Below are positions 1 through 35,947 of a DNA stretch of 35,947 nt, piece after piece (positions within the stretch are counted from its first letter, which is position 1; every line of letters begins with the position of its first letter). The position numbers and the translations under genes were made by a program. The notes beneath the pieces were generated by a model. The model worked only from the letters and a program-made list of their open reading frames with translations. It was not told the origin of the DNA and did not search any database. This stretch comes from Desulfobacteraceae bacterium (GTDB lineage: Bacteria; Desulfobacterota; Desulfobacteria; Desulfobacterales; JAABSP01): positions 1-35,947 of the forward strand of contig JAABTM010000017.1 in NCBI GenBank assembly GCA_011389855.1, given 5' to 3'.

Positions 1-972
1 TTTGTTTTCAAAGAATGGAAAAAAGGCGACCGGATCATCTTAGAAGCCAACCCCGATTACTGGGAGGAGGGCTATCCCAAGGTGAAGAGACTCGTCTTCC
101 TGCCCATTCCGGACTCGACCACCCGGATGGCCGCCATCCAGACCGGCGAAGTGGACCTCGTCACCCGGCTCAGCTCCGAGGAGGCCGAGGCCCTGAAATC
201 CGTCCCCGACGTCAAGATGATCAACTATCCGGTGGATCGCGTCTACTACATCGCCTTCAACAACCTCACCTCCGGCAAAGGAAAGCCCACCGAAAGCCCG
301 CCCGTCCGGAAGGCCATGAACTATGCGGTGGACGTCCAGGCCATCATCGACGCCCTGTTCGACGGCTACGGCCGGCGGGCCACCGGCTTGATCACCCCCG
401 GCGACTGGGGATACGACGAAGAGATCGAACCCTTCGGGTATGACCCGAAAAAGGCGAGGGAACTCCTGGACGCCGCCGGATACGCGGACGGCTTCTCCAT
501 GGGATTCGCCTGCCCCTCCGGGGCCTACACCAATTTCGAACAGGTCTGCGAAGCCATCCAGGGGTACCTGGGCGCCGTGGGCATCGAAACCGACCTCAAC
601 CTGATGGAATCGGGGAAATACTGGGATCTGGAAGGTAAAAAACAACTGCCGCCCCTGTTCGGCGATTCCTGGTCCGAAGCCACCGGCGAGGCCCTGCCCC
701 GGCTCAAGGGCGCCTTGGGCGGCATGGACGCCAGCTTCTCGGCCTGGTCCGATCCCCGGATCAAGAAACTGCTCGGCGAGATCGGTCAAACCGTGGACGA
801 CGAGGCCCGGGCCAAGCTATACGTGGAACTCCAGCGCTACATGCAGGAAAACCCGCCCTTCATCTATCTTTACGAACCGGTCACCTTCGAAGCCGTCAAT
901 CCTAAAGTCAAGGATTACCGGCCGCGGGCGGCGGAGAATTATTATCTAAAATATACATCCATCGGAAAATAG
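1..972 (+). CDS. ABC transporter substrate-binding protein, family 5 (3' part)
   Basis: This is the C-terminal 323 residues of a periplasmic solute-binding protein of the SBP_bac_5 family, which captures peptides, nickel or similar solutes for an ABC importer. The frame is open from base 1, so the gene begins outside the window. The visible part opens with the family block FKEWKKGDRIILEANPDYW, followed by TTRMAAIQTGEVDLV and the block around PPVRKAMNYAVDVQAII, all typical of DppA/OppA-like proteins. The N-terminal signal peptide cannot be seen. The end is intact (stop TAG at 970-972). No permease or ATPase gene follows; the next gene is convergent, so any transporter partners lie upstream. 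The substrate cannot be read from this part. Confidence 0.9.
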   Translation, partial: FVFKEWKKGDRIILEANPDYWEEGYPKVKRLVFLPIPDSTTRMAAIQTGEVDLVTRLSSEEAEALKSVPDVKMINYPVDRVYYIAFNNLTSGKGKPTESPPVRKAMNYAVDVQAIIDALFDGYGRRATGLITPGDWGYDEEIEPFGYDPKKARELLDAAGYADGFSMGFACPSGAYTNFEQVCEAIQGYLGAVGIETDLNLMESGKYWDLEGKKQLPPLFGDSWSEATGEALPRLKGALGGMDASFSAWSDPRIKKLLGEIGQTVDDEARAKLYVELQRYMQENPPFIYLYEPVTFEAVNPKVKDYRPRAAENYYLKYTSIGK

Positions 973-985
973 GGTACGCCCCTCT

Positions 986-1345
986 TCACATCTCCGGCTC
1001 GCCCCCGCTGTTTTCGCTGCTCATGGGAATCAGCTTGAACCGCCGGTTGAACTGAACGGCCATGCCCTCGTCCTCGGTCCGGACCACGACGCCGGAGACC
1101 TTGATGAGGGTGCGCCGGCCATCCATCTTTTTCAGCTCGTCCAGAGGCAGCACCAGGTCGATGGCGACCTCCGTTCCCTCCTCCAGCAATTCCTCGGTTT
1201 TGAAAAAAGCGCCCCCCGAACAGACATTGCGGGTCTCCAGGGCCATCAACCCTTCCCCTTCTTTATCCTCTGAGACATAAACCTGAGAAGGAAGGCCGAG
1301 CCCGAAACGCTCCAGACGCCGGTGTTCACTCTTTGCTGTCTTCAT
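986..1345 (-). CDS. PilZ-domain protein
   Basis: This is a small cytoplasmic protein of 119 residues built of one PilZ domain, the fold that binds cyclic di-GMP. The two binding signatures are recognisable: an RxxxR motif near the N-terminus (RRLER) and, about 30 residues on, NVCSGGAFF, which stands for the usual [D/N]xSxxG but with Cys in the Ser position. The ATG at 1345 is preferred because GAGAAG lies just upstream and the PilZ homology begins right after it; the frame stays open to 1477 without recognisable homology. It is the last gene on the minus strand after the hcp group, 180 bp behind it, and converges on the transporter gene. The target of the signal is unknown. Confidence 0.8.
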   Translation of the reverse strand: MKTAKSEHRRLERFGLGLPSQVYVSEDKEGEGLMALETRNVCSGGAFFKTEELLEEGTEVAIDLVLPLDELKKMDGRRTLIKVSGVVVRTEDEGMAVQFNRRFKLIPMSSENSGGEPEM

Positions 1346-1476
1346 ATGGTCTTCTCGCTGTCGGAAAAAAATTGGTGGTGACTGACATTCGCTCATAAAA
1401 CTGCCCCGCTTGACCGTAAGTCTTATTACAAAGGGCCTCGGGCTGTCAAACAGAGTTTTCAAAACCGGCCGTTCCA

Positions 1477-1492
1477 TCGGAATTCATTCCGA
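1477..1492. repeat. 16-bp palindrome with GGAATGAATTCC core
   Basis: This is a perfect inverted repeat with 7-bp arms and a 2-bp centre (TCGGAAT-TC-ATTCCGA). It lies between the ferredoxin-like and PilZ genes. On the minus strand its core GGAATGAATTCC is identical to the core of the hairpin arm at 23985-24010, so it may be a decayed piece of the same repeat, or chance. Upstream of the PilZ gene it could also act as an operator. Confidence 0.4.
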
Positions 1493-1525
1493 GGCGATGC
1501 AATCAGGCTATTATGTTGACGACGA

Positions 1526-2266
1526 TCACCCCACCTTCCCCCGCTCCACCACCTTCCCGCGCCGTCCGACAACCACTTCCTCGAAGGGGATCTCGCGGCC
1601 TGCTTCCTTCATGGCCTTTTTGACGATCATGGGCAGGGCCGAGCAGCAGGGCACCTCCATGTAGACCGAGGTGACGCTTTTCAGGCCGGCGTTTTTGAAG
1701 ATCTGGGCGAACTTTTCCACGTATTCGTCCACGGCGTCGAATTTGGGGCAGCCCATCATCACCACGCGGCTCTGCAGGAAATCGCTGTGGAAATTGGGAT
1801 AGGCCAGCGGCGCGCAGTCAGCCACCACCAGGAGGTCGGCGCCTTTTAAAAAGGGCGCGTCGGGCGGCACCAGCCGGATCTGGACCGGCCAGTGAGAGAG
1901 AGCCGATTCGGCGGCGCCGGCCGCTTCCACCGGGGCCTTTTCCCTGCCCGCAGGGGCGAACATCTGCACGCCCGCCGACGGGCACCCCCGGATCGGCTCC
2001 AGGGACGGTTTTTCGGTCGCCTTTTTCTCCAGCAGTTCCTCCACCGCCTCTTCGTCGAACTCCTCGGCTTCCCGCTCGACGATGTGCAGGGCGTCGTTGG
2101 GGCATTCGCCCAGGCAGGCGCCCAGGCCGTCGCAGTATTTGTCGGCGATCACCTTGGCCTTGCCGTCCACGATCTCCATGGCGCCTTCGGCGCAGGCCGG
2201 CACGCACTGGCCGCAGCCGTCGCATTTTTCCTCGTCGATTTCTATGATTTTGCGGGTTGTTTTCAT
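1526..2266 (-). CDS. Ferredoxin-like 4Fe-4S protein linked to Hcp
   Basis: This is a 246-residue cytoplasmic electron-transfer protein. The first cluster motif is complete (C15, C18, C21, C25). The second reads C45-DGLGA-C51-LGE-C55, with Leu48 where the second cysteine of a [4Fe-4S] motif is expected, so that site may hold a [3Fe-4S] cluster or none. The C-terminal half adds further cysteines (RGCPS, MMGCPKFD, EVPCCSALP) in a fold I do not recognise by name. Genes of this type often sit beside hcp in strict anaerobes, and here it is the third gene of the hcp group (hcp, HD protein, this gene). A role in delivering electrons to Hcp is likely but inferred from position. Confidence 0.8.
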   Translation of the reverse strand: MKTTRKIIEIDEEKCDGCGQCVPACAEGAMEIVDGKAKVIADKYCDGLGACLGECPNDALHIVEREAEEFDEEAVEELLEKKATEKPSLEPIRGCPSAGVQMFAPAGREKAPVEAAGAAESALSHWPVQIRLVPPDAPFLKGADLLVVADCAPLAYPNFHSDFLQSRVVMMGCPKFDAVDEYVEKFAQIFKNAGLKSVTSVYMEVPCCSALPMIVKKAMKEAGREIPFEEVVVGRRGKVVERGKVG

Positions 2267-2290
2267 GTTGGGGTCTCCGTTTTTGTCCAG

Positions 2291-2335
2291 GTGGACGGGG
2301 TGGACTATGTGGACCAGGTGGACCAGGTGGACGCC
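2291..2335. repeat. Tandem 9-bp repeat GTGGACNNN, five units
   Basis: Five consecutive 9-bp units each begin with GTGGAC and end in three variable bases (GGG, TAT, CAG, CAG, GCC). They fill the 85-bp gap between the HD-domain gene and the ferredoxin-like gene. The same unit on the other strand (GTCCACNNN, five units) lies at 34588-34632, so this is a dispersed low-complexity tract of this genome. Too short and irregular for a CRISPR. Confidence 0.8.
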
Positions 2336-2351
2336 GGAGCGTCGTTGTTTT

Positions 2352-3080
2352 TCAATCTAAAAGCGCTTTTCTGGCCGCGTCGGCGCCGGCGGGGGTCAGA
2401 AACGATTTCTGAATGATGGATTCCAGCCGCTCCGGGTCCGTGCTGTTTTCCTTCTGTTTCTCCGCCAGGTTGACGATCAGGTCCGCGTCGTAGACCGCCT
2501 TGAAATTGAGGGTCTCTTCCTCCCGGGGATGATGGTGATGGCCGACGATGTCGCAGACTTCGTCGATGAGCGGTTCCCGGGCGCCCAGGTTCTCCAGGAT
2601 CTCCCGGGCCACGGGCGGCCCCTCTTCCTCCTGGTATTTTGCCGCGGAACTGTCGTGCTTCCGCTCGGCCTCGGGGATGCCGATGTCGTGGAGGTACGCG
2701 GCGGTGAGCACCACCGCCATGTTGGCGCCCTCCATCTTGCCGATCCGCTCGGCGTGGCGGGCCACTTTGGTGGCGTGACCGATTCGCTTGAAATCCTGTT
2801 TGAAGTAGCGTTTCATGGCGATGGCCACCCGGTCCTTGAGCAGATCCTCCTTCTGGGCCATCAGCTCCGGGGGCAAATCGCCGAGGCATTGTTCGGCGTA
2901 CTGACAGTAAGCCGCGCATCCGAAATCCATGCTCGGGTTAACAAACCGGTGACCGCAGCCCGGACATTTCCGCGAGGTGTCGTCCTTGAAGAACTCCACC
3001 CTGCGGCCGCATTCCGGGCATTTGGCGTCGAAAATGTCCCCCGGTTTCCAGTATTGGGTATCTTGTCCAGGGCATTTCAT
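2352..3080 (-). CDS. Zinc-ribbon HD-domain phosphohydrolase
   Basis: This is a 242-residue protein with an N-terminal zinc ribbon (C21, C24, C39, C42) followed by an HD metal-dependent phosphohydrolase domain. The HD signature is seen as a His in IGHATKVARH, LHDIG, then GHHHHPREE and a final Asp in YDADLI. HD domains hydrolyse phosphate esters of nucleotides or second messengers; the substrate here is unknown. The gene starts 72 bp after hcp, with AAGGAG before the ATG, and is followed by the ferredoxin-like gene, so the three are probably co-transcribed. Why a phosphohydrolase should travel with Hcp is not evident from the sequence. Confidence 0.82.
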   Translation of the reverse strand: MKCPGQDTQYWKPGDIFDAKCPECGRRVEFFKDDTSRKCPGCGHRFVNPSMDFGCAAYCQYAEQCLGDLPPELMAQKEDLLKDRVAIAMKRYFKQDFKRIGHATKVARHAERIGKMEGANMAVVLTAAYLHDIGIPEAERKHDSSAAKYQEEEGPPVAREILENLGAREPLIDEVCDIVGHHHHPREEETLNFKAVYDADLIVNLAEKQKENSTDPERLESIIQKSFLTPAGADAARKALLD

Positions 3081-3116
3081 GCGGTGATCTCCTTTTTGCG
3101 TGCCATTTTATCGATT

Positions 3117-3146
3117 TGTAGGGGCGAAAAATTTTTCGCCCCTACA
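3117..3146. repeat. 30-bp perfect palindrome, copy 1
   Basis: This is a perfect inverted repeat of two 15-base arms; the left arm is TGTAGGGGCGAAAAA. It lies in the gap between the hcp stop codon and the HD-domain gene. The inner 28 bases recur exactly at 18852-18879. In RNA it would form a strong hairpin with a very small loop, which could lower expression of genes downstream of hcp or protect its 3' end. Confidence 0.9.
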
Positions 3147-3151
3147 GATCA

Positions 3152-4780
3152 TTATCCGAGGATCGCTTTCAGGTCCTCGTCCGGCGTGCTGATGGGTTTG
3201 ATGTCGAACTTGTCCACCAGCACCTGGAGGATGTTGGGCGAAATAAAAGCCGGCAGGCTCGGACCCAGCCGGATGTCCTTGATGCCGAGGTAGAGCAGGC
3301 TCAGCAGGATGGCGCAGGCCTTCTGCTCGTACCAGGACAGGATCATGGACAGCGGCAGGTCGTTGACCCCGCAATCGAAGGCGTCGGCCAGAGCCGTGGC
3401 GATCTTTACCGCCGAGTAGGCGTCGTTGCACTGCCCCACGTCCAGGAGGCGCGGGATGCCGCCGATGTCGCCCAGATCCTTGTCGAAAAACCGGAACTTG
3501 CCGCAGGCCAGGGTCAGGATCACCGTGTCCTTGGGCGCTTTTTCCGCGAACTCGGTATAGTAGCTCCGTCCCGGCTTGGCGCCGTCGCAGCCGCCCACCA
3601 GGAAGAAATGGCGGATGGCTTTGTTTTTGACGCCTTCGATGACCTTGTCGGCCACGCCCAGCACCGCGTCGTGGCCGAAACCGACGGTGACGTGGCCCTT
3701 GTCGACGTCTTCGGGGAAACCCTCCATCTCCAGGGCCTTCTCGATGACCGGGGTGAAGTCCTTGTCCGGGAGGTGGGTCACATCGGGCCACCCCACAAGA
3801 CCGGTGGTGAAGATCCGGTCCTTGTAGGAACTCCGGGGCCGCTGGATGCAGTTGGTGGTCATCAGGATGGCGCCCGGAAATTCGTCGAACTCCCTGGACT
3901 GGTTCTGCCAGGCCGTGCCGTAGTGGCCGTGGAAGTGGTCGTATTTCTTCAGCTCCGGGTAGCCGTGGGTCGGCAGCATTTCGCCGTGGGTGTAGATGTT
4001 GATCCCCTTGCCCTCGGTCTGCTGGAGCAGTAGATCCAGGTCCTTCAGATCATGACCGGAGATCAGAATGGCCTTGCCCTTTTTGGGTCCCAGGGGCGCC
4101 TTGGTCGGGACCGGCTTGCCATAGGCCCCGGAATTGGCCTCGTAGAGCAGTTCCATGGTCCGCAGGTTGATCTCGCCGGCTTTCATCACCAGATTTACAT
4201 AGTCGTCGGCGGTCAGACCCGCGTCCAGCGTCTTGGCCATGGCCTCATGGATGAACGCATCGATGGTCTCGTCGGTCTTGCCCAGAATCCGGGCGTGGTC
4301 CGCGTAGGCGGCGATCCCCTTGATGCCGTAGGTGAGCAGTTCCCGGAGAGACCGGATGTCCTCGTTGAGGTCCTCGGGATATTTCACGCCCACCTTCTCG
4401 CCGTCGGCGATCAGGGCGTCCTGGGTCTGGGGCGGCATGTAGTTAGCGGCCTCTTCGGTGAAATCGACCTTGCCGCCGGCTTCCTTGACCCGTCCTTTGA
4501 GTTCTTCCCGCAGGGCCGCGCACTGGCTGATCAGTTTCACGAACCGGTCCGGGTCGAAATCGACGTTGGTGAGAGTCGAAAAAAAGGCTTCGGCGGTAAA
4601 GCGGTCGACCTTTTCATCGACCACGCCGACCTTTCGGCCTTCCACGGCGTAAAGCGACAGTCCCTTGACCATCCATATCAGCAGATCCTGAAGTTCGGCT
4701 ACCTCGTGGGGCTTGCCGCAAACGCCCGCTTTGGTGCAGCCTTCGCCTTTTGCCGTTTGCTCGCATTGAAAACAAAACAT
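3152..4780 (-). CDS. hcp: Hydroxylamine reductase / hybrid cluster protein
   Basis: Hcp is a cytoplasmic iron-sulfur protein that reduces hydroxylamine in vitro and, by more recent work on the family, nitric oxide; it protects anaerobes from nitrosative stress. This 542-residue copy is class I: the N-terminal cluster motif is C3-x2-C6-x8-C15-x5-C21. The hybrid-cluster ligands appear in order: His in SGHDLKDL, Glu in HGEMLP, Cys in MTTNCIQRP, Cys in VGGCDGAKPG, Cys in TLACGKFRF, Cys in VGQCNDAYS, and Glu in SWYEQKAC. The length is normal. It heads a minus-strand group with an HD protein and a ferredoxin-like protein, and an FNR/HcpR-like box lies about 105 bp upstream of the start. It is placed directly downstream of the nitrate-reductase region. 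Confidence 0.97.
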   Translation of the reverse strand: MFCFQCEQTAKGEGCTKAGVCGKPHEVAELQDLLIWMVKGLSLYAVEGRKVGVVDEKVDRFTAEAFFSTLTNVDFDPDRFVKLISQCAALREELKGRVKEAGGKVDFTEEAANYMPPQTQDALIADGEKVGVKYPEDLNEDIRSLRELLTYGIKGIAAYADHARILGKTDETIDAFIHEAMAKTLDAGLTADDYVNLVMKAGEINLRTMELLYEANSGAYGKPVPTKAPLGPKKGKAILISGHDLKDLDLLLQQTEGKGINIYTHGEMLPTHGYPELKKYDHFHGHYGTAWQNQSREFDEFPGAILMTTNCIQRPRSSYKDRIFTTGLVGWPDVTHLPDKDFTPVIEKALEMEGFPEDVDKGHVTVGFGHDAVLGVADKVIEGVKNKAIRHFFLVGGCDGAKPGRSYYTEFAEKAPKDTVILTLACGKFRFFDKDLGDIGGIPRLLDVGQCNDAYSAVKIATALADAFDCGVNDLPLSMILSWYEQKACAILLSLLYLGIKDIRLGPSLPAFISPNILQVLVDKFDIKPISTPDEDLKAILG

Positions 4781-4885
4781 GGTGTTGCTCCTTTCGATTG
4801 ATTATGTCGTTCGTCGCTCGGATGAGCCGTTCGGTTTTTCCCCTCGTTCTGGATCTCTTATACCCCGATCCGCGATCCCTTTTCA

Positions 4886-4899
4886 TTGATCTAAGTCAA
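4886..4899 (-). promoter_or_regulatory. FNR/HcpR-like operator upstream of hcp
   Basis: TTGATCTAAGTCAA is one base away from the FNR consensus TTGATnnnnATCAA and close to the HcpR half-sites known from sulfate reducers (TTGACCnnGGTCAA, from memory of the literature). It lies in the hcp leader between the cyclodeaminase-like gene and hcp. Binding is inferred; no regulator gene of this family is in the window. Confidence 0.65.
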
Positions 4900-4923
4900 A
4901 AGGGGCAATTTTTTTTGAAAACG

Positions 4924-5535
4924 TCACCGCTCCCGGATGGATTCATAAAGGGATTCGCCCTCGGCCTGAAAGCTCTCCAGGGTGCTCCGGTAGCTGGTCG
5001 CCAAGGTGTCGTCCTGGATGCAGTCGATGTTGGCGTGGGCGATGGCCAGCCCGCTTTCCATGCAGGCGTAGGCCAGATGGGAGGCGACCCGGGCGTCGGC
5101 CCGGGCCGATGGGTAGATGCGCTCCCACATGGACAGGATCGCCCGGAGCATCTTCACGCCGTATTCCACCAGTTTCAGCGGCGGCCCTAAAGCGGTGATG
5201 CAGGCGGACTCCATGGCCGCGTCCCGCGCCTTGCCCTTGGGCAGTTTGGCGGCGTCCATGATCTTGCCGTAGGCGTCCACATCCCGGCTGATGGCCTCCA
5301 GGCTCGCTTCCTGGATGGCCCGGAGGGTGTCGACCAGGGTCGAGATCTGGGTTTTCCCGGCGCCGTCGCCGGCCTTCTTTCTTGAAATCCGCGCCACGAA
5401 TCCGCCAAGGGCGGCGGCCAGGGCGGAGCACAGCGCCGCAGCGCATCCGCCGGCCGGCAGGGTGGGCGAATCCGCCGCCACCCGATCCAGAAACACCCTC
5501 ATGGTCATGTTCTCGAATGCCGTATCCGCTTTCAT
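4924..5535 (-). CDS. Cyclodeaminase/cyclohydrolase family protein
   Basis: This 203-residue protein belongs to the formiminotransferase-cyclodeaminase C-terminal family (FTCD_C), whose members act on formimino- or methenyl-tetrahydrofolate (the FchA-type cyclohydrolase of acetogens is one). The family start is clear: a short helix with FLDRVAADSPTLPAGGCAAAL, matching the conserved SxTPAPGGGSxAA block, followed by long alanine-rich helices. Here the usual Gly-Gly-Gly reads GGC. It follows the cupin gene by 15 bp and ends 25 bp before the hcp operator, so it is the last gene of the cupin unit. A link between folate chemistry and nitrate respiration is not established; it could supply one-carbon metabolism or have another substrate. 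Confidence 0.78.
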   Translation of the reverse strand: MKADTAFENMTMRVFLDRVAADSPTLPAGGCAAALCSALAAALGGFVARISRKKAGDGAGKTQISTLVDTLRAIQEASLEAISRDVDAYGKIMDAAKLPKGKARDAAMESACITALGPPLKLVEYGVKMLRAILSMWERIYPSARADARVASHLAYACMESGLAIAHANIDCIQDDTLATSYRSTLESFQAEGESLYESIRER

Positions 5536-5550
5536 GGCCGCCGGTCTCCT

Positions 5551-5892
5551 CTATTCCTTGATCATGATCAGCATCATCTTGAACCGCTCCACCGCCTTGA
5601 GGGCGTGGGGGATGTTGGCCGGCATGATGATCATCTCCCCTTTTGTCAGGGTGTAAGGTTTTTTGTTGAGACTGATCTCGACTTTCCCGTCCAGCACCGT
5701 GACCATGGCGTCGAAGGGCGCGGCGTGTTCGCTCAAGCCTTCGTCCTTGTCGAAGGCGAACAGGGTGACGGTGCCGGTCGGTTTTTTGATCAGGGTCTTG
5801 CTGACCACGGAGCCGGACTGATACTCGACGAGACCCTCCAGGGAGATGCCTTCTTTGACGAATTCTTCGATGGTGGTTTCGGTTTTTTCCAT
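5551..5892 (-). CDS. Small cupin-domain protein
   Basis: This 113-residue protein is a single cupin barrel. The two cupin motifs are seen as GLSEHAAPFDAMVTVLDGKVEI and, later, MIIMPANIPHALKA, which carry the histidines expected to hold a metal ion. The ATG at 5892 is chosen because GAGGAGGT precedes it and the frame further upstream has no homology. Small cupins of this kind act as metal-dependent enzymes, sensors or binding proteins; the substrate cannot be read here. A near-perfect HcpR-type palindrome lies 66 bp upstream, so the gene probably responds to nitrogen oxides or anoxia together with hcp and nar. Confidence 0.8.
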   Translation of the reverse strand: MEKTETTIEEFVKEGISLEGLVEYQSGSVVSKTLIKKPTGTVTLFAFDKDEGLSEHAAPFDAMVTVLDGKVEISLNKKPYTLTKGEMIIMPANIPHALKAVERFKMMLIMIKE

Positions 5893-5957
5893 TTGGACCT
5901 CCTCGTTGCAGGTTGGCGTTTGTGAGTTCAATATGGCGTATTTGAAACGACGGGTCA

Positions 5958-5971
5958 TTGACCCAGGTCAA
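5958..5971 (-). promoter_or_regulatory. HcpR-type operator upstream of the cupin gene
   Basis: TTGACCCAGGTCAA has perfect 6-bp arms (TTGACC / GGTCAA) around a 2-bp centre. As I recall it, this is the motif described for HcpR in Desulfovibrio-type bacteria. It overlaps the stop codon of the upstream narK gene (stop begins at 5970) and lies 66 bp before the cupin ATG, a normal activator position. Confidence 0.72.
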
Positions 5972-7254
5972 GCCCCCGCCGCATCCTTTTTGAGCGGCAG
6001 AAACAGCCCGAGACAGACCAGCGACAGGATCAGAAAAACGGAAAATCCCAGTGGATAACCGGCTGTCCCCCAGAATTTGACGTAAAGCCCCATGGCGGGC
6101 GGAATGACGAACCCGCCGAAAGCGCCCAGCCCGCCGACGATGCCGGCGGCCCCGCCCACGGCCTTGGGGGTGTAATGGGGGACGAGTTTGAAAACGGCGG
6201 CGTTGGCGAACCCCATCCCCAGGGCCAGCAGCATTTGGCCGGCCATGGCCGCGGCGAAGATCCCGTAGGCCCCCATCATCAACGCCGCACCCAGAACGAC
6301 GACAAGGAATGAGAGCGACGCCACCCGTTCGCCGCCGAACCGGTCGGCGGCCATGCCGCCCACCACCCGCAGGAGCGACGACGACAGGGAATAGAGCGCG
6401 GTGTAGACGCCGGCCCGGACCACGCTGACCCCGAAATACTCGTTCCAGTAGGTGGGGAGCCAGATGGTCAGGGCGATGAATCCGCCGAAGGTGACAAAAT
6501 AAAAGGCCGTCAGGATCCATGTGCGCCAGTTGGCGGCGGCCCGCTTGACGGATTCGAAGGCTGCCCCGGAGGGGATCAGTTCCTCGCCGCAGGCCTCGGC
6601 CAGGGCGTCGGGGTCGATTTTGATGCCCATCTCCCGGTACTGGAAATAAGGGGCGTCCTTCATGAAAAGGGCCACCAGAAGTATCAGGACGCCCAGCAGG
6701 ACCAGCCACAGGACATAGGAGGTGGTGAATCCCAGGGAGATGACCATCATGGGCAGGATCACGGCGAACAGGCCGGGGGCGAGGTTGCCGAGTCCGGCGT
6801 AGACGGCCAGGGCGGTCCCCTGGGCCTTCTGGGGATACCAGTAGGAGACGGACGGGATGCCGACGGAGAAGATGGCGATGCCGCTCCCGCACAGGACCCC
6901 GGAAAGCAGGAACAGGGGATACTGAGCGAAGGTGGGGTCGGGATACAGGGCGAACAGAGCGGTCATTCCGGCCACGCCGGCGGCGGCCAGCACCATCAGG
7001 ATGAGAATGGGCTTTTTGCCGCCCATCCGGTCCACCATGGCCCCGAAAGGGATCCGCAGCAGGGAACCGGTCAGGGCCGGACTCGACGCCAGGAGCCCCA
7101 TGAGAAAAGGGCTCATTTTCATGGCGTCCTTCAGTTCCGCGACGATTGGGCCGAAAGCGGAGACGCCGGCGAACCCGGCGAAAAATGCGATGGTGGACCA
7201 GACGAGAGCGGCCTCCTTGCTCGATTCGGCATGACAGACGGCTTCTTCTTCCAT
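5968..7254 (-). CDS. narK: Nitrate/nitrite transporter, MFS family
   Basis: This 428-residue inner-membrane carrier of the major facilitator superfamily has about 12 hydrophobic segments. Nitrate-porter features are present: GSGIAIFSVGIPSVSYWYP in the first half, and GGAAGIVGGLGAFGGFVIP in the second, both glycine-rich nitrate signature segments of NarK/NasA carriers. The ATG at 7254 has AAAGGA seven bases upstream and leaves a 28-bp gap to narI; a GTG at 7278 is a weaker option. Placed right after narGHJI, it most likely imports nitrate and/or exports nitrite for the membrane nitrate reductase whose active site faces the cytoplasm. Confidence 0.9.
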   Translation of the reverse strand: MEEEAVCHAESSKEAALVWSTIAFFAGFAGVSAFGPIVAELKDAMKMSPFLMGLLASSPALTGSLLRIPFGAMVDRMGGKKPILILMVLAAAGVAGMTALFALYPDPTFAQYPLFLLSGVLCGSGIAIFSVGIPSVSYWYPQKAQGTALAVYAGLGNLAPGLFAVILPMMVISLGFTTSYVLWLVLLGVLILLVALFMKDAPYFQYREMGIKIDPDALAEACGEELIPSGAAFESVKRAAANWRTWILTAFYFVTFGGFIALTIWLPTYWNEYFGVSVVRAGVYTALYSLSSSLLRVVGGMAADRFGGERVASLSFLVVVLGAALMMGAYGIFAAAMAGQMLLALGMGFANAAVFKLVPHYTPKAVGGAAGIVGGLGAFGGFVIPPAMGLYVKFWGTAGYPLGFSVFLILSLVCLGLFLPLKKDAAGA

Positions 7255-7282
7255 GGGTCGATCCTTTCTGTTTTGCACAGCC

Positions 7283-7951
7283 TTACGCCCGGACAGTCCG
7301 CCGCCGGAAGACGACCAGTCGTCGGAAGAGGTAACCGACGGGGGCGCTCCAGATGTGGATCAGCCGGCTGAAGGGCGCGAACCCGATGAGGGTGAAAGCC
7401 GAGAGGATGTGGATCTTGTAGGTCGGCGGCACGTTGCGCATCAGCTCGGGGGCCGGGGTCAGCGTGAGAATGCCCCGGAGCCAGGGCGCGACGGTGTAGA
7501 GGACCTCGTAATGGCCGAACAGCACGTTGTAGAGCCCGGCGCCGACGGTGAGAAACAGCAGCGCCAGGGTGGTGAAATCGTTCATGGTGGTGGTGGCGCG
7601 TATTCGGGTCCGGGCCACCCGTCTATAAAGGAGCAGCAGGATGCCGATAAACGCCGGGTTGCCCACGAGCAGGCCGGCGTAATAGGCGACGAGGGTGTGG
7701 GAATGGCCGCTGATGCCCATGGCGTCGTAGATCCGCTGGGGGATGAGCAGCCCGCCGGCATGCCCCAGCAGGGCGAGGATAACGCCGTAGTGAAACAGGA
7801 TAATCCCGACCGGCAGCGCGCCGGTTTCGAGGAACTGGCTCGATTTGGCGTTCCAGGTGAGCCGGTCGGTTCGGTATCGATAGATGTGACCGACCACGAA
7901 TGCGGTCAACGCCAGGTAGGGGTAGATCACGAAAGCGAAGGTGTTCATCAT
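7283..7951 (-). CDS. narI: Respiratory nitrate reductase gamma subunit (cytochrome b)
   Basis: NarI anchors NarGH to the inner membrane and passes electrons from quinol to NarH through two b-type hemes. This 222-residue protein has five hydrophobic segments and the four expected heme-ligand histidines: H54 and H64 in FHYGVILALLGH, and H181 and H199 in the block IHILSAF...SRLIHIW. The length matches the family. The start overlaps the narJ stop by four bases (ATGA), showing translational coupling. It is followed by narK after 28 bp. Confidence 0.95.
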   Translation of the reverse strand: MMNTFAFVIYPYLALTAFVVGHIYRYRTDRLTWNAKSSQFLETGALPVGIILFHYGVILALLGHAGGLLIPQRIYDAMGISGHSHTLVAYYAGLLVGNPAFIGILLLLYRRVARTRIRATTTMNDFTTLALLFLTVGAGLYNVLFGHYEVLYTVAPWLRGILTLTPAPELMRNVPPTYKIHILSAFTLIGFAPFSRLIHIWSAPVGYLFRRLVVFRRRTVRA

Positions 7952-8493
7952 GATGCGCGCCTCCTCTTTTCATACAAAGGGGTGAAGATATCGGCCACGC
8001 CCGCCATGATCCCGGCATAGGGGCTTTCCGTTTCCCGGAGCCTTTCGGCGATGGATTCGATGTCGGGCAGGCAGTCGGCGACGGGCTTCGGGAGCGTCTC
8101 CGGGTCGGTCAGCGACAGCATTTCCAGGACCATGGGCAGGTAGTCGGGCAGTTCCCGGGTGGCCGGGGCATAGCCGTTTTCAAGATACATCCGTGTGAAC
8201 GCGGCCAAGGCCTCGCCCCGCTCCTTTCCGTCGCCCCACCGGTGATAGGTGAGGTTGAGGCAGAGCTTCGGGTTCAGGTCGAACGCGGCGGTGTAGGCTT
8301 CCTGGGCCTGGAGGAGCGGCGTATTTTTAAGATATTGGATCACTTGCTCGCACCGCTGCCGTTGGGCTTCGTCGGTGATGGTTTCCGCCGCTTCCGAGGC
8401 GTCGCTTAAACCCGCCATGAGGTCTTCATCGGGATAGCGAAGCAGGACGGCGAATAATTTTGACAACGTCGATCTTTCCATTGGGTTATCCAT
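7948..8493 (-). CDS. narJ: Nitrate reductase molybdenum-cofactor assembly chaperone
   Basis: NarJ is a cytoplasmic chaperone needed to insert the molybdenum cofactor into NarG and to hold NarGH until it docks on NarI. The 181-residue product shows the family core AAFDLNPKLCLNLTYHRWGD followed by KERGEAL, the equivalent of the conserved YV-FDL...LYLTY-DG-RR block. The ATG at 8493 is chosen since AGGTG lies six bases upstream; a GTG three codons earlier is possible. The gene is separated from narH by an unusual 200-bp spacer made of a tandem repeat and a long hairpin, and is coupled to narI by a 4-bp overlap. Confidence 0.92.
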   Translation of the reverse strand: MDNPMERSTLSKLFAVLLRYPDEDLMAGLSDASEAAETITDEAQRQRCEQVIQYLKNTPLLQAQEAYTAAFDLNPKLCLNLTYHRWGDGKERGEALAAFTRMYLENGYAPATRELPDYLPMVLEMLSLTDPETLPKPVADCLPDIESIAERLRETESPYAGIMAGVADIFTPLYEKRRRAS

Positions 8494-8516
8494 ATTGATC
8501 ACCTACCGTTTGCCGC

Positions 8517-8596
8517 CGCCGGGATATTTCCGAAGCGCCCGCCGCGAACTCGTTTCACTCAGACAGCGCGGCGGACGCTTCGGAAACACCCCGGCG
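8517..8596 (-). repeat. Long hairpin in the narH-narJ spacer (30-bp stem)
   Basis: Bases 8517-8546 and 8567-8596 form an inverted repeat with 27 of 30 Watson-Crick pairs; the three remaining positions are transitions. The loop is 20 bases. It lies 24 bp upstream of the narJ start, inside the nar transcript. It may be a REP-like element or an RNA structure that alters narJ/narI expression relative to narGH. Confidence 0.8.
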
Positions 8597-8612
8597 ACTG
8601 CGATTATTCCGT

Positions 8613-8704
8613 TCCCTCTTTGTCCCTCTGTCCCTTTTTCCCTCTGTCCCTCTGTCCCTCTGTCCCTCTGTCCCTTTTTCCCTCTGTCCCTCTGTCCCTT
8701 TCTT
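8613..8704. repeat. Tandem 8-bp repeat TCCCTCTG after narH
   Basis: About eleven 8-bp units of TCCCTCTG, some degraded to TCCCTTTT, run from just beyond the narH stop codon (8705-8707) into the narH-narJ spacer. The strand bias is strong: pure pyrimidine apart from G. Copy number in such tracts changes easily by slippage. Confidence 0.85.
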
Positions 8705-10120
8705 TCAACTAAATCCACACGCCCCCTGAAACTCATGCGGTTCCACTTCCGTCTCCCGATGCGTCGTCGGAACCACGAACCGGTCCCGGTATTTGGCGAC
8801 GGCCAGGAGGTTGTACATGGCGTCGGCGATTTCGGGGGTCATGCCGAGGCGGTGGAGGGTCTCGTCGTCTTGGACGTCCCCCAAGCGGTTGGCGCGCATG
8901 TAGGACCGGAGGGCCATGAGCCGTTCCAGGGCCAGGCGGATCGGCTCGACGTCGCCGGCGGTAAGCAGGTTGGCCAGGTAGGTCAGGGGGATGCGCATCC
9001 GGTCAATGATGGTTTCCGGGCTGTCGGCGTCGGCCAGGGACGCGAGCGGGCTCAGGGGCGGCACGTACCAGACCATGGGCAGGGTCCGGAATTCCGGGTG
9101 GAGCGGGAAGGCGATCTTCCAGTCCACGGCCATCCGGTAGACCGGGGAGCGTCGGGCGGCTTCGAGGTACGGTTCCGGGATGCCCTGGGTCCGGGCGGCG
9201 TCGATCACGTCGGGGGCGTTCGGGTCGAGGAAGAGGTCGGTCTGGCGGGGGTAGAGGCCCTTTTCATCCTCGACGGAAGCGGCTTCGCTGATCCGGTCCG
9301 CGTCGTAGAGCATGACGCCCACGTACCGGATGCGGCCGACGCAGCTATGGGCGCAGAGGGTGGTCTGGCCCGATTCGGTTCGGGGGTAGCAGAAGAGGCA
9401 CTTTTCGGATCGGCCGGTCTTCCAGTTGAAATAGACTTTTTTGTAGGGACAGCCGGAGACGCAATACCGCCAGCCCCGGCACCGTTCCTGGTCCACCAGC
9501 ACGATGCCGTCCTCGTCCCGCTTGTAAAGGGCGCCGGACGGGCAGGAGGCGACGCAGGCCGGGTTGAGACAGTGTTCGCAGAGGCGCGGCAGATAGAACA
9601 TGAAGACTTTTTTAAACTGGAGATAGGTCTCGTGGGCCAGACCCCTGAAGTTGACGTCGCCCCCGCCGGTCTCGGTGACGCCGGCCAGGTCGTCTTCCCA
9701 GTTGCTGCCCCATTTGATATCCATGTTCTCGCCGGTGATCTGGGAAACGGGCCGAATGGAGGGCTGGTGGCGGCGGGCCGGGCTCGACGCCAGCTTGCCG
9801 TAGTCGTAGGTCCAGGGCTCGTAATAGTCGTCGATGGTTGACAGGTCGGAGTTGTAGAAGATGTTGACCAGCTTGTCGATCCGTCCGCCGGCTTTGAGCG
9901 AGAGACGATTGTCTTTCAGTTGCCATCCGCCTTTCCGGAGGTCCTGATCTTCCCATTTTTTGGGATACCCGATGCCGGGTTTGGTTTCGACGTTGTTGAA
10001 CCAGATGTATTCGGCCCCGGCCCGGTTCGTCCAGACGTTTTTACAGGGGATGCTGCACGTATGGCACCCGAGGCATTTGTCCAGGTTGAGGACCATGGCC
10101 ATCTGCGCTTTAATCTTCAT
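8705..10120 (-). CDS. narH: Respiratory nitrate reductase beta subunit
   Basis: NarH carries three [4Fe-4S] clusters and one [3Fe-4S] cluster that relay electrons from NarI to NarG on the cytoplasmic face of the membrane. The 471-residue sequence starts with the classic block MVLNLDKCLGCHTCSIPCKN, and has LCEHCLNPACVASCPSGA, then CRGWRYCVSGCPYKK, where Trp replaces one cysteine as in all NarH proteins and defines the [3Fe-4S] site, and later KCLFC. The ATG overlaps the narG 3' end by 11 bp. It is somewhat shorter than E. coli NarH at the C-terminus. The stop codon is directly followed by an 8-bp tandem repeat tract. Confidence 0.97.
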   Translation of the reverse strand: MKIKAQMAMVLNLDKCLGCHTCSIPCKNVWTNRAGAEYIWFNNVETKPGIGYPKKWEDQDLRKGGWQLKDNRLSLKAGGRIDKLVNIFYNSDLSTIDDYYEPWTYDYGKLASSPARRHQPSIRPVSQITGENMDIKWGSNWEDDLAGVTETGGGDVNFRGLAHETYLQFKKVFMFYLPRLCEHCLNPACVASCPSGALYKRDEDGIVLVDQERCRGWRYCVSGCPYKKVYFNWKTGRSEKCLFCYPRTESGQTTLCAHSCVGRIRYVGVMLYDADRISEAASVEDEKGLYPRQTDLFLDPNAPDVIDAARTQGIPEPYLEAARRSPVYRMAVDWKIAFPLHPEFRTLPMVWYVPPLSPLASLADADSPETIIDRMRIPLTYLANLLTAGDVEPIRLALERLMALRSYMRANRLGDVQDDETLHRLGMTPEIADAMYNLLAVAKYRDRFVVPTTHRETEVEPHEFQGACGFS

Positions 10121-13100
10121 ACCAGTCCACCTCTTCCGTTTTCCGGACCACGATCACTTCGTCCCGCTGGGACCCGATGGGGCCGTAATAATTGAACCCG
10201 TAGCTGAGCTGGGCGTACCCGCCGATCATATGGGTGGGCTTGACCATGATCCGGGTGACGCTGTTGTGGGTGCCGCCCCGCTGGCCCGACCGGGGCGAGC
10301 CCGGCGTGTTGATGAGCCGCTCCTGGGCGTGGTACATGAAGGCCTTGCCCGGCGGAATCCGGTGGCTGACCACGGCCTTGGCGATCACCACGCCGTTGAC
10401 GTTGAAGCATTCGATCCAGTCGTTGTCCTTCACGTCGATGCGCTCGGCGTCCTCGTTGTTGAGCCAGACCGCCTCTCCGCCCCGGAACAGGGTCAGCATG
10501 GTCAGGGTGTCGGAGTAGGTGGAGTGGATCGACCATTTGGAATGGGGCGTCAGGTAGTTGAGGATGATCTCTTTCCCCGGCTCCCGTTCCATCTTCGTGG
10601 ACCCCATGGCCGCCATGTCCAGGGGCGGCCGATAGGCGGGAAGCCCTTCGCCAAAGGCCCGCATCCACTCATGATCCTGGTAGAACTGGGCCCGGCCGGT
10701 GAGGGTCCGGAAGGGGATCTTCTCCTCGATGTTGACCACGAAAGGCGAGTAATTGCGCCCCTCGGATTCCACGCCGCTCCAGATGGGGCTGGTGATGATC
10801 TTGCGGGGCTGGGTCGTGATTTCGTTGAAGGTGATCCGCTCTTCGGCCCGGTCCTCGCAGAGATGGGCGAGAAATCGGCCGGTCCGCTGGGCCACGCTTT
10901 GCCATGCCTTGACGGCGGTCCGCCCGCTGGTCTCCGGCGCAAGCCCGAGGATGGCTTCGGCCACCTGGCGGTCGGTGGACAGATCGGGCCGGCCCTGGCT
11001 GATCCCCAGGGCGGATACCGTTCCCAGGCGCGCCTCCAGGTCGGCGACTTCGGCGTCGGCCTTCCAGCTCACCCCCTTGGCCCCCATCCCCTTTTCCGCC
11101 AGGAGCGGGCCGAGGGAGGTCATCATTTTATAGGCGTTGGGAAAGTCTCGGGTGACGACGGCGAGGTTGGGCAACGTTTTGCCCGGCACAGGGTCAATTT
11201 CGCCTTTTTTCCAATCTTTGACGCTGGGTTGGGCGATCTCGCCGGGGGAATCGTGCATGAGCGGCGTCGCCACCAGGTCCTTGCGCACCCCCAGATGACG
11301 TCCGGACAACTCCGAAAACTTGGCGGCGATGGCCTTGAACTGCTCCCAGTTGGTGCGGGTCTCCCAGGGCGGATCGATGGCCGGGTTGAAGGGATGGATG
11401 AAGGGATGAAGATCCGTGGTGCTCAAATCGTGCATCTCGTACCAGCCGGCGGCCGGCAGCACCACGTCGGCATAGAGCGCGCTCGTTGACATGCGCAGTT
11501 CCAGGGTCACCAGCAGGTCCAGCTTCCCTTCCGGGGCCGGGTCCCGCCACCGGATGTCGCGCGGCCGGAGATCGCTCTCCTTGTTGAAGATCGCGCTCTC
11601 GGTCCCCAGAAGGTGTTTGAGAAAATATTCGTGCCCCTTGCCGCTGGCCCCCAGCAGGTTGGCCCGCCACAGGAAGAGCATCCGGGGGAAATTCTCCGGC
11701 GCATCCGGGTCGTCGGCCGAGAAGAGGAGGTCGCCGGATTTTAGCCCGTCCACGACGCGGCGAAGGATCTCGTCATCATTTTCCGCCCCGGCGTCTTCAG
11801 CCTCCCGGCAGATCTCCAAAGGATTCCGGTTGAACTGAGGATAAGACGGCAACCACCCCATGCGGGCCGCAGCCGCGTTGTAATCCGCCGGGTGGGCCGG
11901 CAGTCCGTCCGTGTCGTCGCGTCCGTGTTCGTCCGTGTCCTTGTCCGTGTTTTTTTTGTCCGTGTCCGTCAGTGGCGACATCACCGACCGAACGTCCATG
12001 GTGTCATATCGCCACTGCCCCGTTGCGAAATAATAAAATGATGTGCCGTTCTGAAGCCGCGGCGGCCGCTGCCAATCTAAACCAAAAGCCAGGGCCGACC
12101 ACCCCGCCAGGGGCCGAACTTTCTCCTGCCCCACATAATGGGCCCATCCGCCGCCGTTGACGCCCTGGCAGCCGCAGAGGGTGGTCAAGTTCAGGATGGC
12201 CCGGTAGGTCATGTCGCTGTGAAACCAGTGGTTCGTCCCGGCGCCCAGGAAGATCATCGACTTGCCCCGGGTCTTTTCGGCGTTTTCGGCGAACTCCCGG
12301 GCCACCCGGATCGCGTCTCCGGCCGGAACCCCGGTAATGGCTTCCTGCCATGCGGGCGTGCAGGGCGCGTCGTCGTCGTATCCGGCGGCCGTGTCGCCCC
12401 CCCGACCCCGGTCGATCCCCAGGTGGGCCGCCACCAGGTCGAAGACGGTGGTCACGATGAGCGCGTCGTCGCCGTCTCCGATCCGTTTGACGGGGACCAT
12501 TCCCTTGCGAATGGCGTTGCCCTTGAGGTCGAACAAGGGGAAAAGGGCCGTCCGCCACTCGTCGGCATCGTCGGCGAAAGAAAGAAGCGGGTCCACCGAA
12601 GTTCCGCTGATGGCGTCGGTCATCTCAAGGTTCCACTTGCCGCCCTCTTCCCAGCGGGAACCGATGGACCCATTGGGAACCACGAACCGCCCTGAAGACC
12701 CGTCGAACAAAACCGTCTTCCAATCGGCGTTGCCGGTGTCGGCGCCGAGGTCGGACGCCCGGAGAAACCGGCCCGGAACCCGGTCGTCGCCCTTGGGGTC
12801 CAATACGACGACAAAGGGCAGATCGGTATAGGTCTTGGCGTACTCATGGAAATAGTCCACCCGCCGGTCGATGTAGCACTCCTTGAAGATGACGAAGGTC
12901 ATGGCCATGGCCAGGGCGGCGTCCGTTCCGGCCTTGGCGGGCAGCCAGGTATCGGCGAACTTGACGTATTCGGCGTAGTCGGGGGCCACGGCGGCCACCC
13001 GGGCGCCCCGGTAGCGGGCCTCGGTGTAGAAATGGGCGTCCGGGGTCCGGGTCATGGGGATGTTCGTGCCCCAGACGATCATGTAGCCGGCGTCGTACCA

Positions 13101-13856
13101 GTCGGCGCTTTCGGGCACGTCGGTCTGTTCGCCCCAGACCTGCGGCGAAGCCGGCGGCAGGTCGCAGTACCAGTCGTAGAAACTGATCATGGACGCGCCG
13201 ATGAGCGACAGGAACCGGGCCCCGGCGGCGTAGCAGACCATGGACATTGCCGGGATGGGCGTGAACCCGAAAACCCGGTCTGGCCCCCATTTCTTGATGG
13301 TGTGGATGAGGGAAGCGGCCACCAACGTCGCGGCTTCGTCCCAGGAGGCTCGCACCAGCCCGCCCTTCCCTCTTGCCCGCTGGTATTCCCGCCGCCGCTC
13401 GGGATCGGCCTGGATCCGCTCCCAGGAGGTCACCGGATCGGGGTCTTCCCGGAGGGCCTCGCGCCACATGGAGAGCAGCGCCGACCGGATGTAGGGGTAT
13501 TTCACCCGCACCGGGCTGTAGGTGTACCAGGAAAAGGTGGCGCCCCGGGGGCATCCCCGGGGTTCATGGTCGGGCACGCCGGGCCCGCATTCCGGGTAAT
13601 CGGTCCGCTGGGTCTCCCAGACGATGACGCCGTCCTTGACGTAAACGTCCCAGGAGCAGGACCCGGTGCAGTTGACGCCGTGGGTGGAGCGGACCTTTTT
13701 GTCGTACTGCCACCGCCGCCGGTAGAAATCTTCCCAGTCCCGCCCGCCGGTCCGGACTTCGGCGGCGCCGCCGGACACCGGTTCGCCGGGTTTGGGGGGA
13801 TCGGGGTCCAGGGGCCGAAGAAAATTGAGGCGGGAAAAGATGGATGTGCGGGTCAT
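10110..13856 (-). CDS. narG: Respiratory nitrate reductase alpha subunit
   Basis: NarG holds the Mo-bisMGD active site that reduces nitrate to nitrite. The 1248-residue protein has the FS0 cluster ligands H59, C63, C67 and C102 (HGVNCTGSC ... RGCPRG) and the active-site block YCDLPPASPQVWGEQTDVPE. The C-terminal cofactor-binding region with LTPHSKWSIHSTYSD is present. There is no twin-arginine signal, so the enzyme faces the cytoplasm. GGAGGAAA precedes the ATG. One oddity is an insert at about residues 629-652, rich in Asp, Thr and Lys (reading such as TDTDKKNTDKDTDE), coded by an ACGGAC-type repeat, at a place where E. coli NarG has only a short loop. The rest is of normal length. Confidence 0.97.
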   Translation of the reverse strand: MTRTSIFSRLNFLRPLDPDPPKPGEPVSGGAAEVRTGGRDWEDFYRRRWQYDKKVRSTHGVNCTGSCSWDVYVKDGVIVWETQRTDYPECGPGVPDHEPRGCPRGATFSWYTYSPVRVKYPYIRSALLSMWREALREDPDPVTSWERIQADPERRREYQRARGKGGLVRASWDEAATLVAASLIHTIKKWGPDRVFGFTPIPAMSMVCYAAGARFLSLIGASMISFYDWYCDLPPASPQVWGEQTDVPESADWYDAGYMIVWGTNIPMTRTPDAHFYTEARYRGARVAAVAPDYAEYVKFADTWLPAKAGTDAALAMAMTFVIFKECYIDRRVDYFHEYAKTYTDLPFVVVLDPKGDDRVPGRFLRASDLGADTGNADWKTVLFDGSSGRFVVPNGSIGSRWEEGGKWNLEMTDAISGTSVDPLLSFADDADEWRTALFPLFDLKGNAIRKGMVPVKRIGDGDDALIVTTVFDLVAAHLGIDRGRGGDTAAGYDDDAPCTPAWQEAITGVPAGDAIRVAREFAENAEKTRGKSMIFLGAGTNHWFHSDMTYRAILNLTTLCGCQGVNGGGWAHYVGQEKVRPLAGWSALAFGLDWQRPPRLQNGTSFYYFATGQWRYDTMDVRSVMSPLTDTDKKNTDKDTDEHGRDDTDGLPAHPADYNAAAARMGWLPSYPQFNRNPLEICREAEDAGAENDDEILRRVVDGLKSGDLLFSADDPDAPENFPRMLFLWRANLLGASGKGHEYFLKHLLGTESAIFNKESDLRPRDIRWRDPAPEGKLDLLVTLELRMSTSALYADVVLPAAGWYEMHDLSTTDLHPFIHPFNPAIDPPWETRTNWEQFKAIAAKFSELSGRHLGVRKDLVATPLMHDSPGEIAQPSVKDWKKGEIDPVPGKTLPNLAVVTRDFPNAYKMMTSLGPLLAEKGMGAKGVSWKADAEVADLEARLGTVSALGISQGRPDLSTDRQVAEAILGLAPETSGRTAVKAWQSVAQRTGRFLAHLCEDRAEERITFNEITTQPRKIITSPIWSGVESEGRNYSPFVVNIEEKIPFRTLTGRAQFYQDHEWMRAFGEGLPAYRPPLDMAAMGSTKMEREPGKEIILNYLTPHSKWSIHSTYSDTLTMLTLFRGGEAVWLNNEDAERIDVKDNDWIECFNVNGVVIAKAVVSHRIPPGKAFMYHAQERLINTPGSPRSGQRGGTHNSVTRIMVKPTHMIGGYAQLSYGFNYYGPIGSQRDEVIVVRKTEEVDWYED
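11903..11970. repeat. GTCCGTGT-type repeat inside narG
   Basis: Multiple imperfect copies of GTCCGTG lie within the narG frame, interrupted by a run of eight T. They code for a low-complexity Asp/Thr/Lys stretch. The frame is kept over the whole tract. The style is like the intergenic tracts at 2291-2335 and 8613-8704. Confidence 0.8.
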
Positions 13857-14059
13857 GGGGTTTCCTCCGGGGATAATAATCTCAAAAACATAACAATTTC
13901 ATTGTTTTAATTGTCAAACAGTCATTAGGTCCTGTCAACGAAATTCTCTTAATCAGCTTAATTCTATAATGTTTTTTAATTTTGACTTCAGCCGAGCAAC
14001 CAGGCGGACCGCAACATGGGCCGGGGGTCCACCAGATGGCGGGATGCGTTTGGATCGGC
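13857..14059 (-). promoter_or_regulatory. AT-rich leader with candidate narG promoters
   Basis: This 203-bp gap between the HdrC-like gene and narG is clearly AT-richer than its surroundings. On the minus strand TTGACA (13912-13917) is followed after 16 bases by TGTTAT, and a second TTGACA (13933-13938) after 17 bases by GACAAT, both sigma-70-like. A small inverted repeat ACAAT-TTC-ATTGT lies at 13893-13905. No clear FNR box is seen, so narG may have a secondary promoter in addition to the one before the HdrC-like gene. Confidence 0.4.
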
Positions 14060-14662
14060 TCATGGGATCCCTCCTTCGGCGTTTTTGCGAAACATCCGTT
14101 TCAGATCCTTGGTGTTCCGGACCCTGGACGGCATGAGATCCAGCTTCCGCTTGGCCAGCATCCGCAGCCCCACGTCCATGTCGGTGAACCAGTCGCGCGT
14201 CTTGACCTTGTAGCGCATCATGATCTCCAGCTTGTGGGTGCGGCCGTACCGCTCGATGGACCGGAGCACCTCCCGGTGGAAATCGAGCACGTCAGGCTCG
14301 GCGATGGCGGCGTCGCTTTCTATGGCGATCCCGCGCAGGGCATCCATGACCGCCGCCATGTCGATGGCCATGGGGCACGCGATGGAGCAGGTGTGGCACC
14401 CCACGCAGGTCCAGATGGTCGCGGACTTGAGAACCTCTTCCCGCATTCCGAGCTGCGCCAGCCGGATGACGCCGTGGGGCGAATAGTCCATGGCCTCGAT
14501 GAAGGGACAGCCCCCGGCGCAGCACCGGCAATGGAAGCAGGCGCTCAGGTCGGTGCCGGAGCGCTCTTTGACTTCCCGGATGAACCCCATGTCGCCGTTG
14601 CCGGCGGCAATGATCGCGACGGGTTGGGCGTCCCTGTTATTTTTTTGGTTTCGTTTATTCAT
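14060..14662 (-). CDS. HdrC-like iron-sulfur protein
   Basis: This 200-residue cytoplasmic protein matches subunit C of heterodisulfide reductase and the N-terminal part of QmoC. Two complete [4Fe-4S] motifs are visible: C42-x2-C45-x2-C48-x3-C52-P and C86-x2-C89-x2-C92-x3-C96-P, each in the HdrC context (ACFHCRCCAGGCP; WTCVGCHTCSIACP). There is no HdrB-like CCG domain and no membrane segment. It stands at the head of the nar gene group, 203 bp before narG, with an FNR-like box 93 bp upstream. By analogy to Qmo and Hdr it may move electrons between a quinone or thiol pool and another partner; a direct role in nitrate reduction is inference from position. Confidence 0.85.
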   Translation of the reverse strand: MNKRNQKNNRDAQPVAIIAAGNGDMGFIREVKERSGTDLSACFHCRCCAGGCPFIEAMDYSPHGVIRLAQLGMREEVLKSATIWTCVGCHTCSIACPMAIDMAAVMDALRGIAIESDAAIAEPDVLDFHREVLRSIERYGRTHKLEIMMRYKVKTRDWFTDMDVGLRMLAKRKLDLMPSRVRNTKDLKRMFRKNAEGGIP

Positions 14663-14754
14663 TCCATCACCTCAACTCTCGCCCGCGTTTAAAGGGGCAG
14701 GGGGAAAAGGTTGGCGTTTGTAGTCACATTACCAAGAGCGGCGTAAGGATGTCC

Positions 14755-14768
14755 TTGACTTAAATCAA
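14755..14768 (-). promoter_or_regulatory. FNR/HcpR-like operator before the HdrC-nar genes
   Basis: TTGACTTAAATCAA is one base off the FNR consensus TTGATnnnnATCAA. It lies in the divergent gap between the HdrC-like gene and higB, 93 bp before the HdrC-like start, as expected for activation of the nar region under anoxia. Confidence 0.65.
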
Positions 14769-14809
14769 ATCCGGCGGATGGATACACAAAAACCGACGCG
14801 ATAAAACCT

Positions 14810-14850
14810 TTGACATCAGCGTAAAAAAAATTTAAATTGAATTCTCAATT
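14810..14850 (+). promoter_or_regulatory. higBA promoter with inverted-repeat operator
   Basis: TTGACA at 14810-14815 is followed after 17 bases by TAAATT at 14833-14838. Overlapping the -10 is a perfect inverted repeat AATTGA-ATTC-TCAATT (14835-14850), itself overlapping TTCTC-AATTC-GAGAA (14842-14856). This is the usual layout for autorepression by the HigA antitoxin or the HigBA complex. Confidence 0.55.
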
Positions 14851-14880
14851 CGAGAACGCCATAGATGCCATCGGGGCGTA

Positions 14881-15195
14881 ATGCATATAATCAGCCGCAA
14901 AAGAATAGAAGAATTTTGTAAAATTCATCCAGACGCCCAACAGAGCATGGACAGATGGTATAAAATTGTTAAAAAATCGGCATTCGCCACGTTTCAAGAC
15001 GTTAAAAATCTGTTCCCGAGCGCGGACAAAGTTAAAAATTTCGTCGTTTTCAATATTGGTGGAAACAAATTTCGCCTCATCGCCTATATTCGATATCGCA
15101 GAGGAAAGCTCTTCATCCGGCACATCCTTACCCATGAGGAATACGACAAGGAGAAATGGAAGGAAGACGAATGGTTCAACACTATGAAAAAATAA
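14881..15195 (+). CDS. higB: HigB-type mRNA interferase toxin
   Basis: This 104-residue basic protein belongs to the HigB branch of the RelE superfamily, ribosome-dependent mRNA endonucleases. Family marks are the N-terminal helix SRKRIEEFCKIHPDAQQSM, the VFNIGGNKFRLIAYI strand pair, and the C-terminal HILTHEEYDKEKW. The length is typical. As in all hig loci the toxin gene comes first; the antitoxin gene overlaps its 3' end by 25 bp. It is transcribed away from the nar operon and has its own promoter. A function as stress module or stabiliser of this accessory region is inferred. Confidence 0.9.
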   Translation: MHIISRKRIEEFCKIHPDAQQSMDRWYKIVKKSAFATFQDVKNLFPSADKVKNFVVFNIGGNKFRLIAYIRYRRGKLFIRHILTHEEYDKEKWKEDEWFNTMKK

Positions 15196-15572
15196 TCGAT
15201 TCATGGTCTGTCTTATCCCCTTTACTATCTCCTCCCTTGACTAATGGTGATCTCGACCAACTAATCGATTTTTCAAATTACCTGATCGATCGAATCGGCG
15301 ATGACGAATACCACCCCTTGTCGGGACTTCTCGATCTTGTAGGGGATCTCATCGAAAATTATGAAAGTGAAAACCTGCCCGAACCCGAGGGGTCGCCGAT
15401 CGATTGTTTGAAGTACCTCATGGAAGAGAACGGCCTGAAGCAGAAAGACCTTACGGAATTGGGAAGTCCCGGTGTTACCTCTGAAATTCTTTCCGGGAAA
15501 CGAGAACTCAACAAACGCCATATCAAGGCGTTGGCGGAAAGATTCGGGTGCAACCCTTCCATATTTATTTAA
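15171..15572 (+). CDS. higA: HigA-type antitoxin with helix-turn-helix
   Basis: This 133-residue protein has a C-terminal XRE-type helix-turn-helix (MEENGLKQKDLTELG, then SEILSGKRELNKRHIKALAERF), typical of HigA antitoxins that neutralise HigB and repress the operon. The N-terminal acidic half (LIDFSNYLIDRIGDDEYHPL) is the usual toxin-binding segment of this HigA subfamily. The ATG at 15171 has AGGAAG a few bases upstream; an in-frame ATG at 15156 is an alternative. It overlaps the higB end by 25 bp, showing translational coupling. Confidence 0.9.
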   Translation: MVQHYEKIIDSWSVLSPLLSPPLTNGDLDQLIDFSNYLIDRIGDDEYHPLSGLLDLVGDLIENYESENLPEPEGSPIDCLKYLMEENGLKQKDLTELGSPGVTSEILSGKRELNKRHIKALAERFGCNPSIFI

Positions 15573-15683
15573 GGGGAATGCTATCGACAAGCCCTATGAG
15601 AAAGCCAAGTTTATGGCGGAAGGCGAGACCGGGATCGACAAAGAGAATTTTTCCCTCTGACCACCAAGAAAGGATAAGCCAGA

Positions 15684-16274
15684 ATGCCCAACAAAATCGT
15701 CTTCATCCAGGGAAGCCCCCGCAAAAAGGGCAACACGCGATCCGTAGCCGCCATTGCCATGGAGGCCGCGCTGGAAGCCGGCTCGGCGGTAACCGAAATC
15801 GACGCCACGAAACTCGAATTCAAACAGCCGGGATGCATCGGCTGTCAGAAGTGCCAGGCGTCGGAGAAATTCGAATGCAGTATCGGCGACGAAGTGGGCC
15901 GGACCGTCGCCACGATCCCCCAATATGACGCCGTCGTCATGGCCACGCCGCTGTACTGGTGGAGTTTTTCAGCCCAGCTCAAAATTTTCATAGACCGGAT
16001 GTATTCCCTGTCCAAATTCACCGATTCCTGGGAGGTCCGGTCGGCGCTCTCCGGCAAGACGCTGGCCCTGCTGGCCACCGCCGGCGGATCCATCGAAAAC
16101 AACCTGGAACTGCTGGAACGGCAGTGGAAAAATCCGGCGGACATCCTCGGGTGCAGATTCCTCTCGTGCCTCTTTCCGCTGGTCCCTCCGGAACCGGGCG
16201 CCTTCGCCAAGGACGCCGAAGTCGTGGAAAAAGCCCGCGAATTCGGTCGGGCGCTGGCTTCGGCGGCGCCATAG
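15684..16274 (+). CDS. Flavodoxin-family NAD(P)H-dependent FMN reductase / iron-sulfur flavoprotein
   Basis: This 196-residue cytoplasmic protein has the flavodoxin-like fold of the Isf/FMN-reductase family. The FMN phosphate loop is GSPRKKGNT near residue 10, followed by a cysteine group CIGCQKCQ that is typical of iron-sulfur flavoproteins and may hold a [4Fe-4S] cluster together with the later Cys in KFECSIG. The flavin-contact block MATPLYWWSFSAQLKIFIDR is conserved. Such proteins pass electrons between ferredoxin or NAD(P)H and oxygen, peroxide or quinones. GAAAGGA lies ahead of the ATG. It stands alone between two toxin-antitoxin pairs. Confidence 0.85.
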   Translation: MPNKIVFIQGSPRKKGNTRSVAAIAMEAALEAGSAVTEIDATKLEFKQPGCIGCQKCQASEKFECSIGDEVGRTVATIPQYDAVVMATPLYWWSFSAQLKIFIDRMYSLSKFTDSWEVRSALSGKTLALLATAGGSIENNLELLERQWKNPADILGCRFLSCLFPLVPPEPGAFAKDAEVVEKAREFGRALASAAP

Positions 16275-16311
16275 CGGCGATATCCGCCGGTTGGTGGGAC
16301 GCCCCAAGAGC

Positions 16312-16740
16312 CTAAATCTCGTCTCCCCAGGGATTGAATACCCTCACCCCACCATCCGGCATATCCTTCACATTTCGAGTGGCCACGGTCATGTCGTTGG
16401 TCATTCCGATGGCGGCGATCAACCCGTCGATGACCGGTATTGATTTGCCTTTCGCTTCCGCTTCCGCCCGAATCCGGCCCCACGTTACCGCCGCACGGGT
16501 ATCCACCGGTAGAATCCGGCGGCGAAATCGCTCCGTCAGATCATGATCCAGCCAGTCCTGCAGCGCTCGACGCTTCCGGCCGGCCGGCAGTTTGGAAATG
16601 CCCTTCTGAATCTCACCGAAAGTGATTGAACTCAGGAACAGTGAAACTTCCGGCTGCGCTTTCAACCAGTTCACAACTTTTTCGTTGGGTTGAAGCTTTA
16701 CCAGTTCCGAAATGACGCATGTATCCAAAAGGTAGTTCAT
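16312..16740 (-). CDS. PIN-domain toxin (VapC/FitB type)
   Basis: This 142-residue protein is a PIN-domain ribonuclease. The acidic metal-binding residues are in place: D6 in LLDTCVISE, E43 in FGEIQKG, D105 in VIDGLIAA, and D126 following TRN. The product shows FitB-like features such as the C-terminal VFNPW. Its start overlaps the end of the Phd-like antitoxin gene by four bases, the standard antitoxin-first order. Such toxins cleave tRNA or other RNA when freed from the antitoxin. Confidence 0.93.
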   Translation of the reverse strand: MNYLLDTCVISELVKLQPNEKVVNWLKAQPEVSLFLSSITFGEIQKGISKLPAGRKRRALQDWLDHDLTERFRRRILPVDTRAAVTWGRIRAEAEAKGKSIPVIDGLIAAIGMTNDMTVATRNVKDMPDGGVRVFNPWGDEI

Positions 16741-16985
16741 AGCGCCAAGTCTCGCCCCACATCCTTGTCCCGCTCAATATCGATTTCAGCGCCTTTGAGG
16801 GGCGATTTTGCAAAAAAGGCCGCCAGATCTTCGGCGGGCCGCGCCAACCTGCGATACTCCGACACAGACAATACCACGACGGCTTCAACCCCGTGACGCG
16901 TGACGATCTGGGGGCCGTTGTTCAGGGCCTTTTGAACCACCTCGCTGAACTTGCTTTTCGCCTCTTGCAGTTGCCAATGGTCCAT
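16737..16985 (-). CDS. Phd/YefM-family antitoxin
   Basis: This 82-residue protein has the Phd/YefM start WQLQEAKSKFSEVVQKALNNGPQIVTRHG, with the characteristic AK..FSE and TRHG elements, followed by VEAVVVLSVSEYRRL. The N-terminal half binds DNA as a dimer and the C-terminal tail wraps the toxin. It is the first gene of a two-gene operon with the PIN toxin and ends in a 4-bp overlap with it. AAAGGAGAA precedes the ATG. Confidence 0.93.
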   Translation of the reverse strand: MDHWQLQEAKSKFSEVVQKALNNGPQIVTRHGVEAVVVLSVSEYRRLARPAEDLAAFFAKSPLKGAEIDIERDKDVGRDLAL

Positions 16986-17264
16986 GCGGTTCTCCTTTCC
17001 ATTCCGTATAAACTAGCCAGACTAGACTTTAATTGCAGGGTCTGTTTTTGTCAATGGATTGTCGTCTCGTTCCTGTAAAAATCGATTCTCCAACATCTGA
17101 AACAGTTGAAATAGTTCTTGCCAATCCCTTCACGACCTGCATTCCGCCAGCGACATTCCACAACACGACGATTCCTTTACTCCGGCGCTTTTCTCCATGT
17201 CGTTGCCGCGGGGAATTCGTAACCGAACCGGCCATGCGCTTCATCGGGCCGTTCACGATATTTC

Positions 17265-17459
17265 ATGGATAAATCGGGGATCGATGCCGGTCTGCACTCC
17301 GGCATCCGGGACGAAAACAGCATACTGGCGGCGTTCATCTCCTAACTGCCCAAGGGGGTTCTCGTCTGCGAGGCCGAAGGGCGGATCTCGCTCTTCAACA
17401 GGCGGGCGGCCGAATTTTTGACCGGCGAAGAGGGGGGACCGGACGCCCACATGAAATAG
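17265..17459 (+). pseudogene. Remnant of a PAS-domain signalling protein
   Basis: The frame opens with ATG at 17265, reads 26 codons to an in-frame TAA at 17343-17345, then continues as LPKGVLVCEAEGRISLFNRR and AAEFLTGEE to a TAG at 17457-17459. The second part is the start of a PAS domain as found in sensor kinases and related regulators (pattern LPxGVLVCxAxGRIxLxN). Nothing of a kinase or output domain follows; a convergent gene ends seven bases later. It is a decayed fragment left by deletion, not a working gene. Confidence 0.7.
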
Positions 17460-17465
17460 CCCCGC

Positions 17466-18227
17466 TCATCGCAGCCGGCCGTCGTCCAGAAACCGCAGCC
17501 ACAGCCGCCGCATGGTCTCGGGGTCATGGCCGCCGTCCACCGCGTAAACCCGCTCCGGCGGCAGAATCGCCGCCAGAAGCCGGTGGGCTTCCACGAATCG
17601 ATCCTCTTTTCCGTATCCCAGGTAGAGGGGGACAGACGCGTCCGGGTTCCCGGCATCGGTCTTGAGCCAGTCCCACAGAAGGCGCTCCCAGTCCTCCGAC
17701 GGATCATAGGGCCCCGGCGACCAGTTCCGGACCCCGCCCGCTTCGGCGATCTCACCGATGATCTCCGCGTCTCCCAGAAAGGGCGCGATGACGTAGACCC
17801 CGTCGATGTCTTCGGGATGCAGCCGCGTGTACCACAACGCCCCCATCCCGCCCATGGACGCGCCCACCAGCCAGATGCGGCGGCAGCCTTGGGCTTTGGC
17901 CGGATCGATTACATCGGTCTTCAACCGGGAGACGAGGCTTTCGGCGACATAATACCCGACATGCGCGTTGGGCGCGACCATGTCGAAGGGCAGGCTCCGT
18001 TGCCGCACGGCGGAAACGAAGCCCTCCTTCTCAAAGCTCCGGTGGCTGCCGCCCTGGCCTCTCAGAAAGACAATCAAATGGGGACGGCGCCCGCCGTCAT
18101 CGGGTCCGTACCTCAGCACATCCAGAGGCGCGTCGGCCCCTAAGAAATAGGCGCACCCTGTCAACCAGAAGGTCCAAAGGAAGACGGTCATCGCCGTAAA
18201 AGCGCCTTTCCCGATGCGCGCCGTCAT
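17466..18227 (-). CDS. Alpha/beta-hydrolase lipoprotein
   Basis: This 253-residue protein starts with a short hydrophobic signal and a lipobox (L22-T-G-C25), so it is likely an outer- or inner-membrane lipoprotein facing the periplasm. It has an alpha/beta-hydrolase fold with the nucleophile elbow GASMGGMGAL (S124), a probable acid D209 in GYGKEDRF, and H234 in DGGHDPETM. This resembles esterase-D or feruloyl-esterase-type hydrolases. The substrate is unknown. It stands alone; the DUF302 gene ends 26 bp upstream and could share a transcript. Confidence 0.82.
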   Translation of the reverse strand: MTARIGKGAFTAMTVFLWTFWLTGCAYFLGADAPLDVLRYGPDDGGRRPHLIVFLRGQGGSHRSFEKEGFVSAVRQRSLPFDMVAPNAHVGYYVAESLVSRLKTDVIDPAKAQGCRRIWLVGASMGGMGALWYTRLHPEDIDGVYVIAPFLGDAEIIGEIAEAGGVRNWSPGPYDPSEDWERLLWDWLKTDAGNPDASVPLYLGYGKEDRFVEAHRLLAAILPPERVYAVDGGHDPETMRRLWLRFLDDGRLR

Positions 18228-18253
18228 GGACAGCCCCCTTTCCCAACGGGTTG

Positions 18254-18655
18254 TTATGTTAGACTCTCCACGATCCGTTTGAGGATATCGGACACCTCGC
18301 CGGCAATGGACCGCAGATCCTCGTTGCCGATCACCTCCATGGCGGCGGCGGGATTGAGGGCCGACACCACCGTCCTGCCGTCGTCGTTTTCATAGACGAC
18401 GATGTTGCAGGGCAGCAGCAGCCCGACGTCCAGGTCGATCTGGAGCGTTTTGAGGGCGTAGGGCGGATTGCACGCCCCGATGATCACGTATTTTCTGAAA
18501 TCCGCGTCGATCTTCTTCTTCAGTGTCTCTTTGACGTCGATCTCCGTCAGCACCCCGAATCCCTCGGTTTTCATGGCCTCCTTGACCTTGGGAACGACCG
18601 ATTCGTAGCCGTCCTCCAGCACCGTCGTGTGAGCGTACTGTTTCCATCTTTCCAT
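18254..18655 (-). CDS. DUF302-family protein
   Basis: This 133-residue protein is a single DUF302 domain. The family pattern is seen in VVPKVKEAMKTEGFGVLTEIDVKETL, then YVIIGACNPPYALKTLQ, and LLLPCNIVVYEN. The structures known for this family are small alpha/beta dimers of unknown function, often found with thiosulfate or metal-stress genes. The ATG at 18655 is chosen because AAAGGA lies upstream at usual distance and the family homology starts just after; an ATG at 18673 lacks a ribosome site. No partner gene is evident. Confidence 0.85.
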   Translation of the reverse strand: MERWKQYAHTTVLEDGYESVVPKVKEAMKTEGFGVLTEIDVKETLKKKIDADFRKYVIIGACNPPYALKTLQIDLDVGLLLPCNIVVYENDDGRTVVSALNPAAAMEVIGNEDLRSIAGEVSDILKRIVESLT

Positions 18656-18705
18656 AGGGGGGTTCCTTTCCATTTCAGTTCAAAAACAATCCCGGTTCAT
18701 CCTGA

Positions 18706-18855
18706 TTTTCCAATAACTTCCACTTCAACGACCAGCAGATCGGCACGCTCATGGACGCCATGAACAAAAGCGCGTCGGAAGAGACCGCCGCCCGGAACTG
18801 GATTGAAGACCACCAGGATCTGGTGGACAGTTGGATTGGGAGCAAATCACAGTAG
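18706..18855 (+). pseudogene. 3' remnant of a glycine-betaine/proline binding-protein gene
   Basis: Reading from 18706 gives FSNNFHFNDQQIGTLMDAMN and, further on, AARNWIEDHQDLVDSWI ending in SKSQ and TAG at 18853-18855. This is the C-terminal end of an OpuAC/ProX-type solute-binding protein (NNF-x-DEQ-x-LM ... AxxWIExxxDLVDSWI). A stop codon lies just upstream (18703-18705) and no start or earlier part of the protein is present. The TAG lies within the 30-bp palindrome that begins at 18851. It is a leftover of a lost osmoprotectant transporter gene. Confidence 0.78.
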
Positions 18856-18880
18856 GGGCGAAAAATTTTTCGCCCCTACT
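18851..18880. repeat. 30-bp perfect palindrome, copy 2
   Basis: This is a perfect inverted repeat whose inner 28 bases are identical to the copy after hcp (3118-3145); only the outermost base pair differs (A/T here, T/A there). It contains the stop codon of the betaine-binding-protein remnant. Two exact copies 15.7 kb apart, both straight after a coding 3' end, suggest a dispersed palindromic repeat. Confidence 0.9.
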
Positions 18881-18928
18881 CTTTCCCGTCTAAATATCTG
18901 GTGTTTCCAAGGAAATTCCGGAAACCGC

Positions 18929-19360
18929 CTATTTCGTGCAGTCCCCGAGCCGCTTGCCGGTCATCGTATTCGTCATCGTCATTTTCCCCTGTCCGGGGAC
19001 ATCCACCGTCGTTTCCGCCGATCCCTGGAACGTGTCGCCGCGGTAGGTGATTTCCCCCCGGCTGTCCGTCTTTCCCTGAGCCCCCTCGCAGACGATGCGC
19101 CATGCGACCTTGTCGCCGGACACATTGTAGTCAACCGTCTTGCAGTCCTGCCCCGGTTCTTTGTTCTGGGGGACCATGTCTTCTTCGGTCAGACAGTAGG
19201 TGTTGGTTACGTCCGGGATGGCCATGGGCATGCCCGGCATTTCGGTTTTGGTGACCACCCGCCACTGGCCTGGATTCATTGGGGATTCGGCCAGAGCTGT
19301 TGACCCTGTCAATGCCAGGGCGAAGATGGATATCCATACCACTAAAGACATTTTCTGCAT
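18929..19360 (-). CDS. DUF3617 periplasmic protein
   Basis: This 143-residue protein has a clear cleaved signal peptide (hydrophobic stretch LVVWISIFALALTGSTALA, likely cut after ALA) and a DUF3617 domain: NPGQWRVVTKTEMPGMPMA, then the cysteine in NTYCLTEED and two more pairs of Cys that probably form disulfides (QDCKTVDY, RIVCEG, GDCTK). The family function is unknown; members are small periplasmic beta-rich proteins. It is divergent from the ferritin remnant and separated from it by 263 bp. Confidence 0.88.
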   Translation of the reverse strand: MQKMSLVVWISIFALALTGSTALAESPMNPGQWRVVTKTEMPGMPMAIPDVTNTYCLTEEDMVPQNKEPGQDCKTVDYNVSGDKVAWRIVCEGAQGKTDSRGEITYRGDTFQGSAETTVDVPGQGKMTMTNTMTGKRLGDCTK

Positions 19361-19551
19361 TTGAAAATCCTTTCGGTTAAGCGTTTCTGCTTTCGCCCAA
19401 ATAGCAATACGCCGGAAAGCGGGGCAAAAGCGATCCTATTGCCGTCACTTTGAGGTTTTTAAGGAATCAAAGTCAAGTGAAAAATCACAAAAAAACGGCA
19501 TTCGACGCCTGGTGTTGGACGGCCCGATGCGTCGCGAAAATAGTCCCTCGA

Positions 19552-19568
19552 CAGCCGAACTTCGGCTG
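19552..19568. promoter_or_regulatory. 17-bp palindromic operator candidate before the ferritin remnant
   Basis: CAGCCGAA-C-TTCGGCTG has perfect 8-bp arms. It lies 56 bp before the ATG at 19624, followed by TATTATAGGGG, which could be a -10 region. This is a typical place for a repressor site. The regulator is unknown. The promoter seems to survive although its gene is broken. Confidence 0.45.
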
Positions 19569-19623
19569 ACTATTATAGGGGAATATGTCGCTGTCCGTAA
19601 ACTGAAACGAAAGGAGACCGCCG

Positions 19624-19743
19624 ATGTTAAGCCAAAAGATGACCGACGCACTCAACTACCAGATCAATAAGGTGAATTACGGGAATGAATATCCCAACAA
19701 GGCAAATTCAAGGGATCGCTCACCGCTGGCCGCGCGGAAGTGA
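19624..19743 (+). pseudogene. 5' remnant of a ferritin gene
   Basis: After AAGGAG at good distance, the frame reads MLSQKMTDALNYQINK, the exact start pattern of bacterial non-heme ferritins (MLSxKMxxALNxQIN). After 16 codons the similarity is lost, and the reading runs through junk to a TGA at 19741-19743 that lies inside the dispersed hairpin element starting at 19732. None of the iron-binding helices is present. It may still be translated as a 39-residue peptide, but it cannot store iron. Confidence 0.7.
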
Positions 19744-19795
19744 ACTCCCACGCTATTTTACCATGCCCTTACAGGACATTTTTAAGCAATTCCAG
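19732..19795 (-). repeat. Half copy of the dispersed hairpin element
   Basis: These 64 bases match the reverse complement of 24030-24093 with few differences, including the stretch ACAGGACATTTTTAAGCAAT. The other half with its inverted arm is missing here. A degenerate core GGGAATGAATATCCC at 19681-19695 may be a further piece. It lies between the ferritin remnant and the first SPFH gene. Confidence 0.85.
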
Positions 19796-19833
19796 CCCTG
19801 TGAGGAAGAACCCCAACCTAAAGGTGGCAAACC

Positions 19834-20823
19834 ATGGCTGTTTTTGGATTTCTCATCGGCATTGGCGCGTACTTCGTTTACCGGAGCATCGTCACGGGTT
19901 TTTACACCGTCTCCCCAAACGAGCGGGCGGTCATCACCGTCTTCGGCAAGGCCCGGCGGCTGGAGATGGGCGGGTCCACGGCGAAGGATTCGGCCCTGAG
20001 CGAGGAGGAAAAGGAGCGCTACGATTATCCCCTGTTGAAGCCGATCCCGCCGGGCGGCCCTTACTTCAAATGGCCCTGGATGAAGGTCCACAAGGTGGAC
20101 ATCCAGACCCAGGCCCTGGACCTTACCTGGGATCCCACCAAAGCCCAGGAGACCATCGAAGCGGTGACCAAGGACAACCTGACCATCGGCGTGGACGGGC
20201 AGATCCGGTTCCGGGTCAGTGAAAACAACCTGTATCCGTATCTCTTCGGGGTCCGGAGCCCCCTGGAGCACGTGATGGGCTTTTTCATCTCGGTATTGCG
20301 GGAGCGGATCGCCAATTTCACCGATCCCAAAGGGTCCCAGCTCATCAAGGAAGCGGATATGGGCGACGGCGCCGAGGGGAGCGCCCTGGACATCACCGAG
20401 GGCGTATCCATCAACGATCTCCGGAAAAACCTGCCCCTGTTGAACGATTTCATGGAGGAACAGTGCCGCAACACGCCGGAACGATACGGCATCGAACTGG
20501 ACGCGGCCCTGATCACCGAAATCGATCCGCCCAGCGAGGTCGATTCGGCCCTGTCGTCCATCAACTCCACCCGGAACCAGGTGGCCGCCGACATCTCCAC
20601 GGCCCGGGCCGACGCGGAGCAGCAGATCACCATGAGCAACCGGGCCGTGGAGATCGCCTCAAACAACGCCCATGCCGAAGTGGCGCCCCTCAGCGAGCTG
20701 GCCCGAACCCTGATGGAAGTCAAACAGGAAGGCGGGTCGGCCGCCCTCAAAGCCTACGTCCGGAACATGCAGGTGCCGCTGTTGGGGCGAGCCAGCCGGG
20801 TCGTGAAGACATCCAACGCATAG
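19834..20823 (+). CDS. SPFH/Band 7 membrane protein (first of a pair)
   Basis: This 329-residue protein has one N-terminal membrane segment (VFGFLIGIGAYFVYRSIV) followed by an SPFH domain: FYTVSPNERAVITVFGKARR opens it, then GGPYFKWPWMKVHKVDIQTQ and the block VTKDNLTIGVDGQIRFRVSE. The C-terminal part (about 235-300) is a helical segment rich in Ala, Glu and Gln (QVAADISTARADAEQQI) that oligomerises as in HflK, stomatin and flotillin. These proteins form membrane-bound ring or cage assemblies that organise lipids or control proteases. A second SPFH gene follows after 34 bp, giving an HflK/HflC-like arrangement, although neither protein is a plain HflK or HflC. Confidence 0.88.
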   Translation: MAVFGFLIGIGAYFVYRSIVTGFYTVSPNERAVITVFGKARRLEMGGSTAKDSALSEEEKERYDYPLLKPIPPGGPYFKWPWMKVHKVDIQTQALDLTWDPTKAQETIEAVTKDNLTIGVDGQIRFRVSENNLYPYLFGVRSPLEHVMGFFISVLRERIANFTDPKGSQLIKEADMGDGAEGSALDITEGVSINDLRKNLPLLNDFMEEQCRNTPERYGIELDAALITEIDPPSEVDSALSSINSTRNQVAADISTARADAEQQITMSNRAVEIASNNAHAEVAPLSELARTLMEVKQEGGSAALKAYVRNMQVPLLGRASRVVKTSNA

Positions 20824-20857
20824 GGAAACGACAGAAACCTGAAAGGGGAACACCATA

Positions 20858-21760
20858 ATGGGATCTAACTTGACTGCATTCATCACCCTGGCCGTGATCG
20901 GTTTCGCGACCATCCCGATCTGCCTCTTTATCGCCCGCCGTCTGGGATTGTACATCACGGTGGCCGAAGCCGAAGCGAGCGTCTACACCCTGTTCGGAAA
21001 AGTGCTGGGGACCATCGATACGCCGGGACTCCACTTTCCGATCCTCCGGTTCGGCCCCAGGGCGCTGATGCTGCCGTTTTTCGGGAAGCGCTATACCGTC
21101 AACACCGCTCTGCGGCAGAACTACCTCCGGAGCCAGATGGTCAATTCCGAAGAGGGAACGCCCATGGGGGTGGGCATCTGGTACGAGATGCGGGTGACCG
21201 ACCCGGTCTCCTATCTGTTCAAAAACGCCAACCCCGAAGGGTCGCTGGAGGCCAACGTGGCCAGTTCGACCATCTCCGTCCTGTCCAACCTGGAGATGGA
21301 AAAGATGCTGGAAAACCGCCACGGCCTGAGCCGCACGGTCCGATCCACAGTCTCGCCTTTGTCGGAAAAATGGGGATATCGTCTCGGCTCGGTCTATATC
21401 CGGAAAGTGGCCTTTACGGATGCCTCCATGGTGGAAAACATCACCGAAAAGGTGGTGAAACGACTCATCCAGGTCACCTCCGCCATGAAACAGGACGGCG
21501 AAAACCGCGTCGGCCTGATCAAAAGCCAGACCGCCAACAAGGTCTCCCAGAAAATGGCCGAAGCCGGCTCCGTCCGTCCCGAGGTGGTGGGATCGACGTT
21601 GAACAGCATCGCCAAAAAGGACGTGGAAGTCTTGGAAGCCGTTCAGACGGTCATGGAGACCGAAAAACTGCTGGAATCAGGGGCCTCGGTGGAGGTGATT
21701 CCGGACGGGACGTCGGTGTTGGTGCAGTTGGGTCACCGATTCGCAAACCATACAGCATAA
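20858..21760 (+). CDS. SPFH/Band 7 membrane protein (second of a pair)
   Basis: This 300-residue protein has an N-terminal membrane segment (FITLAVIGFATIPICLFIA) and an SPFH domain (YITVAEAEASVYTLFGKVLG, then TPGLHFPI and YTVNTALRQNYLRSQMVNS). The middle holds GVGIWYEMRVTDPVSYLF, a core SPFH strand pair, and the C-terminal helical region has VEVLEAVQTVMETEKLLE. AAAGGGGAA lies before the ATG. With the preceding gene it probably forms a hetero-oligomer at the inner membrane. The 3' end overlaps the convergent CcbP-like gene by 28 bp. Confidence 0.85.
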   Translation: MGSNLTAFITLAVIGFATIPICLFIARRLGLYITVAEAEASVYTLFGKVLGTIDTPGLHFPILRFGPRALMLPFFGKRYTVNTALRQNYLRSQMVNSEEGTPMGVGIWYEMRVTDPVSYLFKNANPEGSLEANVASSTISVLSNLEMEKMLENRHGLSRTVRSTVSPLSEKWGYRLGSVYIRKVAFTDASMVENITEKVVKRLIQVTSAMKQDGENRVGLIKSQTANKVSQKMAEAGSVRPEVVGSTLNSIAKKDVEVLEAVQTVMETEKLLESGASVEVIPDGTSVLVQLGHRFANHTA

Positions 21761-22389
21761 TCGTTCACTGGCTGATAATTTGATGATGTCTCGTCGATGA
21801 CTTCCAAATCACATAGCGGGAATACATATTTCCGACGCCCTTTGCGCAGCGATACCAGAATGCCATAGGGATCTTCACTTCCCTCTATGCCATGCACCTT
21901 TACCCGATCATCGGCTTGCAATGGGCCCCGTTCTTGAAATTCCGATACTTCCGCTTCGAACGGAAACTCCAGCATCTGCTGAAGATAGGCATTCCACGCT
22001 TCAAAGGCGGACGAGTCATCCCCGGCTTGGGACAAAATCGCCTGGATGCGCTTGCCTTCCTCACCCAAAAAGCTCCATCTATGTTTTCTTTCAAGATGTT
22101 GAATCGCCTCTTCGACATCCTCTACACTATCCCTGGGACTTACGAGTTCAACATCTGTCGGAGAAAGGTATATTTGCGACCAATCCAGTCCTTTCTCCTC
22201 ACATTGATCGATTATTTCAGCCGGCATGTTTTTGAGAGTGAGGCTGTCCCACTTTATGCAGATCGTATCGTAATTTTTATCCACCTCGGAGATCCTCCCT
22301 TGCCAACCACCGATGTTTATATTCAAGTCAGGATCTTCAACATTTGGTTTTACAACGACCGCATCTCCTGCTTCGATTTTATTTTGCAT
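21733..22389 (-). CDS. CcbP-like calcium-binding-family protein with N-terminal SH3-like part
   Basis: This is a 218-residue acidic protein. The C-terminal third (about 125-215) fits the family of the cyanobacterial calcium-binding protein CcbP: LEFPFEAEVSEFQERGPLQ, DDRVKVHGIEG, and a final FPLCDLEVIDE followed by NDYAVWF. The N-terminal part (1-75) begins as a small beta-barrel, AGDAVVVKPNV ... WQGRISEVD, like a hypervariable SH3-type domain. The function outside cyanobacteria is unknown. It is the last of four minus-strand genes, 41 bp after an AbiEii-like nucleotidyltransferase, and overlaps the convergent SPFH gene by 28 bp. Confidence 0.65.
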   Translation of the reverse strand: MQNKIEAGDAVVVKPNVEDPDLNINIGGWQGRISEVDKNYDTICIKWDSLTLKNMPAEIIDQCEEKGLDWSQIYLSPTDVELVSPRDSVEDVEEAIQHLERKHRWSFLGEEGKRIQAILSQAGDDSSAFEAWNAYLQQMLEFPFEAEVSEFQERGPLQADDRVKVHGIEGSEDPYGILVSLRKGRRKYVFPLCDLEVIDETSSNYQPVNDYAVWFANR

Positions 22390-22430
22390 TATTCACCTCT
22401 TTCATTTACGGTGGCGGAATCCCTGTCAAC

Positions 22431-23006
22431 TCAAGGCTGATCCGAAGCCCCGCTCGTCAGAACTTTTTCCAATTTTGTTATAATTTCAGGTGATTCTTTT
22501 AGCTCGCACAAGGGCGTCAACTGCTCGATGATGTAGTCCCTGTTGAGCTTATGCGACTGTTTCATGGCGATGCTCTCCACGTCGCCCCAATCTTTCGGCC
22601 GGTCGGCAAAGGCCTTGAGAACGATGAGATCCTCCGCGGAACATGTTATCAGAGGGCAGTCGGAAGAAAAAAGAAAAGGCGTGGCGTTTCGTATCATTTC
22701 TTCCTCGAAGGGCAAACCGGAGAGAGAAATATCAATCGCAACGCCGTTTGAAGAGAAAAGCAGCAACACTCTGTTGTCGAGGGCAAAGGTGATCGGGTCG
22801 TCGATTCTGCTTTTATACTGGTTTAACAGTTGTTTTACGTATGCCTCCTCATTTCCGAATCCGCACATGAGACAAAGATCGATATCCTGTGTCATCCTGA
22901 CTTCGCCCCATCGGATAACGGCCAATCCGCCAATAAAGCAGAACGGCCACTTTTGGGCTTCCAATGTCTGCTGGATTTCCTTTGCAGCCTGGAATAACCC
23001 GTTCAT
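22431..23006 (-). CDS. AbiEii-like nucleotidyltransferase
   Basis: This 191-residue protein has the minimal polymerase-beta nucleotidyltransferase fold of AbiEii/AbiGii and related toxins: FIGGLAVIRWGEVRMTQDID with Gly26-Gly27, D41 and D43, and a third acidic residue D92 in VAIDISL. The following block AEDLIVLKAFADRPKDWGDV is the usual helix of this family. Such enzymes add nucleotides to tRNA or protein; as toxins they stop translation. It overlaps the preceding small gene by four bases. The antitoxin is probably the 85-residue neighbour or the second transferase-like protein. Confidence 0.82.
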   Translation of the reverse strand: MNGLFQAAKEIQQTLEAQKWPFCFIGGLAVIRWGEVRMTQDIDLCLMCGFGNEEAYVKQLLNQYKSRIDDPITFALDNRVLLLFSSNGVAIDISLSGLPFEEEMIRNATPFLFSSDCPLITCSAEDLIVLKAFADRPKDWGDVESIAMKQSHKLNRDYIIEQLTPLCELKESPEIITKLEKVLTSGASDQP

Positions 23007-23260
23007 GATTGACCACCTTTATCTGGTGTTTTCGGTTGTTTCATTCTCATAAACAGACGCTGTTGCTCAACAAGGCCGCTGGATAAACGGACTTCGCAAT
23101 TATCGCAGGCATATTGCAGCATTTCGTCCAGAACTTTCCGCTTCTTTTCATAATAATCCTTTGAACGCAGCTCTTCGGCTTTTAGTTTTTGTAGCGATAC
23201 CGCTGCTTTTTGCCATGTTTTGACCCATCTGAGACTTTGTTTTTGTCTATCCATCGTCAT
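23003..23260 (-). CDS. Small helical protein between two nucleotidyltransferase genes
   Basis: This 85-residue basic, strongly helical protein has the start SLRWVKTWQKAAVSLQKLKA and then EELRSKDYYEKKRKVLDEML. I do not know a family name, but short proteins of the form W-x-x-TWxxA...L..I+..ELR are regularly found upstream of nucleotidyltransferase genes. It is linked by 4-bp overlaps to both neighbours, so the three are translated together in fixed proportion. An antitoxin or adaptor role for one or both transferases is the simplest guess. Confidence 0.7.
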   Translation of the reverse strand: MTMDRQKQSLRWVKTWQKAAVSLQKLKAEELRSKDYYEKKRKVLDEMLQYACDNCEVRLSSGLVEQQRLFMRMKQPKTPDKGGQS

Positions 23261-23886
23261 TTATATTTCTTTCTCCTGTGCGCCATCGGGTGCCCAACTT
23301 CCCGTAATATTTGCTCCAGTTTTACTCTGATCGGCGCGATGTTTCGATCGACGATCTCCCGCAGTTTTTGAATGTCGACAAAATCATATTCAAGTAAACT
23401 CTTGGCATCGTCTTCGTCTTTTCTTTCAAAAGTTGATATTTTCATGGCGATCAAGTGTTCGACTGAAACGACATAAAGCTCCGCTTCACCGAGGTTGATC
23501 TTTTCTGTCGCGGAATCGATCGCTTCTTCGAACAACTTGCTCAAATCGCCTTCATCAACGGAGTATCGGTCAATAAAATCGACGTTGATATTGTCTGTCT
23601 CACCGTGGACGTTTATGCCTCCAATCATCAACTCTCTGATATTGTAGCTCAGATCAGATAAATGCCTTATGACTTTTTGCCTGTCTGCTTTCTTTATGGC
23701 GGCATCCAGATCTTTCGTGAACGCATGACCCGCCGGATCGGGCAACCAGTACCATACCGCCAGTCTGCCGATCAAAACGCATTTGATTTGTAACTCGCTC
23801 AGTACTTTCGTTGCAAAAACGGCGCTTTCTTTCGGATCGAATGTCGGCAATTCCAAACCGTTTTTCTTCCTGCTTCTATCGCTCAT
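23257..23886 (-). CDS. Divergent nucleotidyltransferase-fold protein
   Basis: This 209-residue protein has the same fold as its operon neighbour but differs much in sequence: CVLIGRLAVWYWLPDPAGHA then FTKDLDAAI, so the usual Gly-Gly is Gly40-Arg41, while D59 and D61 are kept, and a third acidic residue appears in INVDFID (D103/D106). The later block VEHLIAMKISTFERKDEDDA fits the family helix. It is the first gene of the four-gene operon. The loss of the second glycine in the nucleotide loop suggests altered or absent catalysis; it may regulate or substitute the other transferase. Confidence 0.7.
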   Translation of the reverse strand: MSDRSRKKNGLELPTFDPKESAVFATKVLSELQIKCVLIGRLAVWYWLPDPAGHAFTKDLDAAIKKADRQKVIRHLSDLSYNIRELMIGGINVHGETDNINVDFIDRYSVDEGDLSKLFEEAIDSATEKINLGEAELYVVSVEHLIAMKISTFERKDEDDAKSLLEYDFVDIQKLREIVDRNIAPIRVKLEQILREVGHPMAHRRKKYK

Positions 23887-23984
23887 GATGAGCAGCCTGC
23901 GCTATCTTTCATATCCAGGATGTGGGGGCCATGTTAGATATGTGCATGCTGATGTTGGGCACGGAGGTGTCAAAAAGCCCGACC

Positions 23985-24093
23985 GCGCGGGAATGAATTC
24001 CCACGCTATTATTCGTCGTCCCTACGGGACTGGAATTGCTTAAAAATGTCCTGTAGGGACATCACAAAATAGCGTGGGAGTTTACTCCCGCGC
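23985..24093. mobile_element. MITE-like dispersed hairpin element, full copy
   Basis: This 109-bp element has 26-bp terminal inverted repeats (23985-24010 and 24068-24093) with four differences; each arm is itself a small palindrome (GGGAATGAATTCCC type). Inside lies a second inverted pair, GTCCCTAC ... GTAGGGAC. A half copy is at 19732-19795. It carries no gene. The right end includes the lipA stop codon and the last codons of the gene. It resembles a non-autonomous element or a large REP; no transposase of matching ends is in the window. Confidence 0.8.
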
Positions 24094-24981
24094 TCCTCTC
24101 CCCCGAGCCCCCTTAAACAATCGCTTCGCCTCATAAGAACTCCGCACAAACGGCCCGCTGGCCACCTCTTCAAAGCCGATTTTCAATGCAACAGCCCGCC
24201 ATTCCTCGAATGCTTCGGGCGTCACATAGCGATCCACCGGCAGATGTTCTTTGGAAGGCTGGAGATACTGCCCCAGCGTCAGCAGCCGGCAGCCTGTGGC
24301 GTGGATGTCTTCCAGGGTCTCCCGGATCTCGGCGTCGGTCTCCCCCAGTCCCAGCATCAAGCCGGATTTGGCCGGGATGTCCGGCGTCATCTCACCCACC
24401 CGGCGCAGCAGCTCCAGCGACCGGTCGTAGACGGCCTGGGGCCGGACCGTGTCATACAGGCGCGGCACGGTCTCCACGTTGTGGTTGAGGACGTCGGGCC
24501 GGGCGTCCAGCACGGTTTTCAGGGAGTCGGCGTCTCCCTGGAAATCGGGGATCAGCACCTCCACCCGGGCCTCGGGAATCTGTTCCCGGATCGCGTTAAT
24601 CGTCCCGGCGAACAGGCCCGCGCCGCCGTCGTCCAGGTCGTCGCGGGTGACGGAAGTGACCACCACGTACCGGAGGTTCATCCGGGCCGACGCCTCCGCC
24701 ACCCGGCGGGGTTCCCCGGGGTCCGGCGGTCCGCAGGCGCCGTGGGTCACGTTGCAGAACCGGCAGTTGCGGGTACACTGGTCCCCCAGGATCAGGAAGG
24801 TCGCCGTCCGCTTGGAGAAGCACTCGAACTGGTTGGGGCAGTGGGCTTCCTGGCAGACGGTATGAAGCCGTCCGTCCCGGATGAGGGCCCGCACCTGTTC
24901 GTATTCCGGCGCGGTGGGCAGTTTTCGGGTAAGCCATTTGGGTTTTCTGGGGCGGGCGGGTCGTTTTGTGGGATCATTCAT
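24082..24981 (-). CDS. lipA: Lipoyl synthase
   Basis: LipA is a radical-SAM enzyme that inserts two sulfur atoms into protein-bound octanoyl chains to make lipoate for 2-oxoacid dehydrogenases and the glycine cleavage system. The 299-residue protein has the auxiliary cluster motif C43-x4-C48-x5-C54 (CQEAHCPNQFEC), the radical-SAM motif C69-x3-C73-x2-C76 (CTRNCRFC), and the C-terminal RSSY serine that binds the auxiliary cluster. After RSSYEAKRLF the C-terminus runs on as KGARGRGARE, partly coded by the dispersed hairpin element, which also supplies the TAA. The gene follows lipB by 9 bp. Confidence 0.97.
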   Translation of the reverse strand: MNDPTKRPARPRKPKWLTRKLPTAPEYEQVRALIRDGRLHTVCQEAHCPNQFECFSKRTATFLILGDQCTRNCRFCNVTHGACGPPDPGEPRRVAEASARMNLRYVVVTSVTRDDLDDGGAGLFAGTINAIREQIPEARVEVLIPDFQGDADSLKTVLDARPDVLNHNVETVPRLYDTVRPQAVYDRSLELLRRVGEMTPDIPAKSGLMLGLGETDAEIRETLEDIHATGCRLLTLGQYLQPSKEHLPVDRYVTPEAFEEWRAVALKIGFEEVASGPFVRSSYEAKRLFKGARGRGARE

Positions 24982-24990
24982 CGGATTTCC

Positions 24991-25728
24991 CTAATTCTTC
25001 TCAAATTCGTCGAGCCGGGTTTCCAGGTCTTTCGGATCCATCGCCTGCCAATGGATGCCGAAAATTTCGGCCAGGTGGCCGGTCATGGCCTCCCGCACCC
25101 CGTCCATGGGGATTTTCCGGCACAGCTCGGCCATGAGGGAGGTCATCCGGCAGTTCTGGATGCCGCAGGGGTTGATCCAGGAGAAGGGCTCCAGGGAGAG
25201 GTTGACGTTGAAGGCCAGGCCGTGGAAGCTGATGCCCCGTGTGACCGCCACGCCGATGCTCCCCAGCTTTTTGCCGTTCAACCACACCCCCCGGTTGGCG
25301 TCGTCGCCGGCCGATTGGAGCCCCCAGTCCGCGGCCGTCCGAACCATGGCCTCCTCCAGCCCGCCCACGTAGGCCCGAACCCCCATTCCGGACCGGTTGA
25401 GATCCAAAATCGGATAGACCACCAGTTGACCGGGGCCGTGGAAGGTGATGTTGCCGCCCCGCTCGATCTGGACCACCTGGATGGACCGCCGCTCCAAAAA
25501 TTCCTCGGAGACGATGAGGTTCTCCCGGCCCCCGTTCCGCCCCAATGTAAAAACCGGCGGGTGTTCCAGCACCAGGGCCACGTCTTCCGCCAACCGCCCC
25601 GCTTTTTTGGCGGCGACGATCCGCCGCTGGAGGTCAAGGGCCTGGCGGTAATCCGTAATCGGCAGGTCCAAACGCCGGCAGGCGCCGTCCCCAGGCGGAC
25701 GCTTTGCCGCGGTCTCTTTCGCATCCAT
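24991..25728 (-). CDS. lipB: Octanoyl-[acyl carrier protein]:protein transferase
   Basis: LipB moves the octanoyl group from ACP to the lipoyl domains that LipA then thiolates. The 245-residue product shows the family block RGGNITFHGPGQLVVYPI, the active-site lysine in NGKKLGSIGV, and the active-site cysteine in WINPCGIQ followed by MTSL. The ATG at 25728 is chosen because GGGGCGG-type purines precede it and homology starts soon after; the open frame to 25881 has no family similarity. It forms a two-gene operon with lipA and is divergent from ppiB. Confidence 0.95.
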   Translation of the reverse strand: MDAKETAAKRPPGDGACRRLDLPITDYRQALDLQRRIVAAKKAGRLAEDVALVLEHPPVFTLGRNGGRENLIVSEEFLERRSIQVVQIERGGNITFHGPGQLVVYPILDLNRSGMGVRAYVGGLEEAMVRTAADWGLQSAGDDANRGVWLNGKKLGSIGVAVTRGISFHGLAFNVNLSLEPFSWINPCGIQNCRMTSLMAELCRKIPMDGVREAMTGHLAEIFGIHWQAMDPKDLETRLDEFEKN

Positions 25729-25870
25729 CGCATTCCGCCCCTTTGCGTCCAAAGATGCGACCGCCCGAATCCCATCGGGCCATCGGGCCGTCGCTGTTAT
25801 CCAGACTGAAAAGTGTAGCACGGCGTCAAGCCCCCTGCAACGATCTTCTACAGAATCCAGCGATTTGGGT

Positions 25871-25899
25871 TTTACATTCACTGGAAAATCGTTTATGGT
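25871..25899 (+). promoter_or_regulatory. Candidate ppiB promoter
   Basis: TTTACA, a 17-base spacer and TATGGT lie 43 bp before the ppiB ATG in the AT-richer divergent gap to lipB. The match to the sigma-70 pattern is moderate. Confidence 0.35.
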
Positions 25900-25941
25900 G
25901 TGTCCTTTTTGATTCCATCAACGGAAAGGATCGACTTTAAA

Positions 25942-26439
25942 ATGGTAAAATTGGAAACCACCATGGGCGACATCGTCCTGGAACTCTTTGAAGACGACGC
26001 GCCCAAGACCACCGCCAACTTCCTCGATTATGTCAACGCCGGCCACTACGACGGCACCATCTTCCACCGGGTCATCGACGGCTTCATGGTCCAGGGCGGC
26101 GGATTCACCGAAGACATGCAGCAGAAGCCCACCAACGCCCCCATCGAAAACGAGGCCGACAACGGCCTTAAAAACGACGCCTACACCGCGGCCATGGCCC
26201 GGACCCAGGATCCCCACAGCGCCTCGGCCCAGTTTTTCATCAACGTCAAGAAAAACGATTTTCTCAACCACCGGTCCAAGACCCCGGACGGCTGGGGCTA
26301 CACCGTCTTCGGCAAGGTGGCCAGGGGCCACGGCGTAGTCAACAAAATCAAGGGCGTGGCCACCGGTGCGACGGCTGGACACGCCGACGCGCCCAAGGAA
26401 CCGGTGAAAATCGTCAAGGCGGAGGTCGTGTCTGAATAA
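25942..26439 (+). CDS. ppiB: Peptidyl-prolyl cis-trans isomerase B (cyclophilin)
   Basis: This 165-residue cytoplasmic cyclophilin speeds up proline isomerisation in protein folding. It aligns end to end with E. coli PpiB: TIFHRVIDGFMVQGGGF with the catalytic Arg, AMARTQDPHSASAQFFINV, and WGYTVFGKV near the active site. There is no signal peptide. The ATG at 25942 starts the homology (MVKLETTMGDIVLELFED) and has AAAGGA about 11 bases upstream. A compact terminator hairpin begins right after its stop codon. Confidence 0.96.
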   Translation: MVKLETTMGDIVLELFEDDAPKTTANFLDYVNAGHYDGTIFHRVIDGFMVQGGGFTEDMQQKPTNAPIENEADNGLKNDAYTAAMARTQDPHSASAQFFINVKKNDFLNHRSKTPDGWGYTVFGKVARGHGVVNKIKGVATGATAGHADAPKEPVKIVKAEVVSE

Positions 26440-26463
26440 CGCGTGAATTCCCACGCGGTTTTT
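26440..26463 (+). terminator. Terminator after ppiB, related to the dispersed hairpin
   Basis: CGCGTG-AATTCC-CACGCG forms a 6-bp GC-rich stem and is followed by G and five T, directly after the ppiB stop (26437-26439). The core GAATTCCCACGC is identical to a part of the dispersed hairpin arm at 23995-24007, so the terminator may derive from that element. Confidence 0.7.
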
Positions 26464-26479
26464 CGAAGCCAGCCGTCAT

Positions 26480-26989
26480 GTGGACCGGGCTGAGTTCAAC
26501 CGGTTCACGGCCCGGTTCGGAATCTCGGCGGTGGAACAACGGGAAGCCCGCGCCCCCGGCAGGGGAGAAAAGACCGCCCTGGCGGAGAACGGGGAACCCC
26601 GGGGCCGCATCCTGGTGGTGGAGGACAACGTCACCAACCAGAAGGTGGCCATGGGCATGCTCCGGAAGATGGGCTACCGGGCCGACGCCGCCGCCGACGG
26701 CCGGGAGGCCCTGAAAGCCCTTGAAACCCTGCCCTACGATCTGGTATTAATGGACTGTCAGATGCCGGAAATGGACGGATTCGAGGCCGCGGCCGCCATC
26801 CGGGATCCGGACTCCGCCGTCCGGGACCGCGACCTGCCGGTCATCGCCCTGGCGGCCTACGCCATGAAGGGCGACCGGGAACGGCGCCTCGCCGCCGGCA
26901 TGAACGACTACCTGGCCAAGCCCATCACCCTGCCGGCCCTGGCGGAGATGATGGCGCGTTGGCTCCACATCGAAAGCAGCCTGTCATGA
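26480..26989 (+). CDS. Receiver-domain protein, probable remnant of a CHASE hybrid kinase
   Basis: The C-terminal 125 residues are a full receiver domain: ILVVEDN with E48-D49, phospho-acceptor D92 in LVLMDCQMPEMDG, and the lysine in YLAKPI. This subtype is the one fused to hybrid histidine kinases of the BarA/RpfC class. The N-terminal 20 residues, and a few more codons upstream of the GTG start (reading FFEASRHVDRAEFNRF then GISAVE), look like the end of a CHASE sensor domain. If so, transmembrane helix, kinase core and linker were deleted and the two ends joined in frame. The start is uncertain. The next gene overlaps by four bases. Confidence 0.7.
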   Translation: MDRAEFNRFTARFGISAVEQREARAPGRGEKTALAENGEPRGRILVVEDNVTNQKVAMGMLRKMGYRADAAADGREALKALETLPYDLVLMDCQMPEMDGFEAAAAIRDPDSAVRDRDLPVIALAAYAMKGDRERRLAAGMNDYLAKPITLPALAEMMARWLHIESSLS

Positions 26990-27600
26990 AAATCCTGATC
27001 GCCGAGGACGACCTCGCCTCCCGTACCCTGCTGGAGGGAGTGCTCACAAAATGGGGCTACACCGTTGTGTCGACCGCCGACGGAACCGACGCCTGGAACA
27101 AACTGCAAGGGCCGGATGCGCCGCGGCTGGCCCTGCTCGACTGGATGATGCCGGGGATGAGCGTCCCCGACCTCTGCCGGCGGCTGCGGGAAGATCAAAA
27201 AGGATCAGAGTGCGTCTACCTCATCCTGCTCACCGCCCGAAGCGCGGCCCGGGACATCGCCCGGGGCCTCGACGCCGGCGCCGACGATTACATCGCCAAG
27301 CCCTACGACAACGAAGAACTGCGGGCCCGCCTCAATCTGGCCCGCCGGATTCTCGATCTTCAGGCCGCCTCGGCCCAAAAAGACGACCTCCTGTCCGCCT
27401 TCCAGACGGCCAGAACCCTCTGCCACGACATCAACCAGCCCCTCCAGGCCGCCAGCGGCTACGCCGAACTCCTCGCCATGACCCTGCCCGAAGACGCCCC
27501 CCAACGCCCCACCCTCACCCGCATCGTCGACAGCGTCGAGCGCATCGGCGGCTTGGTGGAAAAAATGATGCATTTGGCGAGGCGCCACACACAATCCTGA
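26986..27600 (+). CDS. Response regulator with C-terminal DHp-like segment, no ATPase domain
   Basis: This 204-residue protein has a receiver domain at 1-120 (acidic pair D8-D9, phospho-acceptor D52 in LLDWMMPGM, lysine in YIAKPYDN), then a helical linker and a dimerisation/phosphotransfer segment TLCHDINQPLQAASGYAELL with H147 in the H-box position. A histidine kinase would continue with an ATPase domain, but the gene ends at once after the second DHp helix. So it could act as a phosphotransfer protein, or be a truncated kinase. The ATG overlaps the end of the previous receiver gene (ATGA), suggesting both act in one pathway. Confidence 0.82.
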   Translation: MKILIAEDDLASRTLLEGVLTKWGYTVVSTADGTDAWNKLQGPDAPRLALLDWMMPGMSVPDLCRRLREDQKGSECVYLILLTARSAARDIARGLDAGADDYIAKPYDNEELRARLNLARRILDLQAASAQKDDLLSAFQTARTLCHDINQPLQAASGYAELLAMTLPEDAPQRPTLTRIVDSVERIGGLVEKMMHLARRHTQS

Positions 27601-27678
27601 ACAGCCGCCGGGGGCTGAACCCCCCGGCAAACAAGGGAACCGCCCTAAAGGGCGCTCGGGGAAGGGGCGGCTTTGGAT

Positions 27679-28680
27679 TTAGGCCGGCGAAGTCTCCTCC
27701 ATCGGCGCCGACTTTTCCATGATCGGCCGCAGGTCGGGGAAGGTGGGCAGAGCGGGGGGGCAGGGGTTGAGTTCCGGCACGGGCACGGAGACCAGTTCCT
27801 CCATGCACAAATCCTTCTGCTCCCAAAGGGCGTTGACCCAGTTCTGGAACGCCTGTCGGAATCTCTCGTCGTTGAAGTAGTCCCCCAGCATCTCCGGAGT
27901 AATGGGCAGGGATCGGATCTGCACCCGGACGTCCCGAATGTCTCCGCATGCAAAGTCCCAGATCGTTCCGGCGCCGCCGGGATATGCGATGGTCACGTCG
28001 ACGAACCGGTTGAGGTGCTCGCCCATGGAAGAGAGCGAAAAGGCGATGCCCCCGGCCCGGGGCTTCAGCAAGTGTTTGAAGGGGGAGTTCTGCTTTTCGT
28101 GCTTGGCCGTCGTGAACCGGGTGCCTTCCAAAAAATTGATGACCGAAACCGGGAGGGTCTTGAATTTTTCGCAGGCCCGCCGCGTGATCTCCAGATCGCG
28201 TCCCTTCAGGTGAGGGTGTTTTTCAAGGAAGCCGCGGGAATACCGCTTCATAAACGGGAAATCCAGCGCCCACCACGCCTGCCCCAGGACCGGGACCCAG
28301 AACAACTCCTGCTTCAAAAAAAACTTGAGGAACGGGATCTTTCGATGGAAGACATTCTGGAGCACCGGAATGTCCACCCAGGACTGGTGATTGGCCACCA
28401 CCAGGTACCAGTCTTTTCTCTGGAGCGTCTCCAGCCCCTGCACATGCCACCGGATGTTGCAGAAAATCCGCTGATTCAGGTTATTGACGCCCACCCAGGC
28501 GTTGGCGCACCCGTTGAGCGCCCCGTCGCACAATTTTCGGAAGGAGCGAACCGGCACGAATAGTTTCAATAGGGCCGTCAGATAGATGGGAACCGCCCAG
28601 AAGACGGTGTTGAGCGCGAGAATGGACAGCACCGTCGCGCCGCGGAGATTGGAGAAAAGAGATCTTCGATTGTTCTGCAT
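27679..28680 (-). CDS. YihG-like 1-acylglycerol-3-phosphate-type acyltransferase
   Basis: This 333-residue membrane protein of the PlsC superfamily has an N-terminal hydrophobic segment (VLSILALNTVFWAVPIYLTA), the HX4D catalytic motif VVANHQSWVD, the glycerophosphate-binding block FLEGTRFT, and the later KPRAGGIAF. The order and length are those of the YihG/LCLAT-type branch, which acylates lysophosphatidate or related lipids. The ATG at 28680 has AAGGTGG six bases upstream. The C-terminal tail beyond residue 300 is Pro-rich and not conserved. It stands alone and converges on the response-regulator pair. Confidence 0.88.
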   Translation of the reverse strand: MQNNRRSLFSNLRGATVLSILALNTVFWAVPIYLTALLKLFVPVRSFRKLCDGALNGCANAWVGVNNLNQRIFCNIRWHVQGLETLQRKDWYLVVANHQSWVDIPVLQNVFHRKIPFLKFFLKQELFWVPVLGQAWWALDFPFMKRYSRGFLEKHPHLKGRDLEITRRACEKFKTLPVSVINFLEGTRFTTAKHEKQNSPFKHLLKPRAGGIAFSLSSMGEHLNRFVDVTIAYPGGAGTIWDFACGDIRDVRVQIRSLPITPEMLGDYFNDERFRQAFQNWVNALWEQKDLCMEELVSVPVPELNPCPPALPTFPDLRPIMEKSAPMEETSPA

Positions 28681-28803
28681 GAGGGCCACCTTGAAACGGA
28701 TGCGTGTCGGTTGACGGTTGAGCGTTCAAAAGCTCAAACTAACTACGATTTGGCCGCCGTTTCAAGGAAAACCCGAATTTTTACAAAAATTTTACACGGT
28801 TTG

Positions 28804-28835
28804 TGAATCGGGATGGCCGAAACCATCCCGATTCA
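28804..28835 (-). terminator. Strong hairpin downstream of the DUF3096 gene
   Basis: TGAATCGGGATGG, a 6-base loop and CCATCCCGATTCA make a perfect 13-bp stem. On the minus strand it lies 41 bp after the DUF3096 stop codon and is followed by an AT-rich stretch with a run of five T, so it can serve as a terminator there. Confidence 0.65.
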
Positions 28836-28875
28836 TCTACCCGCGCGAATTGGCTGTTCGGATCCGGGCCGTGCG

Positions 28876-29013
28876 TCACAAATTGAACACCCCCACGATG
28901 CCCACTATGATCAGGTAAGCCGCGACAATGTAATTGAGCAACCGGGGGATCACCAGAATGGCGATGCCGGCGACCAGCGACAACAGCGGTTGAATTGCGA
29001 GATTGATCTCCAT
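28876..29013 (-). CDS. DUF3096 small membrane protein
   Basis: This gene codes for only 45 residues: MEINLAIQPLLSLVAGIAIL, then VIPRLLNYIVAAYLIIVGIV and GVFNL. It matches the DUF3096 family, very short proteins with two hydrophobic helices joined by PRLLNYIVA. AAAGGAGA lies seven bases ahead of the ATG, and a strong hairpin follows the stop. The function is unknown; members occur widely in proteobacteria as single genes, possibly general-stress membrane peptides. Confidence 0.85.
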   Translation of the reverse strand: MEINLAIQPLLSLVAGIAILVIPRLLNYIVAAYLIIVGIVGVFNL

Positions 29014-29325
29014 AAGAGTCTCCTTTCAGTATGATGGTATGAAATCCGCGTCAAAACGCGCATCGGTCTCACGGCGACGATCCTTATCGCTCGTGATGGG
29101 CTCCAAAATCAAATCAATCCTCCTTGCGAAATGCACGCTTAGGTTAATATATGGATAGAGTAAACCATATTTCCCGCATCACTGAAATCGGTTGCATCCT
29201 GTATTTGGAGAACATAACAACAGTAATTTGATCGACAGGAGACCCCATCCGGTCGGCGGCGCGCCGAACCGGACGGGCGGTCATGGAAAGGATATCGGTT
29301 TGTGGAAAGATAGAAAGAAGGGACG
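29014..29325. other. Gene-free stretch between DUF3096 gene and cysK
   Basis: No gene is visible in these 312 bases. A GC-rich inverted repeat at 29249-29272 (CCGGT CGGCG / CGCCG A ACCGG) could end the cysK transcript from the right, but no T run follows. The remainder should hold the promoter of the DUF3096 gene near 29014-29160; no convincing -35/-10 pair was identified. Confidence 0.4.
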
Positions 29326-30252
29326 TTATTCCGGCAGGAACAGGTCGGTGCTGATGTACCGCTCTCCGGTGGAGGGCAGGACCGTCACGATCCGCTTGCC
29401 GGCCGATTCCTCCCGACCGGCCACCTTCAGGCACGCCGCCACCGCGGCCCCGGAGGAGATGCCGCAGAGAATTCCCTCCTTTTTGGCCAGTTCCCGGGCC
29501 GTTTCCATGGCCTGCTCGTTGCTCACCATGACGACCTCGTCGATGAGGGACCGGTCCAGCACCTCGGGCACGAACCCGGCCCCGATGCCCTGAATCTTGT
29601 GGGGACCGGGATCGCCGCCGGAAAGGATTGGCGAATCGGCCGGCTCCACCGCCACCACCCGGAAATCCGACTTGCGCGGCTTGATGGCACGGGCCACGCC
29701 CGTCAGGGTGCCGCCGGTGCCGACGCCCGCCACGAAGATATCGACATTCCCTTCGGTGTCGCGCCAGATCTCCAGGCCCGTGGTGGTTTCGTGGATCTTG
29801 GGGTTGGCCGGGTTGGCGAACTGGTTGGGCATGAAGATGTCGGTCCCTTCTTTCAACAACTCATGGGCTTTGGCGATGGCGCCTTTCATCCCCTTGTCGC
29901 CCGGGGTTAAAACAAGCTCGGCCCCCAGATGACTCAGCAGCTTCCGCCGTTCCATGCTCATGTTTTCGGGCATGGTGAGGGTCAGATGATATCCCTTGGC
30001 CGCGCAGACGAAGGCCAGCGCGATGCCGGTGTTGCCGCTGGTGGGCTCCACGATCCGGGTTTCAGGCCCGACCCGGCCTTCCGCCTCCGCCTTCTCGATC
30101 ATGGAGGCCGCGATCCGGTCCTTGACCGATCCCGCCGGGTTGAAAAATTCCAGCTTGGCGAGAATTTCCACGTTCAACCCCTTGCCCAACCGGTTGAGCC
30201 GCACCAGGGGCGTCGCGCCGATGGTATGCTGAATGGCTGAATAGAGTTTCAT
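29326..30252 (-). CDS. cysK: Cysteine synthase (O-acetylserine sulfhydrylase)
   Basis: CysK is a PLP enzyme that makes cysteine from O-acetylserine and sulfide. The 308-residue protein has the PLP lysine in NPAGSVKDR, the substrate loop [11 protein letters not shown], the phosphate-binding [10 protein letters not shown], and the C-terminal [10 protein letters not shown]. Length and layout are those of CysK/CysM. It is the last gene of the nifU-nifS-cysE-cysK group, 20 bp after cysE, so cysteine is made in the same operon that uses it as sulfur source. Confidence 0.97.
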
Positions 30253-30272
30253 GGGACCTCCTTACACTTCGC

Positions 30273-31211
30273 TTATCGATACACCAGTTCCGGCGTCTTG
30301 AGCAGCACCTTGGTGTTGGGCGGAATCGACTCGGTAAGCCAGACGTTGCCGCCGACCACCGAACTCTTGCCGATGACCGTGTCGCCGCCCAGGATGGTGG
30401 CGCCGGAGTAGATGATGGCGTCGTCTTCGATGGTGGGGTGGCGCTTTTTTCCCCGCATCCGTTCACCGGCGTTTTTGGGCAGGGAGAGCGCCCCCAGGGT
30501 CACCCCCTGGTAGATGCGGACGTTGTCTCCGATCTCCGTGGTTTCGCCGATGACCACGCCGGTGCCGTGGTCGATGACGAACCGCTCGCCGATCTCGGCG
30601 CCGGGATGGATGTCGATGCCGGTGAGGGAGTGGGCGTATTCCGTCATCATCCGCGGCAGCAGGGGCACGTCCAACTCGTAGAGCCTGTGGGCCACCCGAT
30701 ATACGGTTATGGCGTAGATGCCCGGATAGCTGAAGATGATCTCGTCGCAGCTCTTGGCGGCCGGATCCCCGTCGTAGGCGGCGGCGACATCCGAAGCCAT
30801 CAGGCGGCGGATGGTCGGAACGTCGGCCAGAACCGACAGGGCCATCTCGCTTCCCTGTTCCGCGCAGTGGACGCATTCTTTGTCGTACCGAAAACATTCG
30901 TGGCGGATGGCCCGGCAGATCTGCTCGTATAGCACGTCGAACAGGCCGGAAACCGCCTGCCCCATGCTGTATTTCAGGTTGATGGGATCGAGCTTCTCCC
31001 GGTTGAAATAGCCGGGAAAGAGAATATCCCGGAACCGCTCGATGATGTCGAGAACCGCCTCTTTGGACGGGATGGGTTCATAATCGACATGGGTGTAGCA
31101 ACTGCCGTCTTCGCAGCCGCCGATGATCCTTTCGGCTACGTCGGGCAGTTTGTCCCGATAGCTTGAAAGCGTCCGCCGGTCCACCCGGCAGGATGGGGAA
31201 TGGTCGTCCAT
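30273..31211 (-). CDS. cysE: Serine O-acetyltransferase (EpsC/SatA type)
   Basis: CysE acetylates serine with acetyl-CoA to give O-acetylserine for CysK. The 312-residue protein has an N-terminal helical domain (residues 1-190) and a left-handed beta-helix of hexapeptide repeats with the catalytic block IDIHPGAEIGERFVIDHGTG, then VVIGETTEIGDNVRIYQGVT. The longer N-terminal domain is typical of the EpsC-like enzymes of anaerobes. GGGAGG precedes the ATG. It lies between nifS (69 bp upstream) and cysK (20 bp downstream). Confidence 0.95.
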   Translation of the reverse strand: MDDHSPSCRVDRRTLSSYRDKLPDVAERIIGGCEDGSCYTHVDYEPIPSKEAVLDIIERFRDILFPGYFNREKLDPINLKYSMGQAVSGLFDVLYEQICRAIRHECFRYDKECVHCAEQGSEMALSVLADVPTIRRLMASDVAAAYDGDPAAKSCDEIIFSYPGIYAITVYRVAHRLYELDVPLLPRMMTEYAHSLTGIDIHPGAEIGERFVIDHGTGVVIGETTEIGDNVRIYQGVTLGALSLPKNAGERMRGKKRHPTIEDDAIIYSGATILGGDTVIGKSSVVGGNVWLTESIPPNTKVLLKTPELVYR

Positions 31212-31280
31212 GGGTCGCCTCCCTTTTCTGTTTCTGCATTGCCAAGCCGGGGCGGCATGGGGTCCATGCCGCCCCGGTTC

Positions 31281-32465
31281 TTACGCCGTCTTGCACTGGG
31301 CGTCGGACCAGAAGGGGGACATGGACCGGAGTCGTTCGATGACGGGGGGCAGTTTTTCGATGACGTAATCGACCTCCTCCTCGGTGTTGTAGACGCTGAG
31401 GCTGAACCGGATCGATCCGTGGGCCGCCGTGAAGGGCACGCCCATGGCCCGGAGCACGTGGGACGGCTCCAGGGATCCCGAGGTGCAGGCCGACCCGGAC
31501 GACGCGCAGATGCCCAGCTCGTTCATCATCAGCAGGATCGACTCCCCCTCCACGAATTCGAAGGCGACACTGGTGGTGTTGGGCAGCCGGTTCTCCGGAT
31601 CGCCGTTGACCATGGCGTTGGAGACCCGCTCCAGCAGGCCCTTCTCCAGCTTGTCCCGAAGCCGTTTCACCCGGGTGTTTTCATCGTCGATGAAGGCGCC
31701 CGCCAGTTCGGCGGCCCGGCCCAGGCCGATGATGGAAGCGACGTTTTCGGTGCCGCCCCGGCGTCCCCGCTCCTGGTGGCCGCCGATGAGAAACGGGGAG
31801 AACTTGGTGCCCTTGCGGACATAGAGCGCCCCGACGCCCTTGGGGCCGTGGAGCTTATGGCCGGATAGCGCCAGCATGTCCACCGGCACGGACCGCATGT
31901 CCAGGGGGACCTTGCCCACGGCCTGGACCGCGTCGGTGTGAAAGACGATCCCCCGCTCCTTGACCTTTTCGACGACCTCCTCGATGGGAAAGATGACGCC
32001 GCTTTCGTTGTTGGCCCACATGAGGCTGACGATGGCCGTGTTGTCCGTGAGGTGATCGTAAAGATAATCCAGATCCAGGTTGCCCTGGCGGTCCACAGGC
32101 GCGAATGTGACCCGGTATCCGTTTTTCTCCAGGTATTCCCCCAGATTCTTCACCGCCGGGTGTTCGACCCGGCTGGTCACGATGTGCTTCTTATGGGGTT
32201 GGGTCCGCAGAGCCGCCCAGATGGCCGTGGAATCGCTCTCGGTGCCGCAGGAAGTGAAGATAATCTCACCCGGATCGGCGCCCAGCAGTTCGGCCAGTTT
32301 GGATCGGGCCGACTCGATGTGCCGGCCCACCTGGCCGCCGAAAGAGTGCATGCTGGACGGGTTGCCGTAGAGTTCCCCGAAATAGGGGAGCATGGCCTCC
32401 ACCACTTCCGGGGCCGCCTTGGTCGTCGCGTTGTTGTCCATGTAGATCGTGTTCGGAGCGCTCAT
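31281..32465 (-). CDS. nifS: Cysteine desulfurase, NifS type
   Basis: NifS is a PLP enzyme that takes sulfur from cysteine and gives it as persulfide to the scaffold NifU. The 394-residue protein begins with the family start YMDNNATTKAAPEVVEAMLP and has GTESDSTAIWAAL, the PLP lysine in ALSGHKLHGPKG, and the active-site cysteine in ASSGSACTSGSLEPSHVL. The ATG overlaps the nifU stop by four bases. No nitrogenase gene is present, so it most likely serves general Fe-S cluster assembly, as in other Desulfobacterota and epsilonproteobacteria that use the NIF system. Confidence 0.96.
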   Translation of the reverse strand: MSAPNTIYMDNNATTKAAPEVVEAMLPYFGELYGNPSSMHSFGGQVGRHIESARSKLAELLGADPGEIIFTSCGTESDSTAIWAALRTQPHKKHIVTSRVEHPAVKNLGEYLEKNGYRVTFAPVDRQGNLDLDYLYDHLTDNTAIVSLMWANNESGVIFPIEEVVEKVKERGIVFHTDAVQAVGKVPLDMRSVPVDMLALSGHKLHGPKGVGALYVRKGTKFSPFLIGGHQERGRRGGTENVASIIGLGRAAELAGAFIDDENTRVKRLRDKLEKGLLERVSNAMVNGDPENRLPNTTSVAFEFVEGESILLMMNELGICASSGSACTSGSLEPSHVLRAMGVPFTAAHGSIRFSLSVYNTEEEVDYVIEKLPPVIERLRSMSPFWSDAQCKTA

Positions 32466-33292
32466 TCTTTCACCTCCTCCACCGTCAGGTCCGGCGAGAC
32501 GAATTCGTGCAGCTTCTTTTCAACATATTCCTTCAGCGTCACCTGGGATGCCTTGCAGGTGGAGCAGGCCCCCTGAAGGCGAACCTGAACCTCGTCGCCG
32601 TTGACGTCCACCAGTTCGATGTCGCCGCCGTCCTTTTGCAGTTCAGGCCGGATGTCCCGGTCCAGGGTCTCCTCGATGAGCTTGATCTTCTGGATGTTGG
32701 TCAGTTTTTTAGGCTTGGCCTCCTTGGGTTTGGCCGCCCCGATGATGCTGTCGATGACGCCCTGGATCCGGTCATGGCAGTTGCCGCAGCCGCCGCCCGC
32801 CTTCACGTAGTTGGTGACCTCCTCGATCTCGGTGAGGTTGTTTTCCCGCACCGCCCGCTCGATCTCTTTTTCGGTCACGCCGAAGCACTCGCAGACGACC
32901 TCGCTGTCCAGCTTCTTGGGCTCCTCGCCCCGGTAGCAGAGGATGGCGTTTTCCAGGGCGTCCCGGCCCATCACCGAACAGTGCATTTTCTCTTTCGGCA
33001 GCCCCCCCAGGAACTCGGCGATCTCTTCGTTGGTGATCTTCTGGGCCTCCTCCAGCGTCTTGCCCTTGAGCATTTCCGTCAGGGCCGAAGAGGAGGCGAT
33101 GGCGCTGGCGCACCCGAAGGTCTGGAATTTGGCGTCGGCGATGCGGCCGTCTTCGCCCAGTTTAAAGCTCAGTTTCAGGGCGTCGCCGCAGGCCAGCGAG
33201 CCCACCTCCCCCACGCCGTCCGGGTTTTCAACAACGCCGACGTTTTTGGGATTCAAAAAATGCTCCTTGACTTTATCGGTGTATTCCCACAT
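32462..33292 (-). CDS. nifU: Fe-S cluster scaffold protein, NifU type (three domains)
   Basis: This 276-residue protein has all three NifU domains: an IscU-like scaffold (residues 1-125) with the cysteines in GSLACGDAL, FGCASAIASSSAL and MHCSVMG; a central BFD-like [2Fe-2S] domain with VCECFGVTEKEIE and GGGCGNCHDRI; and a C-terminal Nfu domain with LQGACSTCKASQ. It assembles Fe-S clusters with sulfur from NifS. The ATG at 33292 has AGGAGG upstream and begins at the usual MWEYTDKVKEHF; nine codons upstream are unlikely. It is the first gene of the NIF-Cys operon. Confidence 0.97.
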   Translation of the reverse strand: MWEYTDKVKEHFLNPKNVGVVENPDGVGEVGSLACGDALKLSFKLGEDGRIADAKFQTFGCASAIASSSALTEMLKGKTLEEAQKITNEEIAEFLGGLPKEKMHCSVMGRDALENAILCYRGEEPKKLDSEVVCECFGVTEKEIERAVRENNLTEIEEVTNYVKAGGGCGNCHDRIQGVIDSIIGAAKPKEAKPKKLTNIQKIKLIEETLDRDIRPELQKDGGDIELVDVNGDEVQVRLQGACSTCKASQVTLKEYVEKKLHEFVSPDLTVEEVKE

Positions 33293-33326
33293 CGTCTCCT
33301 CCTTCCGGTTGCCGGACAACTGAATC

Positions 33327-33356
33327 TATATAATAAGGCTTAATGAACAGGCTCAA
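33327..33356 (-). promoter_or_regulatory. Candidate promoter of the nifU operon
   Basis: On the minus strand TTGAGC (33351-33356) is followed after 17-18 bases by TTATAT/TATATA (33327-33333), 35 bp before the nifU ATG. The surrounding gap 33293-33585 is AT-rich and divergent to kpsF. I see no clear IscR/Rrf2 palindrome. Confidence 0.4.
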
Positions 33357-33585
33357 CTTTTATACACTCCCAATATCTCAAAACATTCCAGTCATTTTAA
33401 CACAGACTAACATAGGTATTCTTTCGGAATCCGCAAATTTTTATTGAGCGTCCGAAAAGAGCGTTTTGACGCGATTACGGCATCCAGCGGATTGATGTTC
33501 TTCCGGCATTGTGGCATACTCCCCCCGACTTTCGCGCCGGCGGAGGTCCAACTCTCATAAACGGACTGCAAGGACCCCATACCCA

Positions 33586-34578
33586 ATGATAAAAGAAAAG
33601 GCAATCGAAGTGCTCAGAGCGGAAGCCGACGGCATCCTGAAGCTGGCGGACCGCATCGACGACAATTTTGTCCGGATGGTCGAGATGGTCTGCGAGTCCC
33701 GGGGCCGGCTCATCGTGGCCGGCATCGGAAAATCGGGGATCGTGGGCCGGAAGATCGTGGCCACCCTCAACAGCACCGGGACCCGATCCATCTTTCTGCA
33801 CCCGGTGGAGGCCATGCACGGCGACCTGGGGATCGTGGGACCGGAGGACATCTTCCTGGCCCTGTCCAACAGCGGGGAGACCGAGGAACTCAACGCCCTG
33901 CTGCCGTCCATCCGCTCCATCGGCTGCCCGGTGATCGCCGTCACGGGCAAACCCGACTCGACGCTCGCCCGCCACGCCGACATCGTCATCGACGCCGGCG
34001 TCTCCCACGAGGCCACCCCCATCGGCGCCCCCACCACCTCCACCACGGTCCAGATGGCCATCGGCGACGCCCTGGCGGTGGTGCTCATGGACAAAAAAGA
34101 GTTCCGGAGCTGCGACTTCAAGCGGTTCCACCCCGGCGGGGCCCTGGGCAAGCGGCTCTCCAGCCAGGTCTCGGAGTTCATGATCGCCGGCGACGCCTGC
34201 CCGTCGGTCCCCCAGGACGCCGCCATGGAAGAAGCCATCCGCGAAATCAACCGCCTCGGCCTCGGGGCCACCCTGGCGACCGACCCCGAAAACAAACTCG
34301 CGGGCATCATCACCGACGGCGACATCCGCCGCACCATCGCCCGAAAGGCCCCCATCTACGACCTCGCCGTGGCCGACGTCATGACCGCCAACCCGAGAAC
34401 CGCCCATCCAGACGCGCCGGCCTACGACGCCCTCAACATCATGGAAAAACACCAGATCACCGTCCTGCCCATCGTGGAAGCCGACGGCAAAGTAGCAGGG
34501 ATTCTCCACCTCCACGACATTCTGGGCAAGGGCGAATTTAAATTCAACGGCGAAGCGCCGGCCCGAACCGGCGGCTGA
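33586..34578 (+). CDS. kpsF: Arabinose 5-phosphate isomerase
   Basis: This enzyme (KdsD/KpsF) interconverts ribulose 5-phosphate and arabinose 5-phosphate, the first step to Kdo in lipopolysaccharide. The 330-residue protein has a SIS domain (VAGIGKSGIVGRKIVATLNS, ALSNSGETEELNAL, then VEAMHGDLG) with HPGGALGKRL at its end, followed by two CBS domains from about residue 200 (ATDPENKLAGIITDGDIRR; HQITVLPIVEADGKVAGIL). It supports a Gram-negative envelope with Kdo. The ATG at 33586 has AAGGA upstream. A 9-bp tandem repeat tract begins nine bases after its stop codon. Confidence 0.95.
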   Translation: MIKEKAIEVLRAEADGILKLADRIDDNFVRMVEMVCESRGRLIVAGIGKSGIVGRKIVATLNSTGTRSIFLHPVEAMHGDLGIVGPEDIFLALSNSGETEELNALLPSIRSIGCPVIAVTGKPDSTLARHADIVIDAGVSHEATPIGAPTTSTTVQMAIGDALAVVLMDKKEFRSCDFKRFHPGGALGKRLSSQVSEFMIAGDACPSVPQDAAMEEAIREINRLGLGATLATDPENKLAGIITDGDIRRTIARKAPIYDLAVADVMTANPRTAHPDAPAYDALNIMEKHQITVLPIVEADGKVAGILHLHDILGKGEFKFNGEAPARTGG

Positions 34579-34587
34579 CGACGCGGC

Positions 34588-34632
34588 GTCCACCACGTCC
34601 ACCATGTCCACCCAGTCCACTCCGTCCACAAA
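34588..34632. repeat. Tandem 9-bp repeat GTCCACNNN, five units
   Basis: Five consecutive units of GTCCAC plus three variable bases (CAC, CAT, CCA, TCC, AAA) begin nine bases after the kpsF stop. They are the reverse-strand form of the GTGGACNNN tract at 2291-2335. The two tracts, 32 kb apart, have the same unit length and copy number. Confidence 0.85.
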
Positions 34633-34783
34633 GCCGCCCCTAAACGAAACCACCGGCACGGAAAGATTGATGACCTTCATGCTTGCCACGGAAACAAAAT
34701 CCCAGTATAAAGCAAGACGATTCATTAAAGCAGCCGCCCTGCACGGCGGCATGAAAACCCTTTACATTCGGAAGAGGCCCAAG

Positions 34784-35947
34784 ATGAGCAAAACGTCCGT
34801 GACGATCGACCCCATCACCAGGATCGAAGGACACCTGGCCGTCCGCGTCGAGGTGGAAGACGGCCGGGTCCGGGAGGCTTTCAGCGCCGGAGAGATGTTC
34901 CGGGGGTTCGAGATCCTCGTCAAAGGGCGAAGCCCCCTGGACGCCCAGCAGATCACCCAGCGGATCTGCGGCGTCTGCCCGGTCTCCCACGGGCTGGCTT
35001 CGGTGCTGGCCCAGGACGCGGCATACGGCGTCGCGCCCCCTGAAAACGGCCTGCTGGGCCGCAACCTCATCCAGGCCGCCAACTTCATCCAGTCCCACAT
35101 CATCCATTTTTATCAGCTCTCGGCCCTCGACTTCATCGACGTGGCGGCGGTCGCCGAATACCGGGGAAAAGATCCTGCACTCAACGAACTGAAAGCATGG
35201 GTGAACGCCCAAATGTCGTCAAAGGTCCTCTACCCCGCGGCGCCGTTCCTGCCCCGCTACTCGGGCGATTACCTCCGGAACACGGAATTGAATCTCACGG
35301 TGCTCAAACACTACCTCGACGCCCTGGAGATGCGGGCCCTGGCCCACCGGATGGGCGCGGTCTTCGCGGGCAAACTGCCCCACGCGCCCGGTCTCGTGCC
35401 GGGGGGCGTCACGGAGAAGATCACGGCTCAAAAGATCGCCGCCTTCGAGTCGATGCTGTCCAAGCTGCGGACGTTCATCGACGGCGCCTATTTGCCCGAT
35501 GTGCTGGAGACGGCGGCGGCGTTTCCCGGCTATATGGAAGAGGGAAAAGGGTGCGGCAATTTTCTTGCCTACGGCGCCTTTCCGGAATCCGTCGAGGGGG
35601 AAACGACGCTCTTCCCGTCCGGGGTTCTCGCCGGCGCGAGCCTCACGCCTCTGGATACGGAGAAGATCACGGAAGACACCGGCCGCGCCTTCTACGCCTC
35701 GCCGTCCGGTCTGTCGCCCGCCGCCGGTCAAACCGTTCCGGGCCACGACAAAGCGGGAGCCTATTCCTGGGTAAAGGCGCCCCGCTACGGCGGCGAGGCC
35801 ATGGAGGTCGGCCCGTTGGCTCGAATCATGATCGCCTATTTCGGAAAGGCGGACGGCCTGCTCAGGCAGGGGACGGAGCGGACCCTCTCCGGACTCGGCA
35901 TGGCGCCGGCCGCCCTGATCTCCGTGATGGGACGCCACATGGCCAGG
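34784..35947 (+). CDS. [NiFe] hydrogenase large subunit (5' part)
   Basis: The first 388 residues of a [NiFe] hydrogenase catalytic subunit are visible; the gene runs off the window. The N-terminal pattern is clear: TIDPITRIEGHLAVRVEVED and, at C62 and C65, QRICGVCPVSHG, the first cysteine pair that binds the Ni-Fe centre. Further family blocks are RNLIQAANFIQSHIIHFYQL and the region around HRMGAVFAGKLPHAPGLVPGG. This looks like a group 1 type enzyme. The second CxxC is beyond the edge, so Cys or selenocysteine there is undecided. The ATG at 34784 has GAGG upstream; the frame is open to an ATG at 34670. No small-subunit gene lies upstream, which is unusual. Confidence 0.92.
   Translation, partial: MSKTSVTIDPITRIEGHLAVRVEVEDGRVREAFSAGEMFRGFEILVKGRSPLDAQQITQRICGVCPVSHGLASVLAQDAAYGVAPPENGLLGRNLIQAANFIQSHIIHFYQLSALDFIDVAAVAEYRGKDPALNELKAWVNAQMSSKVLYPAAPFLPRYSGDYLRNTELNLTVLKHYLDALEMRALAHRMGAVFAGKLPHAPGLVPGGVTEKITAQKIAAFESMLSKLRTFIDGAYLPDVLETAAAFPGYMEEGKGCGNFLAYGAFPESVEGETTLFPSGVLAGASLTPLDTEKITEDTGRAFYASPSGLSPAAGQTVPGHDKAGAYSWVKAPRYGGEAMEVGPLARIMIAYFGKADGLLRQGTERTLSGLGMAPAALISVMGRHMAR

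Follow-up and report, generated by a model that had tools for sequence, protein, structure and literature searches.

Two overlapping genes, here called B and C, form a genuine recurring module in the window, the 35,947-nucleotide stretch of Desulfobacteraceae DNA that was analyzed, and the flanking genes A and D are unrelated neighbors of this pair, not components. B-C is probably a two-gene toxin–antitoxin module of the MenAT/AbiE kind, with C as the toxin and B as the antitoxin. In a preliminary description, A to D had been presented as one operon encoding two unlike nucleotidyltransferases (NTases), a small helical protein, and a CcbP-like protein. All four genes were found on the minus strand where that description had placed them (Table 1), with ATGA overlaps between A and B and between B and C, and with 41 bp between C and D; the 3′ end of D overlaps a convergent slipin-like gene by 28 bp. 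The two unlike NTases are A and C, which both match PF19502 (DUF6036) above its cut-off, and the CcbP-like protein is D, whose match to PF11535 is C-terminal. C carries the motif set reported for it (FIGGLAV, TQDID, and AID). The Gly-Arg loop (LIGRLAVW) and DxD motif (TKDLD) of A were also borne out, but A has the third Asp too (INVDFID) and hence a full acidic triad. Comparison with a sister species gave dN/dS values of approximately 0.21, 0.11, and 0.22 for A, B, and C, respectively, and this purifying selection indicates that the three are real genes. Promoter and terminator scans produced matches no more numerous than in shuffled sequences. The source genome is a draft of 569 contigs.

Table 1 Coordinates and predicted products of the four genes in the window
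Gene	Coordinates	Strand	Length (aa)	Product	Profile match
A	23257..23886	-	209	Solitary-type DUF6036 nucleotidyltransferase (NTase), Gly-Arg loop	PF19502, E=6e-7
B	23003..23260	-	85	Predicted helical antitoxin, motif SGLVEQQxxF	
C	22431..23006	-	191	DUF6036/AbiEii-type NTase, predicted toxin	PF19502 and PF08843, above cut-offs
D	21733..22389	-	218	N-terminal domain of ~105 aa and CcbP domain	PF11535, E=6.5e-20

Homologues of B are patchily distributed: 22 of the 390 genomes searched from the order have one, as do 6 of 297 genomes in a phylum-wide sample. A search of 292 genomes with a C profile placed B directly upstream of C, mostly in an overlapping frame, at all 18 strong C matches. In one genome, B and C are naturally fused in a single ORF of 315 aa (L057 925-1872), which is strong evidence for a functional link. 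Conserved adjacency, overlapping frames, and patchy distribution are general features of two-gene toxin–antitoxin systems, and the pair has all three. No B accompanied the more distant NTases found with the C profile, four of which have another small protein upstream. These four loci (L121-L124) show a second pairing, parallel to B-C, in which a DUF6036-type NTase is accompanied by a small protein (~75 aa, motif RPVDxxGIIKMRR); a relationship of B to these small partners was suspected by eye and had no support from hhalign (E=0.31). Neither B nor C had a match in viral contigs, and C had none in phage records or plasmids. Such absence from plasmids, phages, and viral contigs is unusual for a highly mobile toxin–antitoxin system.

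A profile search of the PDB with C returned MenT1 (8an4) as the sole significant match (E=1e-6, residues 20-147). C also matches DUF6036 (PF19502, E=4e-7) and, just above the cut-off, AbiEii (PF08843), and all 13 C-family proteins match both models. The residues T39, D41, D43, K131, D139, and D142 are invariant in the C family (13 relatives), and the invariant residues correspond to T39, D41, D43, K137, and D152 of MenT1. The toxicity of MenT1 needs D41, K137, and D152 (PMC10435456), and T39 is its regulatory phosphoacceptor (PMC11375011). Structure prediction of C (two sequences) reached a pLDDT of 37, and because this model failed, the fold is assigned from sequence profiles. Literature searches found no mention of DUF6036.

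For B, no family match was obtained in Pfam, NCBIfam, or PADLOC, and its sequence showed no resemblance to known antitoxins. B and 23 relatives gave no match to PF18993, the MenA1 family, at E up to 1. Six residues of B (W16, A51, G62, E65, Q67, and F70) are invariant, and its model consists of three helices predicted with low confidence (pLDDT 60). B is best read as a candidate for an undescribed antitoxin family on a MenT-type enzyme. From the homology to MenT1, we infer that C would be toxic through tRNA, extending its 3′ acceptor end with added nucleotides and thereby blocking translation. B, as a small helical protein, would be made just before C from the overlapping reading frames. By analogy, we infer that B may bind C directly and neutralize it, whether by covering the active site or through auto-phosphorylation of Thr39 of C, as driven by MenA1.

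We also examined the neighborhoods of B. Type III CRISPR genes, checked with NCBIfam, lie in or beside 5 of 26 B loci. One locus has Csx20, Cas1, and a weak CARF match (L082); a second has Csm5, the Csx2-type TIGR02221, Cas1, and an array of eight repeats, with C broken (L085); a third has Csx20, TIGR02221, Csm3, Csm4, Csm5, and Cas10, with a Cas6 match below the cut-off (L087); a fourth has Csx20 and TIGR02221 (L095); and the fifth has a type III-E Cas7-11, with an intact B and a truncated C downstream (L089). This association has a P of about 4e-6 against a background of 1%, which is itself an assumption, and a P of 0.05 against the A loci (0/25). At the fifth locus, the Cas7-11 (gRAMP) ORF, open at the contig edge, seems to run into an AAA/PtuA-like ATPase C-terminal domain (L089 658-4545, minus strand; G039:C347). 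Literature searches found no link between Csx20 and a nucleotidyltransferase.

These five loci raise the alternative that B-C is mainly a type III CRISPR defense accessory, an effector or a fail-safe, and that the copy in the window and others like it are displaced. We regard this as rather unlikely: no CRISPR gene is in view at the other 21 B loci, the window included, some of which lie in polysaccharide islands and some beside other toxin–antitoxin genes; L085 and L089, two of the CRISPR-associated loci, have a broken C; and defense islands often hold toxin–antitoxin genes that are independent of the adjoining systems. A broader proposal, which we hold as doubtful to a similar degree, is that B-C is a new NTase toxin–antitoxin type with an undescribed antitoxin family that has been repeatedly recruited into III-A and III-E CRISPR loci, possibly as a tRNA-targeting effector or as a fail-safe released on damage to, or activation of, the CRISPR locus. 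The recurrence beside Csx20/Csx2 and Cas7-11 makes a connection to type III CRISPR immunity open to testing.

The roles of the two partners were assessed from the way in which the pair decays. B is intact at all 26 B loci, whereas C is intact in 15, truncated early, displaced, or deleted in its catalytic region in 6, and absent in 5; this asymmetry of 11 to 0 has a length-weighted P of 0.017, and the number of orphan B genes may be inflated by misassembly of draft genomes. The C-profile search gave 16 strong C loci with an intact C, largely overlapping the 15 above, and no clear case of a C lacking B other than a remnant of 57 aa (L130). Loss of C with retention of B is the pattern expected if C is a toxin that decays ahead of its antitoxin B. 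If the roles were reversed as in type VII HepT-MntA systems, with a toxic B that is nucleotidylated and so inactivated by its antitoxin C, the opposite decay would be predicted. HepT-MntA likewise combines a small protein and an NTase in a single operon, and a HepT toxin gene (NF047751) lies just upstream of one B locus (L092). However, B matches no HEPN or HepT model, and C is AbiEii-like, resembling the toxins MenT1 and AbiEii more than the short MNT antitoxins. The reversed arrangement is thus unlikely, and we retain C as the predicted toxin and B as the predicted antitoxin.

The toxin–antitoxin idea had been put forward for two paired transferases together with a calcium-binding-type protein, and it holds for B and C but not for that larger set. 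A neighborhood search for the order A-B-C-D found the full set in no other genome, and A, B, and C occur together in this genus alone. In the sister species (L002, G084:C321), a spacer of ~60 bp separates A from B-C, the slipin-like gene comes immediately after B-C, and D is absent; the ATGA overlap between A and B is therefore species-specific. Elsewhere, A, B-C, and D lie apart. On this distribution, a four-gene or paired-transferase system was rejected.

Across 390 genomes of the order, A had 25 matches, spread over 14 genomes; four of the matches are in this genome. No match to A was obtained in viral contigs. At its other loci examined, A is solitary, and an all-against-all comparison of the flanking ORFs revealed no recurrent neighbor that could be a partner gene; this genus is the exception. 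A keeps the TxDxD motif, the third Asp, and the Lys and Asp of the catalytic set, which do not vary among 16 aligned sequences. It matches MenT1 weakly (E=0.0024) and is distantly related to C (hhalign E=4e-5). The sister A-B spacer encodes a short peptide, QRATSKPNRNG, that resembles QRATSESNNW, the C-terminal tail of the ORF upstream of A, and this likeness (L002 1-187 and 852-910; L006 3466-3957) suggests that A came to lie next to B through a duplication or an insertion. A REP/REPIN-like palindromic repeat, GGAGTNNACTCCCRCGCTAT, occurs at positions 19734-19756, 23987-24009, and 24069-24091 of the window, including just upstream of A. The genome has 75 copies with up to two mismatches, against 0 in a reversed control, and many form inverted pairs ~79 bp apart.

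Relatives of D were found in 22 of 243 genomes. At the inspected loci, they sit among unrelated genes with no A, B, or C adjoining, and no NTase adjoins the full-length relatives. Over its C-terminal 100 aa, D falls within PF11535, as does CcbP (Alr1010) of Anabaena; D differs in carrying the extra N-terminal domain. D aligns directly with CcbP only weakly (E=0.014), and the alignment loses much of the acidic stretch at the C-terminus of CcbP, so calcium binding by D is only putative. The N-terminal domain also occurs in larger proteins of 365 to 397 aa (L067 1273-2466 and L070 775-1872), in which the D search detected no CcbP domain; it may thus represent a separate domain that lacks a name.

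Tandem unlike NTases are indeed found near B at more than one locus, but they are strings of separate modules. A MenAT1-type pair stands just upstream of B in L048/L092 and L039/L083, where B lacks C. In L048, a PF18993 protein of 67 aa and then an NTase precede B; in L039, a protein 81% identical to that 67-aa protein is likewise followed by an NTase. The scan that detected the MenA1 family in L048 did not detect B, which is a useful control for the non-membership of B. It is very improbable that A and B-C, whether or not D is included, are a combined system in this genus in which A gives a second activity or regulates C. In favor of such a system, A adjoins B-C in the two species examined from this genus, A and C are both under purifying selection, and in some genomes (L083, L092, L093, and L096) B or B-C has other NTases alongside. 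Against it, A is solitary at its other loci; B-C occurs without A in all other genera; the A-B spacing and the presence of D differ between the two species; and the NTases that flank B elsewhere are not A and, in L048 and L039, are paired with a MenA1-type protein of their own.

Among known systems, we compared B-C with AbiE and MenAT1. AbiE (AbiEi-AbiEii), a type IV toxin–antitoxin system, is similar in that C passes the Pfam AbiEii cut-off and all 13 of its relatives match this model. It differs in its two-domain AbiEi antitoxin, which has no counterpart here, the 85-aa B matching no AbiEi (winged-helix) model; moreover, the PADLOC AbiEii models, at ~300 positions, far exceed C in length, and C matches just a segment of them. 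MenAT1 of Mycobacterium tuberculosis (Rv0078B-Rv0078A; PDB 8an4/8an5) shares with B-C a small upstream protein and an NTase of ~190 aa, and C keeps the catalytic Thr, DxD, Lys, and Asp of MenT1. By contrast, the MenAT1 antitoxin belongs to PF18993 (the Rv0078B family), whereas B is outside this family and is a protein of ~85 aa with a conserved SGLVEQQxxF motif. In MenAT1, the toxin adds nucleotides to tRNA acceptor ends, and the antitoxin induces phosphorylation of the toxin at Thr39. Antitoxin partners of MenT-type toxins reportedly come from three unrelated families, at least two of them relying on a common mode of control (PMC11375011). As a putative further antitoxin family on the same enzyme type, B would test the generality of auto-phosphorylation at the active-site Thr, and the natural B-C fusion would be a convenient construct.

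Follow-up and report, generated by a model that had tools for sequence, protein, structure and literature searches.

The hairpin element at positions 23,985–24,093 of the window (the whole 35,947-nucleotide stretch of DNA analyzed here) is, to judge from its sequence and that of its relatives, probably a non-autonomous mobile repeat of the REP-doublet (REPIN/BIME) type, the unit of which is the two-hairpin motif known as Acido-Lenti-1 (RF01687). Copies of the element are concentrated at the 3' ends of genes and, in several cases, provide the stop codon of the neighboring gene.

The Element and Its Repeat Unit

The element was found where the preliminary description had placed it, and its sequence is an inverted pair. 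The genome copies and aligned cores define the core element (23,985–24,093, no strand assigned) as an inverted doublet of two-hairpin units, consisting of a left unit on the forward strand (23,986–24,031; 41.1 bits, E = 7.9e-7), a right unit on the reverse strand (24,047–24,092; 31.4 bits, E = 3.3e-4) and, between the two model matches, an AT-rich spacer (24,032–24,046, also without strand). Both arms match the 46-nucleotide RF01687 model over its full length, through the hairpin, the CUA-spacer, and the second hairpin; the score of the left unit lies above the gathering score of 37 and that of the right unit below it. In each arm, the hairpin CGCGGGARTGAAYTCCCACG is followed by CTAY (RTAG on the opposite strand), a short spacer, and the second hairpin GTCCCTACRGGAC, so that the unit comprises a GC-rich hairpin with an RTAG head on one strand, a spacer of about 12 nucleotides, and a small second hairpin. 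The head, which varies between GTAG and ATAG among copies, immediately precedes CGTGGGAGTTCACTCCCGCG in the aligned cores, and the unit has, as GTAG REPs do, a GTAG-type head and a GC-rich palindrome with a loop of 2–4 bases.

The folds of 40 distinct cores from four genomes were compared, with left and right arms scored separately. Pairing within an arm's own hairpin is retained in 97.5% of the cells for left arms and 97.8% for right arms, and compensatory changes are seen at 3 pairs in left arms and at 4 in right arms. Pairing between the arms falls to 75% in genome G021, in which the two arms carry different stems. The retention of the individual arm folds while arm-to-arm pairing decays indicates that, as in REPs, conservation is of the unit, and that the long hairpin forms because two self-folding units pair; on the same grounds, treating the arms as mere terminal inverted repeats was found to be insufficient.

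Copies in This and Related Genomes

A DNA search of the genome of origin (5.26 Mb in 569 contigs) produced 87 HSPs, including self-complementary ones, which merge to about 42 copies of the element. Most of these are inverted pairs and about 15 are single arms, and the high copy number and frequent inverted doublets typical of REPINs are thus both present. Of the 94 matches to the RF01687 model across the genome, 38 score above 37 bits, the gathering threshold; the 94 include a second unit family, CCTGGGGTTGAAACCCCAGGCTATATGCCGTTGCCGCTCCGCGGCATT. Among 291 genomes of the order, only 4 contain the core pattern, two of the four being from the same genus, and the named carriers among the relatives are Desulfobacteraceae MAGs.

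Interrupted copies occur in the genome. In one (L034:3984–4131, G000:C186), a different miniature element, which has the ends GACCTTGATCATCGTTTCGGCCA and TGGCCGAAACGATGATCAAGGC and itself carries a unit of the second RF01687 family, divides the copy, so that a mobile repeat lies within a mobile repeat. Another (L044:827–1054, G000:C552) is interrupted by ~230 bp of unrelated AT-rich DNA that shows possible traces of inverted ends.

The window holds a second copy of the element, which the preliminary description had presented as another gene end closed by an arm. The copy is real: it is a truncated composite on the forward strand (19,668–19,801), identified by its DNA match, that consists of an outer arm (TAAGGTGAATTACGG...) and one degenerate unit with no RF01687 match at E ≤ 1. 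The ferritin reading frame (19,624–19,743, forward strand) does terminate in the arm with CGG AAG TGA, giving the ending LAARK, but this is not a natural 3' end, as the composite has interrupted the gene at about codon 16. The element therefore strikes gene bodies too. The remainder of the ferritin gene was not found ahead of the next gene, at 19,834. The hairpin that follows ppiB (26,440–26,457, forward strand) had been taken for a relative of the element, a proposal that does not survive the ortholog, terminator, and RF01687 checks: it gives no RF01687 match at E ≤ 1, shares only about 13 nucleotides with an arm, is absent after the ppiB gene (87% identical) of the same-genus genome G001, and looks like an ordinary terminator lying outside the family.

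The conserved RNA-like fold with its compensatory changes, the sites just beyond stop codons (see below), and the score of one arm as a weak terminator might be viewed as signs of a genuine small RNA or a regulatory RNA of the 3'-untranslated region that selection retains at the ends of genes because of its function as RNA. Such an RNA would not be expected to occur dozens of times, in almost identical form, at sites that are not orthologous, to be so patchily present among the genomes of the order (4/291), to include truncated, gene-disrupting copies such as that at 19,668–19,801, or to be associated with transposase genes, and we regard this origin as highly improbable. A mobile origin does not, however, exclude an effect at the RNA level.

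The Composite Form

Many copies form part of a composite of 205–220 bp with ends TWAGGYGAATTRC and terminal repeats GGYGAATT. At 12 of 16 composite end pairs, the 3 bp on either side are the same (in most cases TAA or TTA, with TGA and CAA also represented); it should be noted that this result covers the composite form and not core-only copies such as that at lipA. The orthologous intergenic DNA of G001 is too diverged for target duplications of core-only copies to be read. For the composite form, duplications of this kind suggest that the enzyme is of the DDE type and not a RAYT. Groups of IS5-like DDE insertion sequences and their MITEs use TNA targets. The composite resembles the MITEs of DDE insertion sequences in having short inverted repeats at its termini and TNA duplications of 3 bp but differs from them in that the two transposase families searched gave no partner with its ends, PF01609 being represented by one gene that lacks such ends and PF13586 by none.

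If the whole composite were the mobile entity, the element would be a DDE-type MITE in which the REP-like core is a passenger, and core-only copies such as that at lipA would be truncations. This would account for the terminal inverted repeats and for the identical flanks, including TGA and CAA, as well as for the presence of similar ends around a second, different hairpin pair. Many copies, however, stop at the base of the hairpin without an outer arm, G021 copies and single-unit copies occur without the composite, the PF01609 and PF13586 searches yielded no transposase with matching ends, and the units are associated with RAYT genes; it is consequently an unlikely description of the element as a whole, and a mobile REP doublet is preferred.

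The different hairpin pair (CCTTGGGTTGAAACCCCAGG) is held by a family of sister composites (L222, L227, L228, and L229; G000:C111, C393, C500, and C531) of about 270–280 bp that have comparable ends and are likewise flanked by duplications of 3 bp, and resembles the repeats adjoining the RAYT at C102. There are also core-less composites (L239, L240, and L077; G000:C543, C86, and C248:43836) in which the outer arms are left and the core has been lost between short repeats, TCCCG or CCGCGCGG; these could have arisen by slippage or by precise excision.

Position Relative to Genes

Gene context was determined in contig stretches, from which a gene caller based on hexamers was trained (coding fraction 0.85). 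Among 79 element sides, 50 face the 3' end of a gene, as compared with 26 (33%) expected on a length-weighted basis from element-free intergenic regions (binomial p = 2.6e-8, in which the two sides of a copy are not independent). The enrichment at gene 3' ends that had been proposed from the window is thus supported by these counts. Overlap with the gene, or a distance of ≤15 bp from it, is found for 27 of the 50 3' sides versus 5 of the 29 5' sides. The same lean toward 3' ends is observed in G001 (15 versus 8) and in G021 (18 versus 12); in G021 none of the stops lies inside the element and most are 3–40 bp outside it.

Origin of the Stop Codons

The lipA gene (24,082–24,981, reverse strand), for which related genomes have LipA matches that are as much as 70% identical, overlaps the element at its 3' end. 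Its tail reads AAG GGG GCT CGG GGG AGA GGA GCG CGG GAG TAA, in which the last three codons and the stop (GCG CGG GAG TAA; 24,082–24,093, reverse strand) are arm sequence within the right unit, so that the earlier observation on lipA is confirmed by the sequence and the gene call. In 29 relatives, LipA tails vary freely beyond RSSYxA, which makes the exchange of a few terminal codons a plausible event at lipA. A close ortholog was sought in the sister genome G001, which has only copies that are 53–54% identical and unusable for comparison of the tails. The closest G001 LipA is 54% identical versus 60–70% for most LipA matches in the wider order, which may reflect either replacement of lipA or a missing contig.

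More direct information comes from a comparison of six element-abutting genes, together with ppiB, with their counterparts in G001. None of the six G001 orthologs has the element at the corresponding place. Immediately before the stop, the CdaR/YbbR protein has the tail NQAAAESSPPAARE here and KPAVSETPVNR in G001, the DUF362 protein FFKAIAARE here and FFKTQTS in G001, the LysM protein GGKQAARE here and NGRSR in G001, and the product of the L053 gene ALTTR here and AL in G001. The LptE gene ends in TTTTTAG, made by the end of the composite, as opposed to TTTTTAA in G001. At DctP, the TAG is common to both genomes and the element starts just after it, indicating that this stop is ancestral. Because the element-free orthologs end within a few codons, the stops of several genes truly derive from the element, as had been suggested for lipA. 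Insertion of the composite into TAA, or into the TTA of T-TAG, leaves TAA followed by GG, or T-TAG-G, so that a stop codon is restored; the LptE stop fits an insertion of this kind.

It had also been proposed that the element inserts in one set orientation and frame, as a cassette dedicated to providing stop codons and terminators. The same arm frame, CGG GAG/AAG TRA, with tails ARE or ARK, does close five genes as well as what is left of the ferritin gene, but a second frame is used by one gene, which ends in SSLRD, and a third by one gene that runs on; other frames thus account for 2 of 8 cases here and for all three cases in G001, where the first frame is not used (0/3). By our own arithmetic, at least 6 of 11 cases in one frame would occur with a chance of about 0.12, and the frame preference is at most a mild bias. 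All frames close inside the element, and insertion near any gene end therefore yields a stop. With regard to orientation, genes enter either the left or the right arm, and there is therefore no fixed orientation; because the arms are inverted, every gene reads its arm from the outside in, which makes the apparent uniformity trivial. The ancestral DctP stop and the G021 stops, never inside the element, also argue against a dedicated cassette, which we consider scarcely tenable.

Association with RAYT Genes

The genome encodes three Y1 transposases, each adjoining its own hairpin repeats. These RAYTs were considered as direct partners of the element and rejected, their flanking repeats being related to its unit but different from it. 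A close variant of the CCTGGGGTTGAAACCCCAGGCTATATGCCGTTGCCGCTCCGCGGCATT family is present on both sides of the RAYT at C416, in the same orientation and with 27.7 bits each, which is below the gathering threshold. Relatives of the C416 RAYT were found at ten loci in nine other genomes, among 395 searched in the phylum, and RF01687 matches (E ≤ 0.012) are present at 6 of these 10 foreign loci, with the nearest match 21–164 bp from the gene; control DNA from seven RAYT-carrying genomes (126.6 kb) contains no RF01687 match at E ≤ 0.1. At two more of the ten loci, L273 and L278, a hairpin-CTA-spacer-hairpin plan can be discerned by eye, with no full match to the model. A plasmid-borne RAYT of Persicobacter (Bacteroidota) has an RF01687 match of 35.7 bits about 75 bp upstream, and a plasmid-borne RAYT of Bernardetia has no RF01687 match nearby. 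At L160:1396–2052 (G001:C164), a RAYT is flanked by GTAG-headed hairpins, GCCGGGGATTCATTCCCGGCC, with an arm-like plan and a different sequence.

A link to transposases of the TnpA-REP type, raised in the preliminary description, therefore holds in that the unit family flanks RAYT genes, but no RAYT flanked by the exact unit of the element was found in this genome (a draft of 95% completeness), G001, G021, or G026. The MITE-like character attributed to the element is supported in the sense that it is probably a mobile miniature element.

Discussion

In the mechanism that we envisage, a RAYT (Y1/HUH) would recognize the folded, single-stranded unit and spread it. Insertions within genes would mostly be purged, and the survivors would be intergenic, especially at or just beyond stop codons. 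At gene ends, the arm's own stops would close the reading frame and the hairpin would become a structure of the 3'-untranslated region, while restoration of the stop upon insertion of the composite into TAA or T-TAG may provide a target-site reason for its landing on stop codons.

Several features of the element are known from other systems. RAYTs flanked by inverted REPs have been reported (PMC2817692), as have REPs that lie directly after genes and REPs with termini from which genes obtain TAG stops (PMC3733652). The element resembles GTAG REPs, REPIN/BIME doublets, and RAYT-associated repeats (PMC2817692, PMC3116915, PMC3733652) in its RTAG head, GC-rich short-loop palindrome, occurrence as inverted pairs and single units, and location at gene 3' ends. 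It differs from GTAG REPs in that its unit has two hairpins and, in many copies, an ATAG head, and in that the stops that it provides are mostly TAA or TGA in the arm as opposed to the TAG of the head. TIRtrons and double-palindromic TIRs at RAYT-like genes (PMC3733652) likewise have repeats of two neighboring hairpins, located beside Y1 transposases; these were described from other taxa, and their likeness to the element lies in this plan.

Acido-Lenti-1 is listed in Rfam as an sRNA; Weinberg et al. 2010 (PMC2864571) described it from Acidobacteria and Lentisphaerae and considered it to be probably a noncoding RNA, and a more recent report suggests that it regulates neighboring genes (PMC13298647). 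The same full-length 46-nucleotide unit is present here in high copy number, frequently as inverted doublets, and RAYT genes have related units beside them. No link of Acido-Lenti-1 to RAYTs or REPs was found in the passages on it in the literature accessible to the search; most subscription journals lay outside it, and earlier recognition is possible. REPs that supply stops are already known in kind, and what looks to be new is Acido-Lenti-1 as a transposition repeat. We incline to the broader view that Acido-Lenti-1 is the REP-unit hairpin recognized by a clade of RAYTs across phyla, that its doublets are here carried also in a TNA-targeting miniature transposon, and that stop codons act as self-restoring landing sites.

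Public genome annotations that label Acido-Lenti-1 as a small RNA would then need to be re-read as marking mobile DNA. Because units and transposases adjoin in several genomes, the choice of repeats by RAYTs becomes testable, and the genes compared here provide an ortholog-checked case of a mobile repeat that rewrites the tails and stop codons of genes.
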